Below are positions 1-41,610 of a stretch of DNA of 41,610 nucleotides, one piece after another. A model generated the notes under the pieces. The model was not told where the DNA came from, made no database searches, and saw only the letters and a program-made list of their open reading frames with translations. Source of the DNA: a virus. A program made the translations under genes and the position numbers. The stretch is from the IMG/VR virus record IMGVR_UViG_3300027796_000020, positions 1-41,610 of that record; one strand, 5' to 3'. Within the stretch, counting starts at the first letter, position 1. Every line of letters begins with the position of its first letter.

Positions 1-133
1 TGAGATTAGCGAATCCGACAAAGAGCGCAACTGGTATCAACCGACACCGACCATCATGGCGAATGAACAATACAATTATGTGAACGACACAGCAGAGTTT
101 AATAAAAATGGAGGGCTTGAATGAAAATACCTA
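1..133. repeat. Left copy of terminal direct repeat (circular or terminally redundant genome)
   Basis: Bases 1-133 match 41478-41610 except at positions 1 and 7 (T here, C in the right copy). Positions 8-133 are identical to 41485-41610. The overlap joins the broken gene at the left end to its full copy at the right end, so the window is one genome unit of about 41,477 bp plus overlap. A 126-base exact match is close to common assembly k-mer sizes, so an assembly overlap is more likely than a biological terminal repeat. Confidence 0.9.
2..124 (+). CDS. 3' end of small coiled-coil protein (full copy at 41305-41601)
   Basis: This is the last 40 codons of the gene that is complete at 41305-41601, cut by the window boundary. 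The reading frame continues to the TGA at 122-124, which overlaps the ATG of the next gene (ATGA at 121-124). Both differences from the right-hand copy fall at third codon positions (Ser and Ile codons) and leave the protein unchanged. Confidence 0.85.
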   Translation, partial: EISESDKERNWYQPTPTIMANEQYNYVNDTAEFNKNGGLE

Positions 134-429
134 AAACCGTCCGCATTGGTGGGGTTGAGTATTCGGTTGAATTTATAAACAATCTCAACGATGGAGTAAG
201 GGTGCTAAACGGGCAAGTCGAATACGCCCAAAGCAAAATACGGATAAAGAGCGATGACGAATATCAACATCAATGCGTAACGCTTGTTCATGAGATACTC
301 CACGCGATCGCCGCGCAACGCTGCATGGAGCTTGGAGATAACGAGGAAAAGATTATTGACGGATTTGCGTATGGCGTTTATCAAATTCTTCAAGACAACG
401 GGGCAAAACTGATTGACGCTAAAAAATAA
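121..429 (+). CDS. Small HExxH putative metalloprotease-like protein
   Basis: A 102-residue protein of early-region phage type. It carries the zinc-binding motif HEILHA near residues 57-62, followed by a helical stretch with acidic residues that could supply a third zinc ligand. This resembles short phage proteins annotated as SprT-like or ImmA-like metallopeptidases, although no DNA-binding or zinc-ribbon domain is attached. Its start overlaps the preceding stop in an ATGA junction, which implies translational coupling, and the GGAGGG ribosome binding site at 110-115 is well placed. It lies directly in front of the primase-helicase gene. Peptidase activity is inferred from the motif only; the substrate is unknown. 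Confidence 0.7.
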   Translation: MKIPKTVRIGGVEYSVEFINNLNDGVRVLNGQVEYAQSKIRIKSDDEYQHQCVTLVHEILHAIAAQRCMELGDNEEKIIDGFAYGVYQILQDNGAKLIDAKK

Positions 430-445
430 ACAAGGGAGCTAAACC

Positions 446-2851
446 ATGTACGATATTCCCTTAATTAAATCCAGAATCAACTGCCTCGAATACGCCCAAC
501 GCATGGGTATTGCGGTGCGTAAGGATGGGGACCGTTGCAGATCACCGCTAAGACCGTCTGCGGACAATAAGAGCGCATTTTCTGTTCACCGTGACTATTG
601 GCACGATTTCGTGTCGGGCGATTCTGGGGACGTTATAGACCTCTCTGCAGCGATTAATCACAACGGCGATAGGGGGCTTGCTATACAAGAGCTTGCAAGG
701 CTCACAGGCGTTATTTCAGAGAAGGACTATATTGATTGGCAACAGCACACGCAACGGCAGGTGTCGCTTATTCAGGGGTGGCACGAGGACTTGAGAACAT
801 GTGACCGTGAATACCTGCACAAGCGAAGAATCACAGACGAAACAATCAACGCCTTGCGTATCGGTTACACAGGAATGGGGACAGAGGTTATTGTCAAGGG
901 CGAAAAGATATACAACTTCGCCTCGGGTCGAATCTCTGTTCCGACTTACAAAAACGGCTATGTGTGTTCGTGGGTCGCTCGGGCAACTCGGGATGAGCAG
1001 CAGCCCAAATACCTCAAGCCGCCGATAAACGACTACACCGAGTACGAACCTTGGGGACTGCATACCCTCAACCGTTCAACGGATAAGCTCTATATTGCCG
1101 AGGGGTGCTTTGACGCTCTTTCAATCGACCAAAGCGGATTCCCTGTTCTCGCAAGTATGGGAGGTTACTTCGGCAAAGAAACCCTTAAAAATGTCCTGTC
1201 TATCGCAAAGGATTACTCATGTGTTGTTCTAACCTTTGACACCGATAACGCAGGGAAGAAGTTCACAATCGACTTTGGCAATGTTTTGTTTCTGCATAAA
1301 ATTACATTTATGGTTGCCGAGATTCCGTATAAATATAAGGATATTTCGGATTTTTATGCAGACGGAAACGAGATTAAGAACCTCACGCTAAAAGATGGAA
1401 TAGCCCATCTTGCAACTAATATCACGAACAAAGACGAGTTTAAGGAGTTTGCGTATAAAGCCGCGAGAATTATGGATAGAGCCGAACTCGCGGAACTCTT
1501 TGAAACTGTCGGAAAAACCGAAACATTCAGCCGAGTGTGGTTAAAGGAAGTCCAATCGTCCTGTTTCCATGCACCGCCCGAACCCATAATCGTTGCTGAA
1601 ATCCTCAAGGAACACAAACTGCTGTATGTCGCCAATGTTGGGTTCTATGAATACACACCGCAAGGGCGTTGGAAATGGCTTGATGATAAAGTTATTGAGG
1701 GCTATATCTCGGACACGCTCGGTGGGTTTACATCGGGTGGGAAGCTCGAACCCATTAAGAAACTTATGCAAGCGGAGATATTTGGTTCCCAAGAATTTGA
1801 CCGAGCGCCTGTTGTTAATTTCATCAACGGAACACTCGAACTCGACACAGGCAAATTCAGAGAACACTCGCAAGATGATTACTGCTCTATTCAACTTTCG
1901 TTCCCATACTTGCCGGAAGCAACAGCCCCCCGTTGGGAGCAATTCGTGGAAGAAATCACAGCCGAGGACGCTAAGCGACAAGAGAATCTCCAATTCATTG
2001 CGGGCTATGCGTTGTTCTCTGATTGTCGCCATGAAAAGATATTCGTGTTCACAGGGGACGGAAGCAACGGCAAGACCATCTACACAAAGGTTCTCGAACA
2101 ACTCTATGGAGTTGAGAATGTGACCCATGTAAATCCTCAAGGTATCACCGAATCGTTTCAGCTTATCCACTTGCGTTCATCTATGCTCAATATCGCAGGG
2201 GAAATCAAATCCGACCTTTCTGCGACCGAGGAAACGCTCAAGCAGATCGCGTCAGGTGAAACCATCCAAGCGTGTTATAAGTCAAAGAACTTTGTGCAAT
2301 TCAAATCTCGAGCCAAACTTATCTTTTGCTGTAACGGTCAGTTGAGATCATCTGACACATCAGACGGACTTGCAAGGCGTTTGACCATCATAGACTTCCC
2401 TTGTAAGTTTGTTGAGTTCCCCGACAAATCAGACCCCTATCAACGCGAGAAGGACATATCCTTGTATGACAAACTTATCCCCGAACTGTCAGGAATATTC
2501 AACTGGGCTTATCAAGGTTACAAGGATTTGTTGCACTTTGGCAGCTTCACAGAAACAGACGAACACTCCGAACTCATGAAAGCGTTCCGTCAAGCGTCCA
2601 ACCCCATCGAGTGCTTTGTTGACGATTTTATGGACGACCCGCCCAAGCGCATATCTCGTTCAGACCTCTACCGCGACTATTCGGAATGGTGCGAAAACAA
2701 CGGACACCGACCATTATCCTCAACCAGATTCCACCCCGAGTTTCGCCGCATTACCAAGAAAACTTACGAGGATTACTGTGCAACCGTCAGGAATGCAAAC
2801 GGCACAGAATCTAAGGAAAGGGGGTATAAAATCTGGGGACAAGCAGATTGA
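446..2851 (+). CDS. Primase-helicase (TOPRIM plus SF3/D5-like helicase, P4-type)
   Basis: An 801-residue replication protein. The N-terminal ~90 residues resemble a CHC2-type primase zinc-binding domain (R-S-P-L-R-P, then DYWHDFVSGDSGDVIDL) but lack a clear full set of zinc cysteines. A TOPRIM domain follows at about residues 210-285: YIAEGCFDALS gives the acidic Glu, and LTFDTDNAGKK the DxD. The C-terminal half is a superfamily 3 helicase of the P4/D5 primase family. It has Walker A GDGSNGKT near 536-543, Walker B LNIAGEI near 580, and a sensor/arginine finger around IFCCNGQLR and DGLARRL. By family it should prime and unwind DNA at the phage origin. The iteron cluster begins inside its last codons, a typical arrangement for an initiator helicase beside its origin. 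A GGGAG ribosome binding site precedes the ATG. Confidence 0.93.
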   Translation: MYDIPLIKSRINCLEYAQRMGIAVRKDGDRCRSPLRPSADNKSAFSVHRDYWHDFVSGDSGDVIDLSAAINHNGDRGLAIQELARLTGVISEKDYIDWQQHTQRQVSLIQGWHEDLRTCDREYLHKRRITDETINALRIGYTGMGTEVIVKGEKIYNFASGRISVPTYKNGYVCSWVARATRDEQQPKYLKPPINDYTEYEPWGLHTLNRSTDKLYIAEGCFDALSIDQSGFPVLASMGGYFGKETLKNVLSIAKDYSCVVLTFDTDNAGKKFTIDFGNVLFLHKITFMVAEIPYKYKDISDFYADGNEIKNLTLKDGIAHLATNITNKDEFKEFAYKAARIMDRAELAELFETVGKTETFSRVWLKEVQSSCFHAPPEPIIVAEILKEHKLLYVANVGFYEYTPQGRWKWLDDKVIEGYISDTLGGFTSGGKLEPIKKLMQAEIFGSQEFDRAPVVNFINGTLELDTGKFREHSQDDYCSIQLSFPYLPEATAPRWEQFVEEITAEDAKRQENLQFIAGYALFSDCRHEKIFVFTGDGSNGKTIYTKVLEQLYGVENVTHVNPQGITESFQLIHLRSSMLNIAGEIKSDLSATEETLKQIASGETIQACYKSKNFVQFKSRAKLIFCCNGQLRSSDTSDGLARRLTIIDFPCKFVEFPDKSDPYQREKDISLYDKLIPELSGIFNWAYQGYKDLLHFGSFTETDEHSELMKAFRQASNPIECFVDDFMDDPPKRISRSDLYRDYSEWCENNGHRPLSSTRFHPEFRRITKKTYEDYCATVRNANGTESKERGYKIWGQAD

Positions 2852-3090
2852 TTTTACCTGTCCCCAACCTGTCACCAAAACGGGCGATAAACCTAAAAAC
2901 GGCAATCTGGTGACAAGTAAACGAAAAGTGCCTGTCCCCAGAAATAACGGCTTAACCATGCGCTTAAATGGCATAAAAATAGCGGTGACAAGAAGATACA
3001 TTCAAAAGGTTTTTGAATCAATTCTATATAATATATTATATATAATCAATTTATAGAGTTTCTTTTTCAAATCCCGTTTGCCTGTCACCA
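2834..3090. other. Putative replication origin: seven iterons, hairpin and AT-rich palindrome
   Basis: A 10-base motif, TGGKGACARG (K=G/T, R=A/G; the 2983 copy begins with C), occurs seven times. Forward copies are at 2834-2843, 2908-2917 and 2983-2992. Reverse-complement copies (CCTGTCMCCA) are at 2857-2866, 2868-2877, 2931-2940 and 3081-3090. Between the sixth and seventh copies lie a hairpin with 8-bp arms (3000-3007 with 3011-3018) and an 18-bp perfect AT palindrome (3025-3042) within a long AT stretch that could melt easily. Iterons plus an AT-rich element directly after the helicase gene are the usual features of a theta-type phage origin. Origin function is inferred. Confidence 0.75.
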
Positions 3091-3111
3091 AATAAAAATG
3101 GAGGTGAAAAT

Positions 3112-3318
3112 ATGTCAACAGGAATTAAAATTGATGGCGAAAAATATATCGGTCATACATTCCGCGGAATAGAAATAATCGGCGTTTATCGAATGCCTAC
3201 TGGTGCATGGGGCGCAGAGGTAAAGTGCAAATGTGGCAAGGTCACTAAAATGCTATTAAGAACAGCGTTAGGATTAAACGTCTGCACTCACAAAAAAAGA
3301 GGTAAATCCAGTGATTAA
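3112..3318 (+). CDS. Small zinc-binding protein, AP2/HNH-associated type
   Basis: A 68-residue protein preceded by a strong GGAGGTGA site. Its pattern (G-x-x-F near the start, a tryptophan, then CKCGK and a later C-T-H) resembles the short N-terminal zinc-binding module found on AP2-domain homing endonucleases and related phage DNA-binding proteins, in which CxCG is followed by a basic segment. Only the zinc module is present; there is no nuclease domain. It is the first gene after the putative origin and overlaps the next gene by eight bases. The function is unknown; a nucleic-acid-binding role is plausible. Confidence 0.55.
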   Translation: MSTGIKIDGEKYIGHTFRGIEIIGVYRMPTGAWGAEVKCKCGKVTKMLLRTALGLNVCTHKKRGKSSD

Positions 3319-3595
3319 GACAAGCAAAGAAAATGTCCTTAAAAACATCGAATGTTTTCTCCAATTTTCGCGCAAGAGAGGATATGGAATGTATCAGCCG
3401 GACATATCGAAAGACACAGGACTTACCCAAAGCCAACTCTCGAATTATGAGAACGGAAAAATGTTGCCAAGTTTACTCGCCGCCATTGCAATCGCTGACT
3501 GCTTCGATGTGTCGCTCGACTATTTGGTTGGGAGGTGTGAGAATAAGTTAGCGCATAAGACTAAAAAGGGATTGACTAAATATAAGGAGGATTAA
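3311..3595 (+). CDS. XRE-family HTH regulator
   Basis: A 94-residue protein with one helix-turn-helix of the Cro/CI (XRE) type at about residues 18-75. The recognisable core is DISKDTGLTQSQLSNYENGK, followed by the typical ending SLDYLVGRCE. The start is GTG at 3311, overlapping the preceding gene; an ATG at 3387 would remove part of the domain. The C-terminal tail is lysine-rich. It lies between the origin and the terminase genes, so it may control the early-to-late change, but that role is inferred. Confidence 0.8.
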   Translation: MIKTSKENVLKNIECFLQFSRKRGYGMYQPDISKDTGLTQSQLSNYENGKMLPSLLAAIAIADCFDVSLDYLVGRCENKLAHKTKKGLTKYKED

Positions 3596-3597
3596 GT

Positions 3598-3699
3598 ATG
3601 ATGATATTAAGAATTGTATGTAACGTACTAAGTGTTTCTTTTTCACTTGTAGCAATCGTGCTTTGTATTCATATCAAACATAAAATGAAGGAGGACTAA
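3598..3699 (+). CDS. 33-residue membrane micro-protein
   Basis: A short open frame starting ATGATG directly after an AAGGAGG site at 3583-3592 and ending in TAA, three bases before the next start. It encodes one hydrophobic segment (about residues 3-24, rich in V, L, I, S and F) followed by a basic tail (HIKHKMKED), as in a single-pass membrane peptide with the tail on the cytoplasmic side. The ribosome binding site and tight packing between neighbours support it as a real gene. The function is unknown. Confidence 0.6.
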   Translation: MMILRIVCNVLSVSFSLVAIVLCIHIKHKMKED

Positions 3700-3701
3700 T
3701 C

Positions 3702-3986
3702 ATGCCAAAGACAACAAACGGAACAATTAAGTCGGTTATTCAGGACTGGTTGGCGGAGTGTGAAAATGTCAAGGACTTAGCAAGAACATATGCAGACATT
3801 CGCGTTGAACTTGAAGCCCAATTCAATACAATGGTTGCAGTGAAGTCGAAGCCAGAAACTATTACACCGCCATATTATGTTAACCCGAGCATTGGCACAC
3901 CTTATAATCCGCACGAAATAACCTGTAATTCGCAAACCCAAACCGCACCCTCAGACTTAATAACATATACGACTGCGAGGCAATAA
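3702..3986 (+). CDS. Hypothetical protein
   Basis: A 94-residue protein with a GGAGGA ribosome binding site that lies in the end of the preceding micro-gene. The first 45 residues look helical and amphipathic (DWLAECENVKDLARTYADI). The rest is rich in P, T and Y and is probably disordered. The stop overlaps the next start (TAATG). No known family is recognised. Confidence 0.65.
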   Translation: MPKTTNGTIKSVIQDWLAECENVKDLARTYADIRVELEAQFNTMVAVKSKPETITPPYYVNPSIGTPYNPHEITCNSQTQTAPSDLITYTTARQ

Positions 3987-4189
3987 TGATTGACATTCCC
4001 AAACCAATCCGCAACCAACTTCGGCGCATGGGCTATCGCCACAGACACGGCTTTGAAATTGACCCTTGGATTTGCGGAAAGAGATACAGGACTTTCCACA
4101 ATGAAACCGTCTACTGCGATGGCGATGATGTGCTGTCGGTTGAAAAGAATAGGGTGTTTATATTTAATTTGAGAAGGAGAAAAGATTGA
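3986..4189 (+). CDS. Small basic hypothetical protein
   Basis: A 67-residue protein rich in arginine and histidine (for example RNQLRRMGYRHRHGFEI), ending in LRRRKD. Both ends overlap neighbouring genes (TAATG upstream, TGATG downstream), so it is translationally coupled in the operon leading to terS. The basic composition would suit nucleic-acid binding, but no family is recognised. Confidence 0.65.
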   Translation: MIDIPKPIRNQLRRMGYRHRHGFEIDPWICGKRYRTFHNETVYCDGDDVLSVEKNRVFIFNLRRRKD

Positions 4190-4377
4190 TGGATAAAGAA
4201 CCCCGCGACCCTCGTAAATACTGCAACAACTTTACATGTACTCTCGACTTTGCCGAAGCTTGGAATCAACACATTGACGCTATCGACCATCGAAAGCAAG
4301 TCCGTGAAAAGTTGGATAAATTGAAGATTAAAATTGAGGAGGACAAAACAAACAATGGAACCAGTCAAAAAGGGTAG
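4189..4377 (+). CDS. Small hypothetical protein upstream of terS
   Basis: A 62-residue protein. The ATG at 4189 is preferred over the in-frame TTG at 4186 because a GAAGGAG site sits about ten bases upstream and the TGATG overlap with the preceding stop is typical. It contains C-N-N-F-T-C in the first third and a charged helix (HRKQVREKLDKLKIKIEEDK) at the end. It overlaps the first 23 bases of the terminase small subunit gene. The function is unknown. Confidence 0.6.
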   Translation: MDKEPRDPRKYCNNFTCTLDFAEAWNQHIDAIDHRKQVREKLDKLKIKIEEDKTNNGTSQKG

Positions 4378-4963
4378 ACCGCCTAAGCCTAAAGAAGTTA
4401 CTGCTGATAACATAGAAAGCGCAGGTGAGGAGATAGTAAAAACAAAACGGAGAGCGCCCGGTGATATGATTGCGGGATCGTATGCTAAAAAAGACGATGT
4501 TTCCAGAATCCTAACCAACTGTATGAAGTGGTATCAACTTTCTCCCGTTCAATCGCTGGATGAACTCCAATCACGCATAGGCGATTTCTTCGTTACCTGC
4601 ATAAGCACAGGGGAAATCCCCACAGTTGAGAAACTTTGCCTCGCTACGGGATATGACCGCAGAACTATCTGGACTTGGGAAACTGGCGAAGCGGTGTCTA
4701 AGTTGGGTACAGGGGCAATGGACATCATCAAAAAAGCAAAGGATTTTCTCGCAACATTTGAGAGCGAAATGGTCACGGAAGGCAAAATAAATCCGATAGT
4801 TTACATCTTCCGCGCTAAAAATTACTTCGGAATGAAGGATCAGCAGGAATATGTCCTGACACCCAACGGAGCGTTAGGAAATGATGGCGACCCATCGACT
4901 ATCGCAGGGAAGTACAAGGTGGGGTTGCCCGAAGCAATCATAGAAGCAAAGGAGAGCAAATAG
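4355..4963 (+). CDS. terS: Terminase small subunit
   Basis: A 202-residue protein that should recognise phage DNA and load the large subunit for headful or site-directed packaging. The ATG at 4355 has GAGGAGG at 4336-4342; the longer open frame from 4334 has no sensible site. The N-terminus is a basic, proline-rich tail (KKGRPPKPK). A central helix-turn-helix-like segment follows (VEKLCLATGYDRRTIWTWET), then a conserved oligomerisation region (NPIVYIFRAKNYFGMKDQ), which I recall from Clostridia phage terminase small subunits. Unusually, terL does not follow directly: about 3.7 kb of accessory genes separate the two terminase genes. Confidence 0.8.
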   Translation: MEPVKKGRPPKPKEVTADNIESAGEEIVKTKRRAPGDMIAGSYAKKDDVSRILTNCMKWYQLSPVQSLDELQSRIGDFFVTCISTGEIPTVEKLCLATGYDRRTIWTWETGEAVSKLGTGAMDIIKKAKDFLATFESEMVTEGKINPIVYIFRAKNYFGMKDQQEYVLTPNGALGNDGDPSTIAGKYKVGLPEAIIEAKESK

Positions 4964-5556
4964 TGGAAGAATGGCGAGACGCAATTGGGTTTGAGGGATT
5001 ATACGAAGTCAACAACTTTGGTAGAGTGAGGCACAAAGACGGTCAAGAGATAAACGGAAGCCTTAATTCGTATGGCTATCGGGCATATTCTCTATTCAAA
5101 GATGGCGGTAGAATCACCGCAAAGGGGCATCGGCTTGTCGCGGAAGCATTCATCCCAAACCCGGATAGCAAGAGAAACGTAAATCACAAAGACGGTGACA
5201 GAGATAACAACTTTGTGGACAACCTCGAATGGGTAACGCATGGCGAAAATCTGAATCACGCACTCAAAGAACTCTGTATCGACTATTCCGCGAAACCCGT
5301 GGCGCAATTAACGCTAAGCGGTGATGTTGTGGCAATATGGGCAAATGCTTCAATCCCCTCTCGACTATTGGGCATAAGTTCGCAGCTTGTGTCTGCGTGT
5401 TGCCGAGGCACAGCGAAAAGCACTGGCGACTATTTGTGGCAATATGCCGAAATCACATTCGAGCGAGGGATTAAAGAAATGCAAGCTGCCGCGCTTCGGC
5501 AAAAGCTATCGACTATTACACGGGAACTGGCAACTCTTGAAAATGATTTAAAATAG
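4963..5556 (+). CDS. HNH homing endonuclease with NUMOD4 domain
   Basis: A 197-residue protein starting at a GTG that overlaps the terS stop. The first ~25 residues form a NUMOD4 motif (EEWRDAIGFEGLYEVNNFGR). An HNH nuclease core spans about residues 48-95 (GHRLVAEAF, then NVNHKDGDRDNN and NLEWVTHGENLNHA). A C-terminal segment with ISSQLVSACCRG may be a NUMOD1-type DNA-binding helix-turn-helix. Such enzymes cut a specific site in related phages lacking the gene and so spread themselves. Its position beside a terminase gene is common for free-standing homing endonucleases. It marks the left edge of the cassette that separates terS from terL. Confidence 0.85.
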   Translation: MEEWRDAIGFEGLYEVNNFGRVRHKDGQEINGSLNSYGYRAYSLFKDGGRITAKGHRLVAEAFIPNPDSKRNVNHKDGDRDNNFVDNLEWVTHGENLNHALKELCIDYSAKPVAQLTLSGDVVAIWANASIPSRLLGISSQLVSACCRGTAKSTGDYLWQYAEITFERGIKEMQAAALRQKLSTITRELATLENDLK

Positions 5557-5581
5557 CCCACCGACTATAAAATTCGCACAG

Positions 5582-5634
5582 GCAAAAAGAAACCCGCCTC
5601 GGCTATCCTTTCGGACGGTCGGGGCGGTCGGTTT
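5582..5634 (-). terminator. Third serial terminator on the minus strand (also faces the HNH gene)
   Basis: Read leftward, AAACC(GAC)CGCC near 5634-5622 pairs with GGCGGGTTT near 5600-5590, a 9-bp stem with a three-base bulge. TCTTTTTG follows immediately. The long loop and the bulge make it weaker than the other two. Confidence 0.4.
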
Positions 5635-5769
5635 GTCTGGTGGCTTGGGAGATCTGACCGGAGAGCAGCGCAAAAGCAAAGAGAAACGCAGCGCAAAAGC
5701 AGGAATTAAAGCAGGCAAGGCTTTAAAGGCGATAGGAGCGATTATAAGCGCATAGCATACAACATCACG

Positions 5770-5817
5770 CAAAAAGCAAAAGCCCGTCAGAAGTCAAATA
5801 AATGGCATCTGCGGGCT
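5770..5817 (-). terminator. Second serial terminator on the minus strand
   Basis: Read leftward, AGCCCGCAG (5817-5809) pairs with CTG(A)CGGGCT (5790-5781) with one bulged base. The hairpin is followed by TTTGCTTTTTG. It backs up the stronger terminator at 5836-5874. Confidence 0.5.
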
Positions 5818-5835
5818 TCGGCATATTCAGACAAA

Positions 5836-5874
5836 AGAAAACCCCGCTTGTTAGGCGAGGCGAGCGGGTTTATT
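5836..5874. terminator. Bidirectional intrinsic terminator closing the leftward mini-operon
   Basis: An 8-bp GC-rich stem (5842-5849 with 5861-5868, one G-U pair) has an A-rich left flank and a T-rich right flank. Read leftward it ends in TTTTCTTTTG directly after the stop of the last leftward gene; read rightward it ends in TTTATTTT. It therefore separates leftward and rightward transcription. Confidence 0.7.
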
Positions 5875-6070
5875 TTCTCGGCGCGAGCGATTCTAAATAT
5901 TTCATCATTTCGAGCGGTGAGTTTGTTTCTATGACATCTCCGTTTATAATCGTCCTGCACAAGCCGTTTGTGTATCGCGTGATGACATATCCCTTGAACA
6001 TTGTTTTACCTGTTCCGTCCGTGCATTGGACGAGTGTAAATTTATCGAACATGGTTCTATTTATTTCCAT
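5870..6070 (-). CDS. Hypothetical protein, last gene of the leftward mini-operon
   Basis: A 66-residue protein. The ATG at 6070 is chosen because an AAGAAGG site lies seven bases upstream; the longer frame from GTG 6088 has no better site. The sequence has strand-like segments (FTLVQCTDGTG, FKGYVITRYTN, CRTIINGDVIETN) and a final helix with LEMMKYLESLA, so it is probably a small alpha/beta fold. The stop lies within the terminator hairpin region. No family is recognised; in context it is an accessory gene. Confidence 0.6.
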   Translation of the reverse strand: MEINRTMFDKFTLVQCTDGTGKTMFKGYVITRYTNGLCRTIINGDVIETNSPLEMMKYLESLAPRK

Positions 6071-6084
6071 TTCATAACCTTCTT

Positions 6085-6150
6085 TCACTGTTTTTTAATC
6101 AAGCTTGCCAAGATCAGGAACGGGAAAAGGATTATTGACAATAACCACAT
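6085..6150 (-). CDS. 21-residue hydrophobic micro-protein
   Basis: ATG at 6150 with AGAGGTGA upstream, 12 bases after the stop of the preceding leftward gene. It encodes a single hydrophobic helix (WLLSIILFPFLILASLI) ending in KKQ, a typical tiny membrane peptide. It has a binding site and fits between its neighbours without overlap, but at this length coding by chance cannot be excluded. Confidence 0.4.
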   Translation of the reverse strand: MWLLSIILFPFLILASLIKKQ

Positions 6151-6161
6151 CAATCTCACCT

Positions 6162-6401
6162 CTAAAACGGAAGACGGTCGGGAGCGTTGTCGAATAGATG
6201 TGTTCCGTTTTTCCTGTATCCCTCATTCCAGTTTTCAACCACCTCACAAGCTCTTTTCTTTGTGCTGTAAACATTCGCCCAAAGCAGGTTTTTAATTCCC
6301 TCTAAAACGCTTTTAATGTTGCTGCTTTGGCTGTATTTGACCGCATAGGAATAGTATTTACCGTTTTCCTCGATCGTGACTGCTATGTGATAATTAGGCA
6401 T
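6162..6401 (-). CDS. Hypothetical protein in the leftward mini-operon
   Basis: A 79-residue protein. The ATG at 6401 has a near-perfect GAGGAGGG site nine bases upstream, so the longer frame from 6506 is rejected. The pattern is strand-strand-helix (YHIAVTIEENGKYYSYAVKY, then SVLEGIKNLLWANVYSTKKRACEVVENW), a compact fold common among small phage and integrative-element proteins of unknown role. Its leader carries two tandem hairpins (6427-6465). Confidence 0.65.
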   Translation of the reverse strand: MPNYHIAVTIEENGKYYSYAVKYSQSSNIKSVLEGIKNLLWANVYSTKKRACEVVENWNEGYRKNGTHLFDNAPDRLPF

Positions 6402-6426
6402 TTTCAAAACCCTCCTCAAAATATTT

Positions 6427-6465
6427 CGCCTTTCGGCGTGGTAGTGGTCTTTAGCGTCTGACCAC
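6427..6465 (-). promoter_or_regulatory. Tandem RNA hairpins in the leader of the 6401 gene
   Basis: On the minus-strand transcript, GTGGTC (6465-6460) pairs with GACCAC (6449-6444). Directly afterwards CGCC-GAAA-GGCG (6438-6427) forms a GNRA-capped hairpin. The ribosome binding site of the next gene follows within 20 bases. They may stabilise the message or tune translation; neither ends in a T-run. Confidence 0.4.
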
Positions 6466-6477
6466 CGGAGACGGATA

Positions 6478-6648
6478 TCATTTACCGTTATAAACACGCT
6501 CGGCATATCTGCGATAAATATACCACTTGCTAATTTGTTGCCAAAACGCTGTTGTTCCGCTCGGATATATCACGCGCTTGAATACGGCATATTCTCCGGT
6601 ATAGTTGTCTTTTTCAAGCGTAATATCGCCGTTTTGCATGATAATCAT
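6478..6648 (-). CDS. 56-residue hypothetical protein in the leftward mini-operon
   Basis: The ATG at 6648 follows AAAGGA about ten bases upstream; an alternative ATG lies three codons downstream. The protein has strand-rich, aromatic character (DNYTGEYAVFKRVIYPSG, FWQQISKWYIYRRYAERVYN) and a basic C-terminus. No family is recognised. It lies between the membrane micro-gene at 6663-6788 and the gene at 6162-6401. Confidence 0.55.
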   Translation of the reverse strand: MIIMQNGDITLEKDNYTGEYAVFKRVIYPSGTTAFWQQISKWYIYRRYAERVYNGK

Positions 6649-6662
6649 TTAAATACATCCTT

Positions 6663-6788
6663 TCAATTCATCAATTCCCGCATAAGCGCGGTAAACTTCT
6701 TTTTGCTTCCTGCTATCTTTCGGAGTATCGCCCAGAGGCATGGAGAGAAGGCAAGGCAGGAGAGGAGGAATAATGCGAATATTTCCAT
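6663..6788 (-). CDS. 41-residue membrane micro-protein
   Basis: The ATG lies five bases after the stop of the 107-residue gene, without a clear Shine-Dalgarno site, so translation would depend on coupling. The first ~22 residues are hydrophobic (FALFLLSCLAFSPCLWAILR), followed by a basic segment (KIAGSKKKFTALMREL). This frame is more protein-like than the competing leftward frame at 6649-6897. It would be a single-pass membrane protein of unknown role. Confidence 0.45.
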   Translation of the reverse strand: MEIFALFLLSCLAFSPCLWAILRKIAGSKKKFTALMRELMN

Positions 6789-6793
6789 AACAA

Positions 6794-7117
6794 TCACGTT
6801 TGGGCGCAGAATTCGCAAAGCAGGGATTCAACGGCGGCTTGCTTGTCATCGTATGGCATATCCCAGTTGTTAACAAGCGCGCGGGCTTTTTCGTCATATT
6901 CGCGGATGTTGTTGGCGCGTCTGCCCGGCATCCCTCTGTATCCGGTGCAGATCGTCAAGCTGTAAACATGGTACACATCGAAATTCCATCCGTATACACC
7001 GCAGGTATACGCGCTTGCATTGTGATAATGAAGCAGGTGCTGAAGGTCGCAATATCCAGCCATAACGATATTAGAAGCACCGTTGACAATGGCCGCTCTG
7101 GTTGTCTTGTATTTCAT
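6794..7117 (-). CDS. Conserved-looking hypothetical protein, first gene of the leftward mini-operon
   Basis: A 107-residue protein with AAAGGACGG upstream of its ATG. It starts with a small basic segment (KYKTTRAAIVNGASN). A cysteine, histidine and tyrosine-rich middle follows (AGYCDLQHLLHYHN, YTCGVYGWNFDVYHV), then ICTGYRGMPGRR. I recall similar small proteins in Firmicutes phages and integrative elements, but no function is established. It is the first gene behind a near-perfect consensus promoter at 7183-7211, so it should be expressed strongly, possibly from the prophage. Confidence 0.7.
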   Translation of the reverse strand: MKYKTTRAAIVNGASNIVMAGYCDLQHLLHYHNASAYTCGVYGWNFDVYHVYSLTICTGYRGMPGRRANNIREYDEKARALVNNWDMPYDDKQAAVESLLCEFCAQT

Positions 7118-7182
7118 GTTATTTCCGTCCTTTCGTCTGCGCCGTCCTGCGCTGCGGTGTGATCTGGGTGATCACTGAATAC

Positions 7183-7211
7183 ATTATATAACAAGTGTTT
7201 CATTGTGTCAA
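7183..7211 (-). promoter_or_regulatory. Consensus promoter for the leftward mini-operon
   Basis: Read leftward, TTGACA (7211-7206), a 17-base spacer and TATAAT (7188-7183): both boxes are perfect sigma-70/SigA consensus. The -10 box lies about 65 bases before the first leftward gene. The spacer contains ATGAAACACT, also found in the opposing promoter. Confidence 0.8.
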
Positions 7212-7228
7212 TAGGTTTATTGAAAATA

Positions 7229-7244
7229 TATGAAATATTTCATA
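7229..7244. promoter_or_regulatory. 16-bp palindrome, candidate operator
   Basis: TATGAAATATTTCATA is a perfect inverted repeat lying 18 bases upstream of the leftward -35 box. Its half-site TATGAAA recurs in the rightward promoter spacer (7465-7471) and ATGAAA in the leftward spacer. A dimeric regulator could bind all three; this is inferred. Confidence 0.5.
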
Positions 7245-7455
7245 AAATATTATTAAAGCGATATGCAACACAATGGCCGGGGTTTTGTTTGTTGCGCATC
7301 GGCATACCCCAAAGCAATGCCGGATCGAATAGGGTACTGGAGGGGGATATGACAAAACGGTAGGGGGCGGGGTGAGCCTTCTAACCGCCGAAAAAATAAA
7401 AAAGACCCTCTATATTCCATCCCAAAAATAATTTTCAAAAAAACAAAAAAAGATG

Positions 7456-7484
7456 TTGACATATATGAAACACTATGGTATTAT
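7456..7484 (+). promoter_or_regulatory. Promoter for the serine recombinase
   Basis: TTGACA (7456-7461), a 17-base spacer and TATTAT (7479-7484), 57 bases ahead of the recombinase ATG. The spacer contains TATGAAACACT, shared with the divergent promoter. Confidence 0.7.
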
Positions 7485-7540
7485 TGACACAAGAAGGACG
7501 GAGGGAACAGGAAGCCCGCCGATTTTAGGAGGAAGCGAAG

Positions 7541-8104
7541 ATGACGATAGGATATGTGAGATGCTCGACTAAGGGGCAGAACCCGGAGAGACAAGAGGTA
7601 TTAATGGAACGGTTGGGGGTTGAAAAGGTATTCGTGGACATGCTTAGCGGAAAGGACATGAACAGACCGCAGTTGAAAGAAATGATGGGATTCATGCGCG
7701 AAGGTGATGTAGTTGTGGTTGAGAGCTTCAGCAGATTAGCGAGGAACACGAAAGACCTGTTGGATATGGTTGAGGTTATGCGGAAAAAGGGCGTAGAGTT
7801 CAAAAGCCAAAAAGAGGCGATTGATACCAATACGCCAACGGGCAAAATGATAATGACAATAGTTGCTTCGGTAAACGAAATGGAGAGAGAGTTATTGTTG
7901 GAACGGCAAGCCGAAGGAATTGTACTTAGAAAGGCAAGAGGCGAGTATAAAGGGCGTGAACCCATCAAGGTTGACCAAAAGCAATTCGAGCAAGAGTACA
8001 AACTATGGAAATCGGAGCAGATCAGCGCGAGAACGGCAATGAAGCACTTGGGGTTGAAGCCGAATACATTTTATAGAAGGGTTGAAAAGTATGAAAATCA
8101 GTGA
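7541..8104 (+). CDS. Small serine recombinase (resolvase/invertase family)
   Basis: A 187-residue protein of normal length for Hin/Tn3-type recombinases. The catalytic domain (about residues 1-135) has the nucleophile Ser9 in GYVRCSTKGQ, the conserved SRLARN arginine motif near 64-69, and the long helix E region (GKMIMTIVASVNEMERELLLER). A C-terminal helix-turn-helix follows (SARTAMKHLGLKPNTFYRRV). It would cut, rotate and rejoin DNA at specific dimer sites. The phage already has a tyrosine integrase, so its role is probably inversion, resolution or mobility of the cassette. It has its own promoter and an AGGAGG site, and overlaps the next gene by 14 bases. Confidence 0.9.
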   Translation: MTIGYVRCSTKGQNPERQEVLMERLGVEKVFVDMLSGKDMNRPQLKEMMGFMREGDVVVVESFSRLARNTKDLLDMVEVMRKKGVEFKSQKEAIDTNTPTGKMIMTIVASVNEMERELLLERQAEGIVLRKARGEYKGREPIKVDQKQFEQEYKLWKSEQISARTAMKHLGLKPNTFYRRVEKYENQ

Positions 8105-8309
8105 AATATATCCCGCGATGTCAAAAGCAAACCAGAATCTTGTTAAGAACACGCTCGTCGCCAATTTAGACTATATTCTCGAAGTTGGAACGGACGAAAT
8201 ATGCCAGATGATCATTGACGAAAACATGGATGTTTCCTATTTTGAGAATGTTTCAAAAAAGGTCGAGGAATACAAGTTATCCAAAATTCCTCCCGATTCT
8301 GTTTTTTGA
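8091..8309 (+). CDS. Hypothetical protein coupled to the recombinase gene
   Basis: A 72-residue, mostly helical acidic protein (SKANQNLVKNTLVANLDYIL, then CQMIIDENMDVSYFENVSKK). The ATG at 8091 is favoured over the TTG at 8082, and the gene overlaps the recombinase end by 14 bases. No known domain is recognised. Co-translation suggests a partner or regulator of the recombinase, but this is inferred from position only. Confidence 0.6.
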   Translation: MKISEIYPAMSKANQNLVKNTLVANLDYILEVGTDEICQMIIDENMDVSYFENVSKKVEEYKLSKIPPDSVF

Positions 8310-8317
8310 CAACCCCC

Positions 8318-8346
8318 TTGCAAACCCCGACCAAATAGTGTATAAA
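8318..8346 (+). promoter_or_regulatory. Putative promoter for the zinc-ribbon membrane gene
   Basis: TTGCAA (8318-8323), a 17-base spacer and TATAAA (8341-8346), 21 bases before the ATG at 8368. The leader would be very short but contains an AAAGGAGG site. Confidence 0.5.
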
Positions 8347-8367
8347 GGAAGAAAGGAGGCGATAGCA

Positions 8368-8586
8368 ATGTTAATGCGTTGCCAAGAGTGTGGATTGGAA
8401 ATATCGTCTGACAGCAGATATTGTCCGAGGTGTGGGAAACCATCGTTTGACCAAGAACAGTTTATAAGACTACAAAGCAGAAACGCGAGATCGGCAAACG
8501 GCATGTGGACGATTGTTGGGATAATTATGTTGTTGCTTGGTCTATTCCTTATATTTGGCGGTTCGTGTTCCATTAAACTGGTATAA
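8368..8586 (+). CDS. Zinc-ribbon membrane protein
   Basis: A 72-residue protein with an N-terminal double zinc knuckle (CQECG and CPRCG, four cysteines in the first ~30 residues). A polar linker and one transmembrane helix follow (MWTIVGIIMLLLGLFLIFGG) near the C-terminus. The ATG at 8368 has a strong AAAGGAGG site. Zinc-ribbon plus membrane helix proteins are common in Firmicutes, but their function is mostly unknown. It is the last gene of the cassette before the terminator at 8617-8651. Confidence 0.7.
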   Translation: MLMRCQECGLEISSDSRYCPRCGKPSFDQEQFIRLQSRNARSANGMWTIVGIIMLLLGLFLIFGGSCSIKLV

Positions 8587-8616
8587 TAATTTAACAACCA
8601 ACAACCGAGCGTCTTT

Positions 8617-8651
8617 GAACGCCTTACTTTAGAAAGTGGGGCGTTTTTATT
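8617..8651 (+). terminator. Intrinsic terminator directly before terL
   Basis: AACGCC (8618-8623) pairs with GGCGTT (8639-8644), with further ACTT/AAGT pairing inside, followed by TTTTATTTT. The T-run reaches the TTG start of terL, so read-through from the cassette should be reduced. Confidence 0.65.
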
Positions 8652-10313
8652 TTGGATTTAGAGCAAGAATTGCGGAATATCAAGGCATATATCGAGAAAA
8701 AACCTGAATTTCAAGCATATCAGGACTATTTTGACATGCTTCGGGCGCTTGGCAAAGAAAACAAGGCGAGTTCCTATGAGCATAATATGTGGCTTAGGCG
8801 AGAAACGGCAAAACAGGTCATGCAAGGCGAAGACCCCGTGGAATTGGGGAAATATTACGAGTTGAATAAGAAATCCTATCTGTATATGGCGGTTGATGAT
8901 TTAGACAGTTACTGTATCTATCTCGAGTGGAACAGGGAACCGCACAAGAAGTTCTATCAACCTCGGCGCAAGGTGTTAGCACCGTTGGTTCGGGACTTGC
9001 AGGACTTAGCAGACAGGAAGATTGACTTTTTGGGGGTATCAATGCCTCCGAGAACCGGAAAGAGTACGATTTGCATATTCTTCATGACTTGGCTCATGGG
9101 GAAAAACCCCGATGTGGCAAATGTCATGTCGGGACACAGTGACAAATTGACAGACGGGTTCTATCGTGAGGCATTGGCGATCCTGACAGACAGAGAGAAC
9201 TATTCGTGGTGTGATGTGTTTCCGACCGCAAGAGTGGTCGATACATCGGCAAAAAATGAAACTATTGACCTCAATCGCAAAAAGCGGTTTTCTTCGTTTA
9301 CCGCTCGGTCGGTTGGGGGAACATTGACGGGTGCCGTTGAAATCGGAACGGGCGGTTGCCTGTATGTCGATGACTTGATTGAGGATTTAGAGGAATCGCT
9401 AAACCCAGATCGTCTGCAAGCGAAATATGATGCTTACTTAAACCAACTAAAAGACCGCAAAAAAGACGGTGCGTTTGAGTTGATGGTTGGGACAAGATGG
9501 AATGTGTTTGATCCGCTTGGCAGGGTCGAGGAACAGTATAAAGACAACCCTCGTTATCGGTTTAGGGTTATTCCCGCATTGAACGAGGACGGTCAAAGCA
9601 ATTTTGACTATCCGTATCAACTTGGGTTCAGCAAAGAATACTATGAGGACATGAAAGCCAGTATAGATGACGCTTCATGGTGCGCCAAGTATATGGGTAA
9701 TCCGTATGTGCGTGAGGGGTTGCTGTTTCCGGTTGACGAGTTGCGATATTACAATGGGGTTCTTCCCGATGGGGGTTCTTTCGATGTGGCTGTCTGCGAT
9801 GTGGCGTGGGGCGGTGGCGATAGTTTGTCTATGCCGTTTTCTAAAACCTTTACAGGCGATGTTTATATTCATGATGTAATTTTCAATCAAGGCGATAAAG
9901 ATGTGACCAAGCCCGTTGTAATTGGAAGAAGCAAGCTGCACAAGCCCCATAAAGAGAGGTACGAGGCAAATAATGGCGGTGGGGAATACGCCGATGATGT
10001 TGACAGGCGGTTAAGAGCCGAAGGTGTTCACATTAACATCACCGCGAGGAAAGCGCCAAACAACCAAAGCAAGCTCGGGCGCATAATTCAATTTGCCCCA
10101 GATATTAAGAAGTTCTATTTTCTTAGCCCGGGCAGGGACGCGAACGGAACACCATATCGAAGCAAAGAGTATCAATCTTTCATGGATGAAGTAACTATGT
10201 TCTCACAAACGGGCAAAAACAAGCATGACGATGCCCCCGATAGTTTGGCAATGCTTGCCGATGAACTATTCCACGGAACCGCAAGGGTCGAGATCGGTCA
10301 AAGATTGTGGTAA
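8652..10313 (+). CDS. terL: Terminase large subunit
   Basis: A 553-residue packaging motor and nuclease. The ATPase domain has Walker A SMPPRTGKS near residues 130-138 and Walker B CLYVDDLIED near 236-245. The RNase H-like nuclease domain shows DVAVCDVAWGGGD near 378-390 and ends with DDAPDSLAMLADEL near 525-538. It should cleave concatemers and pump DNA into the prohead through the portal. The start is TTG at 8652, with AGTGGGG only loosely placed upstream; the first ATG would cut about 28 residues from the N-terminus. The start lies inside the tail of the upstream terminator, so expression may be limited. Confidence 0.95.
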   Translation: MDLEQELRNIKAYIEKKPEFQAYQDYFDMLRALGKENKASSYEHNMWLRRETAKQVMQGEDPVELGKYYELNKKSYLYMAVDDLDSYCIYLEWNREPHKKFYQPRRKVLAPLVRDLQDLADRKIDFLGVSMPPRTGKSTICIFFMTWLMGKNPDVANVMSGHSDKLTDGFYREALAILTDRENYSWCDVFPTARVVDTSAKNETIDLNRKKRFSSFTARSVGGTLTGAVEIGTGGCLYVDDLIEDLEESLNPDRLQAKYDAYLNQLKDRKKDGAFELMVGTRWNVFDPLGRVEEQYKDNPRYRFRVIPALNEDGQSNFDYPYQLGFSKEYYEDMKASIDDASWCAKYMGNPYVREGLLFPVDELRYYNGVLPDGGSFDVAVCDVAWGGGDSLSMPFSKTFTGDVYIHDVIFNQGDKDVTKPVVIGRSKLHKPHKERYEANNGGGEYADDVDRRLRAEGVHINITARKAPNNQSKLGRIIQFAPDIKKFYFLSPGRDANGTPYRSKEYQSFMDEVTMFSQTGKNKHDDAPDSLAMLADELFHGTARVEIGQRLW

Positions 10314-10368
10314 ACCACTACATATAGTTATAAAAACGAGCAAACACGGAAAATATAGTGTATTCCCC

Positions 10369-10397
10369 TTGATTTTAACTACTTTATGTGGTATAAA
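10369..10397 (+). promoter_or_regulatory. Putative promoter ahead of the metallophosphoesterase gene
   Basis: TTGATT (10369-10374), a 17-base spacer and TATAAA (10392-10397), in the 140-base gap behind terL and 56 bases before the ATG at 10454. Confidence 0.45.
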
Positions 10398-10453
10398 GAA
10401 GATAGGAAAAGTGCGTTAATGGGTGACGCTTTATTGGGTGAAATCGAGGTGGG

Positions 10454-11494
10454 ATGTTGAGCTGGAAACTCATCGCGGAAGATCTATTTCGGAAGTATGG
10501 CAAGAACTGGTCAAAAATCGCAGACGAAATGATGTATTTATTCCCGGGGTTAAAGCACTTTGAGGTTAAGGAAAAAATCAGGACGCATATAAGGCGAACG
10601 GCGCTGTTTAAGATGGCTGCCACGCAAGACGATGAATACGATATAGACATTTCGGGAATTGACCGAAAGCAATTCAAGCCCCCGATCGTAAAAGCGGTTG
10701 ACAGAAAAATGATGGCAGAGGTCAACATTGCCGACTTGCATCTTGGCAAACTCTGTTGGCATGGCGACACGCCAGAGAACTACGATTACAAAATCGCAAG
10801 AGACACGTTTTATTACATAATCGCGGATGTTATCGAAAACCTCAAAGGAAAACCGATAGAATACATAACATTCGTTTGGACTAATGACTTTTTCAACTCG
10901 GACAATGAGCAGAAGACTACAACAGCGGGAACACCGCAGGACACAGACATTCGGAGCAAGAAACTGTTCAATGTAGGCGTTGAGATGTTGGTGCGCGGCG
11001 TGGAAATGTTGGCGCGTGTTGCACCAATTAAGATGTTTTATACCCCTTCCAACCATGACGAATCGAGCAGTTACCACGCACTTAAATATCTCGAAGCGTG
11101 GTTCAGAAACGACCCAAACGTGACAATCAACACGGACGCATACCCTCGAAAGTATCAATTATATGGAAACACGCTGCTCGGTTACTGTCACGGAGCGAAA
11201 GAGGGTACGAGCAAGAGCAAAGAAAAAGCATCACGCCTCGCATCGCTTATGCCTCTCGAAGCAAGGGAGATGTGGGGACAAGCCAAGTTCTGCGAAATGC
11301 ACACGGCACACTTGCACAGCGAACACGTTTACGAGGAAATCAACGGGGTTATCGTACGCAGGGTATCAAGCCCAACCGCCACGGATGTATGGCATGCAGA
11401 AAACGCATATATCGGGTCAGTTCGCAAAGCGCAAACGTTTGTATATGACAAAGAGCGGGGTCACATACTGACCATTAACACGCCAGTTACATAA
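10454..11494 (+). CDS. Metallophosphoesterase (calcineurin-like) with N-terminal DNA-binding-like segment
   Basis: A 346-residue protein. The first ~50 residues (DLFRKYGKNWSKIADEM) resemble a Myb/SANT-like helix bundle. The rest carries the metal-binding motifs of calcineurin-type phosphoesterases in order: ADLHLGK near 93-99 (DxH), WTNDFFNSDN near 137-146, PSNHDE near 198-203 (GNHD-like), YCHG near 242-245 and TAHLHSEH near 282-289 (GHxH-like). Family members hydrolyse phosphodiesters in nucleic acids or nucleotides. Similar genes lie beside terL in several Firmicutes phages and may process DNA during packaging. The substrate is unknown. GAGGTGGG precedes the ATG. Confidence 0.85.
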   Translation: MLSWKLIAEDLFRKYGKNWSKIADEMMYLFPGLKHFEVKEKIRTHIRRTALFKMAATQDDEYDIDISGIDRKQFKPPIVKAVDRKMMAEVNIADLHLGKLCWHGDTPENYDYKIARDTFYYIIADVIENLKGKPIEYITFVWTNDFFNSDNEQKTTTAGTPQDTDIRSKKLFNVGVEMLVRGVEMLARVAPIKMFYTPSNHDESSSYHALKYLEAWFRNDPNVTINTDAYPRKYQLYGNTLLGYCHGAKEGTSKSKEKASRLASLMPLEAREMWGQAKFCEMHTAHLHSEHVYEEINGVIVRRVSSPTATDVWHAENAYIGSVRKAQTFVYDKERGHILTINTPVT

Positions 11495-11585
11495 AAATAT
11501 AGGTCTTGTGGGTAATTACGCTGCATTTATAACGCTTTGGGGTGGGGGGCGGCAGTGTAATAATTATGCAATTCTACCTTCCTTC

Positions 11586-11658
11586 CTCCTTTACCCTTGA
11601 AGCGCCGGGTCTATCCTTTCTCCCGGCGCGGATAGGGTGAAGATATAAACAAAAGGAG
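11586..11658 (+). promoter_or_regulatory. Structured leader of the portal gene
   Basis: An 8-bp perfect GC hairpin (GCGCCGGG at 11602-11609 with CCCGGCGC at 11622-11629) has no T-run after it. CTATCC in its loop could instead pair with GGATAG (11630-11635). Upstream, CTCCTTT (11586-11592) is complementary to the portal ribosome binding site AAAGGAG (11652-11658). This suggests translational control, without proof. Confidence 0.4.
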
Positions 11659-11666
11659 CGATGCAG

Positions 11667-13145
11667 TTGGCTGATATGAGTTTGTTCGGGCGCAGGAAAA
11701 TACTTTGTGATGACGAAGTTATAACGAGCGAAAATGTGGTGCGTGTCTTACAGGACGCGCTTCTTGTGCATAATCAGAACAGTATTGAGTGCGAATATTT
11801 ATATAATTACCGCAAAGGTGATCAGCCGATACTTGAAAGAGAAAAGACGATAAGACCCGAAATCTGCAATAAGATTGTGGAGAACGGTGCGGAAGAAATC
11901 GTGTCGTTCAAGGTTGGGTATTTATGCGGTGAACCCATTCAGTACATCAGCCGCAGTAGCGAGGATGGGTTATCGGAAGATATTAGCAAATTAAACGATA
12001 TGATGTTGATGTGCGGTAAATCCGCATTAGATAAAGAACTTGCAGAGTGGATGTACACTTGCGGAACATCGTATCGCATGGCAATGTCGAACACGCCGTA
12101 CATTGAATCGGACATTGTGCCGAAGATTGAAAACAGGAAAACGGATTTTTCGGAAGACGAAGCGCCGTTTGAGATATACACGCTTGACCCGAGATATACC
12201 TTTGTTGTTTATCATTCGGGGCTTGGTGAGAAGCCGTTGATGGCGGTCAAGTATATTCAGCAAAATACTGGTGTATCGGACAAATTGAAATCCGTTTACA
12301 GCGTTTGGACGAATAACAAATATTATGAAATCACAAACGATGGAGATGGAAAATCCAACATCATCACCAATGAACGCGAATTAAACCTGCAATCCATCCC
12401 CGTTATCGAATATCCGCTGAACAACGCACGGCAAGGCGTGATCGAAACTGTCATACATATCCTTGACGCAATCAATACGGTGCAGAGCAACAGGGTTGAC
12501 GGAATTGAACAATTTATTCAGAGCATGATGGTGTTGACGAACGCAGAGATAGACGATCAATCTGCGGTGGCAATTCGAGAAGCGGGGCTTATTAAACTTA
12601 AATCAATTGGGGACATTAAAGCGTCCGTTGAGATTATTTCGGAAGAACTCGACCAACAGCAAGTCCAAACATTCATTGACTACTGCCACCAGAGAATCCT
12701 TGAGATAGTGGGTATGCCGAACCGCAACGGCGGGTCAAGCACATCGGACACGGGCGCAGCGGTCTTTCAGCGTGACGGACACTCCTCGACCGAATCCCAC
12801 GCAAAGAGCGATGAACTCATGGTGAAAGAATCCGAGAGGAAACTGTTAAAAATCATTCTGCAAATCATGAGAAACACAGTTGGAACAAAACTCACGCTTG
12901 CAGACATTGATGTACACTTCACGCGCAGGAATTATGAGAACGGTCAATCCAAAGCACAAATCCTGACCAGTATGCTCGCTTCGGACAAGATCGCCCCCGA
13001 ACTTGCGTTCACGCAATGCGGAATGTTCTCCGACCCCGAAGATGCCACCAAGAAAAGTGCGGTGCATTACGAAAAGGTAAAAGCCGAGCAAGCCGCCTTA
13101 GCGGAAAAAGAGAAAAAAGAAACGCCGGGTGATGCTGTTGCGTGA
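11667..13145 (+). CDS. Portal protein (SPP1 Gp6-like)
   Basis: About 492 residues, of the expected length for SPP1 Gp6-like portals, the twelve-subunit ring through which DNA enters the head. Recognisable parts are NYRKGDQPIL with the following IRPEICNKIVENGAEEIVSF near 50-90, the middle region with PVIEYPLNNARQG near 245-260, the helix that follows (NTVQSNRVDGIEQFIQSMM), and the variable acidic/lysine tail. The TTG at 11667 is chosen because AAAGGAG ends eight bases upstream; the in-frame ATG at 11661 leaves only two bases and the ATG at 11676 leaves 17. It overlaps the Com-like gene at its end. Confidence 0.93.
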   Translation: MADMSLFGRRKILCDDEVITSENVVRVLQDALLVHNQNSIECEYLYNYRKGDQPILEREKTIRPEICNKIVENGAEEIVSFKVGYLCGEPIQYISRSSEDGLSEDISKLNDMMLMCGKSALDKELAEWMYTCGTSYRMAMSNTPYIESDIVPKIENRKTDFSEDEAPFEIYTLDPRYTFVVYHSGLGEKPLMAVKYIQQNTGVSDKLKSVYSVWTNNKYYEITNDGDGKSNIITNERELNLQSIPVIEYPLNNARQGVIETVIHILDAINTVQSNRVDGIEQFIQSMMVLTNAEIDDQSAVAIREAGLIKLKSIGDIKASVEIISEELDQQQVQTFIDYCHQRILEIVGMPNRNGGSSTSDTGAAVFQRDGHSSTESHAKSDELMVKESERKLLKIILQIMRNTVGTKLTLADIDVHFTRRNYENGQSKAQILTSMLASDKIAPELAFTQCGMFSDPEDATKKSAVHYEKVKAEQAALAEKEKKETPGDAVA

Positions 13146-13296
13146 GTTCCGATGTAAAACATGCGGAAGATTACTGGGGAAATATGAAGGGAGGGTGCAA
13201 ATAAAATGCCCTCGCTGTAAAACACTTAACGACACAACGGACAAACCAAATACACAGAGCGACTTGAGCGCCGATGAACAATCCGAATCTGGATAG
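13132..13296 (+). CDS. com: Com-like zinc-finger protein
   Basis: A 54-residue protein overlapping the end of the portal gene by 14 bases. Two CxxC pairs (C8/C11 in CKTCGRLL and C26/C29 in CPRCKTLN) with the spacing of the Mu Com family, followed by an acidic, polar tail. In phage Mu, Com binds the mom mRNA and activates its translation. Relatives sit between portal and scaffold genes in many Firmicutes phages that have no mom gene, so their role there is unknown. The end of the gene forms the left arm of the terminator at 13267-13313. It has no strong ribosome binding site; coupling to the portal gene is likely. Confidence 0.75.
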   Translation: MLLREFRCKTCGRLLGKYEGRVQIKCPRCKTLNDTTDKPNTQSDLSADEQSESG

Positions 13297-13313
13297 TTTA
13301 TTGGCGCTTTTTT
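13267..13313 (+). terminator. Long intrinsic terminator between the portal/com and scaffold genes
   Basis: A 13-bp stem (13267-13279 with 13296-13308, two G-U pairs) encloses a small ATCC/GGAT hairpin and is followed by six Ts. It begins inside the Com-like gene and would reduce transcription into scaffold and capsid genes unless antitermination occurs or a promoter lies downstream. Confidence 0.65.
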
Positions 13314-13426
13314 ATGCGGTAGAGAAACCGCTTTAACAAAAACCCAAACCAAATCAAACCGTCAGAGAAGACGTTAATCCCAAAGATAGTCGGAGATGAC
13401 TTTAAAGCCCAAAGGAGTAAACACAC

Positions 13427-14008
13427 ATGGCAAAACTTGACACTACTAAAATCCCTAATTTCGACACACTTTCCGATGAAGTCAAAACGGTTTTATCGGC
13501 GTTTGAAATTGATGACAAGCCCTTTGACCTTACAGGGTATGTGAAGAAAGAAGTCTTTGACGCGAAAGCGAAAGAAGCCGCTGAACATTCCAGAAAGCTC
13601 AAAGAGCGCATGACGGAAGACGAGAAAAAAGAAGAAGAACGCGCCGCAAGAGAACTCGAAAGAGACGCGCTTTTAGAATCGCTTAAAAAGGACAAGACCA
13701 CATCGGAATTAAAGGCGAAATATCTCGGACTTGGATATGACGAAGCGTTGGCGAGTGATACCGCCGCCGCCTACGCATCGGGTGATATGGAAAAAGTGTT
13801 TGCAAACCAAAGCACGTTCATCGAAAACGTGAGAAAAGCGGAACGCGCAACCAAAATCGCGGGAGACCCGAAACCCCCTGCGGGAAGCGGTAAAACGCTT
13901 GCCCCGAAGGAAAAACTAATAGAGCAGTACGAAACAGCCGTAAAAACAGGGAACCATGTTCTCGCAATGTCTTTACTGGAACAAATCAAAAATACAAAAC
14001 AGGAGTGA
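13427..14008 (+). CDS. Scaffold protein
   Basis: A 193-residue, highly charged, helical protein directly before the major capsid gene. The centre (residues 45-95) is a coiled coil (AKEAAEHSRKLKERM, EDEKKEEERAARELERDALL). A region with a capsid-side helix follows, and the end (KEKLIEQYETAVKTGNHVLA) is the type of C-terminal segment that binds the capsid protein. It resembles the GP20-type scaffold of Firmicutes siphophages and would direct prohead assembly and then leave. AAAGGAG precedes the ATG. No separate protease gene is visible. Confidence 0.85.
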   Translation: MAKLDTTKIPNFDTLSDEVKTVLSAFEIDDKPFDLTGYVKKEVFDAKAKEAAEHSRKLKERMTEDEKKEEERAARELERDALLESLKKDKTTSELKAKYLGLGYDEALASDTAAAYASGDMEKVFANQSTFIENVRKAERATKIAGDPKPPAGSGKTLAPKEKLIEQYETAVKTGNHVLAMSLLEQIKNTKQE

Positions 14009-14015
14009 AATTTAA

Positions 14016-14942
14016 ATGGCATACACAAGTCGTGAAGACCTCAATTATTTAGGACAACTTTACCTTATCGGGCAAAACCAGACACCGTTTCTGAACATGG
14101 TGGGTGGAGTGAGCGGTGGCGGCAAAACAACCACGTCCTTCAACTTCCCCATCGCACAGCCTTGGGTGTTGAGAGCCGCAGACCAATCCACGGCGGTTAA
14201 GTCGGAAGCCACGTCTATTACCGACACAACCGAAATCACCTACACTCGTTCGCAGGACTATAACACCTGCCAGATCATGAAATATCCGTATGGCGTGAGC
14301 TTTGCGAAACAATCCACATTTGGCGAAATCGCGGGTCTGTCTATTGCGGGTAATCAGCCCGTCACAGACGAGCTTTCGTTCCAGAAAGCCGCCGCCTTGA
14401 AACAGATGGCTATTGACCTTGACTTCTCTTTCTTGCAGGGAAGCTATGTCGCCAATAACGTTGCCGCGACCGTTGCGAAAACCAGAGGCATTAAGAACGC
14501 CATTACCACGAACACCGTTGCGGGTAGTGCAGGGTTGACCAGAGCTATGCTTCAAGAGTTGCTTCGTGAAATGGCAACCAACGGCGCACAGTTCGGTAAT
14601 ATGGTTCTGTTGTGCAATGCGTTCAACAAACAGATGTTGACAGACATTTACGGTTACGCCCCGGAAGACAGAAATGTTGGCGGTCTGAACATTAAGCAGA
14701 TCGAAACCGACTTCTGTATGCTCGGCGTTGTCTGGGAACCGCAGATGCCAACAAACGAAATCTATATCGTTGACATGAGCGTAATCAATCCCGTGTTCTG
14801 CCCGTATGAAGGCAAGGTTATCACAGACGTTCCGATTCCCGTCACTACGGCGAAAAAGGGCGGCTTCCTTTACACCCAAGTCGGTCTGGACTATGGTCCG
14901 GAGGAGTTCCACGGCTCGATCACAGCGCTTACCGTTTCTTAA
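14016..14942 (+). CDS. Major capsid protein (SU10-like)
   Basis: A 308-residue protein seven bases after the scaffold gene. The N-terminal part, NQTPFLNMVGG followed by a strand-rich stretch with QPWVLRAADQ, matches the SU10/DUF5309-type major capsid family, which has the HK97 fold. The segment AAALKQMAIDLDFSFLQGS corresponds to the long spine helix and NMVLLCNAFNKQML to the A-domain. The protein ends in a strand-rich tail (EFHGSITALTVS). It would form the icosahedral shell together with scaffold. Identification rests on these features, its position and its likely high expression (GGAGTGA site). Confidence 0.9.
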   Translation: MAYTSREDLNYLGQLYLIGQNQTPFLNMVGGVSGGGKTTTSFNFPIAQPWVLRAADQSTAVKSEATSITDTTEITYTRSQDYNTCQIMKYPYGVSFAKQSTFGEIAGLSIAGNQPVTDELSFQKAAALKQMAIDLDFSFLQGSYVANNVAATVAKTRGIKNAITTNTVAGSAGLTRAMLQELLREMATNGAQFGNMVLLCNAFNKQMLTDIYGYAPEDRNVGGLNIKQIETDFCMLGVVWEPQMPTNEIYIVDMSVINPVFCPYEGKVITDVPIPVTTAKKGGFLYTQVGLDYGPEEFHGSITALTVS

Positions 14943-15009
14943 ATTAAACAATGGAACGAATGACGGGTGGATAGCATCTGCCCGTCTACATTGAAAGGGG
15001 TCTATATAA

Positions 15010-16320
15010 ATGGCTGAAATCACTATTGATTACACGACAATTCGCAATCCTCAACTCAAAGAGTTTTTGGAGAACGATTTCAAAGATGTGCTGTTCGCAG
15101 TTGCAAACGGACACGACCATGACGGCACAAACTCAAAGACGCTTAGCCCCGCCGCTGTTATCGCGGCTGACAGCGTCACAACCGTTGCGATTCTTGACGC
15201 AAACGTTACCTCTCCCAAACTGGCGGCTTCATCTGTAACGACCGCAAAATTAGCGGACGATGCGGTTACGGCAGCTAAAATCGCTGACGGGACAATCGTT
15301 GTCGGCTTGATGGCTGCGAACTCCATTGATTCCGACCAGTATGTTGATGGCTCGATTGACACCGCGCATTTTGCGGCAGGTGCAGTAGATACAACCGCTT
15401 TGGGCGCAGATTGCGTTACAGGCGCGAATATCGCAGACGATCAGATTGATTCGGAACATTATGTGGCAGGGTCTATTGACGCTGAACATATTGCAGCCGA
15501 TGCAGTCACAACCGCAAAGATTCTCAATGCCAATGTGACAACCGCCAAGATTGCCGATGCAAATGTGACCAATGCGAAATTGGCTGCACTTGCGAGAGGT
15601 TCTATCAAAGTCGGTGGAGCGACAAACCTTGTCACCGACCTTGTGGCAAAAACAAGCGGACAGATTCTTGTGGGTGATGGTACTGACCTTGCGAGTGTGG
15701 CTGTTTCTGGTGACGCTACGCTTGCCTCGACTGGTGCGATTACAATCGCCAATGACGCTGTGAGCAATGCGAAACTCGCCAACATCACACGCGGTTCAAT
15801 CAAGGTTGGTGGAGTTGCCGATGCACCCACAGACCTCAACGCAAAGTCGGATGGTTATATCCTTGTCGGTGACGGTACAGATATTAAGAGCGTTGCCGTT
15901 TCTGGCGATATTACGCTTAGCAATGCAGGCGCAGTCGCAGTTGGCGCAGGTAAGATTACCACCGCCATGCTTGCTGCCACAGCAGCACCGAGTACCAAAG
16001 CCATTGTCGCTGCACACGCTGCCGCTATCCCCGTTACGGGCAATGGAAACCTTGCTCTGACGATTGCGGACGCTGCCGAAACCAACACCCTTGCAGTGCC
16101 GACCTTTGCGGGTCAAGAGATTTGCATTTCGGCTGATACGGTTGCGGGTTCGGGTTCTCGTACGGTTACGGTTGCTTCTCCCGTCAATGCGACAGGAAAC
16201 AACACGATTCTGTTCAACGCCGCAAGCGAGTTCATCATTCTTCGTGGAATTAAAGCAGGTGCAACCTTTGCATGGCGAGTGGTTGCTATTGATGGCGCAA
16301 CACTCTCCACAGTTGGATAA
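15010..16320 (+). CDS. Repetitive head-fibre or decoration protein
   Basis: A 436-residue protein between the major capsid gene and the connector genes. After a conserved start containing NGHDHDGTNSKTL come at least nine short repeats of the form (A/D)-V-T-x-A-K-(I/L)-A-(D/N) at residues 55-195. Two copies of a ~61-residue unit follow (GSIKVGG at ~197 and ~258; ILVGDGTD; SVAVSGD), then a strand-rich C-terminal domain (~335-436). This type of repeat is known from phage fibres that trimerise. The position next to the capsid gene suggests a head-attached fibre that binds host surface or mucus glycans, rather than a tail fibre. The function is inferred. Confidence 0.75.
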   Translation: MAEITIDYTTIRNPQLKEFLENDFKDVLFAVANGHDHDGTNSKTLSPAAVIAADSVTTVAILDANVTSPKLAASSVTTAKLADDAVTAAKIADGTIVVGLMAANSIDSDQYVDGSIDTAHFAAGAVDTTALGADCVTGANIADDQIDSEHYVAGSIDAEHIAADAVTTAKILNANVTTAKIADANVTNAKLAALARGSIKVGGATNLVTDLVAKTSGQILVGDGTDLASVAVSGDATLASTGAITIANDAVSNAKLANITRGSIKVGGVADAPTDLNAKSDGYILVGDGTDIKSVAVSGDITLSNAGAVAVGAGKITTAMLAATAAPSTKAIVAAHAAAIPVTGNGNLALTIADAAETNTLAVPTFAGQEICISADTVAGSGSRTVTVASPVNATGNNTILFNAASEFIILRGIKAGATFAWRVVAIDGATLSTVG

Positions 16321-16335
16321 TCTGGGGGTGAATAA

Positions 16336-16635
16336 ATGAGCCAATCCAGACAGACGGAAATCCTTGAGGACGAACTCACCAAAGGATATACAGCGGTATT
16401 GATTACCGCTACAGGGGCGCAAATCAAAACCGTTAAAGCAACAGCGGGCAAGGTTGCGAGAATCCAAGTGGTTGATGCCATTATCACGGTCACGCCCACA
16501 GATGGCTCAACCGCCGCATGGAGCGCATTGACAAGCGCAGCCGAGTTAGACCTTGGTGGAACACCAATGCAGTTCAACACAAGTATCAAACTCTCGTTCA
16601 GTGCAGCGGGTACCGCGTGGATTCTCTATAAATGA
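16336..16635 (+). CDS. Small structural protein, probable head decoration
   Basis: A 99-residue, strand-rich, low-charge protein (GYTAVLITATGAQIKTVKAT, ending in AAGTAWILYK). It lies between the fibre-like gene and the connector, with GGGGGTG as binding site. Its composition resembles the C-terminal domain of its neighbour, so it may share the same beta fold or sit on the same complex. No family is recognised. Confidence 0.6.
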   Translation: MSQSRQTEILEDELTKGYTAVLITATGAQIKTVKATAGKVARIQVVDAIITVTPTDGSTAAWSALTSAAELDLGGTPMQFNTSIKLSFSAAGTAWILYK

Positions 16636-16655
16636 CGTGAAAGTGAGGTAAACCC

Positions 16656-17198
16656 ATGACAACTGCGGACAAGTTGACGATGTTAAAGAGTTTACTCGAA
16701 ATAACAGACACAACGCAAGACACGGCTCTTGGCGTTTACCTCACTATCGCAAAAAAAGAGCTTGTGAGTTGGAGATATGGGTATTCCTCATATCCCAATA
16801 TCGCAAAAGCCGTTAATTCAGAAGATAACGATGTAAAGGTGTCCGCGAGTTTGTTTATTGAAAAATTAAATCCGACAAGCGGGACAACCTATACATTCAC
16901 CTATTCCGAGAGCGCCGAGAGTTGGCAGTATGCAAGCGCTGATGTTGAGCTTGGCGAATACGGCTTGACCTATGACGCAGACCCCATTAACGCCGAAACC
17001 ATTGCGGTTAAGTATAACGAAAATTACCTTGCGGAGTATGACATGGTTCAGGTCATGTCTTGCGTTGTGGGGTATGGGTTGATAGGCGCAGAGGGTCAGA
17101 CTTCGCACAGCGAGAACGGGATAGGACGGTCGTTTAAGTATTCTGAAATGCTCGAATATATCCACAAGAATGTTATCCCATATGTGAAAGTGGTGTAA
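16656..17198 (+). CDS. Head-tail connector (gp6-like) with an inserted domain
   Basis: A 180-residue protein. The first ~50 residues (LTMLKSLLEITDTTQDTALG, YLTIAKKELVSWRYGYSSYP) and the last ~50 (DMVQVMSCVVGYGLIGAEGQ, then TSHSENGIGRSF and the helix ending in VIPYVKVV) match the HK97 gp6/SPP1 gp15-type adaptor, which forms a ring under the portal. Family members I know run directly from one part to the other, giving ~100-110 residues. Here about 70 strand-rich residues (VKVSASLFIEKLNPTSGTTY and onward) separate them. The ATG has a GTGAGG site. Confidence 0.8.
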   Translation: MTTADKLTMLKSLLEITDTTQDTALGVYLTIAKKELVSWRYGYSSYPNIAKAVNSEDNDVKVSASLFIEKLNPTSGTTYTFTYSESAESWQYASADVELGEYGLTYDADPINAETIAVKYNENYLAEYDMVQVMSCVVGYGLIGAEGQTSHSENGIGRSFKYSEMLEYIHKNVIPYVKVV

Positions 17199-17200
17199 CC

Positions 17201-17575
17201 ATGCGGACTTGCAAAAGAAATGAGCAATCGCTTTGGTACGCAAACTATTCAAGTAAAACAGCGGCTGTTGATGTGAGTAGCAACAAAACAGGCGAATGGA
17301 CTAAAACCTATTCAACCCCCGTGAATGTAAAAGTAAATGTGCAAGGCGTTTCATCGAAATACGAAGTTGAACTGTTTGGGGTTCATGCCATAAACATGAT
17401 ACGGGTTGTTTCGGAATCCACATTGCCTATCACGGGTGAGAGCATTATATGGTTTGGAATTACGCCCCCAAGCCCCTATACAGCGACAGCGCCAAAGCAC
17501 AATTATGTGGTCGAGGGAATCCCGACCGTTCTAAATGATTTCGTTTTCTATGCCCGAAAGGTTGATGTTACTTGA
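17201..17575 (+). CDS. Head closure/joining protein
   Basis: A 124-residue beta-rich protein (SLWYANYSSKTAAVDVSSNK, NVKVNVQGVSSKYEVELFG, HAINMIRVVSES). It lies between the connector and the gp10-like protein, the usual place of the SPP1 gp16-like stopper that closes the head. The start lies two bases after the preceding stop. Similarity to the stopper family is by position and strand pattern only. Confidence 0.7.
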   Translation: MRTCKRNEQSLWYANYSSKTAAVDVSSNKTGEWTKTYSTPVNVKVNVQGVSSKYEVELFGVHAINMIRVVSESTLPITGESIIWFGITPPSPYTATAPKHNYVVEGIPTVLNDFVFYARKVDVT

Positions 17576-18066
17576 GGAAGATAACCATATCTTTGAGTGA
17601 TAAATCAATCGGACGGGCGATTAAAGAAGTCGCTAAGTATAAGCAATGGGTTGAAGAAAAGAAAAGAATTATCGTTGAACGCCTTGCTTTAGTTGGCGCA
17701 AGCGAAGCGTCCGTGAGATTCAGCGGTGCAATGTATGACGGAAACAACGATGTGGAAGTCACCGTTGAACCGATTGCGAATGGATATGCAATTAAGGCAA
17801 AAGGGCAATCGGTATTTTTTATCGAATTTGGCGCGGGCGTTTATCACAACCCAAGCGAACCATACCCCGAACCCAGACCCGCAGGGGTTGTAGGAATAGG
17901 TGAGTATGGCAAGGGCATGGGAAAGCGCACAGCGTGGGGTTACATGGACGACAGCAATAACCTTGTAATCACTCGAGGCAACCCTGCCGCAATGCCGATG
18001 TGGTACGCCACCAAAGAGATGGAACATGAAGTGCTTAGGATAGCAAGGGAGGTGTTCATGACATGA
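17572..18066 (+). CDS. HK97 gp10-like neck or tail protein
   Basis: A 164-residue protein starting at a TTG that overlaps the preceding stop. The N-terminal helix (SIGRAIKEVAKYKQWVEEKK) is followed by the family's core FIEFGAGVYHN, and later by NPAAMPMWYATKEMEHEVLR, typical of HK97 gp10-like proteins that join head and tail and help terminate the tail tube. The gene overlaps the next one by four bases (ATGA). Confidence 0.82.
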   Translation: MRKITISLSDKSIGRAIKEVAKYKQWVEEKKRIIVERLALVGASEASVRFSGAMYDGNNDVEVTVEPIANGYAIKAKGQSVFFIEFGAGVYHNPSEPYPEPRPAGVVGIGEYGKGMGKRTAWGYMDDSNNLVITRGNPAAMPMWYATKEMEHEVLRIAREVFMT

Positions 18067-18464
18067 TCGAAATCGAGAACGAACTATATAGCGGCGCATA
18101 CACAGCGTTTACAACCGCTTACTCAACGGGATATATGTCAGGCACACCCGAACCGATTCCGACAACCTTCCCTGCCGTGTTGTTCATGGAAATGGATAAC
18201 AGCACATACACCACAACGCTTGATTCCTCGGGGTTAGAAAACCACGCAACGGTAATGTACCAAGTGCAGGTAATCAGTAACGCCTCGTCCGGAAAGAAAG
18301 CCCAATGCAAAGCAATCATGGCTATCATCGACACCTATATGTTTGGCAAAGGATTCATTCGCGTGGGTTCATCCCCAATAGAACAAACAGACACCACTCA
18401 ATACTCAATGATTTCTCGGTATCGAGGAGTTGTGAGCAAAAGCAAAATAATTTATCGGAGGTAA
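18063..18464 (+). CDS. Tail completion/terminator protein
   Basis: A 133-residue protein with an alpha/beta pattern: helix, strand (TFPAVLFMEMDNST), strand (HATVMYQVQVISN), helix (KKAQCKAIMAIIDTYMF), strand (YSMISRYRGVVSK). This fits gpU-like tail terminators of siphophages. It lies directly before the tail-tube genes, as expected for a protein that caps the finished tail. Confidence 0.75.
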   Translation: MIEIENELYSGAYTAFTTAYSTGYMSGTPEPIPTTFPAVLFMEMDNSTYTTTLDSSGLENHATVMYQVQVISNASSGKKAQCKAIMAIIDTYMFGKGFIRVGSSPIEQTDTTQYSMISRYRGVVSKSKIIYRR

Positions 18465-18468
18465 TTAA

Positions 18469-18846
18469 ATGGCAATCAGTACCTATCCAATTACGCTTAA
18501 AGCGGGTGGAACAAAACTTTGCGATGTTAAAGATTTTCCCGACATTGGCGGTGCGCCTGAACAACTGGACGCAACCACTCTTTCGGACGCTTCTAAGGTT
18601 TATGTCGCGGGAATTAAAGATCAGCAAGCACTTGAGTTTACAGCAAACTATACTTCGGCGGCTCTCGCGGCAGCAAACGCCTTGACGACCACAACTGCGT
18701 TTGCGCTTGAGTTCGGCTCGGCAGGTGCAAGCGGCACATTCTCTTGGAGTGGAACTGCATCGGCGTATGTTATCGGCGCAGGGGTCAACGGCGTTGTCGA
18801 AATGAAAATCGTTGTCATCCCGTCCACTGTCATCACTAAATCCTAA
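18469..18846 (+). CDS. Major tail (tube) protein, copy 1
   Basis: A 125-residue protein preceded by CGGAGG. It has the short two-sheet tail-tube pattern and shares long blocks with the next gene: MAISTYPI, KDFPD, TTLSDASK, YVAGIKDQQALEFTANY, and AGVNGVVEMKIVV near the end. Tube proteins of this size stack as hexamer rings around the tape measure. It lacks about ten residues in the N-terminal loop relative to copy 2. Which copy makes up most of the tube cannot be told. Confidence 0.8.
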   Translation: MAISTYPITLKAGGTKLCDVKDFPDIGGAPEQLDATTLSDASKVYVAGIKDQQALEFTANYTSAALAAANALTTTTAFALEFGSAGASGTFSWSGTASAYVIGAGVNGVVEMKIVVIPSTVITKS

Positions 18847-18860
18847 AGGAGGGTATTAAC

Positions 18861-19262
18861 ATGGCTATTAGCACATATCCGATTGCGTTGTATTACGATT
18901 CAACGCCGTTAGCGACAGCCACATGGAGTTCGCTTAGCCCAATCAAGGATTTCCCTGACTTGGGCGGATCACCCGAACTATTAGACACAACCACGCTTAG
19001 TGACGCATCCAAAACATATGTTGCAGGTATCAAAGACCAACAGGCGTTAGAGTTCACGGCGAACTATGACGAAACCGTGTATGACTTGATTGCAACACTT
19101 ACAACTGAACAGGACTTTCAGCTTTGGTTTGGAACAACTGGCGCATCTGGCAAATTTGCTTTCACCGGAACGGTAATCGCATATGTTCTCGGCGCGGGAG
19201 TAAATGGTGTGGTTGAGATGAAGATTGTTGTCACACCGTCAACCGCTGTTTCGGTTGTTTAA
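18861..19262 (+). CDS. Major tail (tube) protein, copy 2
   Basis: A 133-residue paralogue of the preceding gene with a very strong AAAGGAGG site 14 bases behind its stop. The first eight residues and the block AGIKDQQALEFTANY are identical, and the segments between have diverged (YYDSTPLATATWSSL instead of KAGGTKLCDV). The duplication is old, since many synonymous and loop differences exist. Two tube proteins could form a mixed tube, or one could serve as a specialised ring at a tail end; both are inferences. Confidence 0.8.
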   Translation: MAISTYPIALYYDSTPLATATWSSLSPIKDFPDLGGSPELLDTTTLSDASKTYVAGIKDQQALEFTANYDETVYDLIATLTTEQDFQLWFGTTGASGKFAFTGTVIAYVLGAGVNGVVEMKIVVTPSTAVSVV

Positions 19263-19283
19263 TAAATAGGAGGATTATATTTA

Positions 19284-19616
19284 ATGGCACGAACATCACT
19301 TGATTTCACACACGAAGGCAAAGACTATTCTCTGGCATATACGATTGATGTTGTCAAACGGCTCGATAAATCGGGTCAGCTTGCAAAAATCGTCAACGGA
19401 GAACACCCCTTGACCATGACAGAGGAACTTTTCATTGTTGCGTTTGAAGCGAACCATTCTATGATTTCAAACAATATTCGGCGCAAAATCTATGAGGAGT
19501 TCTCGGACACAAGCGAGGACGGTTCATTGCTTGAATGTCTGCTCGAAATGATTAACGATGTTCGGGAAGCAATGGCACCAAAGGGAAACGTCAAGTGGAG
19601 GATGAATCGGGAGTAG
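19284..19616 (+). CDS. Tail assembly chaperone G
   Basis: A 110-residue helical protein in the place of lambda gpG (between tail-tube and tape-measure genes). It starts with a short strand pair (LDFTHEGKDYSLAYTIDVVK), followed by helices and an acidic middle. It should bind the tape measure during tail assembly. Near its end the heptamer G-GGA-AAC (19583-19589) allows part of the ribosomes to shift into the -1 frame and make the longer GT protein. Confidence 0.85.
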   Translation: MARTSLDFTHEGKDYSLAYTIDVVKRLDKSGQLAKIVNGEHPLTMTEELFIVAFEANHSMISNNIRRKIYEEFSDTSEDGSLLECLLEMINDVREAMAPKGNVKWRMNRE

Positions 19617-19627
19617 ATTCGTCCTCC
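19580..19627 (+). promoter_or_regulatory. Programmed -1 frameshift signal (slippery heptamer plus stem-loop)
   Basis: Two overlapping slippery heptamers in the reading frame: A-AAG-GGA (19580-19586) and G-GGA-AAC (19583-19589). After a seven-base spacer comes a 12-bp stem (GGAGGATGAATC at 19597-19608 with GATTCGTCCTCC at 19616-19627, one T-G pair) closing a seven-base loop. Frame, spacer and stem match the usual requirements for -1 frameshifting in tail chaperone genes. Confidence 0.85.
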
Positions 19628-20086
19628 GCTGAAAAGCCGCTATCCTTTGCAGACTATGCAGATCAGATGTGCCCGTTTTTTATGTCGATTGGTGTGCCGT
19701 ATCACGAATACTGGTACGGCGACTACTCACAACTCGAGCATTATAAAAAGGCATACGAGATAAAGCGAGACCGAACCAACTATGACGCTTGGCTTCAAGG
19801 TGCGTATGTGTACGAAGCTATATGCGCTGTATCGCCCGTACTCCATGCGTTTGCGCCCAAGGGAACTAAGGTTGTCCCTTATCTCAAAGAACCATACGGC
19901 ACAAAGCACGAATCAGAAGCTCCCAAAGAGAACATTGAGGAAAAAGTGGGAGCTGCAAAGTTCTTCGCCTTTGCCTCACAAATGAATCAGAAGTTTAAAA
20001 ATAGCGCGAGCGTCACTGAACGCCAACCGATAGAGAACGGTGGTGTAAATGATGGCAGAAGCGACAATAGATCAACTTCAAATTGA
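19589..20086 (+). CDS. Tail assembly chaperone T extension (made as GT by -1 frameshift)
   Basis: The open frame continues in the -1 register from the slippery site to 20086, adding ~165 residues to the first 102 of G for a ~267-residue GT protein. A GTG at 19595 is not preceded by a good binding site. The T part contains aromatic, tail-like sequence (FADYADQMCPFFMSIGVPYH, YWYGDYSQLEHYKKAYEIKR) and a charged, probably disordered end. In lambda and others, the T part recruits the tube protein to the tape measure. It overlaps the tape-measure gene by 38 bases. Confidence 0.8.
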   Translation, partial: RQVEDESGVDSSSAEKPLSFADYADQMCPFFMSIGVPYHEYWYGDYSQLEHYKKAYEIKRDRTNYDAWLQGAYVYEAICAVSPVLHAFAPKGTKVVPYLKEPYGTKHESEAPKENIEEKVGAAKFFAFASQMNQKFKNSASVTERQPIENGGVNDGRSDNRSTSN

Positions 20087-23000
20087 TATACAAACCAGTA
20101 GCACCAATGCGGTAAGCGGATTAAACTTGTTGACCGAATCGCTGACAAGGTTACGCACAGCCGTTAAGGGCGGTATTGGTTTAACCACCGCATCGAAACA
20201 ACTTCAAATGTTTTCGCAATCATTGCAGACCATGCAAGCGCCCGGTCAAAAGGTCGCCTCTTTGGTCGCCGCATTAAAGCCACTTGAAACGATTGGGAAA
20301 TCCAATCTCGGGTCGGCTTTAAATCAGTTGCGAAAAATCCCCGAAATTACAGCAGGGTTAGACGATACAAAACTGACCGCCTTTGCCTCAAAGATTATTC
20401 AGGTCACAAATGCGATCAGACCTCTTGCTATTGAGATGGAAAAGGTTTCGGCGGGGTTCAGCAGACTTCCGGCAAACATCCAGAGGGCAATAAACGCCAA
20501 TGCAAAACTAACCACATCGAATCACAAGACCTCAAAATCATACGGCGTTTTAGGTACAGGCATTAGTTCTGCAATGGCAAAAATGACGGTGGCTTATTTC
20601 ATTGTGCGCCGAATTGCGGGCGTTATTGGAGATTGGATAAACGAATCCAACGCATACATTGAAAATTTAAACTTATTCACGGTCGCTATGGGAGAATTCG
20701 CCAAAGAATCGCAGGCATACGCAGAGCATGTCGGTGAAGTCATGGGAATTGACCCCTCCGCATGGATGCGTAATCAAGGTATCTTTATGACCCTCGCAAC
20801 AGGGTTTGGCGTGACAGCGGATAAAGCGGCTCTTATGTCAAAGAACCTTGTTCAGTTGGGATATGACCTTTCCTCGTTCTTTAATATCTCGGTCGAAGAT
20901 TCAATGCAGAAATTGCAGAGCGGTCTTGCAGGCGAGTTGGAACCGTTGCGTAGGTTGGGTTATGACTTATCGCAAGCGAGATTAGAGCAGATCGCGTTGT
21001 CGCTTGGGATCAAGAAGTCGGTCGCCAACATGAACCAAGCCGAAAAGTCGCAGTTGAGATATTACGCGATACTCACGCAGGTCACAACGGCTCAAGGCGA
21101 TATGGCGAGAACGCTACAAGCCCCCGCGAACCAATTAAGAATATTAAAGGCGCAAGCCACGCAAGCGGCGAGGGCGCTCGGTAATATATTTATTCCCGCT
21201 TTAAATGCGGTTCTTCCGTATGCGATTGCGTTCTTAAAGGTTATTAGAACTATCGCAAACGAGATTGCGACATTATTTAATTTTTCGTTGCCGGAAGTGG
21301 ATTATTCGGGCGTTCAGTCGATAGGAGAAGACGCAGAAGAAGCCAACGAAGATGTGAAAGAACTCAAAAACACTCTGCTCGGATTTGACGAGTTAAACAT
21401 TCTTAACACATCGGCAAACGGCGTGTTGGCTACATCTGGCAATGTCCTCGACTTCACGCTTCCCGAATATGACTTCTTGGGGGATTTGATTGAGAATAAG
21501 TCGGATGCTTTGGCAAAGAAATTTGAACAGCCGTTTAAAGACGCTCTGAAACTGGTCGGGTTGATTGGCGCAGCTTTGTTGGCGTGGAAAATCGCAACAG
21601 GTGTTATGAACACGATTGCATGGATGAAAGGTCTTAGCAATGGCGGGATGATTGCGCTCGGAATAACCCTATCCTTGATTGGATTTACCATCGCGGCAAG
21701 CGGATTTAAGGCGATTGGAAAAGGCGAAGCCGAACTGATGGACTATATCAAAGCTGCGCTCGGTTCTGCGCTCGGAATAGTGGGTTCGCTGATTGCATTT
21801 GGAACGGGTCCAGTTGGATGGATTATCGGGATTTCGGCAGCTGTTGTTGTTGCTATTGTCGGAATTTCGGTTGGTGCAAAAGAAAAGGTTTCGGAAACTG
21901 TGCAGGAAGCGTTTTATGGATATGACGATGGTGCTATATCTATAACCGATTTATCTGATGCGTTTTCCACACTCATGCAAGCGATTATCAATACAAACCA
22001 ACCAATTATTGACAATGGGAAGTTAATTGATAACGCAAAAGAAAAAGTGAATAAAGCGGTTGAAAGCATAGATGGTATCAGAAAAGGAATTGAACTGGGC
22101 GTATACACCGCAGACGAGAAAATCCCCAAATTGGTTGCGGCGTTCACGGAATTAGAAACAGGGACAAAATCTATTCTTGATTCGGTTTATGAAAACATCG
22201 TTTCGGCTATTTCGGGTTCGCTTAATCAGGCTCTCATAGATGCAAACTCTGACATACCGCAAATTATCGCCATAATCGCAGGGGTTAAGGGCGAAGTTGA
22301 CAAGACATTTGAATCAATAACAAAGGACTTTAATGACGCAAAGGATGCGTTTGACGATGGGAATATAAGCGCACAAGATTACTCTACCGCCATTTATGCG
22401 TTGACGCAAGATATTAAAAAATTGGTGGGCGAAACTGATCCAGTAGCTGAAGCGTTCGCAACAATCACAGATGCACTTGGCGGTATAAATTGGGGTGACG
22501 AAACAGCCAAAAATAACGCATTTGCGATTATATCTGAAAGCGCCGATAACGCAAAAACAGCAGTTGATGAAGCGTACAAGACAATTAAAGACAATGTATC
22601 GTCCATGCGTGGGTGGTCTGATGACCCCACATTCCAGTTGCAATTAGACAAAATTATATTAGGAAACGAAGCCACACGCAATAGCCAATTAGCTTCTATA
22701 CAAACAAATCTTGCCACAGTATTTGACAGCGTTCAAAAAGACTTAATTGCCAAGGGCGCAACTGTCGCGGAAAATGCCGCTGCCGAATGGGACAAAATGG
22801 GTTGGTTTGCAAAATTGGTTCAGGGTGGAAGCAAGGACACGTTCATATATAAAAACCTTTACGATTATATGGAAAACACAATCAGACCAGTGCTTGACGA
22901 GTTCGGAATCACCGAGGGCAGATATGCGGAAGAAACGATGCAAAAACTGTTGACGGAAATGTTTGATTATTCCAACTACGATACAGGGATTGTGAAACTG

Positions 23001-23741
23001 AAAAGCTCGCTAACATTGGACGCTCAAGAGATGTTGGAATCATTCGGAATTGATTCGGCGGTATTCGCAAAATCTGCGGGGATGAATATAGCGGTAGGGT
23101 TGAGAAAAGGATTATCAGACGAAATGGACGCAAGTGTAACCGCGTTCAAAACCGCAGCATTAACCCCCTCAAAAATATTCAAATCAGAAAACCAAATTGA
23201 ATCCCCGTCCAAGTTGTTTGAATCTCACGGAAAGAACATCATCCAAGGTCTTTGGGATGGTATGAAACTAATTTGGAACGATCTTATTACATGGTGGGAG
23301 AATCTCAAACTTCCCGAGATTGAATTTAAAATGCCCCACTTTGAGTGGTCAACAGTACCCGCCCCAGAGTGGTTGGCTAAGATTCTTTCGGCGCTTGGAC
23401 TTCCGACACAATTACCGAAACTCAATGTCGAGTGGTATGAAAACGGCGGCTATCCCACCTCTGGCGACCTATTTTTTGCCAACGAAAACGGCAGTCCCGA
23501 AATGGTTGGGTCGATGGGTGGGCGCACAGCGGTTGCGAACAATGACCAGATCGTGGCAGGGATTGCAAGCGGTGTAGCGAGTGCCAATTCAGAGCAAAAC
23601 GCTTTGTTAAGAGAGCAGAACAAACTGCTCCGGCAACTCATTGACCAAGACAAGGTTGTGGTGTTCCCGACCTCCGCAGAAGCGGGCAGAGCGGTATCAA
23701 AATCAATCGGAATGTATGACAAGGCAAGGGGTGTCGTATGA
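20049..23741 (+). CDS. Tape measure protein
   Basis: A 1230-residue protein, the longest in the genome, as expected for the protein that fixes tail length. Using about 1.5 angstrom per residue known for this family, the tail would be near 180-190 nm. The N-terminal third is helical (SSTNAVSGLNLLTESLTRLR). The middle (about 500-610) has hydrophobic helices (LVGLIGAALLAWKIATGVMN, WIIGISAAVVVAIVGISVGA) that may insert into the host membrane at DNA entry. The end has the conserved NGGYPTSGDLFFANENGSPE followed by a coiled coil (ALLREQNKLLRQLIDQDK). No lysozyme or peptidase domain is recognised. Confidence 0.93.
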   Translation: MMAEATIDQLQIDIQTSSTNAVSGLNLLTESLTRLRTAVKGGIGLTTASKQLQMFSQSLQTMQAPGQKVASLVAALKPLETIGKSNLGSALNQLRKIPEITAGLDDTKLTAFASKIIQVTNAIRPLAIEMEKVSAGFSRLPANIQRAINANAKLTTSNHKTSKSYGVLGTGISSAMAKMTVAYFIVRRIAGVIGDWINESNAYIENLNLFTVAMGEFAKESQAYAEHVGEVMGIDPSAWMRNQGIFMTLATGFGVTADKAALMSKNLVQLGYDLSSFFNISVEDSMQKLQSGLAGELEPLRRLGYDLSQARLEQIALSLGIKKSVANMNQAEKSQLRYYAILTQVTTAQGDMARTLQAPANQLRILKAQATQAARALGNIFIPALNAVLPYAIAFLKVIRTIANEIATLFNFSLPEVDYSGVQSIGEDAEEANEDVKELKNTLLGFDELNILNTSANGVLATSGNVLDFTLPEYDFLGDLIENKSDALAKKFEQPFKDALKLVGLIGAALLAWKIATGVMNTIAWMKGLSNGGMIALGITLSLIGFTIAASGFKAIGKGEAELMDYIKAALGSALGIVGSLIAFGTGPVGWIIGISAAVVVAIVGISVGAKEKVSETVQEAFYGYDDGAISITDLSDAFSTLMQAIINTNQPIIDNGKLIDNAKEKVNKAVESIDGIRKGIELGVYTADEKIPKLVAAFTELETGTKSILDSVYENIVSAISGSLNQALIDANSDIPQIIAIIAGVKGEVDKTFESITKDFNDAKDAFDDGNISAQDYSTAIYALTQDIKKLVGETDPVAEAFATITDALGGINWGDETAKNNAFAIISESADNAKTAVDEAYKTIKDNVSSMRGWSDDPTFQLQLDKIILGNEATRNSQLASIQTNLATVFDSVQKDLIAKGATVAENAAAEWDKMGWFAKLVQGGSKDTFIYKNLYDYMENTIRPVLDEFGITEGRYAEETMQKLLTEMFDYSNYDTGIVKLKSSLTLDAQEMLESFGIDSAVFAKSAGMNIAVGLRKGLSDEMDASVTAFKTAALTPSKIFKSENQIESPSKLFESHGKNIIQGLWDGMKLIWNDLITWWENLKLPEIEFKMPHFEWSTVPAPEWLAKILSALGLPTQLPKLNVEWYENGGYPTSGDLFFANENGSPEMVGSMGGRTAVANNDQIVAGIASGVASANSEQNALLREQNKLLRQLIDQDKVVVFPTSAEAGRAVSKSIGMYDKARGVV

Positions 23742-24121
23742 GCATAACATACACATACAACATGGGGTTTGCAGCAGGAAGCACCCCTTTGCCTGACCCC
23801 TCGGGGTTCTCGGGAGAAACAGCCGATGTAGACGCTTCGGGCGAACGCGACTTGACGGGTTACTTGCACAGAGATTGGGTCGCTACCAAAATACCCGTTG
23901 AACTGCGATATGTGAACATCGGATGGGATATGTGCCAAACGATATTAGGGGCTGTTAATTCACCATCGTTTCAATTCACCTATCCCGACCCCAACACAGG
24001 GGCGGCTCGGACGGGGACATACTATGTCGGAAACAGGAAGTGGGATGTAGTTTGGATGCCCGTTGGTGAGAGTTCATCGGGGTGGTATGCAAATCTAACA
24101 TTTAGCGTGATTGAGTATTAA
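23738..24121 (+). CDS. Small tail-tip protein (DUF6711-like)
   Basis: A 127-residue beta-rich protein overlapping the tape-measure stop (ATGA). It contains GERDLTGYLHRDWVATKIPV and ends with strand-rich GWYANLTFSVIEY. The size and position behind the tape measure resemble small proteins annotated DUF6711 in Clostridia phages, which stand where other siphophages have the distal tail protein. It probably forms part of the tail-tip ring. The family name is given from memory and is tentative. Confidence 0.65.
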   Translation: MSITYTYNMGFAAGSTPLPDPSGFSGETADVDASGERDLTGYLHRDWVATKIPVELRYVNIGWDMCQTILGAVNSPSFQFTYPDPNTGAARTGTYYVGNRKWDVVWMPVGESSSGWYANLTFSVIEY

Positions 24122-24132
24122 GGAGATAGCCG

Positions 24133-26367
24133 ATGTATAACGCAAGCGCAGCATTTCATACGGCGGTTTTCACAAACTCTCCGAGTGAGAGGGTTTTATT
24201 TCGGTTTGCAGATGGCACGATTTTCACAAATGAGGACTTGAATTTATCGAGTGGATTGAAGTTCAGCGAAGCCTCGAATATGGAAAACGAATTAACCATC
24301 GGCGCTTGCTTATCATCCACAATCGAAGCGACCATATCAAACTATCACGGGTTACTCACGGGGTTTGCTTTCGGAGAATGTGATGTATCTCTTGGCGTGA
24401 GAACGGCGATCACAACGGAAGCGGCACATACCGCCAACGCAAAGATTGTTCTGCGCTATGGGGCGGCTTCACCGATTACAGTTACAGGACACTCCACAAC
24501 CCCTTATCTGAAAGTGAACGGTGAACCTGCAAACATACAGCCCTCGTTTGCTGTGAGAGCGTTAGTTGCCGAAGGGTATCTTGTATATGCCATAGGTATA
24601 AACGGCGAACTATGGGCTGCAACATGGACGGACGGGCTTACTTGGACGGGCGTTTCAACAGAAACATGGAACAGCATAGCGACAAGTACATGGGATGATA
24701 TTCAAGGGATTTTCGTATTAGCAACGGCGGGAACGCCAAGTGATTTCATGGTTGCAAAGTTTGTCAGAATGGCAACGGCAGGGCGTGGGGTTGCTTATAA
24801 CGCGGGGATTCTGTATGAGTTTTATGCAAGCGGAACGGTTGAGAAATACGAGTATGTGAAGCTCGGAACATTCGATATTGATACCCCCGCAAAGCGCAAG
24901 GTTCGTCTGATTACAACCACTGCATACGACCGCATGGTTAAGTTTGATGTGGTGGCTGATTCGTTTTTATCTGGGCTTACTTATCCAATTACGCTCGGTG
25001 GGATATACACGGCGCTTTGTACCTTTGTTGGGGTTACAAGCGCAACTACCACATTCATTAACAGCACTCGGTCATTTACCGAAGCCCCCGCAACAATGGA
25101 GAACATAACCGCCCGTGAAGTGCTTGGGTGGATTGCGGAAGCCGCTTGTTCGTTTGCGAGAATGACAAGGGACGGAGAATTGGAACTGGCGTGGTTCGGA
25201 ACAGAATCGGTCATGATTCTACCGACACAACACTTTAATGCCGAACCCTCTGAATACACGGTTACTCCGATTGACAAACTGCAAATCAAAAACACGGAAA
25301 ATGATATTGGGGTAATCATCGGCACAGGCACAAACGCCTATGTAATATTGGACAATCCTTTCCTGTATGGCGCAACGGACACTATCATCCGTACATACGG
25401 AACGCCCATATACAACCGCCTTAGCGCAGTAACGGCGTTCACGCCCATAACGGTTTCGGCTGTTTGCGATTGGTCGGTTGAAGCGGGGGATATTGTCTCC
25501 GTAACCTCAAACGATGTGGTCTATGCATTTCCTGTTTATTTGCAGACTATCACATGGCGGGGCGGGGCAAGGGTTGTGTACGAGTGTACAGGGGAATCAA
25601 GCAGACCAATAGTGAGTGCTGTAAACAGGCGGGTCTATAACCAAAAAAGATCGGTTTCAGAAATTGCACAATATGCGGAAAGCATAACTCTATCGGTCAC
25701 AAATAGCACGACTTCAAGCACGATAAAGTTAATGGCGGGGGCAGTTGAAATATCAAGCCAAAACATATCAATGTCAGGGCTTGTCACATTCACGAACTTA
25801 ACCGATGGGACAACCACGATAAGCGGAAGCAATATTACCACAGGGGTTATCAACGCAAGTTTGATTACAACCGGAACACTTAGTGCGAGTAGGATTTCAA
25901 CGGGTACGCTTACAAGCGTTTCGATTTCAAATCAAAATGTGCAAATTGGCGCAAATTCTATTACATTCACAACCAGTGGATATTTATATGTGAATACTGG
26001 GTCGGAATCAAAAGCGGTAATGAGTTTTGCTTCAGACACTATAAACATTGGGTCAAGCACGATGTATCTATATATATATTCGGGATATACATACTTGCAG
26101 AGTGATGTTCGTGTCAACGGGTCGTTTACTGTTGCAACAGGTTCTTCGTGTAACTTTAACGGAAGTACAGCGTTCGCGGCGGGTGCGTACAATCACGCTC
26201 TACACGGGAATGTGTGGATCACGGAAAAGGTTGGGTTTTTCAACACAACACCTATTGCTCAAAGAGGTTGCGCCCAACTGTCTGGCACACAAACCCTTGA
26301 TACACTAAAAGCCAAAATTAATGAAATCATTGAAGATTTGGGCGCTTACGGGCTATTAAGCTATTAA
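24133..26367 (+). CDS. Baseplate hub/tail protein with fibre-like C-terminus
   Basis: A 744-residue protein. Residues 1-480 look like a siphophage tail-tip hub of the gp27/Tal type: strand-rich start (ERVLFRFADGTIFTNEDLNL) and the middle block ITAREVLGWIAEAACSFARM with RDGELELAWFG. From about 500 on the sequence turns into fibre repeats rich in S, T and N (SASRISTGTLTSVSISNQNV). It ends in a short trimer-type tip (EKVGFFNTTPIAQRG and TLDTLKAKINEIIEDLG). It would bridge the tail tip and the receptor-binding proteins encoded next. No peptidase motif is seen. Confidence 0.82.
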   Translation: MYNASAAFHTAVFTNSPSERVLFRFADGTIFTNEDLNLSSGLKFSEASNMENELTIGACLSSTIEATISNYHGLLTGFAFGECDVSLGVRTAITTEAAHTANAKIVLRYGAASPITVTGHSTTPYLKVNGEPANIQPSFAVRALVAEGYLVYAIGINGELWAATWTDGLTWTGVSTETWNSIATSTWDDIQGIFVLATAGTPSDFMVAKFVRMATAGRGVAYNAGILYEFYASGTVEKYEYVKLGTFDIDTPAKRKVRLITTTAYDRMVKFDVVADSFLSGLTYPITLGGIYTALCTFVGVTSATTTFINSTRSFTEAPATMENITAREVLGWIAEAACSFARMTRDGELELAWFGTESVMILPTQHFNAEPSEYTVTPIDKLQIKNTENDIGVIIGTGTNAYVILDNPFLYGATDTIIRTYGTPIYNRLSAVTAFTPITVSAVCDWSVEAGDIVSVTSNDVVYAFPVYLQTITWRGGARVVYECTGESSRPIVSAVNRRVYNQKRSVSEIAQYAESITLSVTNSTTSSTIKLMAGAVEISSQNISMSGLVTFTNLTDGTTTISGSNITTGVINASLITTGTLSASRISTGTLTSVSISNQNVQIGANSITFTTSGYLYVNTGSESKAVMSFASDTINIGSSTMYLYIYSGYTYLQSDVRVNGSFTVATGSSCNFNGSTAFAAGAYNHALHGNVWITEKVGFFNTTPIAQRGCAQLSGTQTLDTLKAKINEIIEDLGAYGLLSY

Positions 26368-26376
26368 GGAGAAACA

Positions 26377-26694
26377 ATGAAACTTAAAACATTCGCCATT
26401 GCCATTAAGTCACTTCAGTGCCTATATGCAGAGCCTCTTGACTTATCCGTTTCCTATCAACTAAACAAGCGACTGCCCGAAATCGAAAAGTGCCTTAACC
26501 TTTTCAACCATGAGAAAGAAAAGATTATGAAACTGTACGAGGGCGAAGAACGCGAAAGCAAGTTCCAAGAATTGTTGGAGTTTGAAACAGAGTTCAACTA
26601 TCTGCCCTTGAAAGTCAAGGTGCGAGAGGGAATCACGCTATCTGCAAACGATATAAAATCGCTCGAACCGTTTGTAATATTCGAGGAGGTTTAA
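26377..26694 (+). CDS. Small helical protein between tail genes
   Basis: A 105-residue protein with GGAGAAA before the ATG. Most of it is predicted helix (YQLNKRLPEIEKCLNLFNHE, KIMKLYEGEERESKFQELLE) and it ends in acidic strands. Small helical proteins in this place are often annotated DUF1617 or as fibre-assembly factors. I cannot confirm membership, so an assembly-helper role remains a guess. Confidence 0.65.
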   Translation: MKLKTFAIAIKSLQCLYAEPLDLSVSYQLNKRLPEIEKCLNLFNHEKEKIMKLYEGEERESKFQELLEFETEFNYLPLKVKVREGITLSANDIKSLEPFVIFEEV

Positions 26695-26695
26695 A

Positions 26696-28381
26696 ATGGC
26701 AACACAAAGCACAAACCTTAATCTAACAAAGCCCGCAGGAACGGACTATGTTTTAATTGCGGATTTCAACGGGAACGCAGATATTCTCGATGGTGCGATT
26801 GGCGACCCCACTTTGCTTGAAACCACCGTTAAAACAAACATAGTTGCGGCGATTAACGAGGCGAGATTAACAGGCGGTAATAATGCGCCCTATATCGGTG
26901 CGAACAAACATTGGTATGAATGGAATGATACCACGCTCGTTTATGACGATACAGAGGAGCAAGCGCCCGGTGGTTCGATTTATGACGGAACGGCAATCAC
27001 GGGAACATCGGAAACCCCAACCTCATTTACCACCGCTATCACATACGCCAATCCGAATGACAAGTATCTGAACACCGCCACAGCGAATGTTTATAGGTGC
27101 GTGGTCGGTGGGGCTGATACGGTTGCCACATGGGTTTATATTGGGAATATCAGAGGGGCAACAGGCGCAACAGGGGCAACTGGGTCGCAAGGTATTCAAG
27201 GCGCAACAGGCGCACAGGGCATACAAGGTATACAAGGGGCGACAGGTGCTACAGGTGCGGCAGGGACAAACGGTACGAATGGTACAAACGGCACAGATGG
27301 CGAGGACGGAACGGGTAACAACTGGTACACAGGAACGGCAATCACAGGCACATCAACCACTCCAACCGTCTATGCAACAGGAATAACTCTTGCGCTTGTG
27401 GGGGATATGTATTTAAACACGGGCGCATTGCCCGATACGGGGTACACCTATCAATGTACGCTTGGGGGTAATGCCGCAACCGCATTGTGGGCTTATAAGG
27501 CGAAGATTCGTGGTGAGAACGGAACTGGCACAGGCGATATGCTTGCAAGCGTTTATGTAACATCAGGCGGTGGGGGCAAGGTGCTTGCGGCGGCTGATTC
27601 GGATAAGTTGGGGAATGTTGCGGCGAGTGGGTATGCGAAAGAGATAAGCGGGCAGACCGCAGTAATAGCTGAAGATGTTGCTGTGACCGATGTGTTTCCC
27701 ATCACCGATGTTTCGGATTCTAACACACAAAAAAAAATAACATGGAGCCAAGTAAAATCGTTGTTTTGGAACTCGGGTCTCACATATTATGCGGAATCCG
27801 CGAGAGCCAATATATTGTCGGGAGATGCGCTATATCTAATTGTGTGCAAACTCATGAAGTGGTACACCGACTTTGCAACAGTTGTATTTACAGGCGCATA
27901 TTCCGACTTGACGGGCAAGCCCACATCAATGACACCAACCGCACATGCTGCATCTCATGCAACAGGACAAGCGGACGCATTAACAGCCGCCAACATTGGA
28001 GCACTTGCAGAAATTGTCAGCGACACCACCCCTCAACTTGGCGGCGAACTGGATATGAACGCTCACAGCATTGGCGGCACAGAAACCGACAACGGCAACA
28101 GCGGAACGAGCAAAGCGATTGACTGGCGCAATGGAAACCATCAGAAAGTTACCATGACAGGAAACTGCACTTTCACTTTCACCGCCCCGAGCAAGTGCGG
28201 TATGCTCTCTTTGCGCTTGATACAAGATGGAACCGGCTCACGGACAATCACCCTGCCGACCATGAAAAAGGTCGGTGGCACAGCGTTCACATTTTCGACA
28301 GCGGCAAACGCGATTGACATATTGAGCATTTACTATGACGGTTCGGCATATTACGGTCAAACTGGCATAGCGTGGTCGTGA
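26696..28381 (+). CDS. Collagen-like tail fibre
   Basis: A 561-residue fibre starting one base after the preceding gene. It opens with STNLNLTKPAGTDYVLIADF, a usual tail-fibre start. A ~65-residue strand module (residues ~98-152: DGTAITGTSETPT onward to VYIGNIRG) is followed by a collagen-like stretch of G-x-y triplets (~153-204: GATGATGATG, GIQGIQGATG, GTNGTNGTNG). A second copy of the same module comes next (~208-278: TGTAITGTSTTPT to AKIRGENG). The C-terminal ~200 residues are a strand-rich domain (CTFTFTAPSKCGMLSLRLIQ). It should trimerise through the collagen part and bind a host surface receptor. Confidence 0.85.
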   Translation: MATQSTNLNLTKPAGTDYVLIADFNGNADILDGAIGDPTLLETTVKTNIVAAINEARLTGGNNAPYIGANKHWYEWNDTTLVYDDTEEQAPGGSIYDGTAITGTSETPTSFTTAITYANPNDKYLNTATANVYRCVVGGADTVATWVYIGNIRGATGATGATGSQGIQGATGAQGIQGIQGATGATGAAGTNGTNGTNGTDGEDGTGNNWYTGTAITGTSTTPTVYATGITLALVGDMYLNTGALPDTGYTYQCTLGGNAATALWAYKAKIRGENGTGTGDMLASVYVTSGGGGKVLAAADSDKLGNVAASGYAKEISGQTAVIAEDVAVTDVFPITDVSDSNTQKKITWSQVKSLFWNSGLTYYAESARANILSGDALYLIVCKLMKWYTDFATVVFTGAYSDLTGKPTSMTPTAHAASHATGQADALTAANIGALAEIVSDTTPQLGGELDMNAHSIGGTETDNGNSGTSKAIDWRNGNHQKVTMTGNCTFTFTAPSKCGMLSLRLIQDGTGSRTITLPTMKKVGGTAFTFSTAANAIDILSIYYDGSAYYGQTGIAWS

Positions 28382-28390
28382 GGTAGATAG

Positions 28391-29080
28391 ATGGCTACAC
28401 TACCTGCAAGTGCAATATCTCTTTTCCACTTTGAAAATAATCTGACTGACACGCTTGGCAACGCAACCGCAACGAATAGCGGCGTAACACTTTCGACAAC
28501 CCAAAAGAAATTCGGCTCGTATGCGGCTTATGTCAACGGCACAATTTCATCGGGAAGTTATGTAACTCTTTCGCTATCGGCTCTAACCACCTACACAGTC
28601 GCAATGTGGCTATACAGGGCGACCTCGGCAACAACGAACTGGTGGCCTGCGGCGTTTTGTGCGAGTGATGGCACAAATAGCGGCGTGATATGGCACACAA
28701 GTGACACATCAAATAACACGCCTATCTATATTGTAAAAATTGCGTCACAAAATACAGAGGTCGGTTCAACTGCAATACCAACAAATTCATGGTGTCATGC
28801 GGCGATAACGAGGTCGGGAAGCACATATAAATTCTATCTAAACGGCACACTTCAAAAAACAATTACTAACACGGGAACAATGAGTTTAAGCCAAGTGATT
28901 CTCGGCGTGTTTAAGCAAGGTTCAACGGTTTCATCTGACACATATTTCAACGGATATATTGACGAATTACTTATCACAAACGATGTGCTTTGGACGGCAA
29001 ATTTTACACCGCCAACAGACGCTTATGTTGACCCTGTTATAGCACCCGCAAAATCCCTATTCTTCGGCATGAACTTTTAG
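28391..29080 (+). CDS. LamG/concanavalin-like probable receptor-binding protein
   Basis: A 229-residue protein that reads as a single LamG-type jelly-roll domain: LFHFENNLTDTLGN at the start, YTVAMWLYRATSATTNWW in the middle, WCHAAITRSGSTYKFYLNGT and YFNGYIDELLITNDVLW near the end. These are the conserved strands of laminin-G-like lectin folds. A ligand is not visible, but a sugar-binding role in host recognition is usual for phage members. It lies between the fibre and endolysin genes. It could instead be a wall-targeting partner of the lysin, which is encoded 10 bases later. Confidence 0.8.
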   Translation: MATLPASAISLFHFENNLTDTLGNATATNSGVTLSTTQKKFGSYAAYVNGTISSGSYVTLSLSALTTYTVAMWLYRATSATTNWWPAAFCASDGTNSGVIWHTSDTSNNTPIYIVKIASQNTEVGSTAIPTNSWCHAAITRSGSTYKFYLNGTLQKTITNTGTMSLSQVILGVFKQGSTVSSDTYFNGYIDELLITNDVLWTANFTPPTDAYVDPVIAPAKSLFFGMNF

Positions 29081-29090
29081 GAGGTATTCA

Positions 29091-29837
29091 ATGACCAACA
29101 AAGATTTAGTCCAGTTTTGCAAATTAGCAAAAGACAAGCCTGTCAAATACATGTGGGGCGATTGGGGTAGACCCATCTCGACAAAGACCATCATAGAAAA
29201 GGCAAGGCAATACCCTGCACATTATACAGCGAACTATCAAAATGAACTCGCCGCCGAAATCAGCAAAGGCGGTATCGGGTGCGATTGCACAGGGTTGATT
29301 AAGTGGTTTCTGTGGTCGAACGGCGACATTGAACACACCATGACAAACGCCGATTATCACGGCTCAACCGACAATGCGGCTTCAACATGGTACAAACAAG
29401 CCAAAGTTCGTGGCGAAATCGACACTATCCCTCTCGACCATTCAGGGCTGATTGTTTCATTCTCTGGTCATTGCGGCGTTTACATCGGAAACGGTCAAGT
29501 CATCGAGTGCACAAAAGGTCAATTTGGGAACGGTGTCGTGCAGACCGCCCTTAAAGACCGTCAGTGGGAAAAGTGGTGCGAGTGCATTAACATCACCTAT
29601 GAGAGCGAAAAGCCCACAGAGGGGCAGGAAACCGCCCCTGCGGACAAGCACGCAAAGGTTGCCATAACCTGCCCGACATATTCAACACTCAACCGCAAAC
29701 AGCGAATCGGTGAAGTCTACAAGGGCATGACTGTAAAATATCTCGGCGATTACGGCGGTCTGGCAATCATCATCTATCCGATATTGACAAGCGAGAAAAT
29801 CGGCTTTGTTGATAAAATCAATATTAAAAAGGAGTAA
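29091..29837 (+). CDS. Endolysin: NlpC/P60-type peptidase with C-terminal SH3-like domain
   Basis: A 248-residue lysin. The catalytic domain (about 1-165) has the nucleophilic cysteine in GIGCDCTGLIKWF near residues 62-74 and the histidine in GHCGVYIGNGQVIEC near 126-140, the order of NlpC/P60 peptidases, which cut peptide stems of the wall. A linker (EKPTEGQETAPADKH) follows, then a strand-rich ~60-residue domain (STLNRKQRIGEVYKGMTVKY) like bacterial SH3 wall-binding domains. It has no signal peptide, so release should depend on the holin. A GGAGG site precedes the ATG. Confidence 0.88.
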   Translation: MTNKDLVQFCKLAKDKPVKYMWGDWGRPISTKTIIEKARQYPAHYTANYQNELAAEISKGGIGCDCTGLIKWFLWSNGDIEHTMTNADYHGSTDNAASTWYKQAKVRGEIDTIPLDHSGLIVSFSGHCGVYIGNGQVIECTKGQFGNGVVQTALKDRQWEKWCECINITYESEKPTEGQETAPADKHAKVAITCPTYSTLNRKQRIGEVYKGMTVKYLGDYGGLAIIIYPILTSEKIGFVDKINIKKE

Positions 29838-29842
29838 TTATT

Positions 29843-30031
29843 ATGACAATTTGGCAAAGAATCAAAAGTAGCCCCGTAGTTCAGATTCAGTTAATCGCAA
29901 TCGTTGCAACGCTTGTCGCGTATTTCTTTCCGGAACTCGACCCTCAAATCAAGGCGATTATGACAGCACTCACGGCGGCATGGAGTGTTTTCGCAGGGCT
30001 TAACAACCCGACAGACAAAATCAACTTCTAA
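29843..30031 (+). CDS. Holin
   Basis: A 62-residue protein five bases after the endolysin gene, with GGAG before the ATG. It has two hydrophobic segments (VQIQLIAIVATLVAYFF and IKAIMTALTAAWSVFAGL), a charged start and a short polar end, as in two-helix Firmicutes holins. It would make the membrane holes that release the endolysin. Identification rests on topology and position. Confidence 0.8.
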   Translation: MTIWQRIKSSPVVQIQLIAIVATLVAYFFPELDPQIKAIMTALTAAWSVFAGLNNPTDKINF

Positions 30032-30070
30032 ACCCTAATTTAAACCATAAACAGAGAGAGGTAATTCGTC

Positions 30071-30367
30071 ATGGAGATAATGATTGCTGTCATATCAAGC
30101 GGTGCTTTGTCCGCTATCATCAGTGGTTTGTTTACGGTCGCTCAAAATCGGAAAAAATGTAATGACGGTGTTCGGGCGGGTGTTCGACAACTGCTTTATG
30201 ATAAGATTAAGTTTCTCGGAAGAAAATATATCGAAGCGGGCGAAATATCATCTGAGGACTTAGAGGACTTGATTGATATGCACAAAATCTACCATGACGA
30301 TTTAGCGGGGAACGGATTTCTTGATTGCATAATGGCAGAGGTTAAGAAATTAAAGGTCGTTAAATAA
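30071..30367 (+). CDS. Membrane-anchored protein of the lysis region
   Basis: A 98-residue protein with one N-terminal hydrophobic helix (IMIAVISSGALSAIISGLF). A cytoplasmic helical part follows with GVRQLLYDKIKFLGRKYIEA and DLEDLIDMHKIYHDDL. This pattern is common beside holins in Clostridia phages and is usually left without a function; it might act as a holin partner or antiholin. It is the last gene of the rightward late region before the terminator. Confidence 0.75.
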   Translation: MEIMIAVISSGALSAIISGLFTVAQNRKKCNDGVRAGVRQLLYDKIKFLGRKYIEAGEISSEDLEDLIDMHKIYHDDLAGNGFLDCIMAEVKKLKVVK

Positions 30368-30587
30368 TTTCGTGTGCAATTTCGTGTGCATTATGATTAC
30401 TATTTAGGCGTATTTTACTATCATTGGTGATAGTTATCAATCATATCAAACAAGCAAAAATCCGCTCTGTTAAGCCATTATCGCTCAACGGTGCGGATTT
30501 CTTTTTGGTGCGGGTAACAGGGATCGAACCTGTCACATACCGCTATTTTATGCGGTTTATCCGTTACCGTGTGCAATAGCGTGTGCA
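30368..30587. other. attP: attP: tRNA 3'-end core flanked by paired integrase arm sites
   Basis: The centre (30506-30533, read leftward) is the 3' end of a tRNA: T-stem ACAGG/CCTGT, loop TTCGATC, acceptor strand TACCCGC, base A and CCA. CGTGTGCA occurs four times in the same direction: 30371-30378, 30383-30390, 30568-30575 and 30580-30587. Each pair has a 12-base period and the pairs flank the core. The right pair lies in the end of the integrase gene. These have the layout of arm-type integrase sites. A perfect 7-bp hairpin (30417-30423 with 30428-30434) lies between the left pair and the core. Confidence 0.8.
30450..30507. terminator. Bidirectional terminator ending the late region
   Basis: AAATCCGC (30458-30465) pairs with GCGGATTT (30493-30500); inside, GTTAAGC pairs with GCTCAAC (one G-U). 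T-rich runs follow in both directions (CTTTTTGG rightward, TTTTTGC leftward). It separates late rightward transcription from the integrase operon. Confidence 0.75.
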
Positions 30588-31639
30588 ATACCGTCAAAAT
30601 ACTTATTGCTAATATCGTCAAATTCGCTTTGCTTTTCAGCCATTAAGTGTTGATAAACCGTCTGTAACATATGGTCGGTTGAGTGTCCCAGACGGGCGGC
30701 AGCATACTTATTCGGAACGCCGAGAGCGAGCATGACCGAAGCGGAATAGTGGCGCAGGGCGTGGAATGTAACATCGTCCATGCCCGACAGATGGGCGGCA
30801 ACCGTATATCGGTGAGCGATTGCGCCGACCGTCAAAGTCACAATGCGTTCATCGGGCTTCTTACCCTTTATCACACGCTCAATCACTTCCGCAACATATT
30901 TCGGAACGCTCACGGTTCGTGTGCTTTTGGTGGTCTTTGTTCGGCTTTCGACAAACTCCCCATCACCCGCATAAAGATAGGCGCGTTGAATTTTCAATGT
31001 GCTTTTTTTCTTATCCCAATCGGTTGGTTTTAGCCCCATTATTTCCGATCTTCGCATACCGCAAAAAGCCGCAAGGATAATCAGTATTTCCATTTCCGTG
31101 TTTCGGACTATATCGAGCAGACACTTAATTTGGTCAGAGGTTGGTATCGCAATTTCAGATTTATTCTTTTGAACGAATACCACATCATCGCATGGGGCGT
31201 ATTTGTCAATGTGCTTAACGGCGGTGCAGACCACGCCATATACATTGCGTATAGTTTTGGGCGCAAGGGTTTTAACTCTTTTGCTTAACTTCATTTCAGC
31301 GTTGATTGCCGATTGGTAGTCGGTCGCTTTTAGTTGCGATATGTGCTTCCCCATAAGCCCGACAAACGATTTATCTCTCACCCTTTTATATTCCCGATAG
31401 GTGGTTGGGGAAAGGATATTGCTTCTCGATTCGATATATGCGTCAACCGCTTCGCCAACTGTATATCCGCTTTCCGCTTTGCGCTTGCGTTGTTCCTGAT
31501 ATTCCAAAGCAGCATATACCGCAGAATTTTCGGACGGTTCGGTAATGGATATTCGCTTTCCACTTTCGTCTATTACTTGTACACGCCAGTTGCCGGACGG
31601 AAGTTCGTGGGCTTTCGGGACGCTTTTATTTTTAGCCAT
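30557..31639 (-). CDS. int: Tyrosine integrase
   Basis: A 360-residue phage integrase. The N-terminal ~60 residues form an arm-binding-type domain (ELPSGNWRVQVIDESGKRIS), then a SAM-like core-binding domain (AVDAYIESRSNILSPTTYRE). The catalytic domain shows the conserved Arg in AFCGMRRSEIMGL near 195, HALRH near 292-296 and the active-site Tyr in TVYQHL near 326. It inserts phage DNA at a host tRNA 3' end through attP. The last residues (GIAHAIAHGNG) are encoded by two of the four arm-type repeats. The start overlaps the stop of the ImmA-like gene by one base, so they are co-transcribed leftward. Confidence 0.95.
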   Translation of the reverse strand: MAKNKSVPKAHELPSGNWRVQVIDESGKRISITEPSENSAVYAALEYQEQRKRKAESGYTVGEAVDAYIESRSNILSPTTYREYKRVRDKSFVGLMGKHISQLKATDYQSAINAEMKLSKRVKTLAPKTIRNVYGVVCTAVKHIDKYAPCDDVVFVQKNKSEIAIPTSDQIKCLLDIVRNTEMEILIILAAFCGMRRSEIMGLKPTDWDKKKSTLKIQRAYLYAGDGEFVESRTKTTKSTRTVSVPKYVAEVIERVIKGKKPDERIVTLTVGAIAHRYTVAAHLSGMDDVTFHALRHYSASVMLALGVPNKYAAARLGHSTDHMLQTVYQHLMAEKQSEFDDISNKYFDGIAHAIAHGNG

Positions 31640-32022
31640 TATAACACCCCTTTCCAGTGCTTAATCGCTTTGACCGCAAACTCATACGATACATCAAAGT
31701 ATTCCGCGACCTGCCAAGGCGCAACATACCCATCGTCCGACACAAGCGCACGAAATTTATAGCGAGGCACCAGTAAATCAATGGCGCATTTTGTGGCGGC
31801 TGATTCAGCTTTACGCATGGATTCCGAATCAGAGTAGCACGAATAAAACTCCCCTGTCAAAATATGCCCTATTTCGTGAGCGAGAGATTCCCTTGTTTCG
31901 TATGAAGGGTCTATGCCTATTGTTCTGTTTGGAAGTGAAAATGCCGTGTTGCCTATGGGAATAAATTCTATATGTATATTTTCGGCATCTGCGTAAAGAT
32001 ATAGTTCTTTCGGATTCATCAT
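31639..32022 (-). CDS. immA: ImmA/IrrE-like metalloprotease
   Basis: A 127-residue protein with the zinc-peptidase motif SLAHEIGHILTG near residues 46-57 and further conserved acidic residues (ESAATKCAIDLLVP) typical of ImmA/IrrE. In ICEBs1 and related elements, such proteases cleave the XRE repressor encoded beside them after DNA damage. Here the repressor gene lies just upstream on the same strand, so cleavage of that repressor is the natural inference. The ATG-ATG start has GGAGGAAC upstream. Confidence 0.88.
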   Translation of the reverse strand: MMNPKELYLYADAENIHIEFIPIGNTAFSLPNRTIGIDPSYETRESLAHEIGHILTGEFYSCYSDSESMRKAESAATKCAIDLLVPRYKFRALVSDDGYVAPWQVAEYFDVSYEFAVKAIKHWKGVL

Positions 32023-32093
32023 TCGGTTGTTCCTCCGAAGAACAGTTTATCTCACTCGCTGTACAATATAACGGTCTTTGCCCAAGCCGATAT

Positions 32094-32390
32094 TTATTTA
32101 TTATCCCTTGTAAGGAATTTGATGTGTTCCATGATTGTTGCTTTCTGTTCCGCTGAAAGCGTATTGAAATCACGGTTCAGGGCGAACATTGTGATTTCGT
32201 CTTCGAGAAGTTCCGATTTGGGTATTTTGAAATACACGGAGAGCTTTTCAATCATTCCCATGCGTGGTTGGTTTCTTTCTGTTTCCCATGCAGATACAGC
32301 CTTTTGCGTAACATTAAGTTCCTCTGCAAGTTCGTACTGGTCTATTCCTCTAAGCTCTCGCAATTTCTTGATATTGTTTCCCACTGACAT
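32094..32390 (-). CDS. XRE-family prophage repressor (CI-like)
   Basis: A 98-residue repressor. The ATG at 32390 is chosen because AAAGGGGG lies eight bases upstream; earlier ATG/GTG codons overlap that site. The HTH (about residues 5-60) includes LRELRGIDQYELAEELNVTQ and AVSAWETERNQPRMGMIEKL. The C-terminal part is a short helix (LSAEQKATIMEHIKFL) and lacks a LexA-like peptidase, which fits inactivation by ImmA instead of self-cleavage. It faces the early operon across the operator region 32400-32533. Confidence 0.88.
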   Translation of the reverse strand: MSVGNNIKKLRELRGIDQYELAEELNVTQKAVSAWETERNQPRMGMIEKLSVYFKIPKSELLEDEITMFALNRDFNTLSAEQKATIMEHIKFLTRDNK

Positions 32391-32399
32391 AACCATCAC

Positions 32400-32533
32400 C
32401 CCCTTTCGTGTGATGACTATATTGTACTATTATAAATTACAAATTACAATAGAATGTCACAATATTACTATTTTTGAGTGTTGACAAACTACAATAAATA
32501 GTTTAAAATGAACACAAGAAACGAGGTGATTGG
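32400..32533. promoter_or_regulatory. Lysis-lysogeny switch: divergent promoters and operators
   Basis: Rightward: TTGACA (32481-32486), a 17-base spacer, TAAAAT (32504-32509). Leftward: TATAAT (32434-32429) with a poor -35 box. TACAAT occurs at 32445-32450 and 32490-32495, and its inverse ATTGTA at 32421-32426. TATTGTA (32420-32426) and TACAATA (32445-32451) form a perfect inverted pair around the leftward -10 box. These are likely repressor or Cro sites. Confidence 0.65.
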
Positions 32534-32749
32534 ATGACTTTAGAGAATTTAACGCTCAAGCAACGGCGTGTAATGAACGGATATACACAGCAATATGTAG
32601 CTGATAAAATCAAAGTTCATGTGAATACATACCGTAGAATTGAGCGAAACCCCACATCGGCTAATGTTAAGGTCGATACTGCGCTTGAACTTGCGGAATT
32701 ATACGGTGTCCAAATCGGCGCGATTTTTTTTGCCCCCATAACCATTTAA
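32534..32749 (+). CDS. Cro-like XRE regulator
   Basis: A 71-residue protein consisting of one HTH domain (LTLKQRRVMNGYTQQYVADK, VHVNTYRRIERNP), the first rightward gene beyond the repressor. GAGGTGATT precedes the ATG. Its position and size fit a Cro-type protein that shuts off the repressor during lytic growth. The short hydrophobic end (GAIFFAPITI) may help dimerise. Confidence 0.82.
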   Translation: MTLENLTLKQRRVMNGYTQQYVADKIKVHVNTYRRIERNPTSANVKVDTALELAELYGVQIGAIFFAPITI

Positions 32750-32786
32750 AATAGTTACGTGTATAAATAGTATAGGGGAAAGAAGA

Positions 32787-32987
32787 ATGAAGCAACTGGG
32801 AGAATTGGGCGCAACGCTCAAAAAGTATCAAGCGTTATCGGGAATCGGAAACACGGAACTATCAATGGCAATGCGGATAAGCACCGCAACATTCTACCGC
32901 AAGGCGAGGGATGATAACTTCTCCGCAAACGAACTTCGCTTGGCAGCGAGAAAACTGAAAATTCCAAAAGGGGAATTGGCAATTTGA
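32787..32987 (+). CDS. Small HTH regulator
   Basis: A 66-residue protein with a helix-turn-helix (LSMAMRISTATFYRKARDD) of the kind seen in phage Cro/antirepressor-type proteins, followed by NELRLAARKLKIPKGELA. AGAAGAATG gives only a weak binding site. It is the second regulator in the early operon, and its target is unknown. Confidence 0.72.
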   Translation: MKQLGELGATLKKYQALSGIGNTELSMAMRISTATFYRKARDDNFSANELRLAARKLKIPKGELAI

Positions 32988-33006
32988 GAAAGGATGATAA
33001 ACCAAA

Positions 33007-33363
33007 ATGAAAGAACAGATACCCAAGATTAACAAACTGGTCGATGAAGCCCTTGCGGAAGAAGCTCTTTATGTGAGCGGAAGCGGAATCAATAATTCAG
33101 ATCACGAATCCTACGCCTACATTCTGCAAGAGTTCGACAACACAGACCGCGAAATTCGTATGTTCGGGCTTGACCTTGCGGGGTGGTGGTACGAGATTAA
33201 ACGCTCCAAATTAGACACAATCGAAACCGCCGATGACAAACGCGAGTATCTAAAGGTCATGAACGCAAGGGCGGTCAGTATCGCGTGCTATGCCATTGAA
33301 CTGGCGGCGATGGTCAAGAAAGCAACGGTCACACTCAACAACCGGACAGACGAGGAGGAATGA
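33007..33363 (+). CDS. Hypothetical early protein
   Basis: A 118-residue, mostly helical protein (IPKINKLVDEALAEEALYVS, FGLDLAGWWYEIKRSKLDTI, ARAVSIACYAIELAAMVKKA). AAAGGATG lies upstream of the start. It resembles no family I can name; the hydrophobic helices are too polar for clear membrane spans. The stop overlaps the ATG of the next gene. Confidence 0.7.
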   Translation: MKEQIPKINKLVDEALAEEALYVSGSGINNSDHESYAYILQEFDNTDREIRMFGLDLAGWWYEIKRSKLDTIETADDKREYLKVMNARAVSIACYAIELAAMVKKATVTLNNRTDEEE

Positions 33364-33533
33364 TGAAAACAAGCGAAAAATGCTATGGCACCGCAATGTT
33401 CATTATCTTAATGGTCGCAGTACTCGCGGACAGCCCGAATTTTCAATTATGGACGGCAATCGCTGTTCTCGGAATCATCGGCGCGGGCGCATTGATTAAA
33501 TGGGCTATGTCTTTAGAACGGAGGGGGAAGTAA
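33363..33533 (+). CDS. 56-residue membrane protein
   Basis: The ATG overlaps the preceding TGA (TGATG) and GAGGAGGAATG provides a strong binding site. It encodes two hydrophobic segments (TAMFIILMVAVLA and WTAIAVLGIIGAGALIKWAM) and a basic end (LERRGK), as a two-helix membrane protein. The function is unknown; small membrane proteins in early phage operons often affect exclusion or host physiology, but nothing here shows this. Confidence 0.65.
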   Translation: MKTSEKCYGTAMFIILMVAVLADSPNFQLWTAIAVLGIIGAGALIKWAMSLERRGK

Positions 33534-33596
33534 CAACACAAACCATCAAATAAAGGGAGGTGAATCAAAACGGCGTTTCCATTTACGAGGTCAGAG

Positions 33597-33797
33597 GTGT
33601 TCGCGTATCGGCTAAAGCAATTAAGGGAAAATCGCGGACTAAAGCAATGTCATGTGGCAAAAGCACTCTATGTTACGGATAGAACAATGTCAAACTACGA
33701 GTGCGGAAGATACATACCGAATGTGGAGTTCCTTGTAGCAATCGCAAACTATTTCGATGTTACGGTCGATTGGCTACTCGGACGAGACAAACTATAA
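33597..33797 (+). CDS. XRE-family HTH regulator (early operon)
   Basis: A 66-residue single HTH domain (LRENRGLKQCHVAKALYVTD, TMSNYECGRYIPNVEFL) ending in VDWLLGRDKL. The GTG at 33597 has only ACGAGG nearby. A much stronger GGGAGGTGA lies at 33555-33563 and would fit a longer in-frame start near 33564, where only ATC is found. The true start is therefore uncertain by about 11 residues. It is the third HTH protein of the early region. Confidence 0.75.
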   Translation: MFAYRLKQLRENRGLKQCHVAKALYVTDRTMSNYECGRYIPNVEFLVAIANYFDVTVDWLLGRDKL

Positions 33798-33814
33798 ATT
33801 AGGAGGAAGAATTA

Positions 33815-34747
33815 ATGGCAATAATTAAACCCGAAAATATGGACTTTAGGAACAAAAATATAATCATGATAATCAGCGGATTGCCGGGTGTTGGCAAAAC
33901 AACCCTTGCGCTCTCTGCACCCGATGTGCTTCTTATTGACGCAGACGAGGGCATGGCAAGAGTAAGACCCGACCACCGCAAAGACAGTTCAATCTGCAAA
34001 ACCTACGAGGATTTGCTTGAAGACATTAAAACCGCAGAGGGCAAATATAAAACCCTCGTCATCGACACCTGCGGCGCTCTCATTGACCTGCTCAAAGATT
34101 GGGCGGTCAGAACAGACACCAAAGCGAGCAAAGCGTCAGGCGGTATCTCTTTGCAGGGTTTCGGCGTAGTCAAGACAGAGTTCCTTCGATTCTCCGCTGA
34201 ACTTCGCAAAAAATTCAATGTCATATTCCTTTTCCACGAAAGTAAGGAAAAGCAGAACGATGACACATGGTATGAAATCGTCTGCGAGGGCAGCGCGCGA
34301 ACACTCGTGTGGCAACCCGCCGATCTGGGCGCTCACTTGCACATCGTAAACGGAGAGCGTTATCTCGGATTCACACCGACCATGAACTACAACGCAAAGT
34401 CGGCATACGGAATTAAAGGACTTATCAAAGTCCCCGAACTCAAAGAGGGTGAACCGAATGTGTTCCTCACAAAGCTGTTCGCTCTGGTCAAAGATAATAT
34501 CGCTTCGGAATCCGCTTCGCTCAAGCCCCAACAGGAAGCCTACGAAAAAGCAATGGTTTCCGGTCGAGCAATCCTTGACGAAATAAAAACCCCCGAAGCC
34601 GCCACGACAGCCCTTGCGGATATTCGCGCTTTAACTCACGGGCTGACCAGTTTGAAAGAACTTACAGACGCTTTCAAGAAAAAGATTGATGAACTCGGCT
34701 ATGTTGCAGACCCCGCAACCAAAACATATGTCGCAAAGGCAAAGTAA
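33815..34747 (+). CDS. Sak4-like RecA-fold ATPase (AAA_24)
   Basis: A 310-residue protein. Walker A SGLPGVGKTT near residues 21-30, Walker B KTLVIDTCGALI near 86-97, and a later region with VIFLFHESKE (sensor-type) near 137-147. The RecA-like core of about 220 residues is followed by a helical tail. This matches phage nucleotide-binding proteins of the AAA_24 family, related to Sak4, which promote single-strand annealing with a partner SSB. The SSB gene 1 kb downstream supports a recombination role. AGGAGGAAG precedes the ATG. Confidence 0.85.
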   Translation: MAIIKPENMDFRNKNIIMIISGLPGVGKTTLALSAPDVLLIDADEGMARVRPDHRKDSSICKTYEDLLEDIKTAEGKYKTLVIDTCGALIDLLKDWAVRTDTKASKASGGISLQGFGVVKTEFLRFSAELRKKFNVIFLFHESKEKQNDDTWYEIVCEGSARTLVWQPADLGAHLHIVNGERYLGFTPTMNYNAKSAYGIKGLIKVPELKEGEPNVFLTKLFALVKDNIASESASLKPQQEAYEKAMVSGRAILDEIKTPEAATTALADIRALTHGLTSLKELTDAFKKKIDELGYVADPATKTYVAKAK

Positions 34748-35333
34748 GCGATACCGCATAACGCAGACATTGCTAAGCGGTTGGTTGTGGAGTTACAAGA
34801 TTGACGATGGTTACGAGGACTTTCTTAAAACGCTAAACCGAGAACCCAAACAACAGACAAAGGCGATGCTTGACGGAATCCGCTTTGAGAACGTCCTTAA
34901 CGCCACGCTGAACGGCGCAGAGATAGACCCCACGCATGAGTGGTACGAACCAATCAAAAAGCTTCTACCCTCCTTGCAGGGGGCTTCACAGCAGGTTGTG
35001 CTGTACAAAGATATGACGGTAAACGGAGTGGACTTCCTGTTGCATGGAGTACTTGATTATTTGCGGGCGGGGGTTATCTACGATACCAAATTCAGCAAGA
35101 CATACGAGGTTGGCAAGTATCTTGATTCCGTTCAGCACCCGATGTACTTTGCGCTCACGCCCGAAGCGTATGAGTTCCAATATCTGATCTGCGATGGAAC
35201 ATGGGTTTACACCGAAACCTATCGCCCCGATGATGTTGAACCCATCGAGCGAACAATCAAACAATTCATGGAATTTCTCGACAAGCGAGATTTGGTCAAA
35301 ATCTATTGCGAAAAATGGCAAGCTAAATTTTGA
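34728..35333 (+). CDS. PD-(D/E)XK nuclease (RecB/Cas4-like fold)
   Basis: A 201-residue protein; the ATG at 34728 overlaps the Sak4 gene end by 20 bases. Conserved nuclease motifs are visible: the N-terminal segment TQTLLSGWLW, GIRFENVLNA, LLHGVLDY (first catalytic Asp near 110), VIYDTKFS (D-x-K near 118-121), and QHPMY (Q-x3-Y near 133-137). No cluster of four cysteines is present, so it lacks the iron-sulphur site of true Cas4. It probably trims DNA ends for the annealing system encoded beside it. Confidence 0.82.
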   Translation: MSQRQSKRYRITQTLLSGWLWSYKIDDGYEDFLKTLNREPKQQTKAMLDGIRFENVLNATLNGAEIDPTHEWYEPIKKLLPSLQGASQQVVLYKDMTVNGVDFLLHGVLDYLRAGVIYDTKFSKTYEVGKYLDSVQHPMYFALTPEAYEFQYLICDGTWVYTETYRPDDVEPIERTIKQFMEFLDKRDLVKIYCEKWQAKF

Positions 35334-35342
35334 GGAGGTTTT

Positions 35343-35456
35343 ATGAGCAAGATACAACAGTACGAATCCGAAAAGAAAATCATTCAAGCCAAAGGGCTTT
35401 CAGCAGACGAATACGACAAGGCGATTCGGGAACTCATGCGGAGGTTGAAGATATGA
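35343..35456 (+). CDS. 37-residue hypothetical protein
   Basis: The ATG has a perfect GAGGAGG site and the stop overlaps the next start (ATGA). The protein is one charged helix (SKIQQYESEKKIIQAKGLSA, then DEYDKAIRELMRRLKI). Binding site and coupling make it a credible gene. The function is unknown. Confidence 0.55.
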   Translation: MSKIQQYESEKKIIQAKGLSADEYDKAIRELMRRLKI

Positions 35457-35758
35457 CAACAGGGTTCGCCAAAGAGCTGTCAAGCGCAATCATTCTTCAA
35501 GCGGTCATGGACTGGCGGTTTCTCATTGAATATACCAATAACTTTGAGAAATACAAGAACATGAAGCACCCGCCGGACTACACATTCGCAACCATCAGAA
35601 CATTCTTTAAAAGCGATTGGTGCTTATTGCTTTGCGAAAGCATTGACCCAAAAATTATTTTGGAGAAACTTGAAAAAGAAAGAAGACAAGCGGTAAAGGT
35701 AAAGGCAAATAAAAAAAACAAAGGAGTATATTATGTCGAATTGGAATTATGTTCGTGA
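35453..35758 (+). CDS. Hypothetical early protein
   Basis: A 101-residue helical protein. The ATG at 35453 overlaps the preceding stop and has GGAGG about ten bases upstream. Contents: ELSSAIILQAVMDWRFLIEY, FATIRTFFKSDWCLLLCESI, and a lysine-rich end (VKVKANKKNKG). Small helical proteins of this pattern, with a tryptophan-rich centre, occur near recombination genes of Firmicutes phages, without known role. The end overlaps the SSB gene by 26 bases. Confidence 0.7.
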   Translation: MTTGFAKELSSAIILQAVMDWRFLIEYTNNFEKYKNMKHPPDYTFATIRTFFKSDWCLLLCESIDPKIILEKLEKERRQAVKVKANKKNKGVYYVELELCS

Positions 35759-36161
35759 GGAAAAAGCAAATGTTTTGGCAGGGGATTTGAGGTTTGAGGT
35801 TGTTTCTGCCGAAGAAAAAATGTCGAAGTCAGAGAAGAAAATGATTGTGATTGGTTTGAAACCAAACGGCGCAGAATTTGTGGTTAATGACTATATCGTT
35901 GAGGGCGATTACTTCAACCGCAACATGACGCAGTTCTTCGATTCAACCGGAATCAAAGCGGGGGATTTTAACTTCCTCACATGGATTGGCGCAACGGGTG
36001 CAGCGAGATTCAAAGAGGACGAGAACGGGTATCTTAAACGCCAATATTATCTTGACCAAAGAAAAGCTGCAACGCTCCCTGCGTGGGTCGGCACAATTCC
36101 CCAACGCCAAACAGTAACCGATTTTGAAGAAGTCGGAACTGACAACGATTTGCCTTTCTAA
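35733..36161 (+). CDS. ssb: Single-stranded DNA-binding protein (DUF669-like)
   Basis: A 142-residue protein with an AAGGAG site. The strand-rich body (DLRFEVVSAEEKMSKSEKKM, IVEGDYFNRNMTQFFDSTG) resembles the phage DUF669 family. The acidic end GTDNDLPF matches the C-terminal tip by which bacterial SSBs recruit partner proteins. It should coat single strands during replication and work with the Sak4-like ATPase and the nuclease beside it. Confidence 0.8.
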   Translation: MSNWNYVREEKANVLAGDLRFEVVSAEEKMSKSEKKMIVIGLKPNGAEFVVNDYIVEGDYFNRNMTQFFDSTGIKAGDFNFLTWIGATGAARFKEDENGYLKRQYYLDQRKAATLPAWVGTIPQRQTVTDFEEVGTDNDLPF

Positions 36162-36176
36162 ATCAGATCACATTAA

Positions 36177-36215
36177 GCGGGCGGCGGTTGAAAGATACCG
36201 CCCCCGCGAGGAGGT
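36177..36215 (+). promoter_or_regulatory. Strong RNA hairpin upstream of the ERCC4 gene start
   Basis: An 11-bp GC-rich stem with one bulged C (36177-36188 with 36197-36207) and an eight-base loop. It lies 15 bases behind the ssb stop and ends directly at the GAGGAGG binding site of the next gene (36208-36215). With no T-run it is not a terminator. It could set the translation rate or protect the mRNA. Confidence 0.5.
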
Positions 36216-36222
36216 TAAACGA

Positions 36223-36732
36223 TTGCGGAAATACTTAACCGAGAAAGAGATAAACGAGCAACTCAAAGAATTGACAATCATATCCGACAAGCGAGAGCAA
36301 GTGAACCAACACATTCTCAAGTACTTCGATGAAAAGAAAATCAGTTATATCGAGAGGTCGCTGACCACAGGCGATTACTCGGCAATGATAGGCGACATGA
36401 CGCTTGAGCGTGATGTGGTGATTGAACGCAAAGCGAACTTAGACGAGATAGCGGGGAACTTCACCGTTGACCGTGTGCGGTTCGAGGACGAGTTTACCCG
36501 CGCAAAAGCAGAGGGATTAAAGGTTTTCCTGCTGATTGAAAACGCCACATTCACGGATATATTCGCGCACAACTACATCAGCAAGTTAGATCCAAAGAGT
36601 TTACTTGCTTCGTTGCTTTCGTGGCAAGTGAGATTCAATATAACAATCATTTTCTGCAAACCAAGCGAGACCGGACAGATCACATACGGCATTTTATATT
36701 ATGCCGCGAGGGAAGCATTAAAGAAAGGATGA
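36223..36732 (+). CDS. ERCC4/XPF-type nuclease
   Basis: A 169-residue protein. The TTG at 36223 is chosen because GAGGAGG ends eight bases before it; the longer open frame from 36124 overlaps ssb and lacks a site. Motifs: LTIISDKREQVNQHILKYF (Asp and D-x-R-E), TTGDYSAMIG, VVIERKANLDEIAGNF (E-R-K, the XPF catalytic core), then RFEDEFTRAKAEGLKVFLLI. XPF-type enzymes cut branched DNA near single/double-strand junctions. Here it probably resolves recombination or replication forks. Confidence 0.85.
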   Translation: MRKYLTEKEINEQLKELTIISDKREQVNQHILKYFDEKKISYIERSLTTGDYSAMIGDMTLERDVVIERKANLDEIAGNFTVDRVRFEDEFTRAKAEGLKVFLLIENATFTDIFAHNYISKLDPKSLLASLLSWQVRFNITIIFCKPSETGQITYGILYYAAREALKKG

Positions 36733-36737
36733 CCAAA

Positions 36738-37391
36738 ATGAAAAAAGAAATCGAGAGAATTGAAAAGGAACTCGTAGATTTGAGAAATTCAATGTCAAAC
36801 CGCATTGGAAACATCTGTGCGGAATTGGCGAAACTTAAACAGGAGGACAAGCCCGACACTGTTCGGCTTTGGTGCGCGAATGGAAAAAATCGCGGACATG
36901 TTGAAACCGTTGCCGAGGGTACTTGGTTAGCGTGTAGTGACGGTGGAAGATATTATAAACTTGTCAAGCGCCCTGCCAAAGAGGGGGAGTGGGCAAGAAA
37001 TATCAAAACAGGCGAAGTGAGCAAGGTTATTTCTGAATGTGATGATGAAAGTGGTAGTGTGTATGTCCGCACAAATCAACACAACAGAGTATATAGAGGG
37101 GATTCTGCAAAAGCATTAATATCCCCACCGTTTGATTTTTGGAATGAAACCTACTACGAAGTAATCGAAAACTACCACAGCGAACACGAACCCGAACCCG
37201 AACTGCTGCAAGGCGCGGTGGTGTGCATTATGAGCAATGATAGCAAGTGGATGAAACTCGGAAAGAAATACATAGCCGTTGATGGCATAATCACGCTCGA
37301 CGATGGTTACAAAACGAAGCCGCAGAAATCAATCGAATCATTTAACGAAGATTGGGCGCGAATCAAGATCGCCCGACTGATCGAAAATTAA
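36738..37391 (+). CDS. Hypothetical early protein with coiled-coil start
   Basis: A 217-residue protein; the ATG at 36738 has AAAGG nine bases upstream and is preferred over the in-frame ATG at 36729. The first ~38 residues form a coiled coil (KEIERIEKELVDLRNSMSNR). The rest holds two strand-rich parts (AEGTWLACSDGGRYYKLVKR; VVCIMSNDSKWMKLGKKYIA) with an acidic strip (HSEHEPEPELL) between them. I do not recognise a family; a small SH3-like or KOW-like fold is possible. Confidence 0.7.
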   Translation: MKKEIERIEKELVDLRNSMSNRIGNICAELAKLKQEDKPDTVRLWCANGKNRGHVETVAEGTWLACSDGGRYYKLVKRPAKEGEWARNIKTGEVSKVISECDDESGSVYVRTNQHNRVYRGDSAKALISPPFDFWNETYYEVIENYHSEHEPEPELLQGAVVCIMSNDSKWMKLGKKYIAVDGIITLDDGYKTKPQKSIESFNEDWARIKIARLIEN

Positions 37392-37428
37392 CCCGCATTA
37401 CAGAAATTATAGGATGGAGGAAAAGGGA

Positions 37429-37743
37429 ATGAACAAAACCGAATTACATGCAGTTCAAAAAAGGAAATGGGACGAGATAATCTATAACGCTCATTGCGTT
37501 TATGTTGTTCCATCCAGACGAAAACACGACAGCGGCTATCTCTGCATGGACTTTGTCGCCGTCACATTCAACAACGAACGCATAGGTTTTGGCGGCGGTT
37601 GTGATGATATATCTTTTGAAGGAAAACACTTTAGGATAGATTGTCATCCCGAAAACGGGTGCGTTCGCATATGGAACAATTATCCGTTCTCTATAAGCGA
37701 CGATGTATCGAGCATTACATTCACGGAGGAACAATCGAAATGA
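37429..37743 (+). CDS. Hypothetical early protein
   Basis: A 104-residue protein; the ATG at 37429 is chosen because the upstream ATG at 37414 forms part of the GGAGGAAAAGGG site. It has an alternating strand pattern (HCVYVVPSRRKHD, CMDFVAVTFNNERIGFGGG, FRIDCHPENGCVRIW). No family is recognised. The stop overlaps the next gene's ATG. Confidence 0.7.
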   Translation: MNKTELHAVQKRKWDEIIYNAHCVYVVPSRRKHDSGYLCMDFVAVTFNNERIGFGGGCDDISFEGKHFRIDCHPENGCVRIWNNYPFSISDDVSSITFTEEQSK

Positions 37744-38045
37744 ACGAACTGAACATTGAGGCGATTGAGGCGAGGTTGAGTAACGCAGAAAAGGTGCTTG
37801 ACAAACAATACACGCATCTCACAAAAGAGAAAAAAATCAAAGCATCCAAAGCGCTTTTCGATGATGATTTTATGCCTGAGTGGTCTAATCTTTACGCCAA
37901 TGCAGAATTTGACATAGGCGACCTCATTGCCGAAGTGAAGCGTCTGCGGGATGAAAACAAGGAACTTAAACAATCCAACATCACAAAATGGCAAAAGGGA
38001 TTTTACAACGGCTTGCGATTCGGAAAGGAAAGTGACGCGAAATGA
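37740..38045 (+). CDS. Coiled-coil hypothetical protein
   Basis: A 101-residue protein; the ATG at 37740 overlaps the preceding stop and GGAGG lies ten bases upstream. It has an N-terminal helix (IEAIEARLSNAEKVLDKQYT) and a second coiled coil (LIAEVKRLRDENKELKQSN) followed by KWQKGFYNGLRFGKE. Similar short coiled-coil proteins are common in early phage operons, without known function. Confidence 0.7.
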   Translation: MNELNIEAIEARLSNAEKVLDKQYTHLTKEKKIKASKALFDDDFMPEWSNLYANAEFDIGDLIAEVKRLRDENKELKQSNITKWQKGFYNGLRFGKESDAK

Positions 38046-38278
38046 CCGAGATTGAAAGTTTAATTAAACTATTTGAAGAACAAGACCCTTTATGTCCGGT
38101 CAACATGTATTACATCGAATTGCCCCCAAACTATTTGAGCGTTTTGCTTGAAGCCCTCCGAGAAAAAGCAGAGCGAGATAAAGGGTGTCCCTGTTGCAAT
38201 GGAAGAATTGGAGATAAAACTGTGTGCGATTATTACTGTGCGTTTTGTGGAAAGAAATTTCCGAGAGATGAGGAGTGA
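38042..38278 (+). CDS. Zinc-ribbon protein
   Basis: A 78-residue protein overlapping the preceding stop (ATGA). The first half is a helix-rich segment (ESLIKLFEEQDPLC); the second half contains GCPCCNGRIG and CDYYCAFCGKKF, a four-cysteine zinc ribbon. It is one of several small zinc-ribbon proteins in the early region. The function is unknown; nucleic-acid or protein binding is possible. Confidence 0.7.
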   Translation: MTEIESLIKLFEEQDPLCPVNMYYIELPPNYLSVLLEALREKAERDKGCPCCNGRIGDKTVCDYYCAFCGKKFPRDEE

Positions 38279-38282
38279 TAAA

Positions 38283-38474
38283 GTGAAAAACGGAACTCAC
38301 GCATTTTGGATATATGCTGGATGCGAAGTGAAAGATAAAATAATCATTTCAACATATCAAAAATGTTCGTTTTGCGGAAACGTTTATGACTACGAATATG
38401 AAATGTGTCCCAATTGTCAATCAATAATGGATGCAAATGAACCAGAAATCACAAAGCCGAGAAATGAGGAGTGA
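38283..38474 (+). CDS. Small zinc-ribbon protein
   Basis: A 63-residue protein starting at GTG 38283, with GAGGAG seven bases upstream; the longer open frame overlaps the preceding gene. It has KCSFCGNVYDY and MCPNCQSIMD, two CxxC knuckles, and an acidic end (EITKPRNEE). It belongs to the same group as its neighbours, with unknown role. Confidence 0.65.
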   Translation: MKNGTHAFWIYAGCEVKDKIIISTYQKCSFCGNVYDYEYEMCPNCQSIMDANEPEITKPRNEE

Positions 38475-38477
38475 GAT

Positions 38478-38846
38478 ATGACCGAGATGGAAGCAATTAA
38501 ACGCCTTGAAGGTCGATACATGAATCATGCAATGGCGGGTACTACCGCAGAAGCAAAAGCAGAAAACAATGCCATTGACTTGGCAATAGAAGCACTTGCC
38601 CTTAAAGTCATAAACGACAATAACCCGACACTGACCGAAGAACAAATTAGGGGGATGGTGGGGAAGCCTGTGTGGATTGAGTTAGTATTTGGAAATGAGT
38701 CAATGTATGACATTGTTGTGTCTATTGATAATGGATTTATAAATTATGCGATAAACGGAAACCTTATCCACTCAATATCTAACATTGAATATCTTGGTGA
38801 AAGATTCAACCTCTACGCCCACGAACCAAAGGAAAGCAAGATATGA
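38478..38846 (+). CDS. Hypothetical early protein
   Basis: A 122-residue protein with GAGGAG before the ATG. The N-terminal half is helical (MEAIKRLEGRYMNHAMAGTT, NAIDLAIEALALKVI). The C-terminal half is strand-rich (GKPVWIELVFGNESMYDIVV) and resembles short phage proteins with a small beta-barrel. No known function. It overlaps the 3D-domain gene by four bases. Confidence 0.68.
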   Translation: MTEMEAIKRLEGRYMNHAMAGTTAEAKAENNAIDLAIEALALKVINDNNPTLTEEQIRGMVGKPVWIELVFGNESMYDIVVSIDNGFINYAINGNLIHSISNIEYLGERFNLYAHEPKESKI

Positions 38847-39406
38847 AATCCAAACTCTACATAATCATCGTGATTGTCATATTTCTACTTAGTCCGCTCT
38901 ACATTGCACTCGATGCAAAAGTTGTTGAATCGGTTACAAAAACTCAAAATAATAAAGAGTTTATAACATCGGGAACACTTTCCGAAATGGAAACAGTTGT
39001 TGCAAAAAACGCAACCACTGAGGAATCCTCGGCAGTTGACAAGGAATACTTGACACCTGAATTGACCCTCGGCGACTTAGGACTTCACAAAGAGAATATG
39101 CTCTATCTCGGCAAGTACAAGATTACATTCTACACGGCGAGCGCAGACGAGAACGGCGGATATGTCGATGTGATGGGAAACGCCATCACGGTGACAGGAA
39201 ACCCTGTTCAGGCGAACTTCACGGCGGCGGTTCAAGATGGGAGCATACCATACGGCACAGTTATCTACATTTCCGAACACGGCACATTCATAGTTGACGA
39301 TTGCGGAGTTGGTGAGAATCAAATCGACATTGCAGTTGACAGCAAAGAACAGGCGCAATCGCTTGGGGTGCAGTATTTAGATGTTTATGCGTTGAAAGGG
39401 GAATGA
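38843..39406 (+). CDS. Secreted or membrane-anchored 3D-domain (double-psi barrel) protein
   Basis: A 187-residue protein. Residues 1-25 form a signal anchor (KSKLYIIIVIVIFLLSPLYI). A polar spacer follows, then a 3D domain at about 90-187: YKITFYTASADENGG, then IPYGTVIYI and FIVDDCGVG with the conserved aspartates, ending in DIAVDSKEQAQSLG. This fold is found in MltA-type and RlpA/YabE-type proteins that act on peptidoglycan. Lysis genes are elsewhere (29091-30367), so its presence in the early operon suggests a role in wall remodelling or superinfection exclusion. That role is an inference. Confidence 0.82.
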   Translation: MKSKLYIIIVIVIFLLSPLYIALDAKVVESVTKTQNNKEFITSGTLSEMETVVAKNATTEESSAVDKEYLTPELTLGDLGLHKENMLYLGKYKITFYTASADENGGYVDVMGNAITVTGNPVQANFTAAVQDGSIPYGTVIYISEHGTFIVDDCGVGENQIDIAVDSKEQAQSLGVQYLDVYALKGE

Positions 39407-39410
39407 CAAA

Positions 39411-39626
39411 ATGAACAAAAACGAATGGATTCCGGTTGAGATGTTTCTTCCGAAAGGGGACAGCGACATAAGGTATCTGGTGGTCGCTCAAACAAAATCG
39501 GGAAGGCAATCAATTAACATGGCGTGGTTTGATGGTGCGTTTTGGCATGGTATGGGTAGTATGGCAGGAGTTACTCATTGGCGACACTTGCCGGAACTGC
39601 CGGATGTTATAAAGAGTGACCCTTGA
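39411..39626 (+). CDS. DUF551-like protein
   Basis: A 71-residue protein with a G-rich site before the ATG. NEWIPVEMFLPKGDSDIRYL at the start, FDGAFWHGMGS in the middle and VTHWRHLPELP near the end match the pattern of DUF551, a short family common in phages (W-x-P-V ... W-x-x-L-P-x-x-P). The function of DUF551 is not known. Confidence 0.78.
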   Translation: MNKNEWIPVEMFLPKGDSDIRYLVVAQTKSGRQSINMAWFDGAFWHGMGSMAGVTHWRHLPELPDVIKSDP

Positions 39627-39724
39627 CACTAACCCGACACACGAAATTAGCGCGAAAGTTATCTGCACATAATTAAGACAAAACAATGCAGATAAATCAC
39701 AAAATGAGCAAATTAAAGGAAGGA

Positions 39725-39907
39725 ATGAGCAAATTGAAAAATTTTACAAACCCCAAACTCGAACTCTTGTCGGTCTATGACGAAATCGAAACATACACCG
39801 ATTGCACGGTACAGGTGCTGACCAACAGCGTTACAGGCAATCAATCGGTCGGATGGTGGCGCAATGACAAGCCGCCGATGGAAATTAAGTGGGGGGAATC
39901 GAAATGA
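39725..39907 (+). CDS. Small hypothetical protein
   Basis: A 60-residue protein; the ATG at 39725 has AAAGGAAGGA directly upstream. In-frame ATGs at 39686 and 39704 lie ahead of it. The start region is duplicated: ATGAGCAAATTRAA occurs at 39704-39717 and 39725-39738, so the binding site sits between two copies of the same start. The protein has an acidic middle and ends in VGWWRNDKPPMEIKWGESK. The function is unknown. Confidence 0.6.
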   Translation: MSKLKNFTNPKLELLSVYDEIETYTDCTVQVLTNSVTGNQSVGWWRNDKPPMEIKWGESK

Positions 39908-39987
39908 GCGATAAGACACCTATAACCGCAAAAATCAACTACTGCCCGATGTGTGGGGCTGCAATGGATAAGGAGGCTAAACAATGA
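39904..39987 (+). CDS. 27-residue zinc-knuckle micro-protein
   Basis: The ATG overlaps the preceding stop (ATGA) and has GGGGGAA upstream. It contains one knuckle, YCPMCGAAMDKE; two such peptides might share a zinc ion. It is the shortest protein of the early region with good start and stop context. Confidence 0.5.
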   Translation: MSDKTPITAKINYCPMCGAAMDKEAKQ

Positions 39988-40139
39988 TTAGTAATGACAA
40001 AGTAAAGGAATGGAAATCCAACCTTAAACGAATAAAATCCTTTCCTCGCGGTGATGTGTTCACCTGTCAGGCGGTGTTTTACCTCGCTTGTCTTTTGGAT
40101 GATTTGATTACCGAATTAAGTGAGGATGATAAAAAATGA
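39984..40139 (+). CDS. 51-residue hypothetical protein
   Basis: The ATG at 39984 overlaps the preceding stop and has a perfect AAGGAGG site (39970-39976). The protein is helical (DKVKEWKSNLKRIKSFPRGD, then CQAVFYLACLLDDLITELSE) and ends in an acidic-basic tail. The stop overlaps the next ATG (ATGA). The function is unknown. Confidence 0.6.
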   Translation: MISNDKVKEWKSNLKRIKSFPRGDVFTCQAVFYLACLLDDLITELSEDDKK

Positions 40140-40351
40140 ACAAGATTGACGAAATCCTCAATTTCACTGATGCGTATAGGCAAATACCTGATGGATGTAT
40201 TCGGGCGAGTATTTATGTGGAAGATGTGGATTGGTTGATGGCACAACTCAAAAACATGAACAACGAACTCTGTTACAAATGCGGCAGATATGAAAATGCA
40301 CATCTTGGCTCTTGTGATGGGTGCAGGTGGCAGATTGGAAAGGATGAATGA
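40136..40351 (+). CDS. Zinc-ribbon protein
   Basis: A 71-residue protein with a helical start (DEILNFTDAYRQIPDG) and a C-terminal zinc ribbon (LCYKCGRYENAHLG, SCDGCRWQIG). It is coupled to its neighbour by an ATGA overlap. It is the fourth small zinc-ribbon gene in 2.4 kb. Confidence 0.7.
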   Translation: MNKIDEILNFTDAYRQIPDGCIRASIYVEDVDWLMAQLKNMNNELCYKCGRYENAHLGSCDGCRWQIGKDE

Positions 40352-40352
40352 T

Positions 40353-40550
40353 ATGAACATAGGAAAAGCAACAGCCATTTTCGCGCAAATTAAAGATGGC
40401 AGATATACGACCGATCAAAAAGGTGAAGCAATTTATCAAGTGATGAATATGCCTACACACAACGGGGTTACGAAAGATGCAATGCTTGATGTTATTCGTT
40501 ATATGTGGGATATGGTTTTTGCATATGAGGACGGAGCAACCCATGAATAA
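40353..40550 (+). CDS. Hypothetical early protein
   Basis: A 65-residue helical protein; the ATG at 40353 has AAAGG nine bases upstream. It contains KATAIFAQIKDGRYTTDQKG, AIYQVMNMPTHNGVTKDAML and DVIRYMWDMVFAYED. This pattern resembles small early proteins of Firmicutes phages that have no known function. Confidence 0.65.
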   Translation: MNIGKATAIFAQIKDGRYTTDQKGEAIYQVMNMPTHNGVTKDAMLDVIRYMWDMVFAYEDGATHE

Positions 40551-40842
40551 CAAAGAACTGATTGCAGAGGCAAGAGGGTTCGTTCTCAATAGCGATGATT
40601 GCGAATACGGTGAATTGCTTATGTGGATGGCAGACGCGCTCGAAAAGGCGGGGAAAGACCAAATGCAATTTATAAACAATCTGCGAGCGGAGTTGCACCT
40701 TGCGGCATATAAAAGCGGTGATTGGTCGCACAATGAACATTCGATAGTGGTGGAGTTGTGCGATATAGATTCCATATTTGACGAACTACTTGAACCCGAA
40801 CCATATGACGATGAACCGACAGGAAAGGACGATAAACAATGA
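40543..40842 (+). CDS. Hypothetical acidic early protein
   Basis: A 99-residue acidic protein with ACGGAGC before the ATG, overlapping the preceding gene by eight bases. A helical first part (KELIAEARGFVLNSDDCEYG, LLMWMADALEKAGKDQMQF) is followed by a strongly acidic end (ELLEPEPYDDEPTGKDD). No family is recognised. Confidence 0.65.
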   Translation: MNNKELIAEARGFVLNSDDCEYGELLMWMADALEKAGKDQMQFINNLRAELHLAAYKSGDWSHNEHSIVVELCDIDSIFDELLEPEPYDDEPTGKDDKQ

Positions 40843-41237
40843 CAGCACTTCACACGCTATTACACTTCACATGGTGCTTACCCCAAACGCTGCTCGGATT
40901 GATAATCAGGGGGTGCGGATATGAAGCAAAAGACGAATATCAACAGTCAACATTCTTCGCCGTGAAATGGTTGAAATCAAGTTTGTTCTCGCTCGGTAGA
41001 TACATCTTCACGCCTGACAGGGTAATCGGAGTAACCGAGAAAGATTATAAAATTCTCTTGCACGAACTCGGTCACAGCAAACAATCTCTCATACTCGGTT
41101 GGCTGTATCTTCCGGTCATAGCCATTCCCTCCGTCTGTTGGTTTTGGTGTCATAGATGGTTTCATATCAAGCGGAGTTATTACTGGTTCTTTACAGAGCG
41201 TTGGGCGAATCGGCTTGCAGGAATCGACCTATCATAA
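40839..41237 (+). CDS. Membrane protein with HELGH zinc-protease motif
   Basis: A 132-residue protein overlapping the preceding stop (ATGA). It contains LLHELGHSKQSLILGWLYLP near residues 73-92, with the zinc-binding HELGH, followed by a hydrophobic span (LPVIAIPSVCWFWCHRWF) and later FFTERWANRLAGIDLS, where the Glu could be the third ligand. Such proteins recur in Firmicutes phages and mobile elements and are thought to be membrane-associated peptidases, but no activity is established. Confidence 0.72.
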   Translation: MTALHTLLHFTWCLPQTLLGLIIRGCGYEAKDEYQQSTFFAVKWLKSSLFSLGRYIFTPDRVIGVTEKDYKILLHELGHSKQSLILGWLYLPVIAIPSVCWFWCHRWFHIKRSYYWFFTERWANRLAGIDLS

Positions 41238-41304
41238 CTCAAACCGAACACAGTTTTTGAAATTCGTGTGCGGAAAGTATAAAGAGGAAAGGAGGATAAA
41301 TAAC

Positions 41305-41601
41305 ATGGAAAAATCCAAACAAGAACTGCTCGACAAACTCAAAACCGCCGAGCGCAGAATCTACTTCCTCGAAAGAGAAAACGCCATATTGAAGTACGAC
41401 CTTGCAAGCGCAGAAATCAAAGTGGGTCAAGCCAAAAGAATGTTGATTCTTGTCCGGCAAGTCGAGAACGGCATGTCCGAGATCAGCGAATCCGACAAAG
41501 AGCGCAACTGGTATCAACCGACACCGACCATCATGGCGAATGAACAATACAATTATGTGAACGACACAGCAGAGTTTAATAAAAATGGAGGGCTTGAATG
41601 A
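41305..41601 (+). CDS. Small coiled-coil protein (complete copy)
   Basis: A 98-residue protein; the ATG at 41305 has AAAGGAGGA about ten bases upstream. The first ~55 residues form a coiled coil (KSKQELLDKLKTAERRIYFL, ENAILKYDLASAEIKVGQ), followed by a polar, probably disordered end. It overlaps the next gene by four bases (ATGA), as at the start of the window. Confidence 0.75.
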   Translation: MEKSKQELLDKLKTAERRIYFLERENAILKYDLASAEIKVGQAKRMLILVRQVENGMSEISESDKERNWYQPTPTIMANEQYNYVNDTAEFNKNGGLE

Positions 41602-41610
41602 AAATACCTA
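41478..41610. repeat. Right copy of terminal direct repeat
   Basis: It matches positions 1-133 except at 41478 and 41484 (C here, T in the left copy). It shows that the genome continues from 41610 at position 134. The last 13 bases (41598-41610) repeat the start of the HExxH gene at 121. Confidence 0.9.

Follow-up and report, generated by a model that had tools for sequence, protein, structure and literature searches.

A probable Sfi21/SaPI-type replication origin behind the primase-helicase gene of a gut phage, with iterons that differ among its relatives

The DNA analysed here, referred to below as the window, is a stretch of 41,610 nucleotides corresponding to positions 1 to 41,610 of the IMG/VR virus record IMGVR_UViG_3300027796_000020. 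Because a 126-bp exact direct repeat is found at its two ends (8-133 and 41485-41610), the record probably corresponds to a complete genome, circular or circularly permuted, of about 41,477 bp (~41.48 kb). Its genes include those for TerS, TerL and a portal protein (Pfam, PHROGs), as well as one for an integrase (30557-31639). Between TerS and TerL lies a gene (4963-5556) whose product harbors an HNH endonuclease domain and a NUMOD4 motif (Pfam, PHROGs) and is probably a homing endonuclease. A primase-helicase of 801 aa is encoded on the plus strand at 446-2851 (Pfam; DNA primase in PHROGs) and is followed by an array of short repeats, or iterons (2834-3090). The last iteron lies shortly before the ribosome-binding site of the following gene (3112), and a helix-turn-helix (HTH) protein is encoded nearby (3311-3595; Pfam).

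The array had been described as seven copies of TGGKGACARG within 257 bases. A motif scan recovered six exact copies, the seventh, at 2983(+), carrying a single mismatch; once it is counted, the three forward and four reversed copies of that description are all found. Iteron 1 (2834-2843, +, TGGGGACAAG) lies within the last codons of the helicase gene, whose stop codon ends at 2851, so that the array is positioned behind this gene as first described, except for its first copy. Iterons 2 (2857-2866, -, TGGGGACAGG) and 3 (2868-2877, -, TGGTGACAGG) are in tandem with an 11-bp step, followed by iterons 4 (2908-2917, +, TGGTGACAAG) and 5 (2931-2940, -, TGGGGACAGG). Iteron 6 (2983-2992, +, CGGTGACAAG, the copy with one mismatch) forms the left border of an AT-rich block, with its CARG end towards the block, and iteron 7 (3081-3090, -, TGGTGACAGG) forms the right border. 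The cluster stands far above expectation in the shuffled-sequence control, since dinucleotide shuffles of the 41.6-kb record yield on average 0.25 exact copies over its whole length, and the scan of the window confirmed a single further exact copy, at 11273. The alternation between GGGGACA and GGTGACA had been ascribed either to two proteins or to tolerance by one. As both forms occupy equivalent places in one array, tolerance by one protein is the best reading, and the two-protein explanation, for which no evidence was found, was rejected.

The AT-rich block (2993-3080) is 88 bp long, with 80% AT, and is presumed to be the unwinding element, lying as in relatives between convergent iterons. 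Inside it, the 8-bp-arm hairpin (3000-3018, ATTCAAAA-GGT-TTTTGAAT) and the 18-bp perfect AT palindrome (3025-3042, TATATAATATATTATATA) of the preliminary description are both present. When compared with shuffles of the AT-rich block itself, the palindrome is above expectation (P about 0.005) and the hairpin is marginal (P about 0.07). Neither was found conserved when sought in the arrays of relatives, and their role as functional parts of an origin was rejected on this ground. A turning point of the GC skew had also been proposed as a check. The cumulative skew of the linear record does reach a minimum at about 2750, but this minimum vanishes when the sequence is treated as circular (minimum at 32407, detrended minimum at 7155); with no convincing turning point left at the array, the skew was dropped as support.

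The primase-helicase is composed of a Toprim primase part, a D5_N/DUF5906 superfamily 3 (SF3) helicase and a C-terminal Pox_D5-type domain (Pfam). In an AlphaFold model (aa 397-801, mean pLDDT 79), the C-terminal end folds into a winged helix with the order H-H-E-H-H-E-E, which spans aa 718-796 (2597-2833, +), overlaps the Pox_D5 match (aa 718-775) and has its predicted recognition helix at about aa 759-769. The best compact superposition of the model was obtained with the SaPI5 Rep protein (7om0/7ola; rmsd about 4.9, TM 0.70 on query). Through a C-terminal domain, both the SaPI Rep and the SCCmec Cch2 proteins bind iterons located immediately behind the genes that encode them (PMC7581432). 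By analogy, and from the model, the winged helix is presumed to be the iteron-binding domain of the helicase. The N-terminal part, which had been put forward as the DNA binder, is not expected to play this role, given the Pfam matches, the model and the binding mode of these proteins (PMC7581432).

No relatives of the helicase were found in viral or genome collections with a single-sequence query, and a first alignment of 10 helicases was too diverse for searching. The route via TerL was successful, leading to phages with a helicase 40-43% identical to that of the window, and an alignment of four helicases then retrieved loci with 33-74% identity, 30 of them viral and 2 from genomes. Among the relatives are phages of human faecal samples, and the loci in bacterial genome assemblies come from an Oscillospiraceae and from a goat-rectum Clostridia bacterium. 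Nineteen of these relatives, non-redundant and with a readable 3' flank, were used for flank counts. A mixed-orientation iteron array is located directly 3' of the helicase gene in 15 of them, mostly with 5-11 copies versus 0.01-0.3 expected in the shuffled flank, the weaker arrays being those of L110 (3 copies) and L114 (4 copies). Only degenerate copies are found behind the helicase in L097 and L099, and no array was found there in L109 and L116.

A common plan, read off motif positions rather than from a formal model, links these arrays: outer copies come first, followed by an AT-rich block between convergent copies ('<< > < > [AT] <'). The order is 10> 33< 44< 84> 107< 159> [AT] 257< in the window and 6> 27< 40< 71> 81> 92> 113< 159> 168> [AT] 270< 279< in L105. 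A left-side copy faces the AT block in 16/16 origins, window included, and a convergent right-side copy is found in 14/16; because the relatives share kinship, these counts overstate the number of independent events. Measured from start to start, the copies on either side of the AT block are 98 bp apart in the window and 100-103 bp apart in seven relatives. Beyond this group, the heptamer of the window was sought in other D5 phages and was not found, because each of them has its own iteron, so that de novo repeat detection was needed. Unannotated iteron arrays were thereby found 3' of the D5 primase gene in Streptococcus phage Javan531 (L035:4230-4600), Listeria phage LP-101 (L036:4101-4390) and Lactobacillus phage CL2 (L038:4044-4520). 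The 3' gap of the helicase gene contains no iterons in several further D5 phages outside the group, L034, L040 and L044 among them.

Within the group, the plan is kept and the repeat sequence is not. In a common orientation the iteron of the window reads CCTGTCMCCA, and those of the relatives read TTTGACTAGG, CTTGACCACC, CCTGCCACAC, CTTGGTACAC, CTTGGCACAC, CTTGGAACAC, CCTGTGACAC, CCTGTCACAC, CTTGAACCAC, CTTGTGTAAT, CTTGTTGAAC, CTTGCAACAC and TCTGTCATAA. The 16 initiator-iteron pairs, window included, thus comprise 14 distinct repeat sequences. Positions 3-4 are TG in 16/16, with the reservation that consensus repeats and register were chosen by hand from the sequences, a procedure biased towards a shared TG, and that the polarity of L093 was set to match its relatives. 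Positions 5-6 are hypervariable, with all four bases seen. A matrix of cross-counts is largely diagonal when exact copies are counted, and cross-matches among sister types appear at one mismatch; the iterons are largely private to each phage. Those of L106 and L107, for instance, differ at one base. In sister pairs with differing iterons, the winged helices are 67-75% identical versus 90-95% for the helicase core, which fits a co-change of winged helix and iteron, although a fast evolution of the C-terminus could also explain it. When iteron distance was correlated with protein distance, the coefficient was highest for the winged helix (r = 0.58), followed by the primase part (0.47) and the helicase core (0.40); shared ancestry confounds all three values, which are suggestive only.

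Phages with another initiator within the same terminase lineage are informative in this respect. The TerL of L046 is 77% identical to that of the window, yet the initiator of this phage is unrelated, being a DUF927 + HTH_56 protein of the SCCmec Cch type, and is immediately followed by an array of 12 copies of ATGTACAA (L046:2999-3400). L082 and L084 have the same type of initiator with an array of GGGTGGAA (L082:3542-3840, with 12 copies counted; L084 near 4628). The TerL kinship of these DUF927 + HTH_56 phages to the window is either close or distant. Because phages of one terminase lineage carry another array with another initiator, the array goes with the initiator and not with the terminase, and these sequences indicate that initiator and array are exchanged as a unit between phages.

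These phages also bear on the proposal that the array is a packaging (pac/cos) site for the small terminase subunit encoded downstream. Repeats close to their own gene are a common target of small terminases, and the proposal must be argued away because TerS starts less than 500 bp from the helicase stop codon in 13 non-redundant relatives (181-492 bp; 1.48 kb in the window). However, TerS homologues without an adjacent initiator (L055, L058, L060, L070, L074, L076 and L077) lack a comparable upstream array, with at most 4 copies of any 8-mer there. Conversely, L093, L094 and L096 have arrays and no TerS match within about 2.8-2.9 kb downstream, and the arrays of L046, L082 and L084 begin near the initiator stop codon, 0.8-1.3 kb ahead of TerS. 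Arrays are moreover found behind SF3 helicases in many unrelated elements, as well as in P4 and Sfi21, and the cos site of Sfi21 is located elsewhere. A packaging site is therefore very improbable. Slightly less credible still is an operator through which the HTH protein or the helicase itself would regulate the downstream operon. The last iteron does lie directly before the ribosome-binding site of the gene at 3112, and the HTH gene is close by, but the genes that follow the array vary among relatives whereas the helicase is constant, and a long AT-rich block surrounded by seven to eleven copies resembles known origins. Autoregulation by the array alongside a role as origin is possible.

A scan of IMG/VR with a DNA pattern alone, which took no account of proteins, identified 17 dense GGKGACA clusters, 11 of them directly 3' of VapE, D5, DUF5906 or DUF927 helicases, at 45-70% G+C. 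Of the others, four adjoin tyrosine integrases, one lies 3 kb from a VapE gene, and one is unassigned. As the pattern required a tandem pair, tandem pairing in these clusters is found by construction; the gene neighbourhood is not. VapE-type primase-helicases of high-GC phages (L002, L004, L012, L021, L025 and L029) go with a TTGGTGACAGG iteron, which is nearly the same as that of the window though these initiators belong to another family. The integrase-side clusters (L006:2209-2446, L014:2703-3004, L017:8388-8672 and L028:1159-1340, the last assigned by eye from sequence) are probably arm-type sites of attP, and it seems that two kinds of protein make use of similar heptamers. That the repeats of the window are themselves integrase arm-type sites beside attP, as these four of the 17 clusters could suggest, can be set aside almost entirely, as its integrase gene is at least 12 kb from the array even on the closed circle and the arrays of relatives stay with the helicase.

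The locus can be compared with several known systems. One is that of the tailed Streptococcus phage Sfi21, whose record annotates a 302-bp non-coding 'origin of replication, phage inhibitory sequence', the function being given as in that record. This origin lies directly 3' of the gene for a D5/SF3 'putative primase', a distant homologue of the window helicase (22% identity, E 2e-16), and contains about eight AGTAAC-type repeats in mixed orientation, with tandem pairs converging on an AT-rich block. The repeat sequence differs, as does the initiator, which is 382 aa long with polymerase/primase in a separate gene. In SaPIs and other PICIs, SF3-type or Cch-type initiators (SaPI5 Rep, SaPIbov1 Rep) have their iterons directly 3' of rep, in two sets on either side of an AT-rich melting region (PMC6092414), and bind DNA through their C-terminus (PMC6092414, PMC7581432), a feature that is predicted for the window. 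In 2018 this organisation was stated to be unlike that of any other known bacterial replicon (PMC6092414). Those elements are satellites, without a full structural gene set, whereas the present ones are phages with terminase and portal genes, TerS, TerL and portal all being encoded by the window. Cch2 of SCCmec, likewise a D5_N-type helicase, uses its C-terminal domain to bind direct repeats situated downstream of the gene that encodes it (PMC7581432), but its putative origin has three 5-nt iterons only and its polymerase-type primase is separate. Finally, directly behind the alpha gene of P4, crr harbors type 1 repeats (GGTGAACA) in mixed orientation, and the alpha protein combines a Toprim-type primase with a C-terminal winged helix through which it binds its repeats (PMC4234260). 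The window protein likewise unites Toprim, SF3 and winged helix domains (Pfam, model). P4 differs in its separate ori, about 2-3 kb past the 5' end of the alpha gene, in the two 120-bp direct repeats of crr, and in a helicase of weak sequence similarity. For a P4-style second cis site, the window shows one cluster and the isolated exact copy at 11273, a count of exact motifs that is blind to a diverged site.

From sequence comparison, structure prediction and analogy, the region 2834-3090 is thus very probably a replication origin of the Sfi21/SaPI (PICI) type, whose iterons would be bound by the adjacent helicase through its C-terminal winged helix. An SF3 (D5/VapE-like) helicase gene lies immediately upstream, multiple short iterons are found directly 3' of it, and iteron sets flank the AT block on both sides, the right set being a single copy. 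The proposal of the preliminary description that the adjacent helicase serves an origin here gains support from the comparison, as array position and plan are kept, repeats change with the initiator, and a replaced initiator comes with a replaced array. Because Sfi21 and the crr of P4 share position and layout, the locus belongs to a known kind of origin, of which it is a new member. The primase-helicase would bind the seven TGGKGACARG iterons, and the iterons on both sides of the 88-bp AT block would place two oppositely facing SF3 rings (hexamers), which, following the SaPI/PICI precedent, would melt the block. The Toprim part could then prime, and replication would start bidirectionally.

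The wide range of private repeats that share a fixed TG within a single phage group seems less familiar, as does the swapping of whole initiator-origin modules; neither of the two was described in the open literature found, subscription literature being outside the scope of the search. One tentative and somewhat doubtful reading is that of a natural initiator-iteron code, in which a near-fixed half (YYTG) and a fast-changing half would be read by a fast-changing winged helix. Each phage would replicate its own origin only. Pressure from rival phages, satellites or decoy origins would drive the diversification of the pairs, and otherwise similar phages would exchange entire initiator-origin modules.

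With the origin reading, a previously unannotated stretch becomes a testable origin, and a layout known from satellites (PICIs) and one well-studied tailed phage would be general in a group of Clostridia phages. The 16 initiator-iteron pairs offer material for reading how a D5-type winged helix selects its DNA, and they allow asking whether origin specificity acts as an exclusion system.
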